Both the position numbers and the translations under genes were made by a program. DNA of 64,000 nucleotides. Origin: Acidobacteriota bacterium. Lineage in GTDB: Bacteria; Acidobacteriota; Vicinamibacteria; Vicinamibacterales; Fen-181. Under the pieces are notes generated by a model. It saw only the letters and a list, made by a program, of their open reading frames with translations. It was not told where the DNA came from and searched no databases. Of this stretch, positions 1 to 64,000 are shown piece after piece; position 1 is the stretch's first letter; each line of letters starts with the position of its first letter. The stretch is from the NCBI GenBank assembly GCA_003170135.1, contig PMZR01000108.1, positions 1 through 64,000 on the forward strand, in the 5' to 3' direction.

Positions 1-246
1 CGTCGGGGACCCCGCCCAAAACGGCTCGGCGGCACTGGCGACCGCGAGCCTGGCGGCCAGCGGTCGCATGTGCCGCCGAGCTGTTTTTCCGGCCTGTCGA
101 TTCGGGCCGCAGCGGGAACAGCCTCGTCCGACTGCGAGGGAGGCGCGAATCTGTGCTGACGCCGTGACGTCCTGGAACGGGCCCCGATGCCTGGGGCTAA
201 TTTGGACAAGAGTGAGGGAGTAGACCGTAGGGAGTAGGGACAGGGA
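1..246. other. No gene recognised at left edge
   Basis: No credible coding region is visible on either strand. The last part, about 215-240, has short 7-bp-spaced repeats (GTAGGGA copies), a weak version of the heptamer arrays found elsewhere in the window. Confidence 0.4.
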
Positions 247-663
247 ATGACGACCACTGGCGGCCGGCGGTTACCCGAGGCGCCCGCGTCCTGCGCACGG
301 TCACTTCCGTACGCGCGCGCCTGGAACATCTCGGCCCGGACCGCGCACATCGCGGCAATTTCCGTGCTCGTTGGCGGCCACGCGTTCGACGTGCCGCGCG
401 GTCAGCTGCTCCCGGTCCTGTGGCTCGCCATCATCACCGGGGCTGCGCTCGTCTTCCTCGAGGCATTTTCGCTGACCTACCGATGGCTGTTCCAGGGACG
501 CGGCCTGATGGTGGTCGCCAAGCTCGTCCTGCTGGTCGTCATCCCCCTTGCGTGGTCGGTGCGATTGCCCATCCTGCTGGCGGTGATCGTTCTCGCGTCG
601 GTGGGATCGCACATGCCGGCACGGTTCCGGTACTACTCGGTCCTGGAGCGGCGGGTGCTGTAG
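247..663 (+). CDS. Small membrane protein, unknown function
   Basis: I do not recognise this 138-aa protein. The first 35 residues are polar and basic. The rest is hydrophobic, with about three membrane-spanning stretches (roughly residues 53-74, 87-105 and 107-121), so it is probably an inner-membrane protein. The C-terminus is short and basic (ARFRYYSVLERRVL). The ATG at 247 has no strong Shine-Dalgarno sequence. The gene ends just before a heptamer array and is convergent with the hydrolase gene beyond it. No neighbour suggests a role. The hydrophobic pattern and high-GC codon use favour a real gene over a chance reading frame. Confidence 0.55.
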   Translation: MTTTGGRRLPEAPASCARSLPYARAWNISARTAHIAAISVLVGGHAFDVPRGQLLPVLWLAIITGAALVFLEAFSLTYRWLFQGRGLMVVAKLVLLVVIPLAWSVRLPILLAVIVLASVGSHMPARFRYYSVLERRVL

Positions 664-666
664 CGG

Positions 667-758
667 TTGGCAGTCGACAGTCAACAGTTGACAGTCAACC
701 GTCGCGCGACGGTCAACGGTCAACGGTCAACGGTCAACGGTTAACGGTTAACGGTTAA
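667..758. repeat. Heptamer array (GTCAACG/GTTAACG type)
   Basis: The spacer between two convergent genes is made of 7-bp units. Copies of GTCAACG are followed by GTTAACG, with inverted GTTGAC units at the left and a CGTCGCGCGACG palindrome near the middle. The right end enters the hydrolase gene: its last codons and its stop (reverse strand GTTAACCGTTAA) are array sequence. Confidence 0.9.
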
Positions 759-1746
759 CTATTGATTCGTGTGCGGCCGACGGCACCAGGGCCTGCTCCA
801 GAAACGCCAGCACGCGGGTTCTGTACTCCGCACTCTCGGGGCCCGTCGCGTCGCCTTCGAACACGATGTGGCCGGCCCCCTTCACAATCCACACGCTCGT
901 CCGGCCGTTGCTCGCGCCCGCGAGCAGGCCGGCGTGCGCCACCGGAATCTGGTCGTCGCTCCCGCCGTGAACAATCAGGATCGGCCGTCCGTTCATCCGC
1001 GAGATGTCCGCGAGCGGCGACGCCCGCGACGGCCAGACGTGATACTCGGTGAGCAGGGCCAGCCGCATGCACGGCTCCCACGCGGTGACCGCGACGGCTG
1101 GTATGTTCATGCCGCGCATGAACTGGGCCAGCATCCGGTCGACCGAGGCGAACGAGCCGGCGCTGATGACGGCCTTCACGTCCGGCCGGGCCGCGGCCGT
1201 CCTGATCGCGGTTGCGCCACCCATCGAGATGCCGACGAGCGCGACCGGGAGATGCGCCAGCCGGGGTTGCGCCTTGATCCAGTCGAGCACCGCGGCGACG
1301 TCGGCCGGCTCCTCGAATGCCAGGCCGATGCGCGTCCCGGCGCTGCGGCCATGCGCGCGCATGTCGAGCGCGATGGCGTCGTATCCCGCCTCGCGCAGGA
1401 ACCTGGCGTGCCCGAGCATCGACGAGGCGTCGAGACCGTCCATGCCATGCAGGACGATGATGATGCCCCGGCTCGCCGATCGTTGCGAGGGTACCCACCA
1501 GGCTTTCAGCGCGATCCCGTCGGCGCTCGAGACGGCGATGGTTTCGCTCGGCATGCCCATGGCTGCCGGCGTTGTCCGGTGCTTGTCGACGCGGTGGGTG
1601 AAGACGGATCGGACGATCAGGACCGAGGCCGCATACAGGCCGATCGCGGCGAGGACGAGGAGGACGCCGCTGGCGACGAGCAGGCGGCGGCGCCAGCGAT
1701 GTGGGCGCGGCCTTCCGGCCTCCGCGGTCCTGGTGACTCCGGCCAC
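748..1746 (-). CDS. Membrane-anchored alpha/beta hydrolase
   Basis: This is a serine hydrolase of the alpha/beta-hydrolase fold, 332 aa from the chosen start. A basic N-terminus is followed by one membrane anchor (about residues 14-38). The catalytic domain shows the nucleophile elbow GISMGGAT, a late acid in HGGSDDQIP and a histidine in GAGHIVFEG, which complete the triad; HGMDG is the oxyanion-hole region. It resembles esterase/lipase-like or BAAT-type proteins, but the substrate cannot be read from sequence. A longer frame exists upstream, but it would overlap the zinc-ribbon gene completely. GTG at 1746 lies 5 nt after that gene's stop, so the two are probably one operon. The last few residues are encoded by the adjoining heptamer array, so the native C-terminus may have been replaced. 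Confidence 0.8.
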   Translation of the reverse strand: MAGVTRTAEAGRPRPHRWRRRLLVASGVLLVLAAIGLYAASVLIVRSVFTHRVDKHRTTPAAMGMPSETIAVSSADGIALKAWWVPSQRSASRGIIIVLHGMDGLDASSMLGHARFLREAGYDAIALDMRAHGRSAGTRIGLAFEEPADVAAVLDWIKAQPRLAHLPVALVGISMGGATAIRTAAARPDVKAVISAGSFASVDRMLAQFMRGMNIPAVAVTAWEPCMRLALLTEYHVWPSRASPLADISRMNGRPILIVHGGSDDQIPVAHAGLLAGASNGRTSVWIVKGAGHIVFEGDATGPESAEYRTRVLAFLEQALVPSAAHESIVNR

Positions 1747-1751
1747 GTGGA

Positions 1752-2000
1752 TCAGGTCAGCTCCCGGAAGCGTCCGTCGGCGGGGTTGTGCTGGAACCGC
1801 GCGTCGCAGGCCGGGCAGATGTAGGTTTCGTGCGCCGATTCGGCTCCGGACAACCCGTGCGATCGATACTGCCGCTCCAGCACGAGCGGCACGTAGCAGC
1901 GCGGGCAGGGCCGGCAGCGCGGGACGACATCCTCCGGCTTGGGTCCCGGCCGGCGATCGTCGGGCGACGACAGGTTGGTGTGCGTGGTCAGTTTCGGCAT
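1752..2000 (-). CDS. Small zinc-ribbon protein
   Basis: This 82-aa protein has two cysteine clusters, CRPCPRC (C29, C32, C35) and CPAC (C62, C65), which is the pattern of a zinc ribbon. The function is unknown. The ATG at 2000 is preceded by a good GGAGG Shine-Dalgarno. The stop codon lies 5 nt before the GTG start of the hydrolase gene, which suggests co-transcription. Two further small Cys-pair proteins occur in this window (19452-19682 and 62692-62862), but they are not obviously homologous to this one. Confidence 0.7.
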   Translation of the reverse strand: MPKLTTHTNLSSPDDRRPGPKPEDVVPRCRPCPRCYVPLVLERQYRSHGLSGAESAHETYICPACDARFQHNPADGRFRELT

Positions 2001-2119
2001 GAAGCCTCCGCCCGGGGCCCGGACGTTGACGCATATACTACCACTGCCGGGAGATGGCGCCTGCGCGATCGATCTCTTCTTTGCAGCCGCTGCTTTGCGT
2101 ATGCTGTCCTGAGCGCACC

Positions 2120-3022
2120 ATGGCCGCCACCACACGCTCCGACGTCGAGATCGAGATCGACCGGCTGTACCAGCGACCGCTCGACGAGTTCGTCCAGGCG
2201 CGCAACGAACTCGGCTCGCGGGTGCGGGCGCAGGGCAATGGCGAGGCGGCGTTGCGCCTGCACTCGCTGGCCAAGCCGAGCATCTTTGCGTGGGCCGTCA
2301 ACCAGTTGTACTGGCAAGCGCGGCCGGCGTTCGACGCGTTGATGAAGGCGGGGCAGCAGCTGCGCCGCGTCCAGGCAACGGCCCTCCAGGGCCGCGCGGC
2401 CGACCTGCGGAACGCGGGCCGGGAGCGCGACGTGGCGCTCGTGGCCGCCCTCGACCGCACGCTGGAGCTGCTGCAGCAGGCCGGCCACCCGGCCACGCCC
2501 GCGATGCGCCTGCGCCTGGCCAGCAATCTCGATGCGCTCGCCGCGCACGGAGGCACGCCGCCCGGCACCGTCCCGGGGCGGCTGGTCGAGGACCTGGAGC
2601 CGCCCGGCTTCGAGGTGTTTGCCGGCATCGAGCGCCGGGCGGCCCGCGCGGGGAAGGCGGAACCCGAAGAGCCGCGGCGTCAGCGCACATCCGCGCCGAA
2701 GGTGGTGTCGTTCGAGGCGATCGCGAATGCGAGGCGGGCGGTTGCCGACGCGGAACGCGCGCTGAACGAGAAACGCGCCGAGGCCCACCGCGCGGTTGCG
2801 GCCCTGGAGCAGGCGCGGGCCGAGGTCCAGGCGGCGCAGGCGGAGACGGAGCGGGCGAAATCCGCGTGGGACGAGGCGCAGCGCCGGGTCGAGCAGGCCG
2901 AACGGCGCGTGCCGGCGCGCGAGAGTGCGGCGGAGCGTGCACGCCGTGCGGCCGACCAGGCCGTGCAGGCCGCCGATCGAGCACGCGCGACGCTGGAAGC
3001 GGTCAGGCGGGAGCGAAAATAG
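2120..3022 (+). CDS. Coiled-coil protein, unknown function
   Basis: I do not recognise this 300-aa protein by name. There is no signal peptide or membrane segment, so it is probably cytoplasmic. The N-terminal half (about 1-180) is helical, with the conserved-looking stretch FAWAVNQLYWQ. The C-terminal part (about 205-300) is a long Ala/Glu/Arg-rich coiled coil with heptad character. The pattern (N-terminal VEIEIDRLYQRPLDEFVQAR, then a coiled coil) resembles a set of uncharacterised acidobacterial proteins. The ATG at 2120 is preferred over an upstream in-frame ATG because the protein gains its conserved-looking start there. It converges on the next gene with only 6 nt between stops. Confidence 0.65.
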   Translation: MAATTRSDVEIEIDRLYQRPLDEFVQARNELGSRVRAQGNGEAALRLHSLAKPSIFAWAVNQLYWQARPAFDALMKAGQQLRRVQATALQGRAADLRNAGRERDVALVAALDRTLELLQQAGHPATPAMRLRLASNLDALAAHGGTPPGTVPGRLVEDLEPPGFEVFAGIERRAARAGKAEPEEPRRQRTSAPKVVSFEAIANARRAVADAERALNEKRAEAHRAVAALEQARAEVQAAQAETERAKSAWDEAQRRVEQAERRVPARESAAERARRAADQAVQAADRARATLEAVRRERK

Positions 3023-3028
3023 GGGCGG

Positions 3029-3724
3029 TCATCTGCCCCCGTCGATCTTCTTCTCGTCGTCCTTTTTCTTCTTCTTGTCCTGCTTCTTCTCGTCCGCCTT
3101 CTTCTTCGCGTTCGGGGGGTCCGGGTCCGCCAGGCCGGCGGCCACGCGCGCGTTGTGCGCCGCGATCGCCTCGAGCTCCTGCTGGATCTGATCGTGCTCC
3201 TGCGCCTGCGCCGCGTTCCGGCGCGCCTCGAGGCCCTTCTTGACGAGCACGCCCGCCAGCCCGTACGCGCCTGTGAGCGCCGAGATCTTCAGCAGGTCGC
3301 CATTGGTGAACGGCGCCGATCCCCAGTACTGCGACGGCGTATTGAGCCGCATCATCTCGTAGTAGTCGCTGCCGCCGAGCGGCCCCGGCACCGACGACTT
3401 CGGCAGGGCGGCGGCGAGCCGTTTCTGCAGGTCCAGCAGCTCGAAGCGGCTGCCCTGGATGTCCACGTGGTATCGGGGCGCGTTCGGATCGGGCATCGTG
3501 AAGGTGAGCGTCGGCTGCTGCTCGAGTTCCTTGCGGATGTGGTCGATCGAGAAGAGATCGTCGTCCGAGGAGGTGTGCGGCGCGGGTTGCGCGGGCGGCG
3601 CCGGCTTCGCCGCCGCCGGCGTCTGTTGCCGACGACCATCCGACGGGCGTCCGCCGGCCGGGCTGCCCGGGCCGGGTGCGGCCTGCAGTATCAGCAACGC
3701 GATCGCAACGGCAACGAAGCCCAT
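3029..3724 (-). CDS. Secreted or anchored protein with Lys-rich tail, unknown
   Basis: This 231-aa protein begins with a short hydrophobic segment (GFVAVAIALLILQAA) that could be a signal peptide or N-terminal anchor. It is followed by a Pro/Ala/Gly-rich linker (about 20-55) and a central domain (about 58-175). The tail (about 205-231) is extremely rich in lysine and aspartate (KKADEKKQDKKKKKDDEKK). I recognise no family. The gene is divergent from the radical SAM gene across about 227 bp and convergent with the coiled-coil gene. Confidence 0.6.
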   Translation of the reverse strand: MGFVAVAIALLILQAAPGPGSPAGGRPSDGRRQQTPAAAKPAPPAQPAPHTSSDDDLFSIDHIRKELEQQPTLTFTMPDPNAPRYHVDIQGSRFELLDLQKRLAAALPKSSVPGPLGGSDYYEMMRLNTPSQYWGSAPFTNGDLLKISALTGAYGLAGVLVKKGLEARRNAAQAQEHDQIQQELEAIAAHNARVAAGLADPDPPNAKKKADEKKQDKKKKKDDEKKIDGGR

Positions 3725-3951
3725 GATCTTTTGACGCTTGCCACAGCGCTACGGCCGGGGTCGTGGATGACGTGATTCGACTGCGTCCGGCCACAATTGC
3801 TTCATGTTACTCCCTTTCGATATCGATGCCAGTGACGCGTCGACACCGATACCACGCGCGCACCGTTGCGCTCGGTAGCACCGGCCGCTCGGTTGGCGTA
3901 GAGTAAAGACGGGTCTGACAATCACGTCAGAGGCTCTTCTTCGGAGGCTCC

Positions 3952-5262
3952 ATGAACGGAGTTCAGAAGCAGGGCGCGGGCGATGTTCCGATGGCCCCAC
4001 TGCGTCTCGACGCCGGCCTGCGCCAGGCTCTCAAACGGCCCGCTCCCTCCGCATCCACACCTGCCGAGCTGCCTTCACGTGACGTGCTGACACTTCCTGA
4101 GCCGGTCTACCCGTCGCGGCCTGCTCTACTCGACGCGAACTACCGATCCACCGTCGAGCCGTACGGGTCGCCGGGGAAACGCCGCTGGCCGGCGCCGCTG
4201 CTCGTCAAGGCGACACGCAGCTGGCTCTTCCCGTACGTGAAATCGCGCGTCCTGCCCGGCGACTTCCACCCGCTCATCCCATACCTGTTCACCGAGTTCA
4301 AGTGCAACATCGACTGTCACTACTGCTGGTCGTTCGACAACCGCGTGAAGGGGATGACGGAAGACACCGCCAGGCGGGCGATCGACTGGCTGCACGACAC
4401 CGGGTGCCGACTGCTCGCGTTGATGGGCGGCGAGGTGCTGCTCAGGCCGGCGTTCGTGCACAAGGTGGTCTACTACGCGGCGAAGAAGGGGTTCTGGATC
4501 TACGTGCCCACCAACGGCCGCCTGATGAAGCCCGACGTCATCGATCGGCTGGCCGATGCCGGCGTCGCCGTGGTCAACCTGGCTGTGGACGTCGTCGAGG
4601 AGAAACCGGGACTTCCCAAGGCGCTGGCGCCCATTCGCGCGAACTACGAGCACCTGATCCGGAAGCAGTACCGGTACGGCTACATGGTGTTCTTCAACAT
4701 CAACATCTGCAGGACGAATCTCGAGGACGTGAAGCAGTTGACCGAGATCGCGCGCGGCGATCGCATCGCGACCGACTACCACATCAACGAATCCCCGATG
4801 ATGGAGCAGCCGCAGTTCCGGCACCTCGACGAGAACAGCACCTACATCACGGAGCAGGACTGGCCGCGGGTGGACGAGGTCGTGGACTGGCTGATCGAGC
4901 GGAACCGCGCGGGTTACCAGATGGTGAATTCCGTGGCGCGGCTGAACGACATGAAGGCCTTCATGCGGGGCAGGCTGGAGCCGTGGAACTGCCGGGCGGG
5001 CCAGAACTCGCTCATCGTCCGCACCGACGGGACGCTGGCGCCCTGTTTTCCCATGTACACCGCGACGCACGATTGGGGGACCGTGGGTGAGCCCCGCTTC
5101 GAGCGGGCGCAACTCAACGAGATGAAGCCCGTGTGTCAACGCAACTGCTTTTCGACGTTGAATCACAACCTGGGGTATTGCTACAACGACGCGCGCGTCA
5201 TCCGCTGGCTCTTCAAGCGGGCCGCACACGGGTTCGGGAGCGGCGCCCGGAGCTTCGATTAG
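3952..5262 (+). CDS. Radical SAM protein with SPASM-like C-terminus
   Basis: This 436-aa enzyme belongs to the radical S-adenosylmethionine superfamily. The cluster motif is CNIDCHYC (C118, C122, C125), followed by a TIM-barrel-like region. The sequence LLALMGGEVLLRP fits the SAM-binding GGE motif. After about residue 345 there are further cysteines (CRAG, APCFPMY, CQRNCF, GYCYND) typical of SPASM or twitch auxiliary Fe-S clusters. Family members modify peptides or small molecules; no precursor-peptide gene is evident nearby, so the substrate is unknown. About 110 residues precede the motif, longer than usual. The ATG at 3952 has a GGAGG Shine-Dalgarno at about 3943. The gene stands alone, divergent from the Lys-rich-tail gene. 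Confidence 0.85.
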   Translation: MNGVQKQGAGDVPMAPLRLDAGLRQALKRPAPSASTPAELPSRDVLTLPEPVYPSRPALLDANYRSTVEPYGSPGKRRWPAPLLVKATRSWLFPYVKSRVLPGDFHPLIPYLFTEFKCNIDCHYCWSFDNRVKGMTEDTARRAIDWLHDTGCRLLALMGGEVLLRPAFVHKVVYYAAKKGFWIYVPTNGRLMKPDVIDRLADAGVAVVNLAVDVVEEKPGLPKALAPIRANYEHLIRKQYRYGYMVFFNINICRTNLEDVKQLTEIARGDRIATDYHINESPMMEQPQFRHLDENSTYITEQDWPRVDEVVDWLIERNRAGYQMVNSVARLNDMKAFMRGRLEPWNCRAGQNSLIVRTDGTLAPCFPMYTATHDWGTVGEPRFERAQLNEMKPVCQRNCFSTLNHNLGYCYNDARVIRWLFKRAAHGFGSGARSFD

Positions 5263-5283
5263 TTGGCGGTCGGCGGTTGGCAG

Positions 5284-5318
5284 ACGGTAGTCGGTAGTCG
5301 GTAGTCCGTAGTCCGTAG
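5284..5318. repeat. Heptamer array (CGGTAGT type)
   Basis: Three CGGTAGT units followed by CCGTAGT units in perfect 7-bp register, located between two convergent genes. Confidence 0.85.
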
Positions 5319-5349
5319 AGTGACGAAGGGACGCGGCCGCGGCCCACGG

Positions 5350-6138
5350 CTACCGGTTTGGCGGCAAGTCCCGCAGGAACTTGCGCCACGCGTCCGGCGA
5401 TGTCACGTTCGTCGGTGGCGTCCGAAACAGAGCCGGGTCGATGTCGACGTTCACTTGGAAGTCGACGTCACGGGGCGACGACGAGTCTATCCTCATCCGA
5501 CTCGGCAGCTTCAAGCCGGACACGTCGCGATAGCTGCTCACAGAATACAAGTACTTCGTAGACGTAACTCGTCCGGGAGGCAGCTGGACCGATCGTGTCA
5601 TCTCAATGCGCATAGGCAGATGCGTCGTGCGATCGAAGTGAACCACCGCCGGCAGGCCACCGGCATCGACCTCGACTGCGTCGGCATCGCTCCCCTCGAC
5701 CAGCCTGATCGGCGTCGGATGTAGCGCGGCCGTTTCGAGAAAGTACACCAGCTGCACTTCCTTCATCCAATACGGGACGATACTGTCTTTGAGCTTCATC
5801 CTGAGCGTCGCTTTGACGCCCTGGGAGAACCACTCCGCGCCTGTTTCGAGGTCCGCCACGTGGGCACTGAAGCCGAAGCGTCCCGGCCTGTAGTCCTCGA
5901 ATTCCCACCACCCGTTCGGCGGTTGGCAGACGACCGTCCGCTTCAGCCCCGACGCATAGGGTTGCGCGTCCTCGTAGACTGCCGACTCTCGCACGACGAA
6001 GGTACGAACGGCACGCAGCGCCTCACGGCCCCCCTTGGCGGCCACTCCTTGGTCCCATACTGATTGGGCGGTCTTCGGCGGCCGGTCTTGGGCAGAGACC
6101 ATCATTAGCACACCCACGATCGCAATTACGCCTTTCAT
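5350..6138 (-). CDS. Exported protein, LolA-like fold suspected
   Basis: This 262-aa protein has a short signal peptide (MKGVIAIVGVLMMVSA) and is predicted to be periplasmic. The body is beta-rich, with FVVRESAVYED, VHFDRTTHLPMRIEM and LPSRMRID stretches reminiscent of outer-membrane lipoprotein-sorting (LolA/LolB-like) proteins often seen in Acidobacteria. No catalytic motif is visible. The ATG at 6138 is chosen because GGAG lies 6 nt upstream; an in-frame ATG at 6150 would add four residues. The assignment to a fold is inference from pattern only. Confidence 0.6.
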   Translation of the reverse strand: MKGVIAIVGVLMMVSAQDRPPKTAQSVWDQGVAAKGGREALRAVRTFVVRESAVYEDAQPYASGLKRTVVCQPPNGWWEFEDYRPGRFGFSAHVADLETGAEWFSQGVKATLRMKLKDSIVPYWMKEVQLVYFLETAALHPTPIRLVEGSDADAVEVDAGGLPAVVHFDRTTHLPMRIEMTRSVQLPPGRVTSTKYLYSVSSYRDVSGLKLPSRMRIDSSSPRDVDFQVNVDIDPALFRTPPTNVTSPDAWRKFLRDLPPNR

Positions 6139-6262
6139 GGCGCGCTCCATTCAGAGTTGCTTGAAGAGCCCGGGGAGCACTCGATGAACGCATGGCCAAA
6201 GAAGCGGACGCGAGGCGGGTTCAGTCCCGGAGACGTGCCGCACGGTCTATTGCCTACTCGCA

Positions 6263-6303
6263 CTGCCAACTGCCAACTGCCTGCTGCCTACTGTCTACTG
6301 TCC
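6263..6303. repeat. Heptamer array (CCAACTG/CTACTGC type)
   Basis: Units CCAACTG, CCTGCTG, CCTACTG and TCTACTG follow each other at 7-bp spacing. The array runs into the 3' end of ftcD: the stop TAG of that gene (6297-6295) is part of the unit read on the reverse strand (CAGTAGA). Confidence 0.85.
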
Positions 6304-7974
6304 CTTACTGAACGTCCCCTTGACGTGCGCGACGACCTCGTCGCACCGGCGCGAGGCGTCGGCGACGAGCGAGTCCACGGTGTCGCGGCAGTCCTTCTTG
6401 AAGGCCTCGTCGTTCACCGACCCGAGGTTGATGAGCACGTTGAGCGCCGCGCCCTCGACACCCGCGCGTCCCATCAGCGCGGCGACACCCGCGTCGGACG
6501 CCGAATTGACGTTGCCTTTCCGCGCCGCCTCCTCGGCAAGCTCGATCGCCTGCAGGCACAACCTCGCCGTGGCCAGCGGCACGCGCGCCGCCTGCTGGTA
6601 GCCTTCCTCGATCGCCTTCGCGCGCGCGGCCTGCTCGTCTGGCGTGGCTTTGGGCAGCCGCGTGGCGGCCATCACGCCGTTGAACGCGTCGGTGTCCTCG
6701 TCTATTGAGCGGACCAGCGCGGCCTTCACCTGTTGAGCGCGCTCGGCCAGCGCCGACAGGTCCTTCCACGCGGGCGCGTACTGCTTCTTGCCAACCGTGA
6801 GGTTGGCGACCATGGCGGAGAGGCCGGCGGCGAGACTGCCGGCCAGCGCGGCCACCGAGCCGCCGCCAGGCGCGGGCGAATCGCTCGACACCTCGTCCAC
6901 GAAGCGATCGACGGCCATCGACACCAGGGGGCCCCGCGCGCGGAACTGGTATTCGATGATCTTCTTGTCGGCCTCGAACGGCGCGACCTGGTCGAGGCCG
7001 AGCGATCGGACGGCCATTTCAATCAGATCCGCCTCGGGCGCGCCCGTCGATTTGCCCTGCTTGTCCAGGTAGAAACGCCCCGCGTCGATCATCGGCTGCA
7101 GGGGGGTCATGCCGACCAGCTCCGACCCCGTGACGATCAAGCCGAGTTTTTCCGCTTCCTCGCGCACGGTCTCGAAGACGACGTGCAGCGGGGAGACGTT
7201 GTAGTTGAGCAGGTTGATGGAGACCTGCGCCTGCCGGTACTGGTCGATGTACCAGCCGATCGCGCGGACCGCCTGCAGCCGTCCCGGCTGCTTCACTTGT
7301 TTGCCGTCCGCGCCGACGACCGGGTTGCCGTGCGCGTCGCGCTTGAGGCGGCCGCCCTCGCGGATGTTCAGCGCGATTTCGTGCGCGAGCTTCTTGTCGC
7401 GCGTGTTGAGGTTCACGTTGTAGGCGAGCAGGAACTCGCGCGCGCCCACGACCGAGGCGCCGTAGCGCGGATCGAAACGCGCCGGGCCGGCGTCGGGCTG
7501 CCAGGAGGGATCCAGGAGCTTGCGCTCGAGGCCCTCGTATTCGCCGGTCCGGATGTTCGCCAGGCTCCGCCGGGCGTCGCACGTCGCGGCGTACTCGTAG
7601 AAATAGATCGGCACTTGCAGCTCCGCGCCAATCCGCTCTCCGAGGGCCCGCGCCACCTGCACGCACTCGTCCATCGTGATGCCGCCCACCGGGACGATGG
7701 GACAGACGTCCATGGCGCCGAGGCGCGGGTGGGCGCCGCTGTGTTTCGACATGTCGATGAGCTCGTAGGCACGGCGCGCGGCGCGGACCGCGGCCTCGCT
7801 GACCGCCTCCGGAGTGCCGACGAAGGTGAACACGGTGCGGTTGGTGTCCGCCCCGGGATCGACGTCGAGCAGCTTCACGTCCGAGACGCCCCTGACGGCC
7901 TCGGCAATCGCGTCGATGGTGGCGCGGTTGCGCCCTTCCGAGAAGTTCGGCACGCATTCGACAAGCCTGGTCAT
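6295..7974 (-). CDS. ftcD: Bifunctional glutamate formiminotransferase / formiminotetrahydrofolate cyclodeaminase
   Basis: The 559-aa protein has the two domains of mammalian-type FTCD. The N-terminal formiminotransferase (about 1-330) begins LVECVPNFSEG and has the catalytic histidine in SGAHPRLGA at position 82, as in the pig enzyme. The C-terminal cyclodeaminase (about 360-559) carries DSPAPGGGSVAALAGS. It moves the formimino group from formiminoglutamate to tetrahydrofolate, then deaminates it to methenyl-THF, the last step of one histidine-degradation route. No hut genes are near. The ATG at 7974 faces the divergent dcyD-like gene across 179 bp. The stop codon is contributed by a heptamer array, so the final residues (about SKGQ) may be recent. 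Confidence 0.93.
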   Translation of the reverse strand: MTRLVECVPNFSEGRNRATIDAIAEAVRGVSDVKLLDVDPGADTNRTVFTFVGTPEAVSEAAVRAARRAYELIDMSKHSGAHPRLGAMDVCPIVPVGGITMDECVQVARALGERIGAELQVPIYFYEYAATCDARRSLANIRTGEYEGLERKLLDPSWQPDAGPARFDPRYGASVVGAREFLLAYNVNLNTRDKKLAHEIALNIREGGRLKRDAHGNPVVGADGKQVKQPGRLQAVRAIGWYIDQYRQAQVSINLLNYNVSPLHVVFETVREEAEKLGLIVTGSELVGMTPLQPMIDAGRFYLDKQGKSTGAPEADLIEMAVRSLGLDQVAPFEADKKIIEYQFRARGPLVSMAVDRFVDEVSSDSPAPGGGSVAALAGSLAAGLSAMVANLTVGKKQYAPAWKDLSALAERAQQVKAALVRSIDEDTDAFNGVMAATRLPKATPDEQAARAKAIEEGYQQAARVPLATARLCLQAIELAEEAARKGNVNSASDAGVAALMGRAGVEGAALNVLINLGSVNDEAFKKDCRDTVDSLVADASRRCDEVVAHVKGTFSKGQ

Positions 7975-8153
7975 AGAGTCCTTTCGAGGCGCCCTCGCGC
8001 GAGCCAGAGCGAACCAGAAAGACTACGACGCATGAGCCCGATCGGGCAAGCGTTCGATGCTCGCGCGCGTTGTCCCCCCTCGCACGAGTGTGGTAAGGTT
8101 CGCCCCGGAGTTTCACGGCCGTTTTCTTCTTCTTCGTCTTTCAAGGAGGTCCC

Positions 8154-9161
8154 GTGCATCTCGCACGTTTTCCCAGGCGCCACTACACCGAAGGCCGCAC
8201 CCCGATCGAGAAACTCGAGCGCCTGAGCGCGCAACTCGGCGGGCCGGACATCTACATCAAGCGCGACGACCTGCTCGGCCTGGCCGGGGGCGGCAACAAG
8301 ACGCGCAAGCTCGAGTTCCTGGTCGCCGATGCCCTGGCGAAGGGCTGCGACACGCTCATCACCGTGGGGGCGGTGCAGTCCAACCACTGCCGCCTCACGC
8401 TCGCCGCCGCCGCGAAGGAAGGCATGAAGTGCCGCCTGCTGCTCGAGCAGCGCGTGGCGAAGAGCTACAACCCGCAGGCGAGTGGCAACAACTTCCTCTA
8501 CCGGCTGCTCGGCGTCGAGGAGATCAAGGTCGTGGACCTTGGGGCCGACCTCGCGACGATCATGAACCAGATGGCGGACGACGTGGCCCGGCGCGGCGGC
8601 AAGGCCTACATCATCCCCGGCGGCGGATCGAACCCGCTCGGTGCGCTCGGGTACGTGTCGTGCGCCGAGGAAATCCTGTCGCAGACGTTCGATCTCGGCC
8701 TTCGTCTCGATCACATCGTCTGCGCCAGCGGGAGCGCGGGCACGCACGCGGGACTCATCACCGGGCTGGTCGGCAACAACTCGGCCATTCCGCTCACCGG
8801 CATCAACGTGCGGCGCACGCGCGACGAGCAGGAACCGATGGTGCACAAGCTGGCCGAACAGACGGCGGCGATGCTGTGCGTTCGCGGCGGCGTGCCGCGC
8901 GAGGCGATCACGGCGCTGGGCGACTGGGTCGGACCGGGCTACTCGCTGCCGAGCGCCGAGATGGTCGAAGCCGTGCGGATGCTCGCGCAGGTCGAGGGGA
9001 TCCTGCTCGATCCGGTCTACACCGGCAAGGCGATGGCCGGCCTGATCGGTCTGGTCCGAAAGGGCGTCTTCGTGAAGGGGCAGAACGTGCTGTTCGTGCA
9101 CACGGGCGGCGCGCCCGCGCTGTATGCGTACCAGCCGGTGCTGCTCGGGGAAGGGCACTGA
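8154..9161 (+). CDS. dcyD: D-cysteine desulfhydrase / ACC deaminase family PLP enzyme
   Basis: This 335-aa fold-type II PLP enzyme has the Schiff-base lysine in GGGNKTRKLEF (K49) and the signature VGAVQSNHCRLTLAAAA. It is most like D-cysteine desulfhydrase (D-cysteine to pyruvate, ammonia and sulfide). ACC deaminase is the close alternative, and the residues that separate them were not resolved by alignment. The start is GTG at 8154, supported by a near-perfect AAGGAGGT at 8142-8149. It is divergent from ftcD and is followed, after a heptamer array, by the precorrin-2 dehydrogenase. Confidence 0.85.
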   Translation: MHLARFPRRHYTEGRTPIEKLERLSAQLGGPDIYIKRDDLLGLAGGGNKTRKLEFLVADALAKGCDTLITVGAVQSNHCRLTLAAAAKEGMKCRLLLEQRVAKSYNPQASGNNFLYRLLGVEEIKVVDLGADLATIMNQMADDVARRGGKAYIIPGGGSNPLGALGYVSCAEEILSQTFDLGLRLDHIVCASGSAGTHAGLITGLVGNNSAIPLTGINVRRTRDEQEPMVHKLAEQTAAMLCVRGGVPREAITALGDWVGPGYSLPSAEMVEAVRMLAQVEGILLDPVYTGKAMAGLIGLVRKGVFVKGQNVLFVHTGGAPALYAYQPVLLGEGH

Positions 9162-9199
9162 CGGTCGTCCCGCCTTCGCGCGCTGCGCTACGGCGGGTA

Positions 9200-9300
<101 letters not shown>

Positions 9301-9310
9301 TGCGCGATCT

Positions 9311-9874
9311 CTCAAGCATCCGATCTTCCTGGATCTGCACGATCGCCCGGTTGTCGTCGTCGGCGGTGGCAAGGTGGCCGAGACGAAGATCGCGGCGCTG
9401 GTCGGCGTGGGCGCTCGCGTCACCGTCGTCAGTCCCACGGTGACGCGGAGGATTCGGCAATGGGCCAACGCCGGTCGCGTGCGCCTGAAGCCGCGCCGTT
9501 ACCGGGCGGGCGATCTGCGGGGCACACGGCTCGCCTACGTCGCGACGGGCGAGGCGAAGACCAATCGTGCCGTACGCGAAGAGGCTGACGTCGAGGGCGT
9601 GTGGCTGAACGTGGCCGACGAACCCGCGCTCTGCGACTTCTTCGCGCCGGCGGTCGTCCGGCGCGGGAAGCTCGCGGTGGCGATCTCGACGAGCGGCGCC
9701 AGCCCGGCGTTCGCCGCCCGGCTGCGCCGGGAACTCCAGCGCGAATTCGGTCCGGAGTACGGCCGCGTCCTCGACAAGCTGGCCGCCCTGCGCGCGCGCT
9801 GCCGCGCCGAGGGACGGCCGCTGGCCGACGCACGCGAGGAGATTGAGCGCCTCATCGACGAGGTGCTTGACTGA
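9311..9874 (+). CDS. Precorrin-2 dehydrogenase (sirohaem synthase N-terminal type), start unclear
   Basis: About 187 aa with the NAD-binding opening PIFLDLHDRPVVVVGGGKVA and the later ISTSGASPAFAARLRREL that mark the NAD-dependent precorrin-2 dehydrogenase / sirohydrochlorin ferrochelatase family (Met8/SirC or the N-terminal half of CysG). It makes sirohydrochlorin and possibly sirohaem, the cofactor of sulfite and nitrite reductases. The methyltransferase half of CysG is absent. No ATG, GTG or TTG lies in frame at the expected start; the codon there is CTC (9311), with CTG only at 9329. The heptamer array directly upstream may have replaced the start. It is therefore a real coding region, possibly inactive or using a rare start. 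Confidence 0.8.
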   Translation, partial: LKHPIFLDLHDRPVVVVGGGKVAETKIAALVGVGARVTVVSPTVTRRIRQWANAGRVRLKPRRYRAGDLRGTRLAYVATGEAKTNRAVREEADVEGVWLNVADEPALCDFFAPAVVRRGKLAVAISTSGASPAFAARLRRELQREFGPEYGRVLDKLAALRARCRAEGRPLADAREEIERLIDEVLD

Positions 9875-9899
9875 CTACGGCGGCGCCCACAGCCTCTCC

Positions 9900-11306
9900 T
9901 CATTCCCACTTGGTGTGGCACACGCCCGGCTTGTCGATTCGGCGGTAGGTGTGCGCGCCGAAGTAGTCCCGCTGGGCCTGCGTCAGGTTGGCCGGCAACC
10001 GCGCGCTGCGGTAGGCATCATAGTAGGCGAGCGACGCGCTCGAGGCGGGCACCGGGATGCCGAGTTCAACGGCCGTCTGAACGACGAACCGCCACGACGC
10101 CTGGCACCGCCCGATCGCGTCGCGCAACGCGGGGGCCAGCATCAGGTTGACCAGGTTGGGATCGCGCTCGAACGCGGCCATGATGTCGCCGAGCAACGCC
10201 GCGCGGATGATGCAGCCGGCGCGCCAGATGCGGGCGATCTCGCCCGGCTTCAGCTGGTACTTGTACTCGTCGGACGCGAGGCGGAGCAGGGCGAGCCCCT
10301 GCGCGTAGGCCGTGATCTTGCTCGCGTGCAGCGCGTCGCCGGCGGCGTCGATGAGGCGCTGGCGATTGCCCGAGTACGTGGCCGGCGGGCCGGCCAGCGC
10401 CGCGCTCGCCGCGGTGCGCTCCCCCTTCAACGCCGAGATGATGCGGCTTTCCACCGCCGCGTCGATCGTCGGTATCGGGGCGCCGACATCCAGCGCGTTC
10501 TGGCTGGTCCACTTTCCGGTGCCCTTCTGCGCCGCCTCGTCCAGGATGAGGTCCACCAGCGGCTGGCCCGTGTCCGGATCGATCTTCGCGAAGATCGCCG
10601 CCGTGATCTCGAGCAGATACGACTTTCGCCCGCCGGTGTTCCACGCGGCGAAGACACCGTGCAGCTCGGGCGCCGACAGGCCGAGGCCGCGACGGAGCAG
10701 GTCGTACGTTTCGGCGATGAGCTGCATGTCGGCGTACTCGATCCCGTTGTGCACCATCTTCACGTAGTGCCCGGCGCCACCCGGTCCCATGTACTCCACG
10801 CAGGGCTGGCCATCGTCGGCCTTGGCGGCTATGGCGCGCAGGATTGGCGCGAGCGCCTCGTAGGCCTCGCGCTGCCCGCCGGGCATGATGCTCGGGCCCC
10901 ACAGCGCGCCCTCCTCGCCGCCCGACACGCCCATGCCAACGAAGTTGAAACGCTCGCCCGTCAGTTCACGGTTGCGGCGCTCGGTGTCGAGAAACCAGGA
11001 GTTGCCGCCGTCGATGAGGATGTCGCCCGGTTCCATGTGCGGCTTGAGGTGCGCGATCGCGCCATCGACCGGCGCGCCGGCCGGGACCATCATCAGCACG
11101 CGGCGCGGCTTCTCGAGCGCGGCCATCAACGCGCCGGGCGAGTCGACGCCGACGATGTGTCTGCCGGCTGCCGGGCCGTCCAGAAACGCGCGCATCTTCC
11201 CCGCATCGAGATCGTACCCGGCCACCGGGAATCCGTGGCGCTCCATGTTCAGAGCAAGGTTGCCGCCCATGACGCCCAGGCCGACGACGCCGATCTTGCA
11301 GTCCAT
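9900..11306 (-). CDS. gnd: 6-phosphogluconate dehydrogenase, decarboxylating
   Basis: This 468-aa enzyme of the oxidative pentose phosphate pathway converts 6-phosphogluconate to ribulose 5-phosphate, CO2 and NADPH. The N-terminal nucleotide-binding site is GLGVMGGNLALNM. Other signatures are VSGGEEGALWGPSIMPGG, KMVHNGIEYADMQLIAE and GTGKWTSQNALD, covering the substrate site and catalytic Lys/Asn region. The length is that of the long, dimeric form. The ATG at 11306 follows AGGAGA; a longer upstream frame lacks family similarity. The gene is divergent from the DsbA-like lipoprotein gene and convergent with the precorrin-2 dehydrogenase. Confidence 0.96.
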   Translation of the reverse strand: MDCKIGVVGLGVMGGNLALNMERHGFPVAGYDLDAGKMRAFLDGPAAGRHIVGVDSPGALMAALEKPRRVLMMVPAGAPVDGAIAHLKPHMEPGDILIDGGNSWFLDTERRNRELTGERFNFVGMGVSGGEEGALWGPSIMPGGQREAYEALAPILRAIAAKADDGQPCVEYMGPGGAGHYVKMVHNGIEYADMQLIAETYDLLRRGLGLSAPELHGVFAAWNTGGRKSYLLEITAAIFAKIDPDTGQPLVDLILDEAAQKGTGKWTSQNALDVGAPIPTIDAAVESRIISALKGERTAASAALAGPPATYSGNRQRLIDAAGDALHASKITAYAQGLALLRLASDEYKYQLKPGEIARIWRAGCIIRAALLGDIMAAFERDPNLVNLMLAPALRDAIGRCQASWRFVVQTAVELGIPVPASSASLAYYDAYRSARLPANLTQAQRDYFGAHTYRRIDKPGVCHTKWE

Positions 11307-11365
11307 CGTGTATCTCCTCTGCAGTCGCCTTTTCCGCGAGTACTCCGGTTCGCGGCCAGATCTCA

Positions 11366-11371
11366 TATAAT
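11366..11371 (+). promoter_or_regulatory. Possible -10 box for the DsbA-like pair
   Basis: A perfect TATAAT inside CATATAATCGC, about 100 nt before the first lipoprotein gene. No convincing -35 is seen. The same CATATAATCG context recurs at 13488-13497 before the RND operon. Confidence 0.35.
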
Positions 11372-11470
11372 CGCGCCGCCCGGACGAAACCGGGTCGGTT
11401 TTCGATTCCTGCACGCGCTGCAGAGCAGACACGGCAGATCGCCCCGGATCCGATTCTCCCGGAGGAACCT

Positions 11471-12124
11471 ATGCGCAATGTCACCCAGCCGGCGCGGGCC
11501 GGGATATCACTGCTCGCGCTACTGGTTGCGGCCGCGACGCTTGGCGGTTGCGGCGGCAATCCGGCCGCGCCGGTCGATCCCAGCGTCCTGCCGAGCATGG
11601 ACCTGATGCTGGCCGAGAAATCGCTCGGCAGCGCGACGGCCGTCAACACCATCACCGAATTGTCGTCGTTCACCTGCCCGCACTGCGCCGACTTCTATGT
11701 AAGCACCTTTCCGCAGCTCAAGCTCGACTATATCGACAAAAGCCTGGTGCGGTTCGTGTTCGTCAATTCCCCCCGCGACCAGGGCCCGGACCTCAATACG
11801 AGCCTCGATCTCGCCGCCTCGATGCTGGCGCGCTGCGCCGGGGACCGCTACTTCGACGCGGTCGCGGCGATCTTCGCCAGCCAGGGCTCGTGGTATGGCG
11901 CGAGCGACACGCAACCGCTCGAAAGCGTCATGCGTCAGTTCGGGATGTCGCAGCCGGTGATCGATGCGTGCAAGGCGTCCACCACGCTGCGGGACGGCAT
12001 TCTGAGGATGAAACAGGACGCACTTCAGCAGTACAATTATCAGTACGTTCCTACGTTCATCGTCAATGGCACGCAGTTGGTCGGCGACCAGCCGCTGCCG
12101 GTGATCGTCGCGTTGTTTCACTGA
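11471..12124 (+). CDS. DsbA-like thioredoxin-fold lipoprotein with CPHC
   Basis: This 217-aa exported protein has a signal peptide ending in a lipobox (LGGC, lipid Cys27). The DsbA-like domain carries the active-site motif FTCPHC (C69-C72) and the cis-proline region YVPTFIVNGTQ. It is likely a periplasmic thiol-disulfide oxidoreductase tethered to a membrane. The ATG at 11471 is preceded by GGAGGA. The next gene is a paralogue without the CxxC; both share the stretches RCAG-x-x-(R/Y)FFDA-like and FGMSQxVIDAC, which points to tandem duplication. Confidence 0.85.
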   Translation: MRNVTQPARAGISLLALLVAAATLGGCGGNPAAPVDPSVLPSMDLMLAEKSLGSATAVNTITELSSFTCPHCADFYVSTFPQLKLDYIDKSLVRFVFVNSPRDQGPDLNTSLDLAASMLARCAGDRYFDAVAAIFASQGSWYGASDTQPLESVMRQFGMSQPVIDACKASTTLRDGILRMKQDALQQYNYQYVPTFIVNGTQLVGDQPLPVIVALFH

Positions 12125-12201
12125 GGAACGCGTCCAGCCTGTGGCTCGCATCGACTGGGCAGCCAGGGCCAAGGTGAGCGGTACTCCCAACGAGGCCTGA
12201 C

Positions 12202-12942
12202 ATGCTGCATCCCGGACGGAATCGGTGCGCGGCCCTCTTCCTGATTGGCGGACTGGCCGTCGTAGGAGGCACCGCGGCCTGCAGCGGGAGCATCACGCCC
12301 GATCCGCTGACCCCGACGCTCTCGACGGTCACGACGCTGCCGACGCTCGCCGAGATGCTGTCGGACAAGACGATCGGCAACGCGTCGGCCCCGAACCAGA
12401 TCATCGAGTACGTCTCGTTCGGCCAGACAGCCTCCGCGACGTTCCACCTGCAGACCGTTCCTCAGTTGCAGGCGCAGTTCACCGACACCGCCAAGGCGCA
12501 GATCGTCTTTCGCAACCTGTTCCTGTCAACTGACTCGGTCAACCCGGCCTTGCTGGCGCGATGCGCGGGCAACGCCCGCTTCTTCGACGCGGCGGGCACG
12601 ATCTTCCGCAACCAGGCCACGTGGGCCAACTCGACCAATCCCGATGCCGCCGTCGGGAACCTGATGCTGGGCTTCGGCATGTCGCAGGCGGTCATCGATG
12701 CCTGCGTCGGGAACACCGCGCTGCAGACCGGCGTCGTGAAGATTTTCTCGGATGCCCTCAACGCCACCTACCTGCTGCCGGACGGCACGCAACGGGCCCC
12801 GAACGGCACGCTGGGCTCCATCCTGACCGTGCCCGCGGTCGTGGTCAACGGCGTCCTGCTGGACGGCCTCAATTCCGACGGGAGTGCCAATCCCGCGTTC
12901 GCGCCGACGCTGGCCAACATCCAGCTGTTCGTCAACAAGTGA
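12202..12942 (+). CDS. DsbA-fold lipoprotein lacking the catalytic CxxC
   Basis: This 246-aa paralogue of the upstream gene has the same lipoprotein signal layout (Cys27 in GTAACSG). Where the neighbour has CPHC, this protein has GQTA (about residues 74-77), so it cannot do thiol-disulfide exchange at that site. The rest of the fold is kept: RCAGNARFFDAAGTIF, FGMSQAVIDACVGN and VPAVVVNGVLLDG in the cis-proline region. The two remaining cysteines (in RCAG and VIDAC) are also conserved in the neighbour. It may be a partner, scaffold or binding protein instead of a catalyst. Spacing of 77 nt and the same strand suggest one operon. Confidence 0.8.
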   Translation: MLHPGRNRCAALFLIGGLAVVGGTAACSGSITPDPLTPTLSTVTTLPTLAEMLSDKTIGNASAPNQIIEYVSFGQTASATFHLQTVPQLQAQFTDTAKAQIVFRNLFLSTDSVNPALLARCAGNARFFDAAGTIFRNQATWANSTNPDAAVGNLMLGFGMSQAVIDACVGNTALQTGVVKIFSDALNATYLLPDGTQRAPNGTLGSILTVPAVVVNGVLLDGLNSDGSANPAFAPTLANIQLFVNK

Positions 12943-13034
12943 CGGCGCGTGGCACGTGAAGGCGCGCCGCGACTGAGCGGGCGCCCTTTTCGCCGCCAGA
13001 TCCCTGCACACAAAACGCCCCGGATTCTCGTCTA

Positions 13035-13376
13035 ATGGCGGCGCTGGGCCTCTACGGCGTGATCCGTTACTCGGTCGCGCTGCGCACGCCCGAGATCGGC
13101 ATACGCCTGGCGCTCGGCGCGCAGCGCCGCGAGGTGCTCTGGCTGGTCGTGCGGCAGGGCCTTCGCCTGACCGTCGTCGGCCTGGTCGCGGGGACCTTTG
13201 CGGCGCTGGCCAGCAGCCAGCTGCTGGCCAGCCAGTTGTATGGGACGGGCGTATTCGATCCGCTGACGTTCGCGGCGATGACGGCCACGCTGCTGGTCGC
13301 GGCCTTGCTGGCCAGCTACGTGCCCGCGCGGCGGGCCACGCGCGTGGATCCGCTGGCGGCGCTGCGATCGGAGTGA
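13035..13376 (+). pseudogene. C-terminal remnant of a MacB/FtsX-type ABC permease
   Basis: The 113 aa match only the last part of macrolide-export-type (acidobacterial ADOP-like) permeases: GLYGVIRYSVALRTPEIGIR, LALGAQRREVLWLVVRQGL, then two hydrophobic helices and the terminal PARRATRVDPLAALRSE. The normal protein is about 800 aa, so the N-terminal membrane helix, periplasmic core and first FtsX segment are missing. Similarity starts right at 13035, so the preceding sequence has been lost. It sits between the DsbA-like pair and the RND operon and has no ATPase partner. Confidence 0.8.
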
Positions 13377-13467
13377 TCAAATGCAGTCCGGAGTCCGGAG
13401 CCAGCGAACCACCCGGAAGCGCACGCGCGGACTCAACAGGTCGGCACCCGAGGTCTTCGGGCGGCTG

Positions 13468-13495
13468 TTCACCTGCGGGCTGACTCCCATATAAT
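13468..13495 (+). promoter_or_regulatory. Promoter of the RND efflux operon, likely leaderless
   Basis: TTCACC (13468-13473, four of six matches to the -35 consensus) and TATAAT (13490-13495) are separated by 16 bp. The ATG at 13502 begins 7 nt after the -10 box, so transcription would start at or near the start codon. No Shine-Dalgarno is present, consistent with a leaderless mRNA. Confidence 0.55.
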
Positions 13496-13501
13496 CGGAC
13501 G

Positions 13502-14617
13502 ATGGCCCCCAGACAAGCAGGACTGAAGTCCTGCTCCAACACCACCGCGAAGGTCGGCCGGACACTCGCCATCGCGGTCATCGCGCTCAGCGGGTGCGCT
13601 CGTGGCACGCCGCCAGCCGCGCGCTCCGGCCCGCCGCCTTCGCCCGTCGAACTGGCCGCGATCCGCGCGGTGCCCATCGAAGACGCGTCGGTCTACCTGG
13701 CCTCGCTGCAATCGCTCTCGTCCACGCCCATCAAGCCACAGGTCGCCGGCGACATCGTGCAGATCTACGTGAAGTCGGGCGACCGGGTGCAGGCCGGGGC
13801 GCCGCTCGTGCAGATCGATCCGCGAGCCCAGCGCGCGGCGGTCTCGAGCCAGGACGCGGCGCGGTCGGCCCAGGAGGCGATGGCGGCCTATGCGCGCCAG
13901 CAGTTCGAGCGCGCCAAGACGTTGCTGGCCGTGGGCGCGATCAGCCAGCAGGAGTTCGACCAGGCGCGCGCCAACGTCGACGCGGCCGAGCGGCAGCTCA
14001 CGTCGCTGAACGCGCGGGTGCAGCAGGAGCAGGTCAACCTGCAGTACTACGAGGTGCGGGCGCCCGCCATGGGTACGGTCGGCGACGTGCCCGTCCGCGT
14101 GGGCATGCGCGTGACGACCGACACCGTCGTGACCAGCGTCGATCGGAACCAGGATCTCGAGGTGTACGTGCAGGTGCCGCTCGATCGGGGCCGGGATCTG
14201 AAGCTCGGGCTGCCGCTCCAGCTGTCCGACGGCGCGACGGGCGCGCGGGTCGGCGACACGACGATCTCCTACATCTCGCCGACCGTGGACGACCAGACGC
14301 AATCGGTGCTCGTGAAGGGCCGGCTGGCCGGGGGGGGCACCCTGCGCGCGCTGCAGTTCGTGCGGGTGCGCATCGTCTGGAAGTCTGCCAGCGGTCTCGT
14401 GGTCCCGGTGCTCTCGGTGCTGCGCATCAACGGCCAGCCGTTCGTCTTCGTCGCCGAGCGCGACAGCGGCCGCCTCGTGGCGCGGCAGCGGCCGATCGAA
14501 GTCGGCGACATCATCGGGAACGACTATCGCGTCGTGAGTGGCCTGAAGCCCGACGAGCAGGTGGTGGTGTCGGGCGTGCAGCGTCTGGCCAACGGCGCGC
14601 CGATCCGGCCGGCGTGA
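13502..14617 (+). CDS. RND efflux periplasmic adaptor (membrane fusion protein)
   Basis: This 371-aa lipoprotein (lipobox LSGC, about Cys32) is the adaptor that joins an RND pump to an outer-membrane channel. It shows the lipoyl half-motifs PQVAGDIVQIYVKSGDRVQA and YYEVRAPAMGTVGDVPVRVG on either side of a helical hairpin (about 115-180). Beta-barrel and membrane-proximal domains follow (VYVQVPLDRGRDLKLGLP; LVVPVLSVLRINGQPFVFV). It resembles the AcrA/MexA family. It is the first gene of a three-gene operon; the pump gene follows after a 266-bp gap filled by a heptamer array. Confidence 0.92.
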   Translation: MAPRQAGLKSCSNTTAKVGRTLAIAVIALSGCARGTPPAARSGPPPSPVELAAIRAVPIEDASVYLASLQSLSSTPIKPQVAGDIVQIYVKSGDRVQAGAPLVQIDPRAQRAAVSSQDAARSAQEAMAAYARQQFERAKTLLAVGAISQQEFDQARANVDAAERQLTSLNARVQQEQVNLQYYEVRAPAMGTVGDVPVRVGMRVTTDTVVTSVDRNQDLEVYVQVPLDRGRDLKLGLPLQLSDGATGARVGDTTISYISPTVDDQTQSVLVKGRLAGGGTLRALQFVRVRIVWKSASGLVVPVLSVLRINGQPFVFVAERDSGRLVARQRPIEVGDIIGNDYRVVSGLKPDEQVVVSGVQRLANGAPIRPA

Positions 14618-14625
14618 CAATGGTG

Positions 14626-14870
14626 CGGCGTGCGATGTGCAACGTGCGAGGTGCGGTGCGGCGTGCCACGTGCGAGGTGCCGAGGGCCACGCACTCCGCA
14701 CCACGCGCGCACTGCGCACCCGGCACCGCACGTCGCACGTCGCACAACGCACGTCGCACGACGCACCGCACCTCGCACGTCGCACGATGCACCGCACCTC
14801 GCACAACGCACCGCACGTCGCACGACGCACCGCACCTCGCACGTCGCACATCGCACCGCGCACTTGAGTA
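14626..14870. repeat. Long heptamer array with inverted arms (GTGCGNN / CGCACNN)
   Basis: The left part (to about 14690) uses GTGCG-type units; the right part repeats CGCACNN (CGCACGT, CGCACAA, CGCACGA, CGCACCG) mostly at 7-bp steps, with a few 5-bp steps. It fills the gap between adaptor and pump genes of one operon, so the transcript should contain a large structured spacer. No Shine-Dalgarno is visible between it and the pump ATG at 14884. Confidence 0.9.
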
Positions 14871-14883
14871 ACCGACCGCAACT

Positions 14884-17800
14884 ATGTTCGTAGACGTCTT
14901 CATCCGTCGCCCGATCCTCGCCAGCGTCATCGCGGTCGTCATCGTGCTGGCCGGGGCCATCAGCATTCCTTCGCTGCCGATCGCGCAGTATCCGCAGCTG
15001 GCGCCTCCCCAGGTCACGGTCTCCACCCTGTACATCGGCGCCAGTGCGCCCGTGGTCGAGACGACGGTCACGCGCCCGCTCGAAGAGGCGATCAACGGCG
15101 TGCAGGGCATGACCTACATGACCTCCACGAGCGGCAACGACGGCACCAGCAGCATCACGATCACCTTCGACGTCACGCGCGATCCCGACCTCGCCGCAGT
15201 CGACGTGCAGAACCGCGTCAACCAGGCGCTCGGCCAGCTGCCCAACGAGGTGAAGGCGATTGGCATCAGCGTGACGAAGTCGTCCAGCGGCTTCGTGTTC
15301 GCCGCGGCAATCTACGCCGACAAGGGCCAGTACACCCCGCTCTTCCTCAGCAACTACGCGGACGTGTTCCTGCGCGACGCGCTGAAGCGGATTTCTGGCG
15401 TGGCCGATGTCATCATCTTCGGCGAGCGCCGGTACGCCATGCGCCTGTGGCTGGATCCGGATCGGCTGGCCGCCCGCCAGCTGGCGGCCAGCGACGTCGT
15501 CAACGCGCTGCGCAGCCAGAACATCCAGGTGGCGGCGGGGCAGGTGGGGCAGCCGCCGGCCACGGCGGGGCAGGCGTTCCAGATCAGCGTGCGCGCGATC
15601 GGGCGCATGACCGAGCCGGCCGAATTCGACAACATCGTGCTCAAGACCGGCGCAAACGGCGAACTCGTGCGCCTGAAGGACGTGGGCCGCGCCGAGCTCG
15701 GGGCCGAGAACTACAGCTCGCAGCTGCGCTTCAACGGCCGCGACGCGATCGGCCTCGCCGTCGTGCAGCTGTCAACGGCGAACGCGCTGGCCGTGTACCG
15801 CGACAGCACGGCCGAACTGGCGCGGCTGTCCCGCGCCTTCCCGCCGGGCATGAAATACGAGCTCGCCTTCGACAACACGACGCTCGTGACCGAGTCGATC
15901 CGCGAAGTCGTGATCACGCTGCTCGAAGCCATCGGCCTCGTCGTGCTCGTCATGTTCCTCTTCCTGCAGGACTGGCGCAGCACGGTCATTCCGGCCATCA
16001 CCATCCCCGTCTCGCTGGTCGGCACGTTCGTGTTCGTGCGCGCCTTCAACTTCTCGATCAACACGCTGACGCTGTTCGGCATCACGCTTGCCACCGGCCT
16101 CGTCGTCGACGACGCGATCGTCGTTGTCGAGAACGTGCAGCGGCACATCCACGAGTACGGGACGAGCGCGCGCACCGCGGCGTCCGAAGGGATGGCGGAG
16201 GTCGTCGGCCCGGTCATCGCCACGGCGCTCGTCCTGGCCGCGGTGTTCGTGCCCGTGGGCCTCTTCCCCGGCACCACCGGCCGGCTGTACCAGCAGTTCG
16301 CGTTGACGATCGCGTGCTCGGTCCTGATTTCGGCGTTCAACGCGCTCACGCTGACGCCGGCGCTCGCGGCCCAGCTGCTGCGCGGCGAGCGCAAGAAGGG
16401 CCCGTTCTTCCGGCTGGTCAACGTCGTGATCGACGGCGGCACACGGCTGTTCGTCGCGACGCTCCACCGGCTGCTCGCCGTCCGGGCGCTGGTGCTCGTG
16501 GTGTTCGTCGGCGCGCTGGTGCTGACCTACTGGGTCGCCAACCGCGTGCCGACCGGGTTCGTGCCCGACGAAGATGCCGGCTATTTCTACGTCACCGAAC
16601 AGGGGCCGAGCGGGGCGTCGCTCGAATACACCGCGAACGTCACGCAGCAGGCCGAGCGGATCCTCGCCTCGATTCCCGAGATCAGCACGGTCTTCACCGT
16701 GAACGGGTTCAGCTTCCTCGGCGCCGGATCCAATCGCGCGACGATGTTCGTCCGGTTGAAGCCGTTCGACGAGCGGCCGGGCGAGGCGCACTCGGCCATG
16801 GACGTCATCCAGCGGCTCTACGGGCGGTTCGCCGCGATCAGCGGCGGCGTGGTGCTGCCGTTCCTCCCGCCGTCGGTCCAGGGCATCGGCCGGTTCGGGG
16901 GATTCCAGTTCGAGGTGCTCGACCAGGGCGGCGGGACGATCGATCGCCTGGCGACCGCCACCGACACGCTCGTCGCGGCCGGCAACCGGACGCCCGGCCT
17001 CACGGGCCTGTTCTCGGGGTTCACCGCGAACGACCCGCAACTGGTTGTCACCGTGGACCGCCAGTCCCAGGAAGCGCTGAAGCTGCCCTTCAGCGACATC
17101 GCCTCGACGCTGCAGACCTACATGGGATCGATTTACGTCAACGACTTCGATTTCAACGACCGGTCGTATCGCGTCTACGTGCAGGCCACCCCGCAGTTCC
17201 GCATGCAGCCGGGCGACATTGGCCGCTACTACCTGCGGACGCCCGCCGGCCGCATGGTCCGGCTGGACTCGGTCGTCAAGATCACGCAGACGACGGCGCC
17301 GCAGGTGATCAACCACTACAACCTGTTCCGATCGTCCGAGATCAATGGCCGATCGGCGCCCGGCTACAGTTCCGGCCAGGCGCTGACCACCATGGAGGAC
17401 CTGGCGCGGCGCACTCTGCCGCAGGGCATGAGCTACGCGTGGTCGGGCCTGTCGCTCGAGGAGATCAACGCCGGCAGCCAGGGGCTCGTCATCTTCGCGC
17501 TGGGGCTCGTGCTGGTGTACCTGACGCTCGCCGGCCAGTACGAGAGCGTGGTGCTGCCGTTCATCATCCTGCTGTCGGTGCCGCTCGCCGTGCTCGGCGC
17601 GCTCGGCGCGCAGTGGCTGCGCGGCCTCATCAACGACGTGTACTGTCAGATCGGGCTCGTCATGCTGATTGGCCTGGCGGCGAAGAACGGGATCCTGGTC
17701 GTGGAGTTCGCCGAGTTGCTGCGGCACCGCGGCTTGAGCCTCCAGGAGGCGGCCATCGAGGCCGCGCGCATCCGGTTGCGGCCCATCCTGATGACGTCGT

Positions 17801-18024
17801 TCGCGTTCATCCTGGGCGTCATGCCGCTGGTCTTCGCGACGGGGGCGGGCCGCGCCGCGCGCCACTCGGTCGGCACGTCGGTGGCGGGCGGCATGCTGGT
17901 CTCGACGCTGCTGAACCTGGTGATCATCCCCGTGCTGTACGTCCTGGTGAGAACGGTGTTCCCCTCGCGCGTCGACATCACCGGGCCGGCCGGCGGGGGC
18001 GCCGCGGAAGGTCCGCATGAGTAG
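14884..18024 (+). CDS. RND efflux pump, inner-membrane transporter (HAE-1 family)
   Basis: This 1046-aa AcrB/MexB-like proton-driven multidrug exporter opens with FVDVFIRRPILASVIAVVIV (TM1). The TM4 proton-relay aspartates lie in GITLATGLVVDDAIVVVENV (two adjacent Asp), and the TM10 lysine is probably that in GLVMLIGLAAKNGILVVEFA. Two large periplasmic loops follow TM1 and TM7, as expected for a trimeric pump. The length is standard. The stop overlaps the ATG of the channel gene by 8 nt, showing translational coupling. The substrate range cannot be inferred. Confidence 0.95.
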   Translation: MFVDVFIRRPILASVIAVVIVLAGAISIPSLPIAQYPQLAPPQVTVSTLYIGASAPVVETTVTRPLEEAINGVQGMTYMTSTSGNDGTSSITITFDVTRDPDLAAVDVQNRVNQALGQLPNEVKAIGISVTKSSSGFVFAAAIYADKGQYTPLFLSNYADVFLRDALKRISGVADVIIFGERRYAMRLWLDPDRLAARQLAASDVVNALRSQNIQVAAGQVGQPPATAGQAFQISVRAIGRMTEPAEFDNIVLKTGANGELVRLKDVGRAELGAENYSSQLRFNGRDAIGLAVVQLSTANALAVYRDSTAELARLSRAFPPGMKYELAFDNTTLVTESIREVVITLLEAIGLVVLVMFLFLQDWRSTVIPAITIPVSLVGTFVFVRAFNFSINTLTLFGITLATGLVVDDAIVVVENVQRHIHEYGTSARTAASEGMAEVVGPVIATALVLAAVFVPVGLFPGTTGRLYQQFALTIACSVLISAFNALTLTPALAAQLLRGERKKGPFFRLVNVVIDGGTRLFVATLHRLLAVRALVLVVFVGALVLTYWVANRVPTGFVPDEDAGYFYVTEQGPSGASLEYTANVTQQAERILASIPEISTVFTVNGFSFLGAGSNRATMFVRLKPFDERPGEAHSAMDVIQRLYGRFAAISGGVVLPFLPPSVQGIGRFGGFQFEVLDQGGGTIDRLATATDTLVAAGNRTPGLTGLFSGFTANDPQLVVTVDRQSQEALKLPFSDIASTLQTYMGSIYVNDFDFNDRSYRVYVQATPQFRMQPGDIGRYYLRTPAGRMVRLDSVVKITQTTAPQVINHYNLFRSSEINGRSAPGYSSGQALTTMEDLARRTLPQGMSYAWSGLSLEEINAGSQGLVIFALGLVLVYLTLAGQYESVVLPFIILLSVPLAVLGALGAQWLRGLINDVYCQIGLVMLIGLAAKNGILVVEFAELLRHRGLSLQEAAIEAARIRLRPILMTSFAFILGVMPLVFATGAGRAARHSVGTSVAGGMLVSTLLNLVIIPVLYVLVRTVFPSRVDITGPAGGGAAEGPHE

Positions 18025-19330
18025 CCGAGTGTTCGTGGCGATGGTCGCCGGGGTGGTGGCGCTGGCCACGGCGGCGGTCGCACCCGCCAAGCAACCGGCC
18101 CCATCGGCCGGACAGGTCCCCGTGCCGACCGCGCGGGTGACGTTCAAGGACGCCGTCGACCAGGCGATCCGGCGCAACCCGACGGTGCAGCAGGCGTCGG
18201 CGGAGATCATGCGAGCCGAGGGGCTGCTGCAGCAGGCGAGATCCTCCATCCTGCCCGGGGTGACGGGCAGCGTCGTGACGGTGACGCAAAGCCAGGGAAC
18301 GGCCGTGATCAACGGCGAGGCGGTCACGCCGCGCAACCAGCTGACGGGTTCGCTGGGCGTGTCGGCGCCGATCCTCGCGCCCGTTCTCTGGGCGCAACGG
18401 GTCCAGGCGCTCGACGAGGTGCACGTCGCGCAGGCCGGTTTGGCCGACGTCCGGCGGCAGATCGCGGTCGCCACCGCGCAGGCCTACCTGGCAATCGTCG
18501 CGCGGCGCCGCGCGTTCGAGGCCAACGTGCGGGCGCGCGATACGGCGCGGGCGCACTTCGACCTGGCGCACACGCAGCGGGCGGCGGGCTCGGGCAGCCT
18601 GCTGAACGAACTGCGCGCCGAGCAATCGGCCTCCGCGGATGAAACGCTGGTGGAGCAGGCCGCCCTCGACGTCTATCGCGCGCAGGAGGCGCTGGGTGTG
18701 CTGACGGGCGCGGACAGTCCCGTGGACACGATCGACGACCCGGTGCTCCAGGTGCCGGCGACGCTCGCATCGTTGCAGGCGTCGATGCCGGAGGTGCGCA
18801 GCGACGTGCGGTTGGCCGCCGCGCGGGAGGCCGCGGCCGCGCGCGTGTGGAAGGACAGCTGGAAGGACTGGCTGCCATTCGCGTCCGGCCTGGTCCAGCC
18901 GCAGTACCTGCAGCCGGCCACCATCTTCCAGCCATCCGCCAGTTGGCGCGCGCAGATCGCCGTCACCGTGCCGCTCTTCGACGCCGGCTTGCGCAGCGCG
19001 GTCCGGGCCGAGCGGCGGGCGCTCTTCAGCCAGAGCCAGCTGCAGCATGAGGCGGTGCTGCGCCAGGCGAATTCGGACGTCCGGACCGCGGACGAATCGG
19101 TGAAGAGCGCCGACCGCGGCCTGGTCAGTGCCACGGCCGCTGCCGCGCAGGCGCGCCAGGTCCTCGACATCGTCAACGTGTCGTTCCGCGCGGGCGCGGC
19201 GACCGAGATCGAGGTCATCGACGCCCAGCGCGCGCTCCTCGACGCCGAGACGTCCGTCGCGGTCGGGGAGGACCTGCTCCGGCAAGCCCGCCTGGCGCTG
19301 CTCGTCGCGCTCGGCCAGTTCCCATCCTGA
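18017..19330 (+). CDS. TolC-family outer-membrane efflux channel
   Basis: This 437-aa protein has a signal peptide (to about residue 25) and the duplicated TolC/OEP helical repeats: ARVTFKDAVDQAIRRNPTVQ near the N-terminus and VSFRAGAATEIEVIDAQRAL near the C-terminus. It forms the trimeric outer-membrane duct of the efflux system. The ATG overlaps the pump stop codon (ATGAGTAG). With the adaptor and pump it completes a tripartite exporter. No regulator gene lies next to the operon. Confidence 0.92.
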   Translation: MSSRVFVAMVAGVVALATAAVAPAKQPAPSAGQVPVPTARVTFKDAVDQAIRRNPTVQQASAEIMRAEGLLQQARSSILPGVTGSVVTVTQSQGTAVINGEAVTPRNQLTGSLGVSAPILAPVLWAQRVQALDEVHVAQAGLADVRRQIAVATAQAYLAIVARRRAFEANVRARDTARAHFDLAHTQRAAGSGSLLNELRAEQSASADETLVEQAALDVYRAQEALGVLTGADSPVDTIDDPVLQVPATLASLQASMPEVRSDVRLAAAREAAAARVWKDSWKDWLPFASGLVQPQYLQPATIFQPSASWRAQIAVTVPLFDAGLRSAVRAERRALFSQSQLQHEAVLRQANSDVRTADESVKSADRGLVSATAAAAQARQVLDIVNVSFRAGAATEIEVIDAQRALLDAETSVAVGEDLLRQARLALLVALGQFPS

Positions 19331-19337
19331 CAAAACC

Positions 19338-19382
19338 GCGATGGGTCTGACCCCTCTTCCTGAGATCGGTCTCATTTCCGAG
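19338..19382. repeat. Short palindromic element, possibly REP-like
   Basis: GGGTCTGACCCC followed by the hairpin GAGATCGGTCTC. The GGTC...GACC core resembles the elements at 22018-22106 and 58788-58812. It lies downstream of the channel gene, so it could also act as a structured 3' end. Confidence 0.4.
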
Positions 19383-19451
19383 GGGGCGGGCTGGACCTGC
19401 GCACCCTTCCGACCGACAAGACAGGGAGACGACTGCCGAGAGGAGGCCAGG

Positions 19452-19682
19452 GTGGACGAACCGCAGGAGGAAGCTGTTGCTCCGTGCCGCGAGGTCGAGG
19501 CCGAGTATCAGCTCGAATACCCCGTGAAATGCCCGCATTGCGGTGAGGAACTGGACGTGGTGAGGGTCGTGCGCCTGCTGCGCTCGAAAGTGAACTTCAC
19601 CTCGATGCTTCCGCGCCGCGGACGCGTGATCAGCTGCCCGCTCTGCCAGAAGATACTGTCGGCCGAACTTTCGGTTGCCTGA
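19452..19682 (+). CDS. Small zinc-ribbon protein
   Basis: This 76-aa protein has the Cys pairs CPHC (C27, C30) and CPLC (C62, C65), spaced like a treble-clef or zinc-ribbon fold. The start is GTG at 19452, chosen because AGGAGG lies 5 nt upstream; an ATG at 19341 is in frame but lies in the palindromic element. The function is unknown. It is on the same strand as the RND operon, 121 nt after it. Confidence 0.65.
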   Translation: MDEPQEEAVAPCREVEAEYQLEYPVKCPHCGEELDVVRVVRLLRSKVNFTSMLPRRGRVISCPLCQKILSAELSVA

Positions 19683-19846
19683 ACCCGACCCACCCGGATG
19701 CGGCGGTCGGCGCGCTTGACCGGCACCCCTCGCCGGTGCGGGCGCGCCACGCCCGCCTCGCTCCAGCGTGCGCGTTGGTCAGCCGCTCGGGACACACGAA
19801 CCGTCCCTCTGCCTCACCCCCCCGATCGCGCCTCCGAGGCCGGGCG

Positions 19847-21103
19847 TCATCGTGACGGCGCGGTCGCGGCTCCTTTGCCGCCAGGCGCGCGGTCGCCGAC
19901 GAACTCGCCGAGCGTGATCGGCACGGCCACCTTCAGCATCAGCGTAAACACCAGGAAGCCCAGCGCAAACACCCCTGCGGCCACCCGCAATTCCGCGGTC
20001 GACGGGAAGTACACGTAGATCTCCCCCAGGGTGTCCGGTGTGAGGCCCGGGATGATCAGGCCCATGCCTTTCTCGATGTAGCAGCCGGCGTAGGTGGCCA
20101 GGCAGCCGAGCGTGAGCGTGACCCAGTAGCGCCGCGCCGCCGGCACGATGAACAGGCCGAAGGCCAGCATGTTCAGCCCGACCGCGGACCACGCGTACGG
20201 CACGAGCGTGCGGTGCGCGCCGAGGCCCGAGTACCAGTAGCGCGTGTAGAGCAGGTGCTCGGTCGCCGAGTAGTACTCCTTGAAGGCTTCGGCGCCGTGC
20301 AGGAAGAGGTTGAGGAACATCGCGTAGGCCATCAGCTCGGCGATCTTCCAGATGGCCTGCTCCTGCAACTCGAACCGGGTGAACCGCCGCAGCAACTGGA
20401 GCACGATGAGCAGAATCGCGGGGCCCGAGCAGAAGGCGGACGCGAGGAACTGCGGCGCGAGGATCGACGAGTTCCAGTAGGGCCGCGCCGCGAGCCCGTT
20501 GTAGAGGAACGCCGTCACGGTGTGGATGCCCACCGCCATCGGGATCGACAGCAGGACCAGCGGCACCACCAGCCGCTTCGCGTAGGGCCGGCCGTTGAAC
20601 GCCCGGTAGAGGATGTGCGTGACGACCACCAGGTTCACGACGAAGTAGAGGTTGAGCACGATCATGTCCCACGCCAGGATCGAGCTCGGAAAATTGAGCG
20701 TGCCGAGCGGCGGGATCAGGTGCCACAGCCGGTCCGGCCGGCCGATGTCGACCAGCACGAACAGCATGCACATGATGATCGCGCTGACCGCCAGCAGTTC
20801 CCCGTAGATGACGATCTCGCGCAGCGGCTTCCAGTCGTAGACGTAGGCCGGGATGACCAGCACCACCGCCGCGGCGGCCACGCCCACCAGGAACGTGAAG
20901 TTCCCGATGTAGAACCCCCAGCTGACCTGGTCGCGCATCGAGGTGACGATGAGCCCGGTCGTCGCCTGGCGGGCGTAGGCCATCGCGCCCGAGACGATGA
21001 GCGCCACCAGGAAGAGCACCCACGTCCAATAGGTCGCGGGCCCGTGCAGGACGAGGGCCAGGCTTCCGGTGACGAACCGAGTGAAACGGCGGACGATGTT
21101 CAC
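19847..21103 (-). CDS. NrfD/PsrC-family quinone-interacting membrane subunit
   Basis: This 418-aa protein has about ten hydrophobic helices and NrfD-family landmarks such as VSWGFYIGNFTFLVGVAAAA, VDIGRPDRLWHLI and YWNSSILAPQFLASAFCSGP. Relatives (NrfD, PsrC, DsrP, ActC) sit in the inner membrane and exchange electrons with quinones. It ends the operon cytochrome - ferredoxin - NrfD; its start lies 7 nt from the ferredoxin stop. No molybdopterin oxidoreductase subunit is nearby, so the module is like NrfBCD or DsrJOP without the catalytic partner. Confidence 0.9.
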   Translation of the reverse strand: MNIVRRFTRFVTGSLALVLHGPATYWTWVLFLVALIVSGAMAYARQATTGLIVTSMRDQVSWGFYIGNFTFLVGVAAAAVVLVIPAYVYDWKPLREIVIYGELLAVSAIIMCMLFVLVDIGRPDRLWHLIPPLGTLNFPSSILAWDMIVLNLYFVVNLVVVTHILYRAFNGRPYAKRLVVPLVLLSIPMAVGIHTVTAFLYNGLAARPYWNSSILAPQFLASAFCSGPAILLIVLQLLRRFTRFELQEQAIWKIAELMAYAMFLNLFLHGAEAFKEYYSATEHLLYTRYWYSGLGAHRTLVPYAWSAVGLNMLAFGLFIVPAARRYWVTLTLGCLATYAGCYIEKGMGLIIPGLTPDTLGEIYVYFPSTAELRVAAGVFALGFLVFTLMLKVAVPITLGEFVGDRAPGGKGAATAPSR

Positions 21104-21110
21104 GGCGTCC

Positions 21111-21992
21111 TCACGTCGCGTAGAAGTAGAAGAATTTCGGCATCGTCTGCAGTTCCTCCTTCAGGACGAGCACCCGCTTGTGTTCGATGATGTAGCGGAT
21201 CTCGCTGTCGGGGTCGAGCAGGTTGCCGAATTTTCGCGCACCGACCGGGCACACCTCGACGCACGCGGGATACCGGCCTGCCCGGGCGCGCTGAATGCAG
21301 AACGTGCACTTCTCGACGACGCCCTTCGGACGCGGGCGGTTGCCCAGCACGTGCATGTGCGGGTTGAGCGCGCCTTTCGGGATCGTCGGTTCGCCCCAGT
21401 TGAAGTGCCGCGCGCCGTACGGGCAGGCGGCCATGCAGCAGCGGCACCCGATGCACCAGTCGTAGTCGACGACGACGATGCCGTCGGGCTCGGTATAGGT
21501 GGCGCCGGTCGGGCAGGTCTTCGTGCACGGCGGATTGCGGCACTGCTGGCACGAGACCGGGACGTAGAAATGCCCCTCCTGAGGGACCTCGGATGGCTGG
21601 TAGTACGGATCCGCGTGCGAGAAATCGACGCCGCTCTCCTTGTCCATCTGGAGGACGCGGATCCACTGGACCTGGGGATCGCGAGACTGGTTGTTCTCCT
21701 CGACGCACGCGTAGACGCATCGCCGGCAGCCGATGCAGCGCGACAGGTCGAGCGCGTACGCGAAGAGGACGCCCGGCATCGGTCCGGCGTCGGAGACGGT
21801 CACCTTCGTTCCGTACTTGGCGGAGTACTCGCGCTCGAGATCGGCGATCGCCTTGTGCAGGCGCTCGCGCGACATCTCGCGAAGCCGCCGCGGTCCGCAC
21901 GCGGTGAGCAGGAACCCGGCGGCCGCCGCCGAGGCCATCGAGGCGAACTGCCTGCGGGTCATTCCGTTCGCGTCCCGGTCGTCGGAATCCAT
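21111..21992 (-). CDS. Tat-exported four-cluster [4Fe-4S] ferredoxin (NrfC/DsrO type)
   Basis: This 293-aa protein starts with a twin-arginine signal (MTRRQFASM, then AAAAGFLLTAC, which may also be a lipobox). It then has sixteen clustered cysteines in four groups: CIGCRRCVYAC, CQQCRNPPCTKTC, CIGCRCCMAAC and CTFC with CVEVC. This is the DsrO/NrfC layout of a periplasmic electron-transfer subunit. It should pass electrons between the NrfD-like quinone module and the tetrahaem cytochrome. It is flanked by those two genes; a REP-like palindrome lies between it and the cytochrome gene. Confidence 0.92.
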   Translation of the reverse strand: MDSDDRDANGMTRRQFASMASAAAAGFLLTACGPRRLREMSRERLHKAIADLEREYSAKYGTKVTVSDAGPMPGVLFAYALDLSRCIGCRRCVYACVEENNQSRDPQVQWIRVLQMDKESGVDFSHADPYYQPSEVPQEGHFYVPVSCQQCRNPPCTKTCPTGATYTEPDGIVVVDYDWCIGCRCCMAACPYGARHFNWGEPTIPKGALNPHMHVLGNRPRPKGVVEKCTFCIQRARAGRYPACVEVCPVGARKFGNLLDPDSEIRYIIEHKRVLVLKEELQTMPKFFYFYAT

Positions 21993-22017
21993 TCGCGTGT
22001 CCTCGTCTCTACGCTGG

Positions 22018-22106
22018 GGTCAGGTCTTGCATTGCCACTTTTTCACGACCTGCCCCCGCCTCCCGAGGCGCGAGAGGCGAAAAGGGCCCAAGTTCAAGAT
22101 CTGACC
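22018..22106. repeat. REP-like inverted repeat
   Basis: GGTCAGGTCTTG (22018-22029) is repeated inverted, with one mismatch, as CAAGATCTGACC (22095-22106), with internal GC-rich hairpins. From memory, sequences of the type GGGGTCAGGTCTTGCATTGCC accompany REP-associated tyrosine transposases in several phyla; no transposase is here. It lies inside the cytochrome-ferredoxin operon and could affect relative expression. Confidence 0.6.
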
Positions 22107-22109
22107 GCG

Positions 22110-22631
22110 CTAGCCTGGTCGCTTGGGCGGCGTCGGCGCCGGCTTGGGCTTGAGCGCCTGAAACCGCGGCTGGTGCGGGTTGTGGCAGTTCGCGCACAAC
22201 AGGTATTTCTTGTGGCCGTTCCACTCCCCGGTCCGGCGCCCGTGCACGCCTGCCTTCCAGTCGCGCAGCTTCTCCCCGTGACACTGGCCGCACAGCCGGT
22301 ACGACTCGTCGAACGGGATCCGCTCGCCACTCGCCAGATGCAGCACGTCGCGGTTCTCCGCGTCGTGGCAGTCGAGGCACCAGCGATGCTCCTCGTCGTG
22401 CTTGAGGACGATATCGGTGTGCATGTCGGTCAGCGTCCGCCGCGTACGGTTCACGGTCATCGACGCGTGACAATTCGAACAGGGAAAGATCCCATCGGAA
22501 AACGGCGGCGGCGGCACCTCGAGCCGTTCCTGGGCCGCCGGTCGCGCCTGCGGCACCGCGCCCTGGGGAGATTGGGCGGCGCCGGCGGAGCAGGCGACGA
22601 GCGTCAGGGCAAGCAGGATGACGCGTTTCAT
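22110..22631 (-). CDS. Tetrahaem c-type cytochrome, probable lipoprotein
   Basis: This 173-aa protein has an N-terminal signal (VILLALTLVAC, probable lipid Cys14). Four CxxCH haem sites follow: CSNCH (51-55), CLDCH (85-89), CGQCH (114-118) and CANCH (146-150). The CANCHNPH ending is typical of doubled-CxxCH cytochromes. A Pro-rich tail follows. It is first in the operon with the ferredoxin and NrfD-type subunits, and so probably forms the periplasmic entry or exit point for electrons. The terminal substrate is not indicated. Confidence 0.92.
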   Translation of the reverse strand: MKRVILLALTLVACSAGAAQSPQGAVPQARPAAQERLEVPPPPFSDGIFPCSNCHASMTVNRTRRTLTDMHTDIVLKHDEEHRWCLDCHDAENRDVLHLASGERIPFDESYRLCGQCHGEKLRDWKAGVHGRRTGEWNGHKKYLLCANCHNPHQPRFQALKPKPAPTPPKRPG

Positions 22632-22767
22632 CGGGAGACTCCCTCGGGGCGCAGGACGGCCTGAACGCGCCGCTCACGGCTGATCCAGACCAGTGGCTCG
22701 TATCAGCTGATCCGGCGGGGACCTGACAGGGCTGCGAACGTGCGCGTCGTGGGCCGCGCCCGTCGCG

Positions 22768-23238
22768 TCAGGCGCAGCGCAGTTCGACGAGCCGCTGCAT
22801 CTCGCGAAGCCACATGGCCTGGAAGACCTGGAGGCGCTGGCCGATCACCGATGCGACGTTTCGCGTCACGATGTAACCGACCACGGGACACGTGCCGAAG
22901 TACTCGAGGAGCGACGACCGCGTGAACGCGAGCACGTTGGTCTCGAGCGGCGCGGTCGCCTTCAACGTGAACCGGTACGGGGGAATCAGGGCAGACCAGC
23001 CGACGGTCTGTCCCGGCGTGCGTTCCTCGACCAGCACGTCTTCCTCGCGGCCGCACACCTGCATTGGCAGCGTGAGCGCGATGCGCCCGCGCTCGACCAG
23101 GTACAGCGTGCTGGCCTCGCTGCCCATGCCGAACAGCACCTCTCCGCTCGCGAGGCTGATGCGCGAGCTGAGGTCCATCAGCGCGGTCACCTCATGCAGG
23201 CTGAGGCCCGCGACCAGATCCGGGCGAATATCGCTCAT
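22768..23238 (-). CDS. Cyclic-nucleotide-binding-domain protein lacking an HTH
   Basis: This 156-aa protein consists almost only of a CRP-type effector domain. LASGEVLFGMGSEASTLYLV and VERGRIALTLPM are the typical beta-roll strands, and a short helical tail follows (VASVIGQRLQVFQAMWLREM). CRP/FNR regulators need about 70 more residues for a winged helix, and none is present. It cannot bind DNA in the usual way and may sense a ligand or redox state and act on a protein partner. The ATG at 23238 has GGAGG 6 nt upstream. It lies just upstream of, and on the same strand as, the cytochrome operon. Confidence 0.85.
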   Translation of the reverse strand: MSDIRPDLVAGLSLHEVTALMDLSSRISLASGEVLFGMGSEASTLYLVERGRIALTLPMQVCGREEDVLVEERTPGQTVGWSALIPPYRFTLKATAPLETNVLAFTRSSLLEYFGTCPVVGYIVTRNVASVIGQRLQVFQAMWLREMQRLVELRCA

Positions 23239-23313
23239 CGGTATACCTCCGGCTGGAACGAAGCGTCGATGCGCCCGCGTGCGACCACTCGGGCAGAAGG
23301 ACCTTCGGTCTCG

Positions 23314-23376
23314 TTAGTCCTTGGTCCCTGGTCCCTGGTCCCTGGTCCTTGGTGCGCTCCAGGGACCAGAATCAGT
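23314..23376. repeat. Heptamer array (CCCTGGT type) with short inverted arm
   Basis: Units TCCTTGG and TCCCTGG repeat at 7-bp spacing, then CCAGGGACCAG inverts them. It ends at the stop codon of the small membrane protein gene. The same heptamer family recurs at 61445-61522 and 62371-62476. Confidence 0.85.
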
Positions 23377-23686
23377 GCACCAGGGGGGACGTCGTACGCG
23401 AGTGCAGTGATCGCATCGTCGGCGCATCGAGGAACGACTCGGCCGCCGCCTGCTCGAGCCGCACGTGCCGTTCGATCTGAAGCAGGAGCACCTCGATGGG
23501 CACGCGTGGCATCGGGGCCGCGGGCGCCCGCTCGCTGAGGAAGAACCGGGGTGGCGCCAGGGGGAGCGGTTGTTCCGGGCGGACCTCCGACGCGCCAACG
23601 TTGTCGCGCGTCGCCGCGGCGAACAGACCGACGCTGACGACCATTCCCAGCAGGCTCACGGTCGCAACCATCAGGAACATTTCCAT
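23372..23686 (-). CDS. Small single-span membrane protein, unknown
   Basis: This 104-aa protein begins MEMFLMVATVSLLGMVVSVG, a single N-terminal membrane segment. A Pro-rich linker follows (PLPLAPPRFFL) and then a helical C-terminal part (EVLLLQIERHVRLEQAAAES). The ATG at 23686 follows GGGAG. I recognise no family. It is in the same direction as the CRP-like and redox genes and may belong to that unit, separated by a heptamer array. Confidence 0.55.
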   Translation of the reverse strand: MEMFLMVATVSLLGMVVSVGLFAAATRDNVGASEVRPEQPLPLAPPRFFLSERAPAAPMPRVPIEVLLLQIERHVRLEQAAAESFLDAPTMRSLHSRTTSPLVH

Positions 23687-23696
23687 GCGCGCTCTC

Positions 23697-23790
23697 CCTC
23701 CAGTGCGAAGTGCGTGGTGCGAAGTGCGTGGTGCAGTGCGACGTGCGACGTGCTGTGCGATGTGCGACGTGCGATGTGCGACGGGGTCCA
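23697..23790. repeat. Heptamer array (GTGCGAC/GTGCGAA type)
   Basis: GTGCGAA, GTGCGTG, GTGCGAC and GTGCGAT units follow at 7-bp steps with occasional 5-bp GTGCA/GTGCT units. It lies upstream of the small membrane protein gene. It matches in type the left arm of the array at 14626-14870. Confidence 0.88.
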
Positions 23791-24146
23791 CGTGCTCGAA
23801 AAAAAGGGGCGCACAGCGGCGTCCTCGCCCGATGGCGATCCTCGGCCCCGCAGCCGTGCGCACCCCGGAAGAGCGCGTCGCGCCGTCCTTCCGCAGGTTT
23901 CGTACCAGCGGCGGGGCGCCGGGATCGGCCGCCGATCGCGATTTGCGAGAACGCGATGGCGCGGTTGCTGACAGGCTGTCAGGTCAGGGCTGCCGTTTCG
24001 TCAGGAGGGGACGGGTCGCCGCAGGCGCGGCGACCGCGGAGACGTCGCGCGGCTGCTGCGGATGGGCTGGCTCGGCACGATCTGCGGATTTCATTGACGC
24101 GCCCGCGCGAGTTTGACAGTATTCGGCACGGCACTCCCGACACAAG

Positions 24147-26017
24147 ATGAAACCTCGTCTCACCCGCATGACCGCCGGTCTGGCCGTCGGGATCACGGCC
24201 GCCGTCGCCGCCGCCTCCGGCGCCGGTGCGTACCTGTACTCGATGCACCACTTCAACGCGCTGCTGCAGGCCGCGCGCAACACCGCCCTCACCGAGGGCG
24301 AGCTCATCCGCGAAGCGCTCGAACACCAGATGATGGAGAACGATCGCAGCCTGATCGCGCGCATGGTGGAGAGCTTCGGCCGGCAGGCGAGCGTTGCGAA
24401 TGTCGTCCTCCTCGATCGCAACGGCGTCGTCCGGTTTTCGAGCGCGCCGGTCGGAGCCGATGCCGACCTGCGCATCGGATCGCCGACGTGCCAGGCCTGT
24501 CATCGTTATCCGCCGGCGCAGCGCGGGTCGAGCCGGGTCGTCGAGGCGCGCGGCGGCACGATCCTGCGGACGGTCGTGCCGATCCTGAACCGCGAAGCGT
24601 GCCATCGCTGCCACGATCCGAGCCACCGCATCAACGGCATCCTGATCTTCGACCGCGACACGGGCGAGATGCGCGCCGAGCTGAACAGCGACGTGCGCTG
24701 GATGGTGGCGGGCAGCGGCGGCCTGGCGCTCCTGCTCGTCGTGCTCATCGCGCTGGTGGTCCGCGTCGTGGTGCTGCGGCGGCTGCAGCGCTTCGAAACG
24801 ACCGCGCGCCTGATTGCGGGCGGCGACCTCGACCGCCGCGTGCCGGCTGGCGGGTCGGACACGATCTCGTGGCTCGCGCGCGAATTCAACACGATGGCCG
24901 ATTCGGTCACCGGGCTGCTGACCGAGGTACGCGACCAGCGCGAGCGCCTGGAAACCGTCATCAACAGCATCGACGACGGGATCGTCGTGCTCGACGAGCA
25001 ACGCAACGTGGTGGCCGCCAACGACGGATTCCTCGCGCGCACCGGCCGCTCGCGCAGCGAGGTGCTCGGCTTCTGCTGCCGGACGGCCGGGCACTGCACG
25101 GTGGACGACTGTCCGACCCTCGGCTGCCTGCGCAGCGGTGAGAGCCAGGTCCGAATCTGCGAGCGCCTGGCGGTGGACGGCACCGTGGCGTGGGAGGAGG
25201 TGCACGCGTCGCCCATCCGCGGCCCGTCGGGCCACATCGTCCAGGTGGTGGAAGTGTGGCGCGACATTTCCGAGCGGCGCACCGCGGAGGCCCGGCTCGC
25301 GGAATCGCACCGCCTGGCCTCGCTGGGGTTGCTGGCGTCGGGCTATTCGCACGAGCTGAACACGCCGCTGGGCACCATCCTGGCGTGCCTGGAGGGCATC
25401 CTGCGCGATCTCCAGCGCGCCGGCGATGGGCAGCCCGAGTGGCCGCGGATCGGGGAGCACGCGACGATCGCCCGCGAACAGGTGCTGCGGTGTCGCGCGG
25501 TCACGCAGCAGTTCCTGCGCCTGTCGCGCGGGCAGGCCACGCCGTCCGATCTCATCGACGTGCAGGAGACCGTCACCGCGGTCGCCCGCCTGGTCGAACC
25601 GACGGCCCGGGCCCGGTCCGTGCACGTCGACGTGGCCGCCCCGGCGCCTCGTGTCCGGGTGCGCGCCGACGAAGCGGAGCTGCAGCAGGCGTTGATCAAC
25701 CTGCTCTTGAACGCCATCCAGGCCTGCGCGGCCGGTGGGCGGGTGGAGGTCGCCGTCGTCGACAAAGACGCGCGCGTGCGGATCCAGGTCAGCGACGACG
25801 GGTGCGGCATCGCGCCGGAGCACCAGCAGCGGATCTTCGAACCGTTCTTCAGCCTGAGAAGCGGCGGCACCGGGCTCGGCCTCTTTCTGTCGCTCAACTT
25901 CGTGCGCGCCTGGGGCGGCGACATCCTCGTGCAGAGCGTCATCGGTGGCGGATCGACGTTCACCATCGACCTGCCCGTCGCGCCATCTGCCGGCGCCATC
26001 GCGGTCGAGGCGGCGTC

Positions 26018-26021
<4 letters not shown>
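24147..26021 (+). CDS. Haem-binding sensor histidine kinase with Cys-rich PAS
   Basis: This 624-aa membrane sensor has TM1 at about 10-32 and a periplasmic domain with two haem-c sites, CQACH (115-119) and CHRCH (152-156). TM2 (about 188-210) and a HAMP region follow. The PAS domain (about 265-375) carries a cysteine cluster, CC-x5-C-x4-C-x4-C, at residues 310-327. The kinase core has the phospho-accepting His in SHELNTPLGT (H402) and the ATPase boxes NLLLNAIQAC, DDGCGIAP and GTGLGL. It probably senses redox state or a haem ligand outside the membrane. Its stop overlaps the next start (ATGA), so it is coupled to the response regulator. The adjacent cytochrome operon is the likely target. Confidence 0.92.
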
Positions 26022-27385
<1,364 letters not shown>

Positions 27386-27390
27386 CGTGA

Positions 27391-27491
27391 GGCTCCAAGC
27401 TCCTGGCTTCAGGCGTCATCTCGCCGCGCCGCGGTCGCCTGATGTCCGTTATCGACGCTCGTGGCCTCGGACCTCGGACTCCGGACTATCC
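27391..27491. repeat. Short heptamer tracts
   Basis: GGCTCCA/AGCTCCT/GGCTTCA units near 27391-27411 and CTCGGAC/CTCCGGAC units near 27466-27491 show 7-bp spacing, between the convergent response-regulator and TolB-like genes. Confidence 0.6.
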
Positions 27492-27502
27492 AGTGATCGC
27501 CC

Positions 27503-28936
27503 TCACCGCCAGTTCGGCATGAAGTTGCCTCCGGCGGTCGTCAGGCGCCGCAGGTCGCGACCCTCGCGGTCGATCGTGTAAAGCTGGAAGCGACCGGAGC
27601 GGTTGGACGTGAACGCCAGGTGCCGGCCGTTTGGCGCGTAGGCCGGGCTTTCGTTGTGCCCCTCGCCGGCGGTCAACTGCCGCACCGTGCCCGTGGCGAC
27701 GTCCACGATCCGGATGTCGAACACGTTGGGACCAGTACGCGACGCGTAGGCAATCTCGTTGTAGGGCGCCGGCGACCAGGTGGGCCGGTCGCAGTAGGAC
27801 TCGCGCGTGATCGGTTGCGGCTGGCCGATGCCGTCCGCGCTCATCACGTAGATCTGCGGCGACCCGGCGCGGTCCGACGTGAAGGCAATCTGGCTGCCGC
27901 TGGGCGACCAGGTGGGGGAGGAGTCGATGGCCGGGTTGCTGGTCAGCCGCTGCAGGTTCGATCCATCCGCGTTCATCGTGTAGATTTCATCGTTCCCGTT
28001 CCGGTTCGACACGAACGCGATCCGCCGGCCGTCGGGCGACCAGGCGGGCAGCGAATTCATCACCTCGGCATTGCCCCGGCCCGGCCGCCGCAGCGGCAGC
28101 GCCTCATAGATGAAGGCGATGAACACGTCCGCGTTTCCGTCCGCCCACGACGTGTAGGCCAGCGCCCGCCGGTCCGGCGACCATGCCGGCGAGAGGTTCA
28201 GGCTCCGGTTCACCGTCACCCGCGTCTGGTTCTCGCCGTCGTAGTCGCAGACATAGATCTCTTTTCCCGTCCGCTGCTCGACGGTGCCTGCCACGCGCTC
28301 GCCCGCGCGGTCGGAATCGAACGCGATCTTGGTGCGCGCCACGCCTTGCAACGCCCGCTGCTGCGCGAAGATGTCGTCGGCAATCGTGTGCGCGAACAGC
28401 CGGGCGTTGGGCGCCTTGCCAGGGCCGGGCGTCTGGTCGTACTGCTTCGAGAAGGCGACCTTGCCGGTCTGCACCTGGTAGAGCCGCACCTCCACCCGCG
28501 TCGTGTTGCCGACGCGCTGCACGGCGCCAATGAGGACGCCGTCGGCGCCCAGTTCGCGCCAGCGATCGAGCGGGACGTCGGTCGGTGAGGTCGCCGGCGG
28601 GATCGATGCGTATGTGTCGCGCGGGATCAGGTCGAACTCCCGCTCGAACTGGAGATCGTCCCAGAGGACCCTGGAAATCGTCGCCGCAGTGTCGGCGTTC
28701 CCGCCCGCCAGGAAATCCGGAACCGCGATGTGCGGCGGCCTGCCCGGCGCGCCCGTGATGGTCAGTTGCACCTCGTTGGGCTGCGGCGGCTTCTGTTGCG
28801 GTGGCGAACGCCGGCCCGGGCCGGCCACGGCAGGGGTGGCGGCGGCCGGCGCTGGCGCCGCGGCGCCTGGCGGCGCCACGACGAGCCAGCCGGCAAGCAG
28901 GCACACGGCGAGACCGCACGCGGGTGCACGCATCAT
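27503..28936 (-). CDS. TolB-like beta-propeller protein
   Basis: This 477-aa exported protein has a signal peptide (about 1-27) and a Pro/Ala linker. A TolB N-terminal-type domain (about 58-190) is followed by a six-bladed PD40/WD40-like propeller with repeats such as PAWSPDGRRIAFVSN, PTWSPSGSQIAFTSD and YAPNGRHLAFTSN. TolB normally works with Pal and TolQRA in envelope integrity, but none of those genes is here. Its ATG (28936) overlaps the stop of the epimerase gene by ATGA, so it is translationally coupled to the polysaccharide operon. A role in surface-polymer export or wall contact is inference. Confidence 0.88.
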   Translation of the reverse strand: MMRAPACGLAVCLLAGWLVVAPPGAAAPAPAAATPAVAGPGRRSPPQQKPPQPNEVQLTITGAPGRPPHIAVPDFLAGGNADTAATISRVLWDDLQFEREFDLIPRDTYASIPPATSPTDVPLDRWRELGADGVLIGAVQRVGNTTRVEVRLYQVQTGKVAFSKQYDQTPGPGKAPNARLFAHTIADDIFAQQRALQGVARTKIAFDSDRAGERVAGTVEQRTGKEIYVCDYDGENQTRVTVNRSLNLSPAWSPDRRALAYTSWADGNADVFIAFIYEALPLRRPGRGNAEVMNSLPAWSPDGRRIAFVSNRNGNDEIYTMNADGSNLQRLTSNPAIDSSPTWSPSGSQIAFTSDRAGSPQIYVMSADGIGQPQPITRESYCDRPTWSPAPYNEIAYASRTGPNVFDIRIVDVATGTVRQLTAGEGHNESPAYAPNGRHLAFTSNRSGRFQLYTIDREGRDLRRLTTAGGNFMPNWR

Positions 28937-29943
28937 GCGTGAAGCGGTGTAGCGGCGCCAGGGTCCGCTGACTGCGCGCGCTGTTGTACCTGCCGTTCGA
29001 TCCATCGGTACGTCTTCTCGAGGCCAACCGAGAGCGGCTGGCAGGGCGCCCACGCGAGCCGCTTTGCGATGAGGCGGTTGTCGGATCGTCGCCCGCGCAC
29101 TCCAAGCGGGCCCTTCACGTGCCGCAGGCGGAGCGGCTTGCCGGCGATGTCCATGACCATCCGCGCGAGCTGGTCGATGGAGACCATCTCGGCCGATCCG
29201 ATGTTCACGGGACCCTGGAACGATGAATCCACCAGGCGGCGGACGCCGTCGAGGCACTCGTCGATGTAAAGGAACGACCGCGTCTGTCCGCCGTCGCCCC
29301 AGATCTCGATCTCGCCATCACGGGGCGCCATCGCCACCTTGCGGCACAGGGCCGCGGGCGCCTTTTCCCGCCCGCCCATCCAGGTGCCTTCCTCGCCGAA
29401 CACGTTGTGGAACCGGGCGATGCGCACCCTCATGCCGTAGTTGCGCGCATAGCTGGCGAAGAGGCGCTCGCTGAACAGCTTCTCCCACCCGTACTCGCTG
29501 TCCGGGTTGGCGGGATACGCGGAGTCCTCGGCGGTCACGGGCTCGTCGGCGCTCGCCTGGTTCTCCTGCGGGTAGATGCAGGCCGACGACGAGTAGAAGA
29601 TCGTCGCCGCGCCGCCCGCGCGGCAGGTCTCGAGCACGTTCAAGTTGATGAGGGCCGAGTTGTGCATGATGGCCGCGTCGTTCTCGCCGGTGAAGACGTA
29701 GCCCGCGCCGCCCATGTCGGCCGCCAGCTGGTAGACCTCGTTCAACCCGTCGTCGATCGCCTCGCGGCAGACGCGCGCCTCGCCTAGGTCGCCCACCACG
29801 AACTCGTCGGCCTCGCTCGCGGCGAATTCCGGCGTCTTCAGATCGACGCCGCGCACCCAGAATCCGTCGCGCTTCAGCCGCCTGACGAGATGGCTGCCGA
29901 TGAATCCACCCGCTCCGCACACCAGTGCCCGCTTGATCGTCAT
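28933..29943 (-). CDS. NAD-dependent epimerase, GDP-mannose 3,5-epimerase-like
   Basis: This 336-aa extended short-chain dehydrogenase has the NAD site GAGGFIG (10-16) and the catalytic YGWEK (Y151, K155). The conserved segments DMGGAGYVFTGENDA, SSSACIYP and ARFHNVFGEEGTWMGGREKA are close to plant and bacterial GDP-mannose 3,5-epimerases, which make GDP-L-galactose or GDP-gulose. It probably supplies an activated sugar to the neighbouring glycosyltransferases. It overlaps both neighbours by 4 nt (ATGA). The sugar product needs biochemical proof; related UDP/GDP-sugar epimerases are the alternatives. Confidence 0.87.
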   Translation of the reverse strand: MTIKRALVCGAGGFIGSHLVRRLKRDGFWVRGVDLKTPEFAASEADEFVVGDLGEARVCREAIDDGLNEVYQLAADMGGAGYVFTGENDAAIMHNSALINLNVLETCRAGGAATIFYSSSACIYPQENQASADEPVTAEDSAYPANPDSEYGWEKLFSERLFASYARNYGMRVRIARFHNVFGEEGTWMGGREKAPAALCRKVAMAPRDGEIEIWGDGGQTRSFLYIDECLDGVRRLVDSSFQGPVNIGSAEMVSIDQLARMVMDIAGKPLRLRHVKGPLGVRGRRSDNRLIAKRLAWAPCQPLSVGLEKTYRWIERQVQQRAQSADPGAATPLHA

Positions 29944-30818
29944 GGGGACATCTCCAAATCGTCCGGTGTCCGGTGCCCGGTGTCCGGCGTCGCCGATGAA
30001 GCGGCACGCTGGCATCCGCGGGTGGACTTCGGACTTCGTGATTCGGCACGCTGCGCAATCCATCCCAGGTAATTCGCGGTGTTCCGCACCTTCCAGATCG
30101 CCGACCACCCCATCCTGGCGAACCGCCGGTATCGCCCGCACTCGCGCCGGCGCAGCGCCTTCTCGCGATCGACGATCGCCTTGTGGACGGTGCTCAACTG
30201 GCGGTCGTGCACGCGGAAGGCGGCAACCGCGCGGCCCCGCGCCGTGCCGAACCGAAAGCCGGCCGCGGCCGCCCTCGCGTAGAAGTCGTAGTCGGCGATC
30301 TGCGTGAACCGCTCGTCGAAGCCGTGCAGCTGGTGGAACACGTCCCGCCGGAATACGGCCGCCGGCTGCACGAACGGCATCGTGCCCGCCGCCAGCTGGC
30401 GGCACACGATGGACGGGCCGAACGAGGTCTGCGAGAAGATGAACGCCCCGTCCTGGTCGGTGAAGTCGCCGTTGCCGTACACGACATCGAGCCCGAGGCG
30501 CGCGCCGGGTTCGACCAGGCGCGCATAGCCGTCCGCGTACACGAAATCGTCCGAGTTCAAGTACGTCAGCCAGTCGCACGCTGACAGCGCGCGCATCCCG
30601 ACGTTGATGGCGCGGTACATGTTGCCGGGCGGCGACGTGAGCGCTCGCACCCCCCAGCGCCCGCAGATGCCCAGGGTCTCGTCGGTCGATTCGCTGTCGA
30701 CCACGACCACCTCAACGCCCAGCCGTTGTTGCGACATGAGCGACAGGAGCGTCGATTCGAGCGTCGCCGCGCTGTTGCGGGTGGGCACGACGACGCCGAG
30801 CGGCGAGGGCGTCAGCAT
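29940..30818 (-). CDS. Family 2 glycosyltransferase
   Basis: This 292-aa GT-A enzyme starts LGVVVPTRNSAATLESTLLS and has the metal-binding acidic site YLNSDDFVYADG, plus IADYDFYARAAAAG. It transfers a sugar to a growing polysaccharide at the cytoplasmic face. The last 35 or so residues (from about SRSPKST) are low-complexity Ser/Thr/Pro/Arg and are encoded by a heptamer-rich stretch (29949-30050), so the tail is probably acquired. It overlaps the next gene by ATGA, and its own start overlaps the upstream GT by 7 nt. Confidence 0.9.
   Translation of the reverse strand: MLTPSPLGVVVPTRNSAATLESTLLSLMSQQRLGVEVVVVDSESTDETLGICGRWGVRALTSPPGNMYRAINVGMRALSACDWLTYLNSDDFVYADGYARLVEPGARLGLDVVYGNGDFTDQDGAFIFSQTSFGPSIVCRQLAAGTMPFVQPAAVFRRDVFHQLHGFDERFTQIADYDFYARAAAAGFRFGTARGRAVAAFRVHDRQLSTVHKAIVDREKALRRRECGRYRRFARMGWSAIWKVRNTANYLGWIAQRAESRSPKSTRGCQRAASSATPDTGHRTPDDLEMSP
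29949..30050. repeat. Heptamer-rich stretch inside the GT2 3' end
   Basis: GTCCGGT, GCCCGGT and GTCCGGC units at 7-bp spacing (about 29958-29988) and a second tract around GGACTTCGGACTTC (about 30023-30040). They lie inside the reading frame and encode the atypical GT2 tail. Confidence 0.65.
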
Positions 30819-32059
30819 ATCGGCTCCGCGTCGAGCACCGCGGCGTCACGGGCCGACAGCGGGCGCCCCGCCACGCGTCGATAGAGCGCGCGAAACATCT
30901 CCGCCGTCGTGTCCCAGCTCAGGCGCGCCACGACCTCGCGTCCTCGTGCCACCGCGCGCGCGCGCACGTCCTCGTCGCACCACACCTCGGCGAGCGCCCG
31001 CGCGATGTCGGCCTCGCTCTCCGGATCGAAGAGGACCGCGGCGCCGCCCGCCTGTTCGGGGAGGCAGGTCACGCGCGAACACGCGACGGGCACTCCGGCC
31101 ACGAAGGCTTCGCTGACCGGCAGGCCCCAGCCCTCGAACAGCGTCGGAAAGACGACCGCCCGGGACGCCCGGTACAGCGCGCTGACCTCCGCCGTCGGGA
31201 CGAATCCGACGAAGCGCACCTGGCCGGTCAGCCCGAGATCCCGCACGCGGCGCCGGATCACCGGGTAGAACTCGTTCAGCCGGCCGCTGCACACGAGCGG
31301 TACCTCCAGGCCGGCCGAATCGCGCAGCCGCGCCAGCGCTCCGAGCAGTCGCAGGTGGTTCTTGTGCGGGAACGTGTGCGCGGGGAAGTAGGCAAAGCGC
31401 GGCGGGAGCGCATGCTTCCGCCGTGTCGCCTCGATCGTCCCGTCGTCGGCGACGCCGTACTCCGGCAGCATCGGCGCCGGCGGCACGACGGCCACCTTCG
31501 CGCGCGGCAGGCCGTACTCGCGGACGATGTCGCGGCGGCCCCACTCGGACATGACGACAACCGCGGTGGCCTGCGCGCAATAGGCGCGGTAGACGCGGTC
31601 GCGCGATTGCCGGGCCGGCCCGGAGAAGAAGTCCGGCAGGTGGACGTGCTGCAGGTCGTGCGGCTGGTAGACGCTCGGCGTGCCGGTCAGGAAGCCGCGC
31701 TGCGTGGGAAAGTGAATCACGTCGCCGCCGAGCGCCTCGATCGCGGGGTCGTTGTCCACAATGCTCATCGACGACGCCGGCAACACGCCGAGCGCGCCCG
31801 TGGCCCGCAGCACATCGCGCGCCCATCGTCCGGCCGCCCTCATCCTGCTGGCCCTGATCTCAACCATCTTACAACCGCCGCCGATGAACGGCTGCAGCCA
31901 TCGTGACCCGCCCTGCCACGTGGCGAACACGTACTCGTCGCCCTGGCCGTCGCGCAGGCGGGACAGGCCGCAGGCGAGGCCGATGACGACCTGCTGGACG
32001 CCGCCGGGTTCGCCGTCGCGCAGCCGTGCGTCGATGACGACGCGCAGACGATCGGGCAT
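30812..32059 (-). CDS. Family 1/4-type glycosyltransferase
   Basis: This 415-aa GT-B enzyme has the C-terminal donor-binding signatures FAYFPAHTFPHKNHLRLL and FPTLFEGWGLPVSEAF, the last being the EX7E motif of GT4. The N-terminal acceptor domain begins RLRVVIDARLRDGEPGG. It is part of the polysaccharide operon, with 4 nt between its start and the stop of the preceding glycosyltransferase gene and a 7-nt overlap with the GT2 gene. The sugar and linkage are unknown. Confidence 0.9.
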   Translation of the reverse strand: MPDRLRVVIDARLRDGEPGGVQQVVIGLACGLSRLRDGQGDEYVFATWQGGSRWLQPFIGGGCKMVEIRASRMRAAGRWARDVLRATGALGVLPASSMSIVDNDPAIEALGGDVIHFPTQRGFLTGTPSVYQPHDLQHVHLPDFFSGPARQSRDRVYRAYCAQATAVVVMSEWGRRDIVREYGLPRAKVAVVPPAPMLPEYGVADDGTIEATRRKHALPPRFAYFPAHTFPHKNHLRLLGALARLRDSAGLEVPLVCSGRLNEFYPVIRRRVRDLGLTGQVRFVGFVPTAEVSALYRASRAVVFPTLFEGWGLPVSEAFVAGVPVACSRVTCLPEQAGGAAVLFDPESEADIARALAEVWCDEDVRARAVARGREVVARLSWDTTAEMFRALYRRVAGRPLSARDAAVLDAEPIC

Positions 32060-32063
32060 CGCG

Positions 32064-33164
32064 TTACCTGCCTGCCGGCTGCGCCACGTCCCCGCAAAGC
32101 GGCGGCAACCCCTTTTCGATCATCGCCGCGTTCAACGCGAAGCAGAGCGTGTCCACGAATCTTCCCCACGTGTAGCGCGTGGCGACCAGCGTTCGCGCGG
32201 CGTCGGCGCGGGCCAGCAGGTCGCGCTCGTCCGCTTCCTGGAGCCTGTCGAGCATCGCCAGGTTGTGGCGCATGTCGGTGATGCTGAGCGGAAGGAGTTC
32301 CGGGATGTTGTAGTAGCCGCTCTGCGGCGTGCAGGCGACCGGGAGTCCCCAGGCCATCGCCTCCAGCACGACCGTCGGATTCGCGTCCGACACGCCGGGC
32401 ACGAGCAGGAAATCGCATTCCTCGGCCAGGCGCTGCAAATAGGACGGCGTGAAGCGCACGCGCGGCCTGCACTCGACGTTGGGAACCGGGGTGGCCGGTC
32501 CGACGGCGATGCACCTGTGCGGCTTCGCCAGGCCGAACAGGATCGACAGCAGGTGCGTGCCCTTCTGGGCGCCCGCCCAGCCGATGTAGAGGAAGCGCCG
32601 CCTGCCCGGTGGGTTGAACGAGCGCTTCAGGCGCGGGTAGGCGTCGATGTCGATGGCCATGTCGAGCGGCACGATCTTGGGGAACCAGTGCGCGAGCGCG
32701 CTCTGCCGCCAGGTGTCGTACCAGTATGGGCCCATGATGCCGAAGATCCGGTCGACCATCGGGACATACGGGTCGAGTTCGGCGCACACGTCCGTCATGT
32801 GGTGGTGCAGCGGGTTCATCGCGACCCGCAGCGCGAACCGTCCGTCGCGACACGACCGCTGCCAGACGCCGCCCGCATCGCCCGCCAGGTAGTGTCCGAC
32901 CAGCACATCGTCGGGTCCGCCGCGGATGAGCGCGTGCTCGCGCACGTCGTACAGCCTGGTGTCGGCGCGCGCAAAGAGCGCGCGGTACACGTTCGCCGTG
33001 ATCGAGGTCGGCGCCCGCGTGGGCCACGACGCGGTGTTCACGCGATCGCGCGGCCCCGCATAACTGACCGGCACGCCTGCCCGCTGGGCCGCGAGAATCG
33101 CACGCTGGCGGATGCGGCCCGCTACGGTCGGCGACGTCGGAAGGGCGTAGACGAAGTGGATCAC
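32064..33164 (-). CDS. GT-B glycosyltransferase
   Basis: This 366-aa protein reads as a GT-B fold. An N-terminal domain (IHFVYALPTSPTVAGRIRQR) is followed by FLYIGWAGAQKGTHLLSILF and VSDANPTVVLEAMAWGLPVA, the donor-nucleotide region of GT4-like enzymes. The start is GTG at 33164. It lies in the polysaccharide operon between the flippase (66-nt gap filled by a heptamer array) and the next GT (4-nt gap). The N-terminal half is less typical, so the specificity cannot be given. Confidence 0.82.
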   Translation of the reverse strand: MIHFVYALPTSPTVAGRIRQRAILAAQRAGVPVSYAGPRDRVNTASWPTRAPTSITANVYRALFARADTRLYDVREHALIRGGPDDVLVGHYLAGDAGGVWQRSCRDGRFALRVAMNPLHHHMTDVCAELDPYVPMVDRIFGIMGPYWYDTWRQSALAHWFPKIVPLDMAIDIDAYPRLKRSFNPPGRRRFLYIGWAGAQKGTHLLSILFGLAKPHRCIAVGPATPVPNVECRPRVRFTPSYLQRLAEECDFLLVPGVSDANPTVVLEAMAWGLPVACTPQSGYYNIPELLPLSITDMRHNLAMLDRLQEADERDLLARADAARTLVATRYTWGRFVDTLCFALNAAMIEKGLPPLCGDVAQPAGR

Positions 33165-33169
33165 GTCAG

Positions 33170-33222
33170 TACACAGTAGTCCGGAGTCCCGAGTCCGGAG
33201 TCCGGGACACGGCAGTCGGCAG
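33170..33222. repeat. Heptamer array (AGTCCGG type)
   Basis: AGTCCGG, AGTCCCG and AGTCCGG units at 7-bp spacing, then GGCAGTC units. It fills the gap between the flippase and glycosyltransferase genes of one operon. Confidence 0.8.
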
Positions 33223-33230
33223 CGGGCGTC

Positions 33231-34604
33231 TCATGCGCGCGAACTCATGGCCGGGTACGCGCCCGGTTCCACAGTCATGCCGCGCAGCAGGCGCGGCACG
33301 TAGAGCAGCGACGGGGCCAGGATGCACACCCCTTGCGCCAGTACCATCGCAAACGCGGCGCCCGTGACGCCGAACACCGGGATGAGCACGACCGCCAGCA
33401 CCACGCTCGCCGCGGCCATCAACCAGGCGCAACCGGCCTGGAACTTCAGCGCGCCGGCGGCGTTGAGGAACATCGCGAACGGGCCGCCCAGTCCCGTCAG
33501 CGCCCCCCACAGCGCCAGTCCAATCCTGACCCCGATGGGCGCCACCACGCGGGACCCGACCCACCAGCGCAGGATTGCGGGACCCGAAAATACCAGCGCG
33601 ACGCCCCAGGCGACATTGAGCGCCAGGCACAGCGCGATGGACACGCCGACCGTGTGCTTCACCCAGTGAGCATCGCCGCGCGCGAGCGCCTCCCGGTATG
33701 CCGGCCACAACGGCGTCAGGAAGAACCCCATCAACGCCGGCACCACCATGAACAGGCGCAGCGGCACCGCGAAGTTCGTCACGTCCGCGGGGCCGAGCAG
33801 CCGCGCAATCGCCAGCACCGGGAGCTGGTATCCCACGGCGCCGGCCAGCTGGATCGCGAAGAACAGCGAGCCCGCGCCGAGCAGGTGCCGCATCGTTTGC
33901 GCGGACACATTGCGCCAGCGAGGACGCAATCGCGGGCGCCGCCAGCCGAAGAGCGCCAGTCCGTTGGCGGCGAGCCCGACCACCGGGGCGCCGGACAGAC
34001 ACAGCACCAGCCAGGGAAGTGTCGCGTGATGGCTGATGGCGAAGACGAGCGCGGCAAGACCCAGCAGGCTGCTGGCCGCGTTCCACGCGCCGTTGAGGAA
34101 CCCTTCCTGGTAGCCCATCTGCACGCGCTGGCTGACGCCCAGCGGCAGGCTCGCGATTGCGCACATGATCGTGACGGCGACGATGTGGCGGGCCTGGGGC
34201 GCAAGCGCGGGCTTCGCGGCGTTCAGCAACCGCTCCCAGCCCACGACCGGGTAGGAGATCCAGAAGAGCAGCGCCAGCACGATGCCGAGCGCCGTCAGAA
34301 GAAACACCGCGCTGGAGGTCGCCGCCGCCGCCTGGTCGCCATCGTCGCTGCCGTCAGCGCTGGCGATCGCGTTGAGCAGGCCGTTGCCCATGCCGAAATC
34401 GGCAAAGGCCAGCATCGCGGTGAGCGACGTCACCGTCATCCAGAGACCGTATTGTTCGCTTCCGAGGTAGGCGAGCGACAGCGGGACGACCAGCAGTCCC
34501 ACGCCAAGCTGGACGAGGGCCGCGAGCGCGGACGCGGCCGCGGTTGCCGTCACGCGGCGGACGCGTTTGCCCGCTCTTTCAAGAGCGCCGGCATCATCAG
34601 TCAT
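33231..34604 (-). CDS. Polysaccharide flippase (Wzx/MATE-like)
   Basis: This 457-aa integral membrane protein has about 12-14 helices and the opening VQLGVGLLVVPLSLAYLGSE with EQYGLWMTVTSLTAMLAFADFG, typical of the O-antigen/teichoic-acid flippases of the MOP superfamily. It would move lipid-linked repeat units across the inner membrane. It is the first gene of the run that continues through three glycosyltransferases, the epimerase and the TolB-like protein, and is divergent from the nucleotidyltransferase gene across 277 bp. Confidence 0.9.
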   Translation of the reverse strand: MTDDAGALERAGKRVRRVTATAAASALAALVQLGVGLLVVPLSLAYLGSEQYGLWMTVTSLTAMLAFADFGMGNGLLNAIASADGSDDGDQAAAATSSAVFLLTALGIVLALLFWISYPVVGWERLLNAAKPALAPQARHIVAVTIMCAIASLPLGVSQRVQMGYQEGFLNGAWNAASSLLGLAALVFAISHHATLPWLVLCLSGAPVVGLAANGLALFGWRRPRLRPRWRNVSAQTMRHLLGAGSLFFAIQLAGAVGYQLPVLAIARLLGPADVTNFAVPLRLFMVVPALMGFFLTPLWPAYREALARGDAHWVKHTVGVSIALCLALNVAWGVALVFSGPAILRWWVGSRVVAPIGVRIGLALWGALTGLGGPFAMFLNAAGALKFQAGCAWLMAAASVVLAVVLIPVFGVTGAAFAMVLAQGVCILAPSLLYVPRLLRGMTVEPGAYPAMSSRA

Positions 34605-34881
34605 CCCATCTCAGCATACCGCAGAGGGCGCAGGAATCCGGAATCGCGCTCGCGCCAAGGACGAGATGGCAGCGGAATTTTGCGGCTGGGTGCAACGAAC
34701 TATTGACAGCGCCCCATGCTCCAAGTTAACAGTTGAGATACGCGCCCCTTGTCGCCAGCCGGGAGCGCATACCAGGTCCGCGAGTCTCGGGTGCCAGGCG
34801 CCTGCCACGCCAGCACCCGGCCCTCGCCCGCTGTGGCGTGTCCATAGCGGCGGCTGCGCGGTACCTCATCGGCGGGAACTG

Positions 34882-35757
34882 ATGTCGATTTGCCGGTCCG
34901 ACGTCGTCATCCTCGCTGCGGGCAACGGCCTGCGGCTCTCTTCGCTGTCTCCCCTTCCCAAGCCGCTCGTCACGATCGAGGCGCGCCCGTTGCTCGACCG
35001 CGTCCTTGGCGCGCTCGCGCAGGCGCGCCTGCCGCACGTCAAGATCGTGGTCGGCAACGCCGCCGATTCCATTCGCAGCCATCCGTTCGGCGCGGCCGAG
35101 GGCCTGGACATCGAGTGGATCGCCAACGACCGCTACAACCAGCCGAATGGCATCTCGCTCTTGTGCGCCGAGGGCCACGTGCGATCGCCGTTCGTCCTGC
35201 TGATGGCGGATCACCTGTTCCAGGTGGACACGCTTCGGCGCCTGTTGACGCAGACGTGTCCCGCGGACGGCGTCGTGCTGGCCGTCGATCGCAAGCTGGA
35301 CGCGATCTACGACATCGACGATGCGACCAAGGTCGCGACCCGCGGGGAGATGGTGGAGCGCATCGGGAAGGATCTGCCGGCCTACGACGCGGTCGACACG
35401 GGCATGTTCCTGTGCAGCGAGTCGATCTTCGAGGCGATGCGGCAAAGCGCGTCGGTGGGGAAGGAATCCCTGTCGGATGGCGTGGCCACGCTGGCCCGCG
35501 CGGGGCGCGTGCGGACGTGGGACATCGGACCGGCGGTGTGGATCGACGTCGACACGCCCGGCGCCCGGAACGAGGCCGAGCGCATGGTGCGCGCGGGGTC
35601 GTTCGGCGTCAGGCCGGGCACGGCCGCTCTTGCGCCGCCTGGTGCAGAACCGCCGCAACCTGTCGTGTCATCTCGACCGCATCGAACCGATCGCGTGCCT
35701 CGTCTCGCGCCGCTCGTGCCATGCGACGACGGAGATCTCGTTCTCGAGCGAGGGTGA
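34882..35757 (+). CDS. Sugar/alcohol-phosphate nucleotidyltransferase
   Basis: This 291-aa GT-A-like nucleotidyltransferase begins VVILAAGNGLRLSSLSPLPK, the NTP-binding loop (here GNGLR for the GxGxR), with the later FVLLMADHLFQVDT acidic metal site. NTP transfer to a phosphorylated sugar or alcohol is expected. The partner CDP-alcohol phosphotransferase at 36839 suggests an inositol- or choline-type CTP transferase, but that is inference. ATG 34882 is chosen over far-upstream ATGs that lack similarity. The last 149 nt overlap the convergent glycosyltransferase gene, and the C-terminal 50 residues look unlike the family, so the true domain probably ends near residue 240. Confidence 0.8.
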   Translation: MSICRSDVVILAAGNGLRLSSLSPLPKPLVTIEARPLLDRVLGALAQARLPHVKIVVGNAADSIRSHPFGAAEGLDIEWIANDRYNQPNGISLLCAEGHVRSPFVLLMADHLFQVDTLRRLLTQTCPADGVVLAVDRKLDAIYDIDDATKVATRGEMVERIGKDLPAYDAVDTGMFLCSESIFEAMRQSASVGKESLSDGVATLARAGRVRTWDIGPAVWIDVDTPGARNEAERMVRAGSFGVRPGTAALAPPGAEPPQPVVSSRPHRTDRVPRLAPLVPCDDGDLVLERG

Positions 35758-36820
35758 CCATCGCGTCCGCGAGCGCGCGAACGTCGCCGGCCGGCACGAG
35801 CAGGCCGTTGACGCGGTCGCGGACGATTTCCGGCAGGCCTCCCACCGCGGACCCGATGACGGGAATGCCCATTGAGAGCGCTTCGATGGCGGCCAACGGG
35901 CATCCGTCCGCGCACGTCGAAGGCACGACGGCCACATCCGCGTCCGCCACGTACCGCTCAACATCATCCACGTGTCCCGGCAAGTGAATGCGCCCGGCCA
36001 ATCCCCACTCGTCAACTCGTCCGCGCAGGTGCGCCACCACGTCGTGCGGTTCGTGGCGCGGACGGCCGCCGAGGATGACGACGTGCAGAAGAGGCACCGC
36101 CGGGATGGCGAGACGAGCGGCCTCGAGCAGGACGTCGATCCCCTTGTGCGCGACCAGCCGGCCGGCGTACGCAACGACTATTGCATCGGCGTCGAGGCCG
36201 AGGTGCGCGCGCAGCAACGGCGCGCGCGCCGCCGCCTCGCACGCGCCGAGGTCGATGCCGTTGGTGACGACGGTGAGCGGGGCAGACAGGCCGGCAAACG
36301 GCTGGCCGATTGACGCCGACACCGCCGCGATCGCCGACACGCGGCCGAGGCGGATGGCGGCCCGATCGACGCGACGCGTGAGCCAGCGTGAATGGTCGTT
36401 GTGGATGTGCCAGACGGCGGCAATCGGGCGGCCAGGCACAGATGCACGCAGCATGCGCGTGGCGCCCGCGGTGACGTAGTGCCCCCACGTGTTGTGGCTG
36501 TAGAGCACGCGGCTGCCATGTCGTTCCGCCAGTGCGGAGATCTGGCGCGCCGCGCGGCGGAGGCCGACGAGATTGGCAACCAGCCCGACCACGCCGTTGC
36601 GGCCGTCGGCGCGCCGCCTGGTCGGCGTCTCGATGAGGTCCGGCACCACGTCGCATTCGACGCCCGCGTCGCGCAGCCAGGTCGTGAACGGGGCTTCACG
36701 GTGCACGACGGCGCGCACCTCGACGTCGAACGCCGGCAGACGGCTGGCCAGCGAAAACGCCACACGGGCCATGCCGCCGTCGTCCTCCGAAGCGACGATC
36801 ATGAGAATTGGCAGCGGCAT
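35609..36820 (-). CDS. Family 4 glycosyltransferase
   Basis: This 403-aa GT-B enzyme has the N-terminal signature MIVASEDDGGMARVAFSLA and the donor-site motifs VVAYAGRLVAHKGIDVLLEA and DGCPLAAIEALSMGIPV. It probably adds a sugar within the same surface polymer. It is convergent with the nucleotidyltransferase, whose 3' end it overlaps by 149 nt, and head-to-head with the CDP-alcohol phosphotransferase gene only 18 bp away, so promoters must overlap coding sequence. Confidence 0.92.
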   Translation of the reverse strand: MPLPILMIVASEDDGGMARVAFSLASRLPAFDVEVRAVVHREAPFTTWLRDAGVECDVVPDLIETPTRRRADGRNGVVGLVANLVGLRRAARQISALAERHGSRVLYSHNTWGHYVTAGATRMLRASVPGRPIAAVWHIHNDHSRWLTRRVDRAAIRLGRVSAIAAVSASIGQPFAGLSAPLTVVTNGIDLGACEAAARAPLLRAHLGLDADAIVVAYAGRLVAHKGIDVLLEAARLAIPAVPLLHVVILGGRPRHEPHDVVAHLRGRVDEWGLAGRIHLPGHVDDVERYVADADVAVVPSTCADGCPLAAIEALSMGIPVIGSAVGGLPEIVRDRVNGLLVPAGDVRALADAMVTLARERDLRRRMARAARDEARDRFDAVEMTRQVAAVLHQAAQERPCPA

Positions 36821-36838
36821 GTATTAGACTCTACAGTA

Positions 36839-38197
36839 ATGGGCACCAATCCGGACACGCCGATGCGGGCCGTACTGCGATGCGGTGAAGCTCCGCGCCA
36901 CGTTGGCTGGGCGCAACTGCTCCTCGACACGCGCGTGGGCGGCCTCTCTCTGCTGCAGCGCCACGTGGTGGCCTTGCGCGAGGCTGGAATCCACGATATC
37001 TCACTGGCCGTCCCGCCGGCCATTCTGCCCGACTTCGAGCGCGTGAGGCACGCCAGCCTGCCCATGGGCATCACGGTCCGCGTCGTGCCGGACGATGCCC
37101 CCGGCAAAGCTGCAGCCGATCGATCCCCGGTCCTCGAGCAGCGGGCGGACACGCTCGTCGATCCCAGGCTGCTCGTGCAGCTTGTCCAGCTGGCCGACAT
37201 AAATCCAGGTGACATGGTCTGCCTGGACAGCGATGAACACGCCAACACGCCAGAGGCCAAGTCGCCGTACGTGGCGGGCATCCCCGAAGCAGACGAAGCA
37301 AAACCGGTCGACGGCGAAGCGGCCAGGCACCTGGCGCCAATCGGGCTGGCCGTTCGTACAGCGCACGGCGAGCCCCCGGTCGGCCTCGACGTCGGTCGCT
37401 ACTACTGGCACCGCTTCAGCGGGCCACAGGACGCCGCGGACGCGACCACGAAGGTCCTGCTGGCGACGATGAAGGCCACTGACGGGCTGTTCGCGCAAAC
37501 CAACCGGCGGGTGTCCCTGCGGATCAGCCGGCTGCTCCTCGACACGCGCGTCACGCCCAACATGGTGACGATGGGGACGCTTGTCTGCGGCCTGGTGGCG
37601 GGCTGGCTGATGTCGCTCGGGTACCAGGCCGCACTGGTCGCCGGGGCGCTGATGGCGTGGTTTGCGAGCATGCTGGACGGCGTGGACGGCGAGCTGGCGC
37701 GGGCCAGGTTCCAGACCTCAGCGCTCGGCCACTGGCTCGAGATGGTCTGCGACTACGTCTTCTACATGGCGCTGTTCGTGGGGCTCGGCGCCGGCATCTA
37801 CCGGGTCACGGGGGAGACGCAGTGGCTCGTGATGGGAGGCGGCGCCGCGTGCGGCGTCGTCATCAGTTTCAGCGTCGTTGCGCACCTGAAACGCGCGTAC
37901 GCGCGGCAGGGCGCGATGGACGATTTCTATCTCGCCTACCAGCGGACCGTGAGCGGCCCCGGCTCGAATCCGTTCCTGCGCATCACGCCGCATCTGACCG
38001 CCTTGCTGACCAGGGCCGCGTTTCCGTATTTCCTGGTGGCGTTTACGCTGCTTGGCCTGGCAAAGGTGGCGCTCGTCCTCATGTTCGTGGCGACGCAGTC
38101 GTTCTGGGTCGTCGCGCTCTACGCGTCGCGCCTGCGCATGACGCTGCAGCCGGCCGAGCCCCTGGCCGAGTCGGTCGCGACGGTCGAGAACCGGTAG
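36839..38197 (+). CDS. CDP-alcohol phosphotransferase with degenerate N-terminal nucleotidyltransferase-like domain
   Basis: This 452-aa protein has two parts. Residues about 10-215 look like a nucleotidyltransferase fold without its GxGxR loop or clear acidic site. Residues about 225-440 form a membrane CDP-alcohol phosphotransferase whose motif reads DGVDGELAR (280-288), then G297, E301 and D305. The family consensus has Asp where E301 stands, so the third metal-ligand position is Glu. The layout resembles archaeal/bacterial IPCT-DIPPS fusions that make di-myo-inositol phosphate or phosphoinositides. The separate nucleotidyltransferase at 34882 could supply the lost activity. The ATG at 36839 has no Shine-Dalgarno; Met9 is an alternative start. 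Confidence 0.82.
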   Translation: MGTNPDTPMRAVLRCGEAPRHVGWAQLLLDTRVGGLSLLQRHVVALREAGIHDISLAVPPAILPDFERVRHASLPMGITVRVVPDDAPGKAAADRSPVLEQRADTLVDPRLLVQLVQLADINPGDMVCLDSDEHANTPEAKSPYVAGIPEADEAKPVDGEAARHLAPIGLAVRTAHGEPPVGLDVGRYYWHRFSGPQDAADATTKVLLATMKATDGLFAQTNRRVSLRISRLLLDTRVTPNMVTMGTLVCGLVAGWLMSLGYQAALVAGALMAWFASMLDGVDGELARARFQTSALGHWLEMVCDYVFYMALFVGLGAGIYRVTGETQWLVMGGGAACGVVISFSVVAHLKRAYARQGAMDDFYLAYQRTVSGPGSNPFLRITPHLTALLTRAAFPYFLVAFTLLGLAKVALVLMFVATQSFWVVALYASRLRMTLQPAEPLAESVATVENR

Positions 38198-38244
38198 TTG
38201 GCGGTCGGCGGATGGCGGTTACCCAGACGCAGGTGACTCACGGA

Positions 38245-38464
38245 CACGGGCGCAGCCGCGGCCCTCGACGAGTCGTCTGGCCGCCGGGGAAAACGACGCG
38301 CCGCCACGTCGCTTTCCAGCCTCGCCCGCCGGCAGCCTCCAATGGCTTGTGACACGTGAGTGGGCGCCAGTCGGCCGCCGGGGAAAGCGACGTGTCGCGC
38401 GTCGTTTTCCGGATGGACCGCCGGCGACCTCCAAGGCTCGTCGGGGGCCGCGGCTGCGCCCGTG
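38245..38464. repeat. Large imperfect inverted repeat
   Basis: The two arms of about 110 bp share, in inverted orientation, GGGCGCAGCCGCGGCC (outer, exact) and the inner block GGAAAACGACGCG...CGTCGCTTTCC, separated by less similar sequence. It could form a long hairpin 3' of the convergent phosphotransferase and TonB-receptor genes. It has no 7-bp period. Confidence 0.75.
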
Positions 38465-38521
38465 CCCGTGCTCGGACCGGTCGTCGACAGTAAACCCGCC
38501 CAAGATCAACCCAACCGCGAC

Positions 38522-41038
38522 CTACCGATCGATCCAGAAATTCAGGCCGATCGACCGGGGAATCGGGTTGAAATAGCTGCCAAAGAGCGGCGAGTTGACG
38601 TTGTTGGACACGTCGCGCGGATTGAACCGGTTCAGCGCGTTGAATACGCGCACGCCGAGGCGTGTCTTCACGCCGTGGACCTTGAACGGCCGCTGCAACG
38701 ACAGGTCAACGGTCGCCAGGGTCGGGAATCGTCCGCCCTCGTTCCGGAGGCCCACGACGTCCTGGGCGGCGTTGACGAGGGAATACGGGAACCCGCTGCG
38801 CACTTCGATGACCGGCGAGACTTCGAACCGATCGGGCAAGCCAATGGTGCCCCGCATGAGAAAGCGGTGCGGGACGTCGGTGGTCGTCAGCGAGTACTGG
38901 TTCGCGACGATCACCGGGTTGCGGAAGTTGCCGAAGTAACTGTCGAAGCTGTTCAGGTCCGCCTCAGAGCGGGATCGCACGTACGACATGACCAGGTCGG
39001 ACCGCGCGCTCGGCGTGTAGCGCATGGTCAGCTCGCCCTCCCAGTGGTTGGAGCGGCCGCCGCTGTCGAGGACAAATGCGGGCACCGGCCCGACGACCGG
39101 GTTCACAATGAAGTCGTGGGCCGAGCGCCGATGCAGGAGGTTGGCCTTGAGCAACAGGTGCTCGCTCAGTCGCTGGTCGTACTCCACGTTGCCGATGATG
39201 GCGTAGGGCGTGTCGAGGTTCCCCGTGAGGTTGGTGAAGAAGGTCGGCGCCCCGAGCGGCGTGACACCGTCCGCGGCGAACTGCGTGATGCTGCGCCGTT
39301 CCATCGAGTCGAATGCGCCCACGCCGAGCGGCGTGCGCTGGTAGAAGAGCCCGAACCCGCCGCGCACGACCGCGCTCGAGTCATCGTCGAGCGCCAGCGT
39401 GAAGCCCGACCTCGGGCTGAAATCCACGTGATCGAGGACGCCGTCGCGATCGATCCGCCCCCCGAGATGGATCTGCAGCCGGTTGGTTGCGCGCCATTCG
39501 TCCTGCGCAAAGGCCGACAGGTCGGTCCCCGCCACGCTCTGCGCGGTCGGTCCGCCGAAGCTGATCGCTTCGCTGAGCGTGCCGTCCGGCCGCCGGATCT
39601 CCACCCGACGGCTGGCGCTCGTGCCGTCGTAGGACGCGGCCATGACGTCCACGCCGAACTTGAACAGGTGCGTCCCGGCCGCCGGGTTCGGCGAGTAGGT
39701 GAGCACGCTGACGGCCTGGAGCGTGCGCGTGTTCCGCACCTGGTCGTTGAAGTAGTTTCCGCCGATGGCTTGCACCGTCAACTCCTCGGGGTGCGTGCCC
39801 TGCGCGGAGATGTTCACGTCGTACTGCTTCACGTTGATCGTGGTGTCGAGGACGCTCGACGGCGACACGGTCGTCTTCTCCGTGACGCCGATGTTGAAGC
39901 CGTCCTGGTGGAAGGTCGGCGTGGCGGACAGCGGCGTGAACGTGCTCAGGTTGGCGCCTTCGATCGTGCGCGGATAGACGGCGAAGGCCGCCGTCAACGC
40001 GTGCCGGGAGTTGAGAGTGGCGTCCAGGCGCGTGAACGAGTCGAAGCTGCGCACCTGGGAGTGCGGATCGCCGGGCAGGCTCTCGACGTCGGACTTGACC
40101 AGGCGATACTGAAGGTTCTCGGACAGGAACACCCGGTCCTTGACGATCGGCCCGCCGACGGACAGGCGGGGCGTGAAGGAACTGACGCCGTGCAGCCCGC
40201 CCTGGTCGAGTTGCAGGCGCGGGATGAAGCTGTTGGGGATGAACTGCCACCGGTTGCCGCCCTTGCGCGTGTGGATTTCCGTCACGCCGGACGAGAACCG
40301 GCCGTACTGCGCGGAATACGGGTTCTGCAGCACCTCCACCGATTCGACCGCGTCGCCGGGCAAGTCGAACGCGAAATCATTGGTGGACGGATCGGTCACG
40401 CTCGCGCTGCTGACCTGGAGACCCGACTGTGTCGGCTCGCCGCCCGCCATCCGCATGCGGCCGTCGCTGCCCCGGACGACGGCCGGAAGAAGCGGCAGCA
40501 GCGCCTGGTAGTTGTCGCCGGCAAGCGGCGTCTGCGTCAGCGCGGCACCCGACACCGTGTCGCCGCCCGTCGTCGGCACCGCATTGGGCGCGCGATCGAC
40601 CACGCTCACGTTCTCCGACACCCCTCCGACGGGCAGATCCAGCGCCACGTCCAGCGGCTTTCCCGCCGCGACCTGGATTCTCTTTGTGGCATCGTCAAAG
40701 CCGGCGAGCGATGCCTTGAGGTTGTACTGCCCGGGCGGCACGTTGGCGAACGTGAAGTGCCCGGTGTCGTCCGAGGCGGCGGTCATCGCGTGGCGCGCGC
40801 CCGATGGGTCGCTGAGCACGACGACGACGCCGGGCAGGAACACGGTGCCGGCCTGGGTCGTCGTGACGCCGCGAACCGTCGCGGCGCTGCCAGTCGAGGG
40901 AGAACCCGCTTGCGCGGTCTGTGCCGCGGCGGACGAGGAGCCAGCGAACAGCAGGGACAGGACGGCGAGCGAAAGAGCCCGGCTCATCAAGCCGGTGGCG
41001 CTGTCTCTGGTGGGAAACCGGGAACCAATCTTGTGCAT
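38522..41038 (-). CDS. TonB-dependent receptor with carboxypeptidase-regulatory domain
   Basis: About 838 aa. After a signal peptide (cleavage near SSSAAAQ) there is a CarboxypepD_reg-like beta-sandwich (TVRGVTTTQAGTVFLPGVVV through AGKPLDVALDL). A plug with DAVESVEVLQNPYSAQYGRF and a beta-barrel ending in IPRSIGLNFWIDR follow. It takes up a large ligand (glycan, siderophore or peptide) in an energy-dependent way. ATG 41038 is chosen; an internal Met at 40987 also gives a good signal peptide. Its barrel is shorter than those of the two receptors that follow, and it lacks close similarity to them. Confidence 0.9.
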   Translation of the reverse strand: MHKIGSRFPTRDSATGLMSRALSLAVLSLLFAGSSSAAAQTAQAGSPSTGSAATVRGVTTTQAGTVFLPGVVVVLSDPSGARHAMTAASDDTGHFTFANVPPGQYNLKASLAGFDDATKRIQVAAGKPLDVALDLPVGGVSENVSVVDRAPNAVPTTGGDTVSGAALTQTPLAGDNYQALLPLLPAVVRGSDGRMRMAGGEPTQSGLQVSSASVTDPSTNDFAFDLPGDAVESVEVLQNPYSAQYGRFSSGVTEIHTRKGGNRWQFIPNSFIPRLQLDQGGLHGVSSFTPRLSVGGPIVKDRVFLSENLQYRLVKSDVESLPGDPHSQVRSFDSFTRLDATLNSRHALTAAFAVYPRTIEGANLSTFTPLSATPTFHQDGFNIGVTEKTTVSPSSVLDTTINVKQYDVNISAQGTHPEELTVQAIGGNYFNDQVRNTRTLQAVSVLTYSPNPAAGTHLFKFGVDVMAASYDGTSASRRVEIRRPDGTLSEAISFGGPTAQSVAGTDLSAFAQDEWRATNRLQIHLGGRIDRDGVLDHVDFSPRSGFTLALDDDSSAVVRGGFGLFYQRTPLGVGAFDSMERRSITQFAADGVTPLGAPTFFTNLTGNLDTPYAIIGNVEYDQRLSEHLLLKANLLHRRSAHDFIVNPVVGPVPAFVLDSGGRSNHWEGELTMRYTPSARSDLVMSYVRSRSEADLNSFDSYFGNFRNPVIVANQYSLTTTDVPHRFLMRGTIGLPDRFEVSPVIEVRSGFPYSLVNAAQDVVGLRNEGGRFPTLATVDLSLQRPFKVHGVKTRLGVRVFNALNRFNPRDVSNNVNSPLFGSYFNPIPRSIGLNFWIDR

Positions 41039-41531
41039 CAGCGTCGCCTGGCGCCGCCGCCGAAGCGGGGGGGCGGAAAAAAGTACCGACCTTATACCTA
41101 AGACGCTCGAGTCCCCGGCGAGGTGACAGACTCGTTCCCAGTCTTGCCGGAGCCGCTGTCTACCAGGGGTCCGCGCAAGCAAACGCTGACTCCGCCAGGC
41201 TGGACGGCCAAGCGGGCGCGTCATCGTTCAGTTGAGGCGTCCCAGCGATTGTAAGCGGCAAGCCAGAAACACGCCAGCCGAGCGATTCACGCGGGTATGG
41301 CAGAGATCTCGGATTACTCACTGCGTAAGCGTGACTTACGGCAATTCGGCGGGCGCGGGCCTTTCGCAGGTGCCCGTGCGAATCGTGTGCGCGATTGAGA
41401 TCACTACACCCCGGTTGTCCCACAAAGTGTCACGGTGTAGCACTCGGAAGACGTGCAGACCCATCGAACGCGACCATCCGTCCGGCGGGCGTGAGCCGCG
41501 CCCCTCGGGGCGGCTGGCGCGAGGCCATCTG
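41039..41531. other. Gene-free region upstream of the first TonB receptor
   Basis: No convincing gene is seen. On the minus strand TATAAG (41096-41091) is a candidate -10 for the receptor gene, without a clear -35. The remainder appears to be ordinary spacer up to the terminator at 41532. Confidence 0.4.
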
Positions 41532-41565
41532 AAAAAAAAGGGCACGGCGTCTTGCTGCCGTGCCC
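41532..41565 (-). terminator. Rho-independent terminator of the second TonB receptor
   Basis: Stem GGGCACGGC / GCCGTGCCC with an 8-nt loop (AGCAAGAC on the minus strand), followed on the minus strand by eight T residues. It lies about 90 nt after the stop codon at 41653. The same stem layout and loop recur after the third receptor gene. Confidence 0.92.
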
Positions 41566-41575
41566 CAACGAGAGA

Positions 41576-41650
41576 ACATCCAAAGGCTCTAGGCTTTCGG
41601 CCTTTGGCCCTTGGACCCCGGACCCCGGACTCCGGACTCCGGACTTCTCA
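41576..41650. repeat. Drifting heptamer array (GGCTCTA to GGACTCC)
   Basis: Units run GGCTCTA, GGCTTTC, GGCCTTT, GGCCCTT, GGACCCC (x2), GGACTCC (x2), GGACTTC in strict 7-bp register, changing by one or two bases per step. It lies between the receptor stop and its terminator. Confidence 0.88.
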
Positions 41651-41652
41651 GC

Positions 41653-44600
41653 CTACCAACTCAGTCTCCACGAGAGCTGCAGCAACCGGCCGCCCGGATC
41701 CTGCGTGTTCGACGTGTCGCGATACGCCGAGGTGATCTCGTAGCTCGTGTTGGTCGGGCCGACATACGTGTTCGGCGTGAAGTTGATGTTGTCGAACACG
41801 TTGAGCGCCTCGGCGCGCAGTTCCATGTTGACCCGCGAGGTCATCATGATGCGCTTGGCGAGGCTCATGTCGAATCGCACGAAGGCCGGGCCCGTCACGT
41901 AGTGATGGCGCGGCGCGCAGTCGCCCGCGATGTCCTGCACGCAGTCCGGGCCGCCTGCCGGCGCGATGTACCGGCCCGTCGGCACGCCCAGGCTGCTGTA
42001 GCCCGTCGCCGAGGTGGCGTCCACGTTGAACGCCCGCAGGGTGTTGTCGATGACGTCCTGCGGCAGGTTGTAGACCTTCTGCGTGGCCGGGTCGATCCGG
42101 ATCTGGAACATGTTGTTCAGATCCGTATCGGTCATGCCGACCAGCCGGACGTTGCCGAAGTCCAGGATCTGGCCGCTCTGGATGCGGCCGCTGCCGTCGA
42201 AGGACCAGCCGCCGACGAGGCGGTTCCAGCCGCGGCTGACGCCGTTGCCGAACGCTTTGCCCTGGCCGAACGGGAGTTCGTACACCCAGTTCAGCTTGAA
42301 GGTGTGCTTGGGCGAGGCATTCGAGTAAATGAGTTCGCCCGGCGCCCGGAAGCTGTAGAGGTTGTAGGTCTGGCCGATCGCGTAGACGTAGCTGCCCTGC
42401 ACGAGCAGGCCCGCCGACATCCGGCGCCGCAACTCGAACTGCGCCGAGTCGTAGTTGCGGAACGTCTCGTTGGTCGTCATGTACGCGCCGCCGCTGCCAA
42501 CCGTCGGGTTGACCACGAACTCGTTCGCCGGGAGTCCGGCGGCGATCGCGTTGTTGCGCCACGTGGCCGAGTCCACGAGGCCCGTGCTGTTGGTGTTTGT
42601 GACCATCGAGCGCGGCAGCGGGTAGTTCGGCGAGAGGTAGTTGACGAAGCTCGAGCTCTTCCACTGCGACGAGGTGTAGTTCGCCGCAGAGGTCGCCGCG
42701 CTGGCGTTCAGGCCCTGGAGATACGCCATCATGATCGGCAACGGGTTCGTGCCCGCGCCCGTGTAGGCGAAGGTGTTGCCCTTGCCGGCCGCCTGGTTGG
42801 CGAGCAGGTTGGCCTGTGCCAGCTTGAACTCGTTCAGGAAGCCGTTCTCCAGGATGTTGACCTCGTTGTAGTTCCGGCCACCATTCACCCAGCCGTCACG
42901 CAGCCGCGTGCCCACGTAGCGGATCTCGATCGCGGTGTTCTTGTTCAGCGCGCGCTGGAAGCCCGCCTGGAACGAGTGCGTGTAGGGCACGGTCGTGTTC
43001 GGGTCGAACAGGTTGACCGAGTCGGTGTACCCAGGCGTGATCGGATACGCCGGCGAGGTGGCGAAGCTGGGCGGTCCGAGGTTGCTCGGGTTGCGGAAGA
43101 GCACCGGCAGCTGGCTGGCGTTCGACACCAGGTTGCCCAGCGTCATGCTGCGCGTCGCGGTGATGCTGCCGCCCGGGTTGTAGCCGAAGATGTTGTCGAA
43201 CGTCTCCATGCCTTCGCGCAGGTAGGCGAGCGAGTATCCGGCGCGCAGCACCGGGTCGCTGCCCACCAGCTTCTGGAGCCAGCTGGCCTTCACGGTCGGC
43301 TTCCACGCCGCGCCCACGCTCGGCGCGAAGTTGTTCCAATCCGTGTGGTAGGACTGCGTGCCCTTCGTGTAGGCGGACAGCGTCGGCACCTGGCCGGCGT
43401 TCGCGCCCGGCTGGAACATGTTGCCCTGCCCCGAAATGCCGTACAGCATGCTCGGGTCGGTCAGCGTCGAGTAGTACGCGCTGTCGGCCACGAACGGCGT
43501 CTGCAGCTCGTAGCGCACGCCGTAGGTCAGCGTGAGGTTTGGCTTCGCGCGCCAGGAATCCTGCAGGAAGAACCCGGCATCGCCCATGTGCGCCGTCGGT
43601 TCGCCGGCGCCCAGGTAGACGTAGTTGCCCGTGCTCGGGTCCACCACGGCCGTGCCGTTGACCGCGGTCACTCGGCCCGTGAGCACCGCGTAGATGCCCC
43701 GCGCGCGCGTGAGGTCGGTGCTCGAAGCGCCCGGGAAATTCGTCGTGCTGAACAACCCGTAGGCGGGATCGCTCGGGTCCACGCCCATCGAGATCGACGG
43801 CACCTGGTACTGGCTCCACAGATCCATCGCGATCTGCGTGTAGGAGCCGCCCATCGTGACGCTGTGGGCACCCTTGATCCAGCTGAGCGTGTCCTCGACG
43901 AACTTGGTCGGCGCGTCGCGCCGGCTGGGCAGCCGGCTGTTGTAGACCGTGCTGATGCTGTCGGCCGCGCTGATGCCCAGGCCGAAGCCGCCCTGGTCGC
44001 CGACCGACGTGCCGCCGAACACGCCCGGCGTGATTTCCGGCCGGAACTTGATCGGGCCGCCGGTCGCGCCGACCCGCGCTTCGTTCACGAGGCTCGACGT
44101 CAGCGTGGTGCGCCAGTTGCCCGTCACCGACCAGCGGTTCGAGACCTGGCCGCCGGTCGCCGGGAAGCCCGGGAACGCCGCATCGTCACTGTTGAGGATG
44201 TCGGGCGACGACACGTACTGCTGCCAGTAGAACGACACGCCGACGCGGTTCCTCGGCGTCACGTTGACGTCGATGCGCGTCGTCGGGTAGCGGCGCAGGC
44301 CGGTGCTGTTGTTCTGGAACGAGAAGCGCTGCACGTTCGGGTCGCTGAGATTGGTCAAGGAGCCCGTCGTGGCGGTCGAATTGCGGATGTCCTGCAGCAG
44401 CTTTTGGATCGTGGGATCGTAGGTGGCCACCTGGCCGTTCTTCGCGGCCAGCGCCATCAGGTCCACGGTCTTCAGGTTGCCCGCGGTGCCGTACTGGAAG
44501 AGGCCGGTCTGCGCCTGCGTGCTGAGGATGGTGCGCTGGCGCATGATCTGGCTCGGCTGGCGGAACTCTTCGTAGTTGAAGAAGAAGAATGCCTTGTCGT

Positions 44601-45510
44601 GGCCGTCGAACAGGTGCGGGATGTCGATCGGGCCGCCCACGCGGACGCCGTAGGTGTCCACCTTGACGTTGTCGGCCGGCAGGCCCTGCACCTTGTTGAA
44701 GTAGTAGTTGCTGTTCCAGTTCGGCCGGCGCATGTAGTCGTAGACGCTGCCCTGGAACTGGTTCGTCCCGGAGCGGGTGACGAAGCGGATCTGCACGGCG
44801 CCCTGGCCGGCGCTTTCCGCGCCAGGCGTCGCCGTCGAGACCGTTACTTCTTCGACCGCGTCCATGCGCGGGCTGATGCGCGAGAAGAACCCGTCGCTCG
44901 TCTTCAGGTAGTTGTCCTGCGTGTTAATGCCGTCGATCGTGATGTTCACGGCGTTGGCGGCCAGCCCCATGACGAAGGAACTGCGCGCCGTGCCGGTGGT
45001 CTGCACGCCGGGCAGCATCGTCACCGCGTCGAGCGTGTTGCGGGTGACCAGCGGGATGTTGGTGATCTGCGTCGTGGTCATCGTGGTGGTGACCGAGGCC
45101 GACTGCGTCTGGACGATTTCGGCCGCGCCATGCACGACGACGGTCTCTTCCAGCTTGCCGACTTCGAGCGTCACCTTGACGCTGGCCGGCGTGGCCGCAA
45201 TCAGCTTCACGTCGGGCGAGGACCACGTCTTGAAGCCCATCAGCGACACCGTCATCGTGTAGGTGCCGGGATCGAGGGCCGGGATCGTGAACCGCCCTGC
45301 CGCGTCTGTCGTGGCCTGGGTAGCCGCGCTGGTGGCGTTGTTCTTGATGACGACGTCCGCGCCCGGGATCACCCCGCCGGACGTGTCGGCGACGATGCCC
45401 GCGAGCGACGTGGTCGTCGCGGCGCCCTGAGCGTACGCATGCGTGCCGACCATTGCCATCACAAGCGTGAGCAGCAATATCGACACAAGTCTCAACCGAC
45501 CGTGCCTCAT
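41653..45510 (-). CDS. Oar-like TonB-dependent receptor (tandem paralogue 1)
   Basis: This 1285-aa outer-membrane protein has a signal peptide (to about AYAQ) and an N-terminal carboxypeptidase-regulatory domain (SLAGIVADTSGGVIPGADVV). The plug includes IDGINTQDNYLKTSDGFFSR and EEVTVSTATPGAESAGQGAV, and a very large barrel ends with an aromatic residue (LSWRLSW). This layout is the Oar-like family expanded in Acidobacteria, usually linked to uptake of complex polymers. ATG 45510 has GGAGGA upstream. It is closely similar along its whole length to the next receptor, so the two arose by duplication. Its terminator is strong. Confidence 0.93.
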   Translation of the reverse strand: MRHGRLRLVSILLLTLVMAMVGTHAYAQGAATTTSLAGIVADTSGGVIPGADVVIKNNATSAATQATTDAAGRFTIPALDPGTYTMTVSLMGFKTWSSPDVKLIAATPASVKVTLEVGKLEETVVVHGAAEIVQTQSASVTTTMTTTQITNIPLVTRNTLDAVTMLPGVQTTGTARSSFVMGLAANAVNITIDGINTQDNYLKTSDGFFSRISPRMDAVEEVTVSTATPGAESAGQGAVQIRFVTRSGTNQFQGSVYDYMRRPNWNSNYYFNKVQGLPADNVKVDTYGVRVGGPIDIPHLFDGHDKAFFFFNYEEFRQPSQIMRQRTILSTQAQTGLFQYGTAGNLKTVDLMALAAKNGQVATYDPTIQKLLQDIRNSTATTGSLTNLSDPNVQRFSFQNNSTGLRRYPTTRIDVNVTPRNRVGVSFYWQQYVSSPDILNSDDAAFPGFPATGGQVSNRWSVTGNWRTTLTSSLVNEARVGATGGPIKFRPEITPGVFGGTSVGDQGGFGLGISAADSISTVYNSRLPSRRDAPTKFVEDTLSWIKGAHSVTMGGSYTQIAMDLWSQYQVPSISMGVDPSDPAYGLFSTTNFPGASSTDLTRARGIYAVLTGRVTAVNGTAVVDPSTGNYVYLGAGEPTAHMGDAGFFLQDSWRAKPNLTLTYGVRYELQTPFVADSAYYSTLTDPSMLYGISGQGNMFQPGANAGQVPTLSAYTKGTQSYHTDWNNFAPSVGAAWKPTVKASWLQKLVGSDPVLRAGYSLAYLREGMETFDNIFGYNPGGSITATRSMTLGNLVSNASQLPVLFRNPSNLGPPSFATSPAYPITPGYTDSVNLFDPNTTVPYTHSFQAGFQRALNKNTAIEIRYVGTRLRDGWVNGGRNYNEVNILENGFLNEFKLAQANLLANQAAGKGNTFAYTGAGTNPLPIMMAYLQGLNASAATSAANYTSSQWKSSSFVNYLSPNYPLPRSMVTNTNSTGLVDSATWRNNAIAAGLPANEFVVNPTVGSGGAYMTTNETFRNYDSAQFELRRRMSAGLLVQGSYVYAIGQTYNLYSFRAPGELIYSNASPKHTFKLNWVYELPFGQGKAFGNGVSRGWNRLVGGWSFDGSGRIQSGQILDFGNVRLVGMTDTDLNNMFQIRIDPATQKVYNLPQDVIDNTLRAFNVDATSATGYSSLGVPTGRYIAPAGGPDCVQDIAGDCAPRHHYVTGPAFVRFDMSLAKRIMMTSRVNMELRAEALNVFDNINFTPNTYVGPTNTSYEITSAYRDTSNTQDPGGRLLQLSWRLSW

Positions 45511-45943
45511 GGAATCCTCCCACAAATTGGCGCTGGAGATCTGGCTGCGGGGGCGGGAATGCGGCCGAACGAACCCACGCGGACCCGGACGAGAGGGGGG
45601 AGGACCCATGGCATCAGACCGGCCACGGGCTGCGGACAACGCCAACGACGCCAACCGACGCCGAACCGACGCCTACCCGACGCCTACCCGGTGGGAAGCC
45701 CGGAACGCTCTTTCCGTTCCGGCATTCCCGTGAAAGACCCCCGCCGACCGACACGGTGCGAACGCCGCCGACAGGGTGCAACGGCACCCTGCGACCTCTG
45801 ACCGCGACGCCAGGCGAAGCCGCCTGCGGTCAAAAAGTCGAGCGTATTGTCGTCAGGAACGTTCCCGAATGCAAGGGGTTGCCGGAAACCGGCCGGATCG
45901 GGCGTTGAGATGGCGTTTTCCGGGGGTGAACCGCGAGAGCGGG
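45511..45943. other. Gene-free spacer between tandem receptors
   Basis: No gene is visible. Short repeated GACGCC-type units (GACGCCAACC, GACGCCTACCC) occur at about 45640-45690. The region must hold the promoter of the receptor at 41653, but no strong -35/-10 pair was found. Confidence 0.4.
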
Positions 45944-45978
45944 CAAAAGAAAGGGCGCGGCGTCTTGCTGCCGCGCCC
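45944..45978 (-). terminator. Rho-independent terminator of the third TonB receptor
   Basis: Stem GGGCGCGGC / GCCGCGCCC with the same loop as the terminator at 41532, followed on the minus strand by TTTCTTTT. It lies about 70 nt after the stop at 46050. Confidence 0.88.
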
Positions 45979-45993
45979 TCGACGTGTAACGAG

Positions 45994-46041
45994 TCGTCCG
46001 AAGTCCGAAGTCCGAGGTCCGGACTCCGGACTCCGGACTTC
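45994..46041. repeat. Heptamer array (GTCCGAA / GGACTCC)
   Basis: GTCCGAA, GTCCGAG, then GGACTCC units at 7-bp spacing; the two halves are inverted relative to each other. Its place between receptor stop and terminator is the same as for the array at 41576-41650. Confidence 0.88.
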
Positions 46042-46049
46042 TTCCTACC

Positions 46050-49000
46050 CTACCAGCTGACCCTGAACGACAGCTGCAGCAGCCGGCCGCCCGGATCCTG
46101 CGTGTTGTTGATGTCGGTGTAGGCCGACGTCACCTGGTAGCTGAGTGCCGTGGTGCCGATGTAGCTGCTCGGAATGAAGTTGATGTTGTCGAAGACGTTC
46201 AGCGCCTCCAGGCGCAGCTGCATGTTCACGCGCGGCGTCACGTCGATTCGCTTCGCGACGCTCATGTCGAAGCGGACAAAGGCCGGGCCCGTCACGTAGT
46301 GGTGCGGGGCGGCGCATTTGCCCTGCTGGTCCTCGCCGTAGATCTCCATGCAGTTGATCGTGTTCACCGGTGCGAAGTAGCGGCCGTTGGGCACGCCCAG
46401 GCTGCTGTAGCCGGTCGCCGACGTCACGTCGACGCTGAACGCCTTGATCGAGTTGTCGATGACGTCCTGCGGCAGCATGTAGGCCAGCGTCTTGCCGGTC
46501 GTGGGATCCGGACGGAACTGCAGCTTGTACATGTTCTGCAGGTCCGCGTCGGTCATGTTCACCAGGTTCACGTGCCCGAAGTCCATGATGTTGCCGCTTC
46601 GGACGGTGCCCGCGCCGTCGAACGACCAGCCGCCGACCAGGCGGTTCCACCCGCGGCTCACGTTGCCGCCGAACCGCTTGCCCTGTCCGAACGGCAGCTC
46701 GTAGACCCAGTTGATTTTCGCCGTGTGCCGCGGCAGCGACGTGTTCGGCGCGGATTCACGCACGTCGCGAATCGACCAGAAGACCGACGCCGTGCCGGTC
46801 GCCAGCACGTAGCTGCCGGTGACCACCAGCCCGTTCGACATCCGGCGGCGCAGCTCGATCTGCAGCGAATCGTAATGGGTGAACGGCCCGTTCTCGGTGA
46901 CGTTCACGCTGCCGAGACCGGGGTTGATGTAGAAGAAGTTCGCCGGCCTTCCGGTGTTCAGCCCGTTGTTGCGATAGGTGGCATTGCCCCAGATCGCGTT
47001 TGCGAGGCCGTAGGGCTGCGTGTAAACCGGCGAGAGGTAGTTGATGTAGGTCGAGTTGGTGTAGATGCCGGTCAGCGACGCGCCCGTCGCGCCCTTCCCG
47101 TAGGCCGCGGGGTCGGTGGCGTCGGTCCGGCCGTTGAAGTAACTGAGCAGGATCGGCAGCGGGGAGGTGCCCGCGGCGCCGGTGTAGGCGAAGGTGTTCC
47201 CCTTGCCGGCCAACTGGTTGGCGATCAGGTTCTTCTGCGCCAGCTGGACCTCGTTGAGGAAGCCGTTCTCCTTGATGTTGATCTCGTTCTTGTTGTTGGT
47301 GCCCCACCCGTCGATGTTCGCGTTGCCGACGTAGCGAATCTCGAGGGCCGTGTTCTTGTTCAGCGCGCGCTGGAACCCGATCGTGTACGAGTGGGTGTAG
47401 GGCACGACGATGCTCGGGTCGAACACGTTGATGCTGTTGCTCAGCGTGCCCGTGAGCGGCCACGCCGGTGTTGCGGGGACAACGCCCGGTCCGAGCGAGC
47501 TCTTGTCGCGGAACAGGACCGGCGGCGTCAACGTGCCCAGCGACACGTTGCGGGTCGCCGAGTAAGTGCCGCCCAGGTTGCTGCTGAACGGGGTCGAGAA
47601 CGCCGACATGCCTTCACGGATGTAGGCAAGCGAGTAGCCGCCGCGGATGACCGCATCGTCGCCGATCAGGCGGCCGAGCAGGCCCTGGGTCTTCCCCAGC
47701 TTCCACGCCACGCCCACGCTGGGCGCGATGTTGTTCTTGTCCACCGGGTAGGCCTGCGTCCCGGCCTTGTACGACACGAACTGCGTGTCGGTGCCGTACA
47801 TGACGCCCGGGTTGAACTCGTTCGGGGTGCCGTCCGGTTTCAGCCCGGACACGCCGAACACGTTGGCCCAGGTGGGGGCGGTCGAGTAGGCGCTGTTGAG
47901 CGCGACGAACGGCATCTGCACTTCGTAGCGCGCGCCGAAGTTCAGCGTGACACTCGGGCGCAGCCGCCACGCATCCTGGACGAAGAAGCCGAACTCGCGC
48001 ATGTGCGCGAGCTGGGCGCGCTGGCCCAGCAACTGGTAGTTGCCGTTGCCGTCGAGAATGGCGCTCTCGGACACCTGCGTGACCCGGCCAACCAGCGTGG
48101 CGTAGAGCGCGCGGGCGTTGCTGAGGTCCGTCGTCGAGGCACCCGGGAAGTTCGTGGTCGTGAACATGCCGTAGGCCGGATCGGTCGTGTCAACGCCCAG
48201 GCTCACCGACGGCACAAGGGTCTGCGTGATGTAGTTCAGATTGATCTGCGTGAACGACCCGCCCATGCTCACGCTGTGCGACCCCTTGATCCAGTTCACG
48301 GTGTCGTCGATGAAGTAGTTGGGTGCGTCGCGCGTGTTCGGGGCCGTCACCTGGGTCGGGTAGAACAGGCTGTACGGCATCGTGATGTTGAAGCCGTCCT
48401 GGTTGGCCAGCGGCCCCGTGAACTGTGACTTGACGACGTTGGTCGAGAACTGCACCGGCCCGCCCGTGCCGCCCCCGCGCGCCTCGTTGACCATGTTTGC
48501 CGTCAGCGTGGTGCGCAGGTTGCCCGTGGCCGACCAGCGGCCGGAGGTCTGCGTCCCGTAATTCGGGAAACCGGGGAAGGCCGGCTCGGCGCTGTTCAGC
48601 GTGTCCGGGTCCGCGATGTACTGCTGGTAGTAGTAGACGAAGCCGGCGCGGTTCTTCGGCGTCGCGTTCACGTCGAAGCGCATCGTCGGATAGCGGCGCA
48701 GGTTCATCGCGGAGAAGTTGTTGCTGTAGGTCTGCCGGTTCGGGTCGGTCCCGTACGGGGCGATGGTGCCCGATTTCTGCATCGCCGCGAAGATGTCCTG
48801 CCACAACGCGCCGATGGTCGGATCGATCGTGCTCGTCTGGCCGTTCTTGGCCGCCAGCGCCAGCAGGTCCACCGTGCGCACGGTGCTCGTGCCGTAGGTG
48901 AACTGCCCGTTGAGCGCCGCCGGGCTGAGGACGACGCGGTTGTTCCGGAACACGGAGGTCGGCTGGCGGAATTCTTCATAGTTGAAGAAGAAGAACGCCT

Positions 49001-49916
49001 TGTCGTGGCCGTTGAACAACCCCGGGATCGTGATCGGGCCGCCCTGGCGGAAGCCGTAGGTGTTGATCTTCACCTGCTGCTTGTCGATGTGGTCGCGGAT
49101 GCTGAACCAGTAGTTGCTGTTGTACTCCGGCTCGCGGTTGTACTCGTAGGCGCTGCCGGTGAACTGGTTCGTCCCCGAGCGGGTGGCGAAGCGGATCTGG
49201 ACGGCGCCCTGGCCGGCGCTTTCCGCGCCCGGGTTCGAGGTCGACACCGTGACTTCTTCGACGGCGTCCACGCGCGGGCTGATGCGCGAGAAGAAGCCGT
49301 CGCTCGACTTCAGGTAGTTGTCCTGGGTGTTGATGCCGTCGATGGTGATGTTGGTCGCGCTCGCGCGCAGGCCGTTCACCAGCGCGTTGCGCGCGCTGCT
49401 GGTCGTGTCCACGCCCGGCAGCTGCGTGAGGAAGTCCATCGTGTTGCGCGTGACCAGCGGGACGTTGGTGATCTGGTTCGTGGTCAGCGTCGAGGCGACC
49501 GTCGCGTTCTGCGTCTGCACGATCTCGGTCGCGCCCGTCACGACGACGGTCTCTTCGAGCTTGCCGACGTCGAGCGTGGCCTTGAGGGTGGCCGGCGTGG
49601 CCGCCTCCAGCTTCACGTCTGGCGCCGACCACGTCTTGAACCCCATCAGCGCGATGGTGACGGTGTAGGAGCCCGGATCGAGGGCGGGCACCGAGAACTT
49701 CCCGGCCGAATCGGTGACAGCCTGGAATGCGGTGGCGGTGGCGTTGTTCTTGACGATCACGGCGGCGCCCGGAATGACGCCGCCCGAAATGTCGACGACC
49801 GTGCCCGACAAGGACGTGGTCGTGGCGCCACCCTGGGCGTAGGCGAGCGTGCCGGCCATCGCCAGCACCACCGTGAGGACTGCGATCGATCCCAGTCTGA
49901 AACGACAGTGTCTCAT
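46050..49916 (-). CDS. Oar-like TonB-dependent receptor (tandem paralogue 2)
   Basis: This 1288-aa protein matches the previous receptor along its length. It shares the signal peptide (ending AYAQGGATTT), the regulatory domain SLSGTVVDISGGVIPGAAVI, the plug segment INTQDNYLKSSDGFFSRISP and the terminal LSFRVSW. Middle barrel segments differ most, which may mean different ligands. ATG 49916 has GGAGG upstream. Downstream it has its own terminator of the same design, so the duplication included the 3' flank. Confidence 0.93.
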   Translation of the reverse strand: MRHCRFRLGSIAVLTVVLAMAGTLAYAQGGATTTSLSGTVVDISGGVIPGAAVIVKNNATATAFQAVTDSAGKFSVPALDPGSYTVTIALMGFKTWSAPDVKLEAATPATLKATLDVGKLEETVVVTGATEIVQTQNATVASTLTTNQITNVPLVTRNTMDFLTQLPGVDTTSSARNALVNGLRASATNITIDGINTQDNYLKSSDGFFSRISPRVDAVEEVTVSTSNPGAESAGQGAVQIRFATRSGTNQFTGSAYEYNREPEYNSNYWFSIRDHIDKQQVKINTYGFRQGGPITIPGLFNGHDKAFFFFNYEEFRQPTSVFRNNRVVLSPAALNGQFTYGTSTVRTVDLLALAAKNGQTSTIDPTIGALWQDIFAAMQKSGTIAPYGTDPNRQTYSNNFSAMNLRRYPTMRFDVNATPKNRAGFVYYYQQYIADPDTLNSAEPAFPGFPNYGTQTSGRWSATGNLRTTLTANMVNEARGGGTGGPVQFSTNVVKSQFTGPLANQDGFNITMPYSLFYPTQVTAPNTRDAPNYFIDDTVNWIKGSHSVSMGGSFTQINLNYITQTLVPSVSLGVDTTDPAYGMFTTTNFPGASTTDLSNARALYATLVGRVTQVSESAILDGNGNYQLLGQRAQLAHMREFGFFVQDAWRLRPSVTLNFGARYEVQMPFVALNSAYSTAPTWANVFGVSGLKPDGTPNEFNPGVMYGTDTQFVSYKAGTQAYPVDKNNIAPSVGVAWKLGKTQGLLGRLIGDDAVIRGGYSLAYIREGMSAFSTPFSSNLGGTYSATRNVSLGTLTPPVLFRDKSSLGPGVVPATPAWPLTGTLSNSINVFDPSIVVPYTHSYTIGFQRALNKNTALEIRYVGNANIDGWGTNNKNEINIKENGFLNEVQLAQKNLIANQLAGKGNTFAYTGAAGTSPLPILLSYFNGRTDATDPAAYGKGATGASLTGIYTNSTYINYLSPVYTQPYGLANAIWGNATYRNNGLNTGRPANFFYINPGLGSVNVTENGPFTHYDSLQIELRRRMSNGLVVTGSYVLATGTASVFWSIRDVRESAPNTSLPRHTAKINWVYELPFGQGKRFGGNVSRGWNRLVGGWSFDGAGTVRSGNIMDFGHVNLVNMTDADLQNMYKLQFRPDPTTGKTLAYMLPQDVIDNSIKAFSVDVTSATGYSSLGVPNGRYFAPVNTINCMEIYGEDQQGKCAAPHHYVTGPAFVRFDMSVAKRIDVTPRVNMQLRLEALNVFDNINFIPSSYIGTTALSYQVTSAYTDINNTQDPGGRLLQLSFRVSW

Positions 49917-50571
49917 GGACTCCTCCCATCGACGACGGTGAAGCGTGACCGGGCGGCTGTTCGGGCAGCCATCCGGAAACGAAAAGCGGCCGCCCCGGCC
50001 ACGTGCGACGGCCAATAGCTGGCCGCGTCTCCGACCGGGCGGCTTCGACTCGGGCGGCGCGTCGGGACCGACGGCAGGACCGAGGTCCTGCCTGACGAGT
50101 GACGGAATGCGCGAGAAGGGATCCGATCGACGCGACGGGTCGACGCAACGACGACACGACGAGCGACCGGCGACTGACGATTGATTGGGACCCCAGGTCC
50201 CGTCTTGGGAACGGGCGACGCGTAAAACGCCGACGGAACGACGTGCGAGTTCCGACCGAACGGGTACGCGTGCGACGAACGGGGTGCGAAACGCCGACGG
50301 ATGGTGACGGAGGGGCCCTACGCGACGCCCACCGCGTGGGCATCGAGACGGCGCTGATTTCTGGGGGGGGGCGGGTGTGCTACCCGATTGCGGGCCACAC
50401 TACGCTTTCACGTGGGCCGGCGTCAAGACTTAAACCGGGGTGCAGCTTGCATGCCACGGCCGACACAAGCGAACCCGCGGGATTCGCGTCCTGGCGACGC
50501 GTGGGAACGCGACGGCTCCAAGCGGTTGGCTTACCGAATCCGGGAAGTTGGAAGCGATCGGGCCGCGGAAG
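49917..50571. other. Gene-free region upstream of the third TonB receptor
   Basis: No coding region stands out. Many CGACG-type short repeats occur (about 50110-50330), like the spacer at 45511-45943. It should contain the promoter of the receptor gene and the 3' region of the GT-C/TPR gene, but no clear signals were found. Confidence 0.4.
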
Positions 50572-52827
50572 TCAGCGGCCCCGCGCGCCCGCCTGCGACT
50601 GGCACGCGCGGAGCACCGCCGCGATCTGCCGGGCGGCGGCCTCCTGCCCGGTCGCCTGGGCAATCGCGAGGGCCTTGCCGAGGCTGTCGATCGCAGCGGC
50701 GATCTGCCCGCCGCGCGCGAGCGCCTGCGCCATGCGGTAGTGGGCATCCATCGAGTCGGGCGCCAGCGCCACGGCCTGCCCGTAGTGCCCGACCGCGTCC
50801 TCGACGCGGCCCATCTCCATCAGGAGATCGCCAAAGTTCATCTGGATGCCGAAACTCGCCGGTTGAATGCCGAGCGCCCGCGTGAACTCTTCGCGGGCCG
50901 CCTCGTCGTGCCCGGTGGCTTTCAGCGCGAGCGCCAGGTTGCTGTGGGCCTCCGCGTAATCGGGTTTCAGCCGGATGGCCGCCTGGTAGTGACCGATCGC
51001 CTCCGGCAAGCGGCCCTGCTGCTGCAGGATGCCCGCGAGGTTGTTGTGGACCATCGCGTCGTCCGGCCTCAGCCGGAGCGCCTCTTCCAGCTCGACGATG
51101 GCCTCTGCCGGCTGGCCCGCCGACACGAGTGTAAGCCCGAGATCGCCGCGCGCCTCGGGCGATTGCGGTCGCAGCCGCACCATCTCGCGGAAGTGCTCGA
51201 GCGCCGCCCCGGGCTGTCCCGTGTCGCGCAGCGCCAGCGCCAGCGCGCCGTGGGCCTCGAAGTAGTCGGGGCGCAACTGCACGGCGGCGGCGAACTGTTC
51301 GAGCGCCTTCTGCTTCTCGCCCACGCGGTCGAAGGCGACGCCCAGGTTGAAGTACGACGCCGCGAAGGCCGGCGACCTGTCGATCGCCTGCTGCAGCATC
51401 GGGATCGCGTCTGCCGGCCTGCCTGCCTTCATCATCTCGATGCCGAGATTGAGACAGGTCTCATCGTCGCCGGCCTGGAGCGGCAGGTGGCAGGCCACGG
51501 CGGCGATTGTCGCCACCAGCACGCCTTCCATCCACTGGCGGCGCGAGTTGCGGCGATCTGGAACGCCCTGCGGCCGCACCGCTGCGCGGACCGCGAACAG
51601 GCCGGCCGCCGCGAACAGCATCAGGACCGGGACCATTGGATAGCGATAGCGCGCGAGCACGTAGAAGAAAGCGACCGATACGGCCAGTCCAAAGACGACG
51701 CCGTACAGCAGGGCGAGATGCCGGCGATTGCGGCGGGTGTACCAGGCGCCGAACGCCGCCAGTGGCAGGACGATCCCGAAATTGAACCACAGAAGCGCCC
51801 GCAGCAGCGACGAGTACTCTGCGTAGACCTCGATGGATTCGGTGTCGACCGATTCCGACGCGTTGAACGTGAGCAGGAGCTTCCTGCCCATCAGTCCCAG
51901 CCAGTTCAGCGGCTGGCTGCGAATGTAATCGAACGACCGATTGAACCAGTAGTCGGAGACTTCACCCGCGGTCAGCGTCCGGCCCAGCGCCGTCTCGGCC
52001 AGTTGCGTCGCATCGGTGCGCTCCCACGACGCGTTCCCGTGATCCGGCACCAGCGCTTCGTACCCGCCGCTGGCGCCGGCGTGGTTGCCGATGTAGAGGT
52101 TTGGCCCGAGCTGCGCCGTCGACACGAGGAATTCGCCGCCGACGTGGTAGTTGCGGATGCCAACCGGCAGCAGGACCGCGCCGAGCGAAATCGTGAAGAT
52201 GGCGGCCCACGTCAGGCGCGTTCTCCACGACGTCTGGCGGAAATAGACGAGCAGCCAGACGAGTACGATGGGATAGAGGATGCGGGCATTCTCGCGATTG
52301 AGGGTGAAGAGGCCCATCGCCACGCCGGCGGCAACCAGCCACTTCCAGTGCGGCCGGGCAACGAACTGGCCGAGCAGGGCGAGCGTCAGCGCCACCAGGA
52401 ACACGTCGAGCGACGATTTCTGGATGAGCACGTCGAAGAAGATGGCCGGCGGGTAGATCGCGAGTAGCGCCGCGGCGATGAGGCCCACGCGCTCGTCGAA
52501 GAAGCGACGGCCCGCGAGGCCGAGGAGCGCGCACGACGCGGCGCCAAGGACTGCCTGCATTGCCCGGACGGCGAGCAGGTGATGGCCGACCAGTTTGAAG
52601 ACGACCGCGAGCAGGTACGGATAGAGCGGCGTCTGGTAGAAGACCTCGGTGCCCATCCACTGGCCGCCCGCGATCTGCTGCGCCCATGTATCGTACTGCT
52701 GGCCGTCGCCGATGAGCACCGACAGGACGGGCGCATTCCGCAGTTCGGCCAGGCAGACGAGCCGGAGTGCGAGCGCGCCGAGTGCGACGAGGGCGAGCCA
52801 GGTGAGGAAGCTGCGACGAGTCTTCAT
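50572..52827 (-). CDS. GT-C membrane glycosyltransferase fused to TPR repeats
   Basis: This 751-aa protein has an N-terminal membrane domain (about 1-450) with an early periplasmic loop, GDGQQYDTWAQQIAGGQWMG, typical of family 39/PMT-like GT-C enzymes that use polyprenyl-linked sugars. About eight tetratricopeptide repeats follow (about 480-745; for example YFNLGVAFDRVGEKQKALEQ and NLALALKATGHDEAAREEF). ATG 52827 is chosen; a longer frame upstream runs towards the transposon. It is divergent from another GT-C/TPR gene at 56460. Protein or lipid glycosylation is likely; the acceptor is unknown. Confidence 0.85.
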   Translation of the reverse strand: MKTRRSFLTWLALVALGALALRLVCLAELRNAPVLSVLIGDGQQYDTWAQQIAGGQWMGTEVFYQTPLYPYLLAVVFKLVGHHLLAVRAMQAVLGAASCALLGLAGRRFFDERVGLIAAALLAIYPPAIFFDVLIQKSSLDVFLVALTLALLGQFVARPHWKWLVAAGVAMGLFTLNRENARILYPIVLVWLLVYFRQTSWRTRLTWAAIFTISLGAVLLPVGIRNYHVGGEFLVSTAQLGPNLYIGNHAGASGGYEALVPDHGNASWERTDATQLAETALGRTLTAGEVSDYWFNRSFDYIRSQPLNWLGLMGRKLLLTFNASESVDTESIEVYAEYSSLLRALLWFNFGIVLPLAAFGAWYTRRNRRHLALLYGVVFGLAVSVAFFYVLARYRYPMVPVLMLFAAAGLFAVRAAVRPQGVPDRRNSRRQWMEGVLVATIAAVACHLPLQAGDDETCLNLGIEMMKAGRPADAIPMLQQAIDRSPAFAASYFNLGVAFDRVGEKQKALEQFAAAVQLRPDYFEAHGALALALRDTGQPGAALEHFREMVRLRPQSPEARGDLGLTLVSAGQPAEAIVELEEALRLRPDDAMVHNNLAGILQQQGRLPEAIGHYQAAIRLKPDYAEAHSNLALALKATGHDEAAREEFTRALGIQPASFGIQMNFGDLLMEMGRVEDAVGHYGQAVALAPDSMDAHYRMAQALARGGQIAAAIDSLGKALAIAQATGQEAAARQIAAVLRACQSQAGARGR

Positions 52828-52909
52828 AACGGTCGAGCCACGGGCGACGGGTCCACGTCCATCGAAACCCTGAAGCATAGGCGAATGAGCGCGGGGACTC
52901 AAGGCGGGA

Positions 52910-52917
52910 GGCGCCGG
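52910..52917. repeat. Left 8-bp target-site duplication
   Basis: GGCGCCGG directly before the left terminal repeat; the identical 8 bp follow the right terminal repeat at 56400-56407. Confidence 0.85.
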
Positions 52918-52934
52918 GGTAGTGGGTCAGTTTG
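52918..52934. repeat. Left terminal inverted repeat
   Basis: GGTAGTGGGTCAGTTTG, identical over 17 bp to the reverse complement of 56383-56399. Confidence 0.92.
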
Positions 52935-52981
52935 AAAATCCTGCCGCTTGCGCCCGCCGTCCCGCCGTGCGACGATAGGGC

Positions 52982-53245
52982 ATGCCTACCCGAGCAAGCA
53001 AGAAACGGCCGCGCGACCCCGCGCAGCTCGCCAAGCAGGTAGTCGAGGAAGCCATCGGCGAGCACCTGGACGGGACGCCGCTGCCGCCCGATCCGCCGGA
53101 TACCAGGAACCCGGCGGCCGTCGCCCTGAGCAAGCTGGGAGCTTCCAAGGGCGGGAAGGCGCGGGCGAAGAAGTTGTCAAAAGCCAAGCGCATCGCCATC
53201 GCTAAAAGGGGGGCGCTGGCACGCTGGAAGACGAAACGCCGTTAG
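52982..53245 (+). CDS. Small basic passenger protein (AKRGALARW motif)
   Basis: This 87-aa lysine- and arginine-rich protein has the C-terminal segment KGGKARAKKLSKAKRIAIAK followed by ALARWKTKRR. Similar endings are common in small proteins of plasmids and phages; DNA or RNA binding is plausible but unproven. It lies 48 bp inside the left transposon end, and its stop overlaps by 4 nt that of the convergent DUF3467 gene. Confidence 0.7.
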   Translation: MPTRASKKRPRDPAQLAKQVVEEAIGEHLDGTPLPPDPPDTRNPAAVALSKLGASKGGKARAKKLSKAKRIAIAKRGALARWKTKRR

Positions 53246-53592
53246 TCCTCAGGCGTCGGTATCGCCCCAAACGTGTCTTCGTAGCGCTTCAACTGTTGCG
53301 TCAGAATTTTCGTGACACGCTTTGCGTGCTGCGGTGACATCCTCACCTCGCCAACCAGTTTGATGCGAACCTGAAGCCGCTCAGGGGTTGGCGCATCAGT
53401 GATCAGCCCAAAAATCAGCCTAAAATCCCAGGGCGACAACTGCACTTGTGTGTCATTGGCATACAAGACCGCGAAATCGTCAGCGGGGTATGTCTCGCGG
53501 GCGAGATTCGCCCGGACTATCTTGGAGTCGTCTGCCTGCGGCTGGGCGGTTGGCGGTTCCGCTATTTTCGGGGCATCCTGCTTTTTGGGCAT
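53242..53592 (-). CDS. DUF3467-family protein
   Basis: This 116-aa protein has the family core YANDTQVQLSPWDFRLIFG and VRMSPQHAKRVTKILTQQLK, followed by YEDTFGAIP. DUF3467 proteins are small and uncharacterised, often found on mobile DNA. It lies 15 nt downstream of the antitoxin gene on the same strand and is probably the third gene of the toxin-antitoxin operon. A regulatory or accessory role is only inference. Confidence 0.82.
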   Translation of the reverse strand: MPKKQDAPKIAEPPTAQPQADDSKIVRANLARETYPADDFAVLYANDTQVQLSPWDFRLIFGLITDAPTPERLQVRIKLVGEVRMSPQHAKRVTKILTQQLKRYEDTFGAIPTPED

Positions 53593-53607
53593 CTTAAAAC
53601 CTTCCCT

Positions 53608-54123
53608 CTAGGCGGCCGACTCCGTGTCGTACGGGCTCGACTGCGTCACCAAGTGCAGGTCGGGATGGATAATTGTCGGGGTGGTTTCGGCGAACACAGC
53701 ACCCGAACCGATCGCCGTGCCCGCCGTGTCGCCAGCAAGGTCTTTCGCGTGTCGCTGTCGCTTGAGGCGCGCATCTTTCGTCCGTGCTGGCACGTTTATC
53801 TTCTCAGCCGACAACGACGCTGCCCAATCCACAAGTTCGCTGAAGGGCACGAACCGCACGATCAGCGCAACGTCAAATGCGGACGCAAGTTTTTTCAGAC
53901 TCGTCAGGGTGAAGCGAGCATAGTTCGGGTTCTCGAAGTCGCTGATCGTCTTCTGGTTCTGGTTGGTGCGACGCGCCAACTCCACTTGCTTCCAGCCGCG
54001 CTGCTTGCGCATTGCCCTGATCTGAAACGGCACGGTTGTCGCGATCTCGGCCTCGACGAAGGCGTCTGCATATGCCTTGTCCTCAACAGAGGTCGCGATC
54101 TGTTCGACCCTATCGGAAGTCAT
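53608..54123 (-). CDS. XRE-family antitoxin (HigA-like)
   Basis: This 171-aa protein has a helix-turn-helix near residues 38-90 (MRKQRGWKQVELARRTNQNQ, KTISDFENPNYARFTL). A C-terminal extension includes RTKDARLKRQRHAKD. In HigBA systems the antitoxin binds the toxin and represses the shared promoter. ATG 54123 lies 14 nt inside the toxin gene, which keeps the usual toxin-first order. Two near-identical operator-like sites upstream of the toxin gene fit autoregulation. Confidence 0.85.
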   Translation of the reverse strand: MTSDRVEQIATSVEDKAYADAFVEAEIATTVPFQIRAMRKQRGWKQVELARRTNQNQKTISDFENPNYARFTLTSLKKLASAFDVALIVRFVPFSELVDWAASLSAEKINVPARTKDARLKRQRHAKDLAGDTAGTAIGSGAVFAETTPTIIHPDLHLVTQSSPYDTESAA

Positions 54124-54538
54124 GGTCAACGATGTATCTCCCGCTTGAGAGAACAAGATTCTTGCGATTTACTGCCTGAGCGCAGGCGTTTCGTGGGTCA
54201 AAATCGCTGCCCTTCTCTCTTGCGCCAACCAGCAGTGTAATCTGTCTGCGTTCGGGGCCGTACCAACCGATCGGCCTGTACTGGACCCTGCCGATCGTAA
54301 TAATAAGCTCCACAAACCCCTGCCCATAACACGGGCCTGGTTTTCTCAGCAGTCCCACGCTGTCCGGACGCGCCAACGCGCGATCGAGCGTTCCAAGATG
54401 CCTGATCAGCGCGTTCAGGCGAGCCTTTAAAGCCGGCCCCTCACTCGTGCTCCAGACACGAATCTCGTTCACGTTGCCGGAGTCCCGCACGCTAACGAAA
54501 TCGAAGAAGCGCCACAGGCCGCCGCCCCGACTGGTCAT
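54110..54538 (-). CDS. HigB/RelE-like toxin (Gp49/DUF891-type)
   Basis: This 142-aa protein looks like a RelE-superfamily mRNA interferase of the phage Gp49-like type. A helical N-terminal part (LKARLNALIRHLGTLDRALA) is followed by beta strands QGFVELIITIGRVQYRPIGW and RRQITLLVGAREKGSDFDP. HigB toxins cleave mRNA at the ribosome. It overlaps the antitoxin gene by 14 nt. The predicted -10 box (54561-54556) is so close to the ATG that the transcript is nearly leaderless and lacks a Shine-Dalgarno. A downstream start is possible. Confidence 0.78.
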   Translation of the reverse strand: MTSRGGGLWRFFDFVSVRDSGNVNEIRVWSTSEGPALKARLNALIRHLGTLDRALARPDSVGLLRKPGPCYGQGFVELIITIGRVQYRPIGWYGPERRQITLLVGAREKGSDFDPRNACAQAVNRKNLVLSSGRYIVDHDFR

Positions 54539-54541
54539 GAT

Positions 54542-54601
54542 GGTATCACAAAAACATTATACGCGTTTCCGCTGGTGGTATAATTTTTTTGTAATACCAC
54601 C
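54542..54601. promoter_or_regulatory. Divergent promoters with two operator-like palindromes
   Basis: Site 1 (54542-54562, plus strand) and site 2 (54574-54601, minus strand) share GGTAT-Y-ACAAAAA-M-ATTATAC. Site 2 also has perfect 8-bp arms GGTGGTAT / ATACCACC. A minus-strand TATAAT lies in site 1 (54561-54556), reading towards the toxin. A plus-strand TATAAT lies in site 2 (54579-54584), reading towards the transposase. The AT-rich composition contrasts with the flanks. Binding by the antitoxin is inferred. Confidence 0.7.
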
Positions 54602-54691
54602 TATAGTGACACCCAGATTATGGCCCCAAAGATGGCTCGTGTGTTACCTTTTCGCTTGACATTACCTGCACGAGCAAGCACAATAGTCAGT

Positions 54692-55522
54692 ATGAACAAG
54701 CTGACGAACGCCAAGCGAGCGGCGGTGGTAGCGGCACTAGTCGAAGGCAACTCCATCCGGTCTACCGTCCGTATGACGGGCGTGGCGAAGAACACCGTCG
54801 TTAAGTTGCTCGCGGATCTCGGCGCGGCTTGCGCGAAGTTCCACGATGAAACCGTGCGGAACGTGAACGCGAAACGCGTGCAGTGCGATGAGATCTGGTC
54901 GTTTGTTTACGCGAAGGCGAAGAACGTCCCGGCCGAGAAGCGCGGCGAGTTCGGCGTCGGCGACGTGTGGACGTGGACGGCGATCGAGGCGCAGAGCAAG
55001 CTGATCGTGTCCTGGCTGGTCGGCGCTCGGGATGCGGGCGCAGCCTACGACTTCATGACGGACGTGGCGAGCCGGCTCCGCAACCGCGTGCAACTGACCA
55101 CGGACGGGCACAAGCCGTACCTCGCGGCCGTCGAAGATGCGTTCGGTGCCGACATCGACTACGCAGTACTCCAGAAGATCTACGGCTCTGACCCTGAGGG
55201 CGAAAAGCGCTACAGTCCGGCGACGTGCATCGGCATGCAATGCGAGATCGTCCACGGCGATCCGGACCCGAAGCACATCTCGACGAGCTACGTGGAGCGC
55301 CAGAACCTCTCGATGCGGATGTCCATGCGACGGTTCACGCGCCTGACCAACGCCTTCTCAAAGAAGGTGGAGAACCACGCGGCGGCGATTGCGCTCTACT
55401 TCGTCTACTACAACTTCGGGCGTGTGCATCAGACGTTGCGAGTGACGCCAGCCATGGAAGCGGGCCTTGCAGATTACGTCTGGACCATCGACGAAATTGT
55501 CCAACTAATCGAGCAGGAATAG
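54692..55522 (+). CDS. IS1-family-like DDE transposase
   Basis: This 276-aa protein has an N-terminal helix-turn-helix (AALVEGNSIRSTVRMTGVAK) and a DDE core. The likely catalytic acids are in VQCDEIWSFV, LTTDGHKPYL and STSYVERQNLSMRM; the last, with MRRFTRLTNAFSKK, is the IS1-type signature. It catalyses cut-and-paste or copy movement of the 3.5-kb element. ATG 54692 is chosen because similarity begins there; an upstream ATG (54620) is in frame but covers the promoter region. It appears intact. Confidence 0.9.
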   Translation: MNKLTNAKRAAVVAALVEGNSIRSTVRMTGVAKNTVVKLLADLGAACAKFHDETVRNVNAKRVQCDEIWSFVYAKAKNVPAEKRGEFGVGDVWTWTAIEAQSKLIVSWLVGARDAGAAYDFMTDVASRLRNRVQLTTDGHKPYLAAVEDAFGADIDYAVLQKIYGSDPEGEKRYSPATCIGMQCEIVHGDPDPKHISTSYVERQNLSMRMSMRRFTRLTNAFSKKVENHAAAIALYFVYYNFGRVHQTLRVTPAMEAGLADYVWTIDEIVQLIEQE

Positions 55523-55571
55523 CGGTAGGATTCCGCCCGAATGGGACCGTTCGCGTCCGAGCCAAAAATCA

Positions 55572-56390
55572 ATGACCGAGGTAACGGATCGCCGCCAACA
55601 GTCCGGAAATGAACCCGAGCGCGAGCCCGATGGCAAACACCAACGGCATCGCCCCTGGTGGTTGGATCCTGCATTCGTCGTCGGCGTGGCCTTGTTTCTG
55701 TTTGGAGGCCCGTTGAACTACTTTTCCCGCAACCCCAAAATCCTCTACCTCGGCGCGTTCGGCGCGTCGATCCTGATCTTCTATGGCGTGCATCGGTACA
55801 TCTCATCCATCGAGGCCGCACAGACCCCGCCCAAGCCGCCCCAGCCCAATCCTGCGGCGATGGCCGGAAAGTTGAAGGCTGAGCCGACCTTACTGTTCTC
55901 TTCCAAGGCTTCGTTCGGAACCCAATTGGAGATCGGCGACTCTGGAACCGTATTCCTACACACCGGCAAGCCGGGATCCCCGCTGATGCGGCTCGGAGAC
56001 GACGCCATCATCGTGGAGCGCCTTGCGGACGGGGAGGTCGCAATAACCACGACCATTCGCGACCCAAGCGGAAAGATCGTGGCGGAGATCGTGCGAAACG
56101 AGTGGCGACTGCGCCCGTCCCTGCTTTGGGACCGCAACTTCAACGCTAGCGCCGTTGAGGTTCGGGCGGAAAATGGCGACGTGGTCTTGCAGGTCCAAGC
56201 CCTGAGAGATCGCATCCGGCTCCAAGGTATGTGGTACACGACTGCGGGAAAGTTCATCGAGTTCCTAAAATCACCAGACCCAAAACACCCGGGCGGCCTT
56301 ATCGTCATGGGCGTCAAGCACAAGCTCCCGATCCAGCCCATGTTCCAATACCCCAGTGATGCTCATCTCGGAGAGCTCCTGCCAAACTGA
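55572..56390 (+). CDS. Membrane passenger protein, unknown
   Basis: This 272-aa protein has a charged N-terminus, two membrane helices (about residues 33-48 and 56-75) and a large soluble C-terminal domain. That domain has beta-rich stretches such as MRLGDDAIIVERLADGEVAI and VEVRAENGDVVLQVQALRDR. I recognise no family; similar two-helix proteins with such domains are often found on mobile elements. Its stop codon (56388-56390) lies inside the right terminal inverted repeat, so the gene is fully adapted to this element. Confidence 0.72.
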   Translation: MTEVTDRRQQSGNEPEREPDGKHQRHRPWWLDPAFVVGVALFLFGGPLNYFSRNPKILYLGAFGASILIFYGVHRYISSIEAAQTPPKPPQPNPAAMAGKLKAEPTLLFSSKASFGTQLEIGDSGTVFLHTGKPGSPLMRLGDDAIIVERLADGEVAITTTIRDPSGKIVAEIVRNEWRLRPSLLWDRNFNASAVEVRAENGDVVLQVQALRDRIRLQGMWYTTAGKFIEFLKSPDPKHPGGLIVMGVKHKLPIQPMFQYPSDAHLGELLPN

Positions 56391-56399
56391 CCCACTACC
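56383..56399. repeat. Right terminal inverted repeat
   Basis: CAAACTGACCCACTACC, complementary to 52918-52934, followed by the 8-bp duplication GGCGCCGG at 56400-56407. It contains the stop codon of the membrane passenger gene. Confidence 0.92.
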
Positions 56400-56407
56400 G
56401 GCGCCGG
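56400..56407. repeat. Right 8-bp target-site duplication
   Basis: GGCGCCGG, identical to 52910-52917. Confidence 0.85.
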
Positions 56408-56427
56408 CGTAGAATGGACGCTCTCGA

Positions 56428-56455
56428 ATGGCTCCGGGCTCCAGGCTCCAGGCAG
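56428..56455. repeat. Short heptamer array (GGCTCCA type)
   Basis: GGCTCCG, GGCTCCA, GGCTCCA, GGCAG at 7-bp spacing, ending 5 bp before the ATG of the next gene where a Shine-Dalgarno would normally be. Confidence 0.7.
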
Positions 56456-56459
56456 TGCG

Positions 56460-58373
56460 ATGAGCAGCAAGGATCGAAAACAGCGAGGCGGCCGGCCGGC
56501 GAAGACCGCCGGCCACAGAGGTCAGCCCGGATCCGCGCCGGTGACGGTGACCGATCTGCCGCCCGCTTCGGCGCCCGCGCGCGGCCGGGTCTCCTGGTGG
56601 ATGGTCGTCGCGATTCTCGTCGCGCTGGTCGCCCTCAACCTGGCGGTGTTCGCCCCTGTCCGCCACTACGATTTCATCCAGCTCGACGATCCCGCGCAGG
56701 TCAGCGAGAACACCAACGTGGCCGGCGGCCTCACGTGGGCCGGCGTGGGATGGGCGTTCACGTCGGCCCGAGCCGGCTACTGGATGCCGCTCGTCTGGCT
56801 GTCCCACATGCTCGACGTGCAGCTCTACGGCATGAACGCCGGGCCGCACCACGTCACCAATCTGGTTCTGCACATCGCCTGCACGCTGCTGCTCTTCGGA
56901 TTGCTGTTGCGGATGACCGGCGCCGCCGGCCGGAGCGCGTTCGTGGCGGCGCTGTTTGCCGTCCATCCGCTGCACGTCGAATCGGTCGCCTGGATCACCG
57001 AGCGGAAAGACGTGCTGAGCACGGTGTTCTGGATGCTCACCTTGTGGGCCTATGTCGCCTACGCGCGGCGTCCGGGGTGGTGGCGTTACGGGCTCGTGTG
57101 CGTGTCGTTCGCGCTCGGCCTGATGGCGAAGCCGATGCTGGTCACGCTGCCGGCGGTGATGCTGCTCGTCGACGTGTGGCCGCTGGGGCGATTCGGAAGG
57201 CGGGAGGCGGGGTCCTTGATTCGCGAGAAGATCCCCCTGCTGGCGCTCGCCGTGGCCGCCAGCATCGTGGCCTTCCTCACCCAGCGCGGCTCCGGCGCCG
57301 TCGGCAACCTCCAGGTCTTCCCGCTGGGTCTGCGCGTGCAGAACGCGCTCGTGAGCTACGTCGCGTATCTCGGCAAGATGGTGTGGCCGACGCGTCTCAC
57401 GGCCTTTTACCCGTATCCCTCGTCTCTGCCGGCCTGGTCGGTGGCGGGTTCAGCGTTGCTGCTCATCGTCGTATCAGTCGCCGCGTGGCGGGCTGCCCGG
57501 TCCGTTCCGTACCTGGCGGTGGGATGGTTCTGGTACCTCGGCACGCTCGTGCCGGTCATCGGCGTGGTGCAGGTGGGCATCCAGTCGATGGCCGATCGGT
57601 TCACCTATGTGCCGCTGGTCGGCATCTTCATCGCGATCGCGTGGGGCGTGCCCGACGCGCTTGCGCGGTGGCGCGTGCCGGGGCGCCGCATGGCTGTTCC
57701 TGCTCTTGCGGCCGCCGTCATCGTTGCCTGCGCGGTCGGCGCGCACGCCCAGGTCGCCTACTGGCAGGACAGCGTCGCGATGTGGACGCGCACCACCGAA
57801 ATCGCGATGAACACCGACGCTTATCACGCGCACATCGCACTGGGCCAGACCTTGCGCGCAAAGGGCCGGATGGACGAGGCGATCGGACATTTCACAAAGG
57901 CCGTCCGCCTGCAGCCCGGCTCGAGCGCGGCACAGTATGAGCTGGGCGCGACGCTGGCGAGCCAGGGACGAGAAGACGAGGCGATTGCGCGACTGCTGGA
58001 TGCGGTGCGCCTGCGGCCTGACTTCGCCGAGGCGCACATCGATCTCGGCGCGCTCTTTTCCCGTCGCCAGAAGACGGACGAGGCCATCGCGCATTACCAG
58101 GAGGGGCTGCGCATCAGGCCCGATCTCGCGGAAGCGCACAACAACCTGGGCGCGCTGCTGGCGCAGCAGGGCAGGATGGCCGAGGCGCTGCCGCACTTCG
58201 CCGCCGCCGTGCGCCTGAAGCCGGATTTCGAATATGCGCGCGTGAATCTCGGCCTTGCGCTCGCAAGTGCCGGCAGGTCCGCGGAGGCGCTCCACGAGTT
58301 CGAGGAGGCGTTGCGCATCAACCCGGCGAACGACATGGCGCGCCGTGCCGCCGACGGCTTGCGGCGACGCTGA
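56460..58373 (+). CDS. TMTC-like GT-C membrane protein with TPR repeats
   Basis: This 637-aa protein has a polar N-terminus, about ten membrane helices (to about residue 440) and about five TPR repeats (about 455-630). Signatures such as VHPLHVESVAWITERKDVLS and a DDP acidic pair in IQLDDPAQVSENTNV match the TMTC/ArnT-like O-mannosyltransferase group common in Acidobacteria. It probably glycosylates proteins or lipids on the outer side of the inner membrane. A heptamer array occupies the spot of the ribosome-binding site. It is divergent from the gene at 50572, which has the same domain plan but low sequence similarity. Confidence 0.88.
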   Translation: MSSKDRKQRGGRPAKTAGHRGQPGSAPVTVTDLPPASAPARGRVSWWMVVAILVALVALNLAVFAPVRHYDFIQLDDPAQVSENTNVAGGLTWAGVGWAFTSARAGYWMPLVWLSHMLDVQLYGMNAGPHHVTNLVLHIACTLLLFGLLLRMTGAAGRSAFVAALFAVHPLHVESVAWITERKDVLSTVFWMLTLWAYVAYARRPGWWRYGLVCVSFALGLMAKPMLVTLPAVMLLVDVWPLGRFGRREAGSLIREKIPLLALAVAASIVAFLTQRGSGAVGNLQVFPLGLRVQNALVSYVAYLGKMVWPTRLTAFYPYPSSLPAWSVAGSALLLIVVSVAAWRAARSVPYLAVGWFWYLGTLVPVIGVVQVGIQSMADRFTYVPLVGIFIAIAWGVPDALARWRVPGRRMAVPALAAAVIVACAVGAHAQVAYWQDSVAMWTRTTEIAMNTDAYHAHIALGQTLRAKGRMDEAIGHFTKAVRLQPGSSAAQYELGATLASQGREDEAIARLLDAVRLRPDFAEAHIDLGALFSRRQKTDEAIAHYQEGLRIRPDLAEAHNNLGALLAQQGRMAEALPHFAAAVRLKPDFEYARVNLGLALASAGRSAEALHEFEEALRINPANDMARRAADGLRRR

Positions 58374-58412
58374 TGCGGCGGCGATTCCGTGGCGGTCGCG
58401 GAGCGGACGCAG

Positions 58413-59222
58413 CACCTTCCGAGCCGGCTCCGCGGTCGGGGAACGCTCCTCGCGTTGCGCCATGTTCCGGATCTCAGTGTCCGGCTGGCGCTACCCGCGC
58501 TTGATCGACCGCTACGCGCTGCGCCGGGGAACATGGCGCAAGCGCTCGTCGTGTTCCGGCGTCGCGCACCGACCGCTCCGCACGGCTCGTTCGGTGCTGC
58601 GTCCGCTCCGTCTGCTGCGATCGGGAATCGCGGTTTGCTGCGAGGTGCGGACAGCATCCGTTGGAGGACTCACCTCTCGATGCGCGCGCCTCGACGGGCG
58701 GCCAGCGCGAGGCGGGCCACCAGCGAGAGCCGTAGAGTCAGGACAAGCGGCAGGCGCCGAAATCCGAGGCGAAGGCCAACCGTACACGGGGTCAGGTCTC
58801 AGACCTGACCCCGAGCGATGGGGGCCACGCACCCGTCCTGCACCCCGCGCCGTTCTTCGGACGTTAAGCCGCAGCCGAGGATTTGCCGAGAACGGGGCTC
58901 GAGCGGTGGCCCGCCTCGCGCTGGCCGCCCTCGGGTGCGCGGATTCAGACGGGCTCGCGCTCGGCAGCCGGGATGGCTCCCCGCACCTTGGATCAGACCG
59001 CGATCCCACGTCGCCGCAGACGGAGCGGACGCAGCACCGAACGAGCCGTGCGGAGCGGTCGGCTCGCGATGCCGGAACACGAACGAGCGCCTTGCGCCGT
59101 GTTCCCCGGCGCAGCGCGTAGTGCGGTCGAGCAGGCGCGGGTAGCGCCAGCCGGACACCGAGATCCGGAACACGGCGCAACGCGAGGAGTGTTCCCCGAC
59201 TGCGGAGCCGGCTCGGAAGGTG
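58413..59222. repeat. 810-bp nested quasi-palindrome
   Basis: The outer arms (58413-58650 and 58981-59222) are near-identical inverted repeats of about 240 bp. A 26-bp exact inverted match (58696-58721 and 58905-58930) lies nested inside, and the perfect palindrome GGGGTCAGGTCT-C-AGACCTGACCCC (58788-58812) is at the centre. The arms also contain smaller hairpins (GCGCCATGTTCC / GGAACATGGCGC). Reading frames on both strands are mirror images of each other and are judged non-coding. It fills the gap between two convergent genes. Confidence 0.9.
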
Positions 59223-59267
59223 GTGGGGCCGCTCCGTGCGCGCCTCGGAATCGTGACGAAGTCGTCG

Positions 59268-59729
59268 CTAATGCCCGGCGGCCTTCATGCGCCGCTCCAT
59301 TTCTTCGTGTGACACGTCTTCGATGTGCGTGGAAATCCACCATTCGTTGCCGCACGGATCCTGCACGCCGGCGCTGCGGTCGCCGTAGAACTGGTTGGCC
59401 GGCTCGCGCAGCGACGTCGCGCCCGCGGCGATCGCCCGCCGGTAGATGGCGTCCACGTCGGGCACATACAGGTGCAGCGAGGCCGGCAGCGGCTTGAACC
59501 GGTCACCCGGGTCGCCCATCATGACAATCGAATCGCCGATGCGGACCTCGGCGTGCATGATGCTGCCGTCGGGCCCGGCGAACCGGGAGATCTCCTTCGC
59601 GTCGAACGCCCGCGTCAGGAAGTCGATCAACTTCGCAACGCCCGGCACGCGCAGGGCCGGTGTCACGCTGTGAAAGCCCTCGGGGATCGGTCTCACACCG
59701 GTCGCCACGGATGTCTCACGCTTCTCCAT
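59268..59729 (-). CDS. VOC-superfamily protein (PhnB/glyoxalase-like)
   Basis: This 153-aa single-domain VOC protein has FHSVTPALRVPGVAKLIDFL, MHAEVRIGDSIVMMGDPG and VQDPCGNEWWISTHIED, typical of the PhnB-like branch. Members bind metals or act as lyases, dioxygenases or resistance proteins; the substrate is not known. ATG 59729 has GGAGAG upstream. Only 9 nt separate it from the stop codon of a CoxL-tail remnant, so it once followed a molybdenum hydroxylase gene in an operon. Confidence 0.88.
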   Translation of the reverse strand: MEKRETSVATGVRPIPEGFHSVTPALRVPGVAKLIDFLTRAFDAKEISRFAGPDGSIMHAEVRIGDSIVMMGDPGDRFKPLPASLHLYVPDVDAIYRRAIAAGATSLREPANQFYGDRSAGVQDPCGNEWWISTHIEDVSHEEMERRMKAAGH

Positions 59730-59738
59730 TTGTCTCTC

Positions 59739-59837
59739 CTACTCCGCCACGCCCTTCTCGTGCAGGATCGTCCACACCTTCTCGGGCGTGATCGGGATGT
59801 CGATGTGCCGCACGCCCAGGTGCGACAGCGCGTCCAA
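59739..59837 (-). pseudogene. C-terminal remnant of a CO-dehydrogenase/xanthine-dehydrogenase large subunit
   Basis: Thirty-two codons ending in TAG read LDALSHLGVRHIDIPITPEK then VWTILHEKGVAE. This is the characteristic C-terminus of the large molybdopterin subunit of aerobic CO dehydrogenase-like hydroxylases (the DALxxxGxRHIDxPxTPExVW pattern). The preceding 750 or so residues are absent; upstream sequence is unrelated. It is a deletion scar immediately upstream of the VOC gene. Confidence 0.75.
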
Positions 59838-60042
59838 TCTGTGTCTATGACTTGATTGTAGCGCTCGCGACGCCGGGACTATCTCGACCGCACACGCTTG
59901 TCGGCGGCTCGCAGTCCGCGTCCGCAGGGCGGCGCCGCTCCGCCCTCTTGTCTGCGCCCGGTCCCGCGCCGGTTGGCCGGCTCGACCGTTCGGGTGATAG
60001 CATGGCCAAAACGACATCAGGAGCCTCTCAGGAGCGGAGCCG

Positions 60043-61458
60043 ATGCGGCAGACAACCCGCCAGCCCGTTGCCGGCGTGGACTCGGCATGGCTTCGCCTGG
60101 ACGAGCCCGGCAACCTGATGATGATCAACGCCGTGATGATGGTCGACGCTCCGATTCCGTTCGAGCGTTTTCGCGACATCATCGCCACGCGCCTGCTGGC
60201 CATCCCCCGCATGCGGCAGCGTATTGCGCCAACGGCCATCCCGTTCCGGGCGCCGGCATGGGAAGAAGACCCCGCACTCGATCTTTCGTACCACGTCCGG
60301 CTGGCACCGCTCGAGGCGGCCGATCGCGCCACGCTGCAGCACCTGGTCTCCCGCCTGATGACCGAGCCGCTCGATCCGCGCCGCCCGCTCTGGCAGTACC
60401 ACTTCGTGCCGCAGTACGAAGGCGGCTGCGCCGTCATCTGCCGTTTCCACCACTGCATCGGCGACGGCCTCGCACTGCTCTACGTGCTGCTGACGATGAC
60501 CGATACTCCGCCGCCTGTCTCGCCCGGCAACGCCGCCGAACGGCGCGAGTCGCGATCCGCGCTCGGCTTCATCACGCGGCCCCTGCTGCCCGTGCTGTCG
60601 TTCACGCGCAATCTCGAGCGAAGCGTGGTGCGCGAGGTCAACGACATCGTCGCCCGTCCGGCCAGCGCGCTCGACGCCACGCGCGATCTCTCGACCAGCG
60701 CCGGCGCCGTCGGCAAGCTCGCGCTGATGAGTGACGATCCGCGAACGATCCTGAAGGGCCCGCTGTCGGCGGAGAAGCGGGCCGTCTGGGCGCAACCGGT
60801 GCCGCTGGACACGCTCAAACGGATTGCCCGCGTGACCGGTTCGACGATCAACGACGTCGTGCTCGCGGCCGTCGCCGGCGCGCTCCGGCGTTACCTGCTG
60901 TCACGCGAGGAGCCGGTCGCGGGCCTGAACCTGCGGGCGGTCGTCCCGGTGAACCTGCGGCCGATCGAGGAGGCGGCGGAACTCGGCAATCGATTCGGCC
61001 TCGTCTTCGTGCCCTTGCCCGTCGGCATCGCGGAGCCGCTCGACCGCATCTTCGAGGTGCGCAAGCGGATGCAGGACATCAAGAAGTCGCCCGAGGCGCT
61101 GCTGACGTTTCAGGTCCTGCGCGCGCTGGGCGTCACGCCGTCGCCGCTGTTCGAGACGGTCGTGGGCCTGTTCGGCCGGCGCGCGACGGCCGTCATGACG
61201 AACGTGATCGGGCCGCGCGAACCGCTGCGGATTGCGGGCGCGACGCTCAAGCAGGTGATGTTCTGGGTGCCGTGCTCGGGCCGCCTGGGCATGGGCGTGA
61301 GCATCTTCAGCTATGCCGGCAGCCTGTGGCTGGGCATCGCGACCGATTCCGTCCTGGTGCCGGACCCCGAGCGCATCATCGAGGAATTCCACGCCGAGAT
61401 ATCCGCGCTCGTCGACTTGGCCGCGGAGGTGGGGACGGAAGCGGTCCTTAGTCCCTAG
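60043..61458 (+). CDS. Wax-ester synthase / diacylglycerol acyltransferase (WS/DGAT)
   Basis: This 471-aa acyltransferase has the catalytic HHCIGDG (136-142, consensus HHxxxDG) and, before it, the conserved PLW in DPRRPLWQYHF. The C-terminal half contains NDVVLAAVAGALRRYL and MTNVIGPREPLRIAG, as expected for the family. It makes wax esters or triacylglycerols from acyl-CoA as storage lipid. The last residues (VLSP) and the TAG stop are encoded by the heptamer array that starts at 61445. The gene stands alone. Confidence 0.93.
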   Translation: MRQTTRQPVAGVDSAWLRLDEPGNLMMINAVMMVDAPIPFERFRDIIATRLLAIPRMRQRIAPTAIPFRAPAWEEDPALDLSYHVRLAPLEAADRATLQHLVSRLMTEPLDPRRPLWQYHFVPQYEGGCAVICRFHHCIGDGLALLYVLLTMTDTPPPVSPGNAAERRESRSALGFITRPLLPVLSFTRNLERSVVREVNDIVARPASALDATRDLSTSAGAVGKLALMSDDPRTILKGPLSAEKRAVWAQPVPLDTLKRIARVTGSTINDVVLAAVAGALRRYLLSREEPVAGLNLRAVVPVNLRPIEEAAELGNRFGLVFVPLPVGIAEPLDRIFEVRKRMQDIKKSPEALLTFQVLRALGVTPSPLFETVVGLFGRRATAVMTNVIGPREPLRIAGATLKQVMFWVPCSGRLGMGVSIFSYAGSLWLGIATDSVLVPDPERIIEEFHAEISALVDLAAEVGTEAVLSP

Positions 61459-61522
61459 TCCCTGGTCCCTGGTCCCTGGTGCGCACCAAGGACCAAGGAC
61501 CAGGGACCAGGGACTAAGGACC
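61445..61522. repeat. Palindromic heptamer array (TCCCTGG / CCAGGGA)
   Basis: The left arm has TCCTTAG, TCCCTAG, TCCCTGG (x3) and the right arm gives the complementary ACCAAGG, ACCAGGG and ACTAAGG units. The arms are almost exact inverted copies around GGTGCGCACC. It includes the stop of the WS/DGAT gene and abuts the decayed permease. Confidence 0.92.
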
Positions 61523-61523
61523 G

Positions 61524-62370
61524 TCGCGCGGTTGCGCGCCAAGCGCGGCCCGGACGCCCATTTCCCGCACGCGCTGCGACACCCAGTATGCGATCACGCC
61601 GAACAGGCCGAGGCCGGCCAGCACGAGCGCGAGCGTCGCAAACACGGTTGTCATGACCATCGGCAAACGCGGAAGCGCAATCTCACGCGCGAAGGCCTGG
61701 TCCAGGGTGCGGATCTCGAAGGCCGGAACGGTGGCGTCGATCGATTTCAACGCGCGTCGATCCGGTGCTGGGCCTGCTCCATCGACAAGCCAGGTGCCAG
61801 GCGCGCATAGCATCCCCACCCGCGCTGCTCGTGCCGCGGCAACGCAGGGACGAACGGAACCCACGCCAGCACTTCGTACCGCTCGTAGGTCACGAACCGC
61901 GCGCCGGCGACGCCGACAATCGTGTGCACCTTGCCGTCGAGCGTCATCGTCTGGCCGACGATGACGACCGCATCGTGCCCCTTGCTGCCCTCCTCCGCCG
62001 TGAACCCGCGCCCCGGCGCCATCGGCTGATCGAACACCCTGAAGTACCCGGGCGTGACCGAGAGGCCGCGCAGGACTTCGGCCCCGTCGAATCCAGGCAG
62101 GCTCTGCCCGGTCCAGCTGACCTCGTCATAGCCCGCGAGCGTGGCGGCGTCCACCACGTGGTCGCCGACGTAGTCGAGCATGTCGGCATAGCTCACGCCC
62201 GCACCTGTCGATCGTGCCGTGTGCCCGTCCGGGGAGACGATGCGGCCGGCGTCACGGAACGGCGGCGGCGCGTAGAGCACGGTGTGCGCCATCGTGAAGA
62301 CGGCGGTGGCCGCGCCGATGCCGAGGGCGAGCGTGCCGACGGCCACTCCGAGCTTCGCATGTCGGACGCA
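61524..62370 (-). pseudogene. Decayed MacB-type ABC permease (ADOP-like)
   Basis: Two fragments are in different frames. The N-terminal one (about 61750-62370) has VAVGTLALGIGAATAVFTMA, then part of the MacB periplasmic core. The C-terminal one (about 61524-61750) has [20 protein letters not shown] and [20 protein letters not shown], and stops at AALGAQPRD. An intact protein is about 800 aa, so the middle, the extreme N-terminus and the last 100 residues are missing. Both ends are cut exactly where heptamer arrays begin (61445-61522 and 62371-62476). Confidence 0.85.
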
Positions 62371-62476
62371 GTCCTTGGTCCCTGGTCCTTGGTCCCTGGT
62401 CCCTGGTGCGAGTCCCTCGTCCCTGGTGCGCACCAAAGACCACGGACTCGCACCAAGGACCAAGGACCAAGGACCA
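62371..62476. repeat. Heptamer array with inverted arms (TCCCTGG / CCAAGGA)
   Basis: TCCTTGG and TCCCTGG units on the left, ACCAAGG units on the right, joined through GGTGCGCACC. It is the same heptamer family as at 61445-61522 and 23314-23376. It lies where the N-terminus of the decayed permease should be. Confidence 0.9.
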
Positions 62477-62691
62477 GTTACCTCGCGCTGTCTCTCCCCG
62501 TTTCGGCCTTCTACGGCGCCGATGGCCCTGAGGTTGCAAGGGCGTCCCTTGCACGCCGGTCCCAACCCTCGGCGGAGTTGTCTCGTCTAAGATGTCAGCG
62601 AGTCCGGACCCGCCGTGGGTGGCCTGCCCCGGCGGGAACCAAATGCCTGGCCGACACGTATCCCGGGTGTAGGACGCGGAAGGGGCCTGAG

Positions 62692-62862
62692 ATGACCATT
62701 CTCAAGAAACTGTTCGGCTTGAAGAGTGAACCGGTCAAGCGAATCCGCATCTGCCAGGAGTGCGGCATGCCGGTGGCGGAACACAAGGAGTGGTGCTCGA
62801 TCCTCCGCACCATGCAGGCCCTCGAGCAGCGGAAGGTCGCGGCGGCGCCGTCGGAAAGCTGA
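62692..62862 (+). CDS. Very small Cys/His protein
   Basis: This 56-aa protein has a probable zinc site, C21-x2-C24-x6-H31-x3-C35 (CQECGMPVAEHKEWC). The N-terminus is basic (ILKKLFGLKSEPVKRIRI) and the C-terminal half helical. The function is unknown. ATG 62692 is not preceded by a strong Shine-Dalgarno. It is convergent with the acetyltransferase gene. Confidence 0.55.
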   Translation: MTILKKLFGLKSEPVKRIRICQECGMPVAEHKEWCSILRTMQALEQRKVAAAPSES

Positions 62863-62899
62863 CCCCGGGGCGGGCCCGGGTCTCTCGGATCTCGCTCGC

Positions 62900-63469
62900 C
62901 TACACGCCCGTCATCCAGCTACGACGCTCCAAAAGCAGCGTGTCGCGCCAGACGCGGTCGCGCTGCGCGATGCGTTCGCGGCGTCCCACCAGGCGGAATC
63001 CGCATCGTTCGTGCAGGCGGATGCTGCCGATGTTCTCGGGAAAGATCACGGCCTGCAGCGTCCAGATCCCCGCGCGTTCGCTCACCCGGATGACTTCCTC
63101 GAGCAGCAGCCTCCCCACGCCCTGGCCGCGCGCTTCGCTGTCGATGTAGATGCTGACCTCGGCGACGCCGGAATAACACCGGCGCTTCGACACGGGACAC
63201 AGCGCGACCCACCCGATGATCTCGCCGCGCCGGAGCGCAGCCAGGCGGGGATGCGGAAGGTGGGCCTGGTCCCACTCGGTCCACTCCGGCGGCGTCGTCT
63301 CGAAGCTGGCCTGGCCGGTTGCGAGGCCGTCGAGATAGATGGCGCGCACGCGGTCCCAGTACTGCGGCTCGAGCGGGACGATGGAGGTGGCACCGGCGTC
63401 GCGTGTGAGGGAGCTCGGCTCCGACGCGACGCGAGAGGCCTCGTCCCTGACTCGGATCTCTTCGGCCAT
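62900..63469 (-). CDS. GNAT-family N-acetyltransferase (phosphinothricin-acetyltransferase-like)
   Basis: This 189-aa GNAT protein has the acetyl-CoA loop SEARGQGVGRLLLEEVI. RAIYLDGLATGQASFETTPP and ENIGSIRLHERCGFRLVG match the Pat/YwnH-like branch that acetylates phosphinothricin or methionine sulfoximine. The natural substrate may differ. The first 30 residues are extra and unconserved, so a later start is possible. The next gene upstream is the SGNH hydrolase, about 19 nt away on the same strand. Confidence 0.87.
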   Translation of the reverse strand: MAEEIRVRDEASRVASEPSSLTRDAGATSIVPLEPQYWDRVRAIYLDGLATGQASFETTPPEWTEWDQAHLPHPRLAALRRGEIIGWVALCPVSKRRCYSGVAEVSIYIDSEARGQGVGRLLLEEVIRVSERAGIWTLQAVIFPENIGSIRLHERCGFRLVGRRERIAQRDRVWRDTLLLERRSWMTGV

Positions 63470-63488
63470 AACGGCACCCTTCGAACGA

Positions 63489-64000
63489 CTACTTGATCTG
63501 CTGCCAGGCGGCCCATGCCGCGGTCTGCAGCGCCTGCGCGTCGGCAGGCGCCAGATCGACGAGCACCGCGGTCGTGTCCGAGCTCACAAGACCGGACGCG
63601 AGGGTCACCGGGTGGCCGGTGATCTTCGCCGGCAAGCCCACCGGGGTCGCGTGAAAGATCGTCGCGTAGAAGGTGCACGCGGCCAGGTACGTCCCCGCTG
63701 GCGAGGGATGCGAGCCGTCGGTGAAAAACAGTTCGATTGACGGATTCTGCTGGCGCACCTGGCTCCACGCGATGCCGACCGGCGCGACGAGCGCCTGGTT
63801 GTCCTTCGCCGCGCGCATGTAGGCGTCGGTCAATACCGACTGATCCTCCGGCGTCGCCTTGCGGGCCCACGTCAGGTAGAAGACCGGGCGCGCGCCGGTC
63901 TTGCCGATCTCGGCAGACCACTTGTCGGCCCAGGGCCGGAAGGCTTCATCGTCTTTCACCCGCGGCTTGCCGTCGACGACGACGTTCGTCGCGAGCGTGC
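63489..64000 (-). CDS. SGNH/GDSL-type hydrolase, 5' part beyond the window
   Basis: The C-terminal 170 or so residues of a larger protein continue past 64000. The block with FFTDGSHPSPAGTYLAACTF carries the catalytic Asp/His pair of SGNH hydrolases (DxxH). The nucleophile block lies outside the window. RPVFYLTWARK fits the preceding conserved strand. Such enzymes are esterases or acyl hydrolases, often exported. The partial state is due to the window edge, not to decay. Confidence 0.75.
   Translation of the reverse strand, partial: TLATNVVVDGKPRVKDDEAFRPWADKWSAEIGKTGARPVFYLTWARKATPEDQSVLTDAYMRAAKDNQALVAPVGIAWSQVRQQNPSIELFFTDGSHPSPAGTYLAACTFYATIFHATPVGLPAKITGHPVTLASGLVSSDTTAVLVDLAPADAQALQTAAWAAWQQIK

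Follow-up and report, generated by a model that had tools for sequence, protein, structure and literature searches.

A nested 872-bp palindrome between convergent genes of an Acidobacteriota genome, probably accreted from hairpin-forming mobile repeats

Main finding

In the window (the whole 64,000-nt stretch of DNA analysed here), a three-layer palindrome fills almost the entire gap between two convergent genes, whose stop codons lie at 58373 (+) and 59268 (−). Probably, this palindrome is a mosaic accreted in the convergent gap from non-autonomous hairpin-forming mobile repeats. Two copies of a repeat A, each an imperfect hairpin of about 250 bp, would have come to lie tail to tail, each behind a stop codon; one copy of a second repeat, B, would have been placed between A and A'; and B would have received, at an earlier time, a short hairpin of the kind associated with Y1 (RAYT/TIRYT) transposases. 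Such insertion or duplication events would be successive, A and B would have moved by transposition, and the site would be tolerated because nothing is disrupted there. The non-autonomous hairpin element proposed by the first-pass annotation is right in spirit, but three repeat families forming a mosaic take the place of the single element.

Very long palindromes are normally considered unstable. The present arrangement indicates that they can accumulate and persist in a bacterial chromosome through the stacking of small palindromic mobile elements, where the arms have diverged and the elements sit safely downstream of stop codons.

Architecture of the palindrome

An inverted-repeat search of the window places the limits of the palindrome at 58382–59253 (872 bp), slightly beyond the 58413–59222 previously given for a nested palindrome between convergent genes. 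The features of the region, and related repeats elsewhere in the window, are as follows.

56460..58373, +: gene of a TPR-repeat membrane protein, upstream of A (ORF, TPR-family matches)
58382..58632, +: repeat A, left copy, a quasi-palindrome of ~250 bp with ends CGATTCCG / GGGAATCG (profile match 58379-58636, E=2e-72)
58633..58697, no strand: left linker, A to B, the first ~20 nt continuing the A subfamily
58698..58936, +: repeat B, ~240 bp, dispersed, with 25/26-bp exact inverted ends GGCGGCCAGCGCGAGGCGGGCCACC
58787..58813, no strand: core CGGGGTCAGGTCTCAGACCTGACCCCG, inserted in B, a collapsed form of the transposase-associated repeat GGGGTCAG...
58937..58999, no strand: right linker, B to A', homologous to the A–B linker of locus L051
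59000..59253, −: repeat A', inverted right-hand copy (profile match 58995-59257, E=3e-68)
59268..59729, −: gene upstream of A' (ORF, coding score; VOC/glyoxalase-like by eye, no NCBIfam match)
58382-58512/59123-59253: inverted repeat, 131 nt, 90%
58512-58542/59091-59121: inverted repeat, 97%
58549-58655/58976-59082: inverted repeat, 87%
58685-58721/58905-58941: inverted repeat, 86%, containing the 26-bp exact repeat
58787-58799/58801-58813: core inverted repeat, perfect, with a 1-nt centre (13+1+13)
38282-38350 and 38376-38449, +: two degenerate A-type fragments (profile matches, E~2e-5)
22016..22027, +: further copy of the GGGGTCAGGTCT repeat

Of 416 aligned positions, 359 are shared by the two halves of the palindrome; agreement is 82–95% in the outer arms and ~60% in the centre. 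No inverted repeats in the 64-kb window are longer than the two that form its arms. Folded as single-stranded DNA, the region reaches −474.5 kcal/mol, compared with −250 ± 7.5 for shuffled sequences (z = −30). The inner 26-bp exact repeat and the central palindrome of the first-pass annotation were both recovered at the positions listed above. Its single symmetry axis holds as an approximation, since the axes of the outer arms (58815.5–58817.5), the ends of B (58813) and the core (58800) lie close to each other without being identical. The degenerate A fragments are situated in another convergent gap, between the genes at 36392-38197 (+) and 38522-41224 (−).

Dispersed repeat families A and B

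The own genome (5.8 Mb in 141 contigs) was searched with A together with half of B as the query, yielding 54 matches that resolve into the families A and B. B occupies about a dozen places, including L051, L060, L064, L065, L066, L073, L074, L083, and L084. A occurs alone at L052 and L053, B occurs alone at L066, L073, and L074, and an A–linker–B arrangement without a second A exists at L051. The GGGGTCAGGTCT repeat described below is likewise dispersed. A and B are short, non-coding, and dispersed, with inverted ends, as is characteristic of MITEs. B was also considered as a coding fragment and rejected on account of a 1-nt deletion in L073/L074 and its changing ends. The fold of B carries paired changes at both ends. 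A related subfamily, A2, comprises near-identical copies (94–98%), many of them at contig ends; these copies are young.

Of 162 genomes of the order, a covariance model of A detects the repeat in 4, namely the own genome, with 16 matches, two others of its family, and one from a different family. Exact-pattern scans of named sequences returned nothing among named relatives in the first scan, and one acidobacterial MAG contig (PMKG01) and no viral contigs in the second.

The linkers are related to differing degrees. The A–B linker of L051 aligns to the right linker with a score of 38, reached by none of 1000 shuffles, and the left linker only weakly resembles the right one (shuffle fraction 0.055) and L051 (shuffle fraction 0.034), the match extending over no more than ~20 nt. 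In addition, a third small hairpin, GGGCACCCC...GGCTGCCGC...GGGGACCCCGCC, is located inside copies of both A and B (L051 1766, L059 1752, L060 523, and L065 1613), and a CCCTTCGAC...GCTCAGGG hairpin lies inside the A-type elements of L065 and L067.

MITE-like units and an IS4-family element

A MITE in contig C71 (L069) has the ends CAATGCC...GGCATTG and is flanked by GGACTAGCGG / GGACTAGTGG, a 10-bp target duplication matching at 9 of 10 positions. Ends of the same type are found beside A at L061 and L063, and in contig C47 ends of the L069 type enclose an IS4-family transposase gene (NF033592, 147 bits against a cutoff of 115). Because these ends are common to the A-type MITEs and the C47 gene, an IS4-type element could move A-type palindromes, and such an element would be the best candidate mobiliser. 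A second group, L067, L068, and L075, possesses other ends. Across the MITE-like units that contain the A module, two or more kinds of ends occur, among them CAATGCC... and GGACATT...GGGTGA. Around the window copies A and A', no target duplication and no IS4-type ends were recognised, their ends being CGATTCCG. The genomes of the A-carrying relatives contain no close homologue of the C47 transposase, and no IS4-type MITEs in Acidobacteria were found in the literature. In several MITE targets the central dinucleotide is TA and the sequence is similar to GTTAGNC. At the end of the window contig (C56:89967-89992, L195), an IS4/MITE-type end adjoins an attC-looking TAACAAGCGCTTGCACCCGACGGCGC on the reverse strand.

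In a rival, less likely origin, A–B–A' would be a single 872-bp palindromic transposon, a foldback MITE with ends CGATTCCG, and the loci with A only or with A–B would be its deletion derivatives. The homology of the arms stops at the symmetric points 58382 and 59253, two A-type arms are arranged tail to tail at L069, L063, L067, L068, and L087 (within MITE-like units where ends are recognisable), and L051 retains A–linker–B, all of which would be expected from a unit of this kind. However, A and A' share 89% identity, and their identity with L055 and L057 reaches up to 90%; being as close to these loci as to each other, they are not the product of a recent local duplication. Furthermore, B occurs alone, no B was seen within any of the fully read TIR-bounded units, and no target duplication flanks 58382/59253, leaving the single transposon as the less likely origin by a wide measure. 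The near-coincident axes of A and B, the linkers of ~65 and 63 bp, and the A'–linker–B junction resembling that of L051 could instead reflect inheritance as a block rather than stepwise accretion. Within the mosaic, an A–linker–B block joined separately by a second A is preferred over an old whole foldback unit.

Conservation of the fold of A

A aligns over ~250 columns in the own and related genomes, and its nested stem consists of 68 pairs, 94.7% of them standard. Both sides have changed in 29 of the 68 pairs, a number reached by none of 500 shuffles, and sliding the partner by one column as a control lowers the pairing to ~37%. Among 604 cells, the mismatches within the pairs predicted on both strands comprise 8 G-U and 8 A-C. 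That the two kinds are equally rare is not expected of a selected RNA stem and fits a constraint at the DNA level or template-switch correction. The constraint on the fold of A thus looks DNA-level, and the fold would most likely be kept as DNA, through single-strand or cruciform intermediates or through template-switch correction of the arms. Template-switch correction is reported to create and to maintain hairpins (PMC8794818). The strong paired-change signal of A makes it a natural test of whether hairpins are conserved by selection or through template-switch correction.

No Rfam family is matched, and together with the lack of a G-U excess over A-C this leaves the long structured RNA suggested earlier unsupported. 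An integron attC identity for A was rejected, as its ends CGATTCCG / CGGAATCG do not conform to RYYYAAC/GTTRRRY and its length of ~250 bp compares with under ~150 bp. The own genome contains an integron integrase gene (C67:377-1321, −; L188, L194) scoring 424 bits against an NCBIfam cutoff of 265, and no attC-like TAACAA site is present in the first 4 kb of C67.

Position behind stop codons

In the window, both copies are in sense orientation, and the stop codon of the neighbouring gene lies 8 bp before the start of A and 14 bp before that of A'. With A and A' each oriented in this way behind convergent stops, the tail-to-tail inverted repeat arises automatically. Across the genome, with flanking genes outside the window called by a home-made simple codon model instead of a gene finder, the same tendency is observed. 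Of the 14 copies of A whose 5' end is intact, 12 have that end closer to a gene than the 3' end (p=0.013; leaving out the two window copies gives p = 0.039), and 10 copies have a gene 3' end within 64 nt of their 5' side, compared with one copy for the 3' side. Of 23 resolved sites, 11 lie between convergent genes; the corresponding figure among gene pairs of the window is 9 of 37 (p=0.09). In published genomes, most REPs between convergent genes are situated <20 bp from both 3' ends (PMC3733652); since mobile REPs share this bias, proximity to a stop codon alone is no proof of function.

A bolder proposal, which we consider unlikely, is that A defines a hitherto undescribed class of mobile element, a long folded DNA of ~250 nt with orientation-specific insertion at gene 3' ends, serving as a preferred landing place for smaller palindromes and so producing Russian-doll palindromes at convergent gene ends.

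Also unlikely is a functional 3'-end device, in which A would be a transcribed 3'-UTR hairpin, a terminator or an mRNA stabiliser, kept behind many genes, with one hairpin here for each convergent gene. The sense orientation and stop-codon proximity of A, its share of convergent sites, and its compensatory changes are in keeping with such a role, but the REP-like position bias, the mismatch pattern of the stem, and the restriction of A to four genomes of the order weigh against it. Neither does the main hairpin form an intrinsic terminator (G+C stem followed by a T-run) anywhere in the region. Of two weak terminator-like matches (shuffle mean 0.4), one is a 5-pair stem that lies in A' and the other falls within the neighbouring gene. 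The very large bidirectional terminator considered in the first-pass annotation has support from its position only, neither classical match deriving from the main hairpin. A 3'-end role and a mobile origin of A are mutually compatible, not exclusive.

As for tolerance of the palindrome, the own genome contains no SbcD above cutoff, only two weaker metallophosphoesterase matches, one of them YhaO-like by eye. Loss of SbcCD was considered as the reason for tolerance, but 53 of 60 relatives are likewise without an SbcD above cutoff, which makes SbcD uninformative on this point.

An assembly artefact in the form of a foldback chimera is very improbable, because a chimera should give identical arms and the observed arms differ at 10–14% of sites, each abutting a different gene, with similar, non-identical arrangements on other contigs, even though many contigs of the MAG break in these repeats.

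Core hairpin and a Y1 transposase

The centre of B contains a collapsed GGGGTCAGGTCT/AGACCTGACCCC hairpin. The 12-mer GGGGTCAGGTCT occurs 70 times in the genome, compared with 0 occurrences of a reversed-pattern control, and the copies whose sequence was read mostly form a GGGGTCAGGTCTTG...CACGACCTGnCCCC stem-loop. In contig C76, two + and two − copies of GGGGTCAGGTCT are arranged two per side, in inverted orientation, around a Y1_Tnp gene (REP_Tyr_transpos, 74.1 bits, just under the cutoff of 80). No GTAG tag is conserved beside the stem in 45 contexts, and GGGGTCAG fits the GGGGWSAS motif of the TIRYT-type TIR (PMC3733652). The REP-like character previously ascribed to the core is accordingly upheld, as that of a TIRYT-type repeat flanking a RAYT-like transposase gene.

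The core is present at one position in the B copies of the window, L060, L064, and L065, and is missing from that site in L051, L066, L073, and L074. Most simply, the hairpin entered B once, after which B spread. A further inverted pair of GGGGTCAGGTCT repeats is located just outside the window (C56:64342-64461; L049, L050).

Relation to known repeats

The core resembles REP/BIME and TIRYT repeats (PMC2817692, PMC3733652) in being a short extragenic palindrome with tens of copies and an inverted arrangement around a Y1 transposase gene; it differs from REPs in that it is without the GTAG tag and has lost its loop to become a perfect 13+1+13 palindrome. The families A and B are 6–10 times longer than REPs. 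In other genomes, short palindromes of the REP/TIRYT type have also been observed inserted inside longer palindromes (PMC3733652). With MITEs such as NEMIS/Correia, ERIC, RUP, and Nezha, the repeats share a non-coding, hairpin-forming, intergenic, and dispersed nature and a length of 200–650 bp. The likeness extends to IS4-type ends and one target duplication in copies of the L069 type, whereas the window copies show no such ends. Bidirectional intrinsic terminators are similar in having a strong hairpin right behind both stop codons, but the present structure spans 870 bp, its main hairpin has no T-tract, and it is built of multi-copy mobile repeats.

In its behaviour the mosaic is comparable to BIMEs and to clusters of MITEs. 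It is a large and closely dissected example of a type of bacterial repeat already known, not a new machine. New are the repeat families A and B, which add two uncatalogued families for Acidobacteriota, the way the repeats are stacked in three layers, and a covariation signal that looks DNA-level.

Other repeats and mobile genes in the window

An IS1-like transposase ORF is located at 54620-55519 (+), matching NF033558 below the cutoff and PF03400 above it. Two other inverted repeats, at 14623-14863 and 62377-62482, consist of simple repeats of the GTGCGAGGTGCG type and the GGTCCCTGGTCC type. A self-palindrome of 96 bp (87%) occupies 62382-62477 (L071 383-478).
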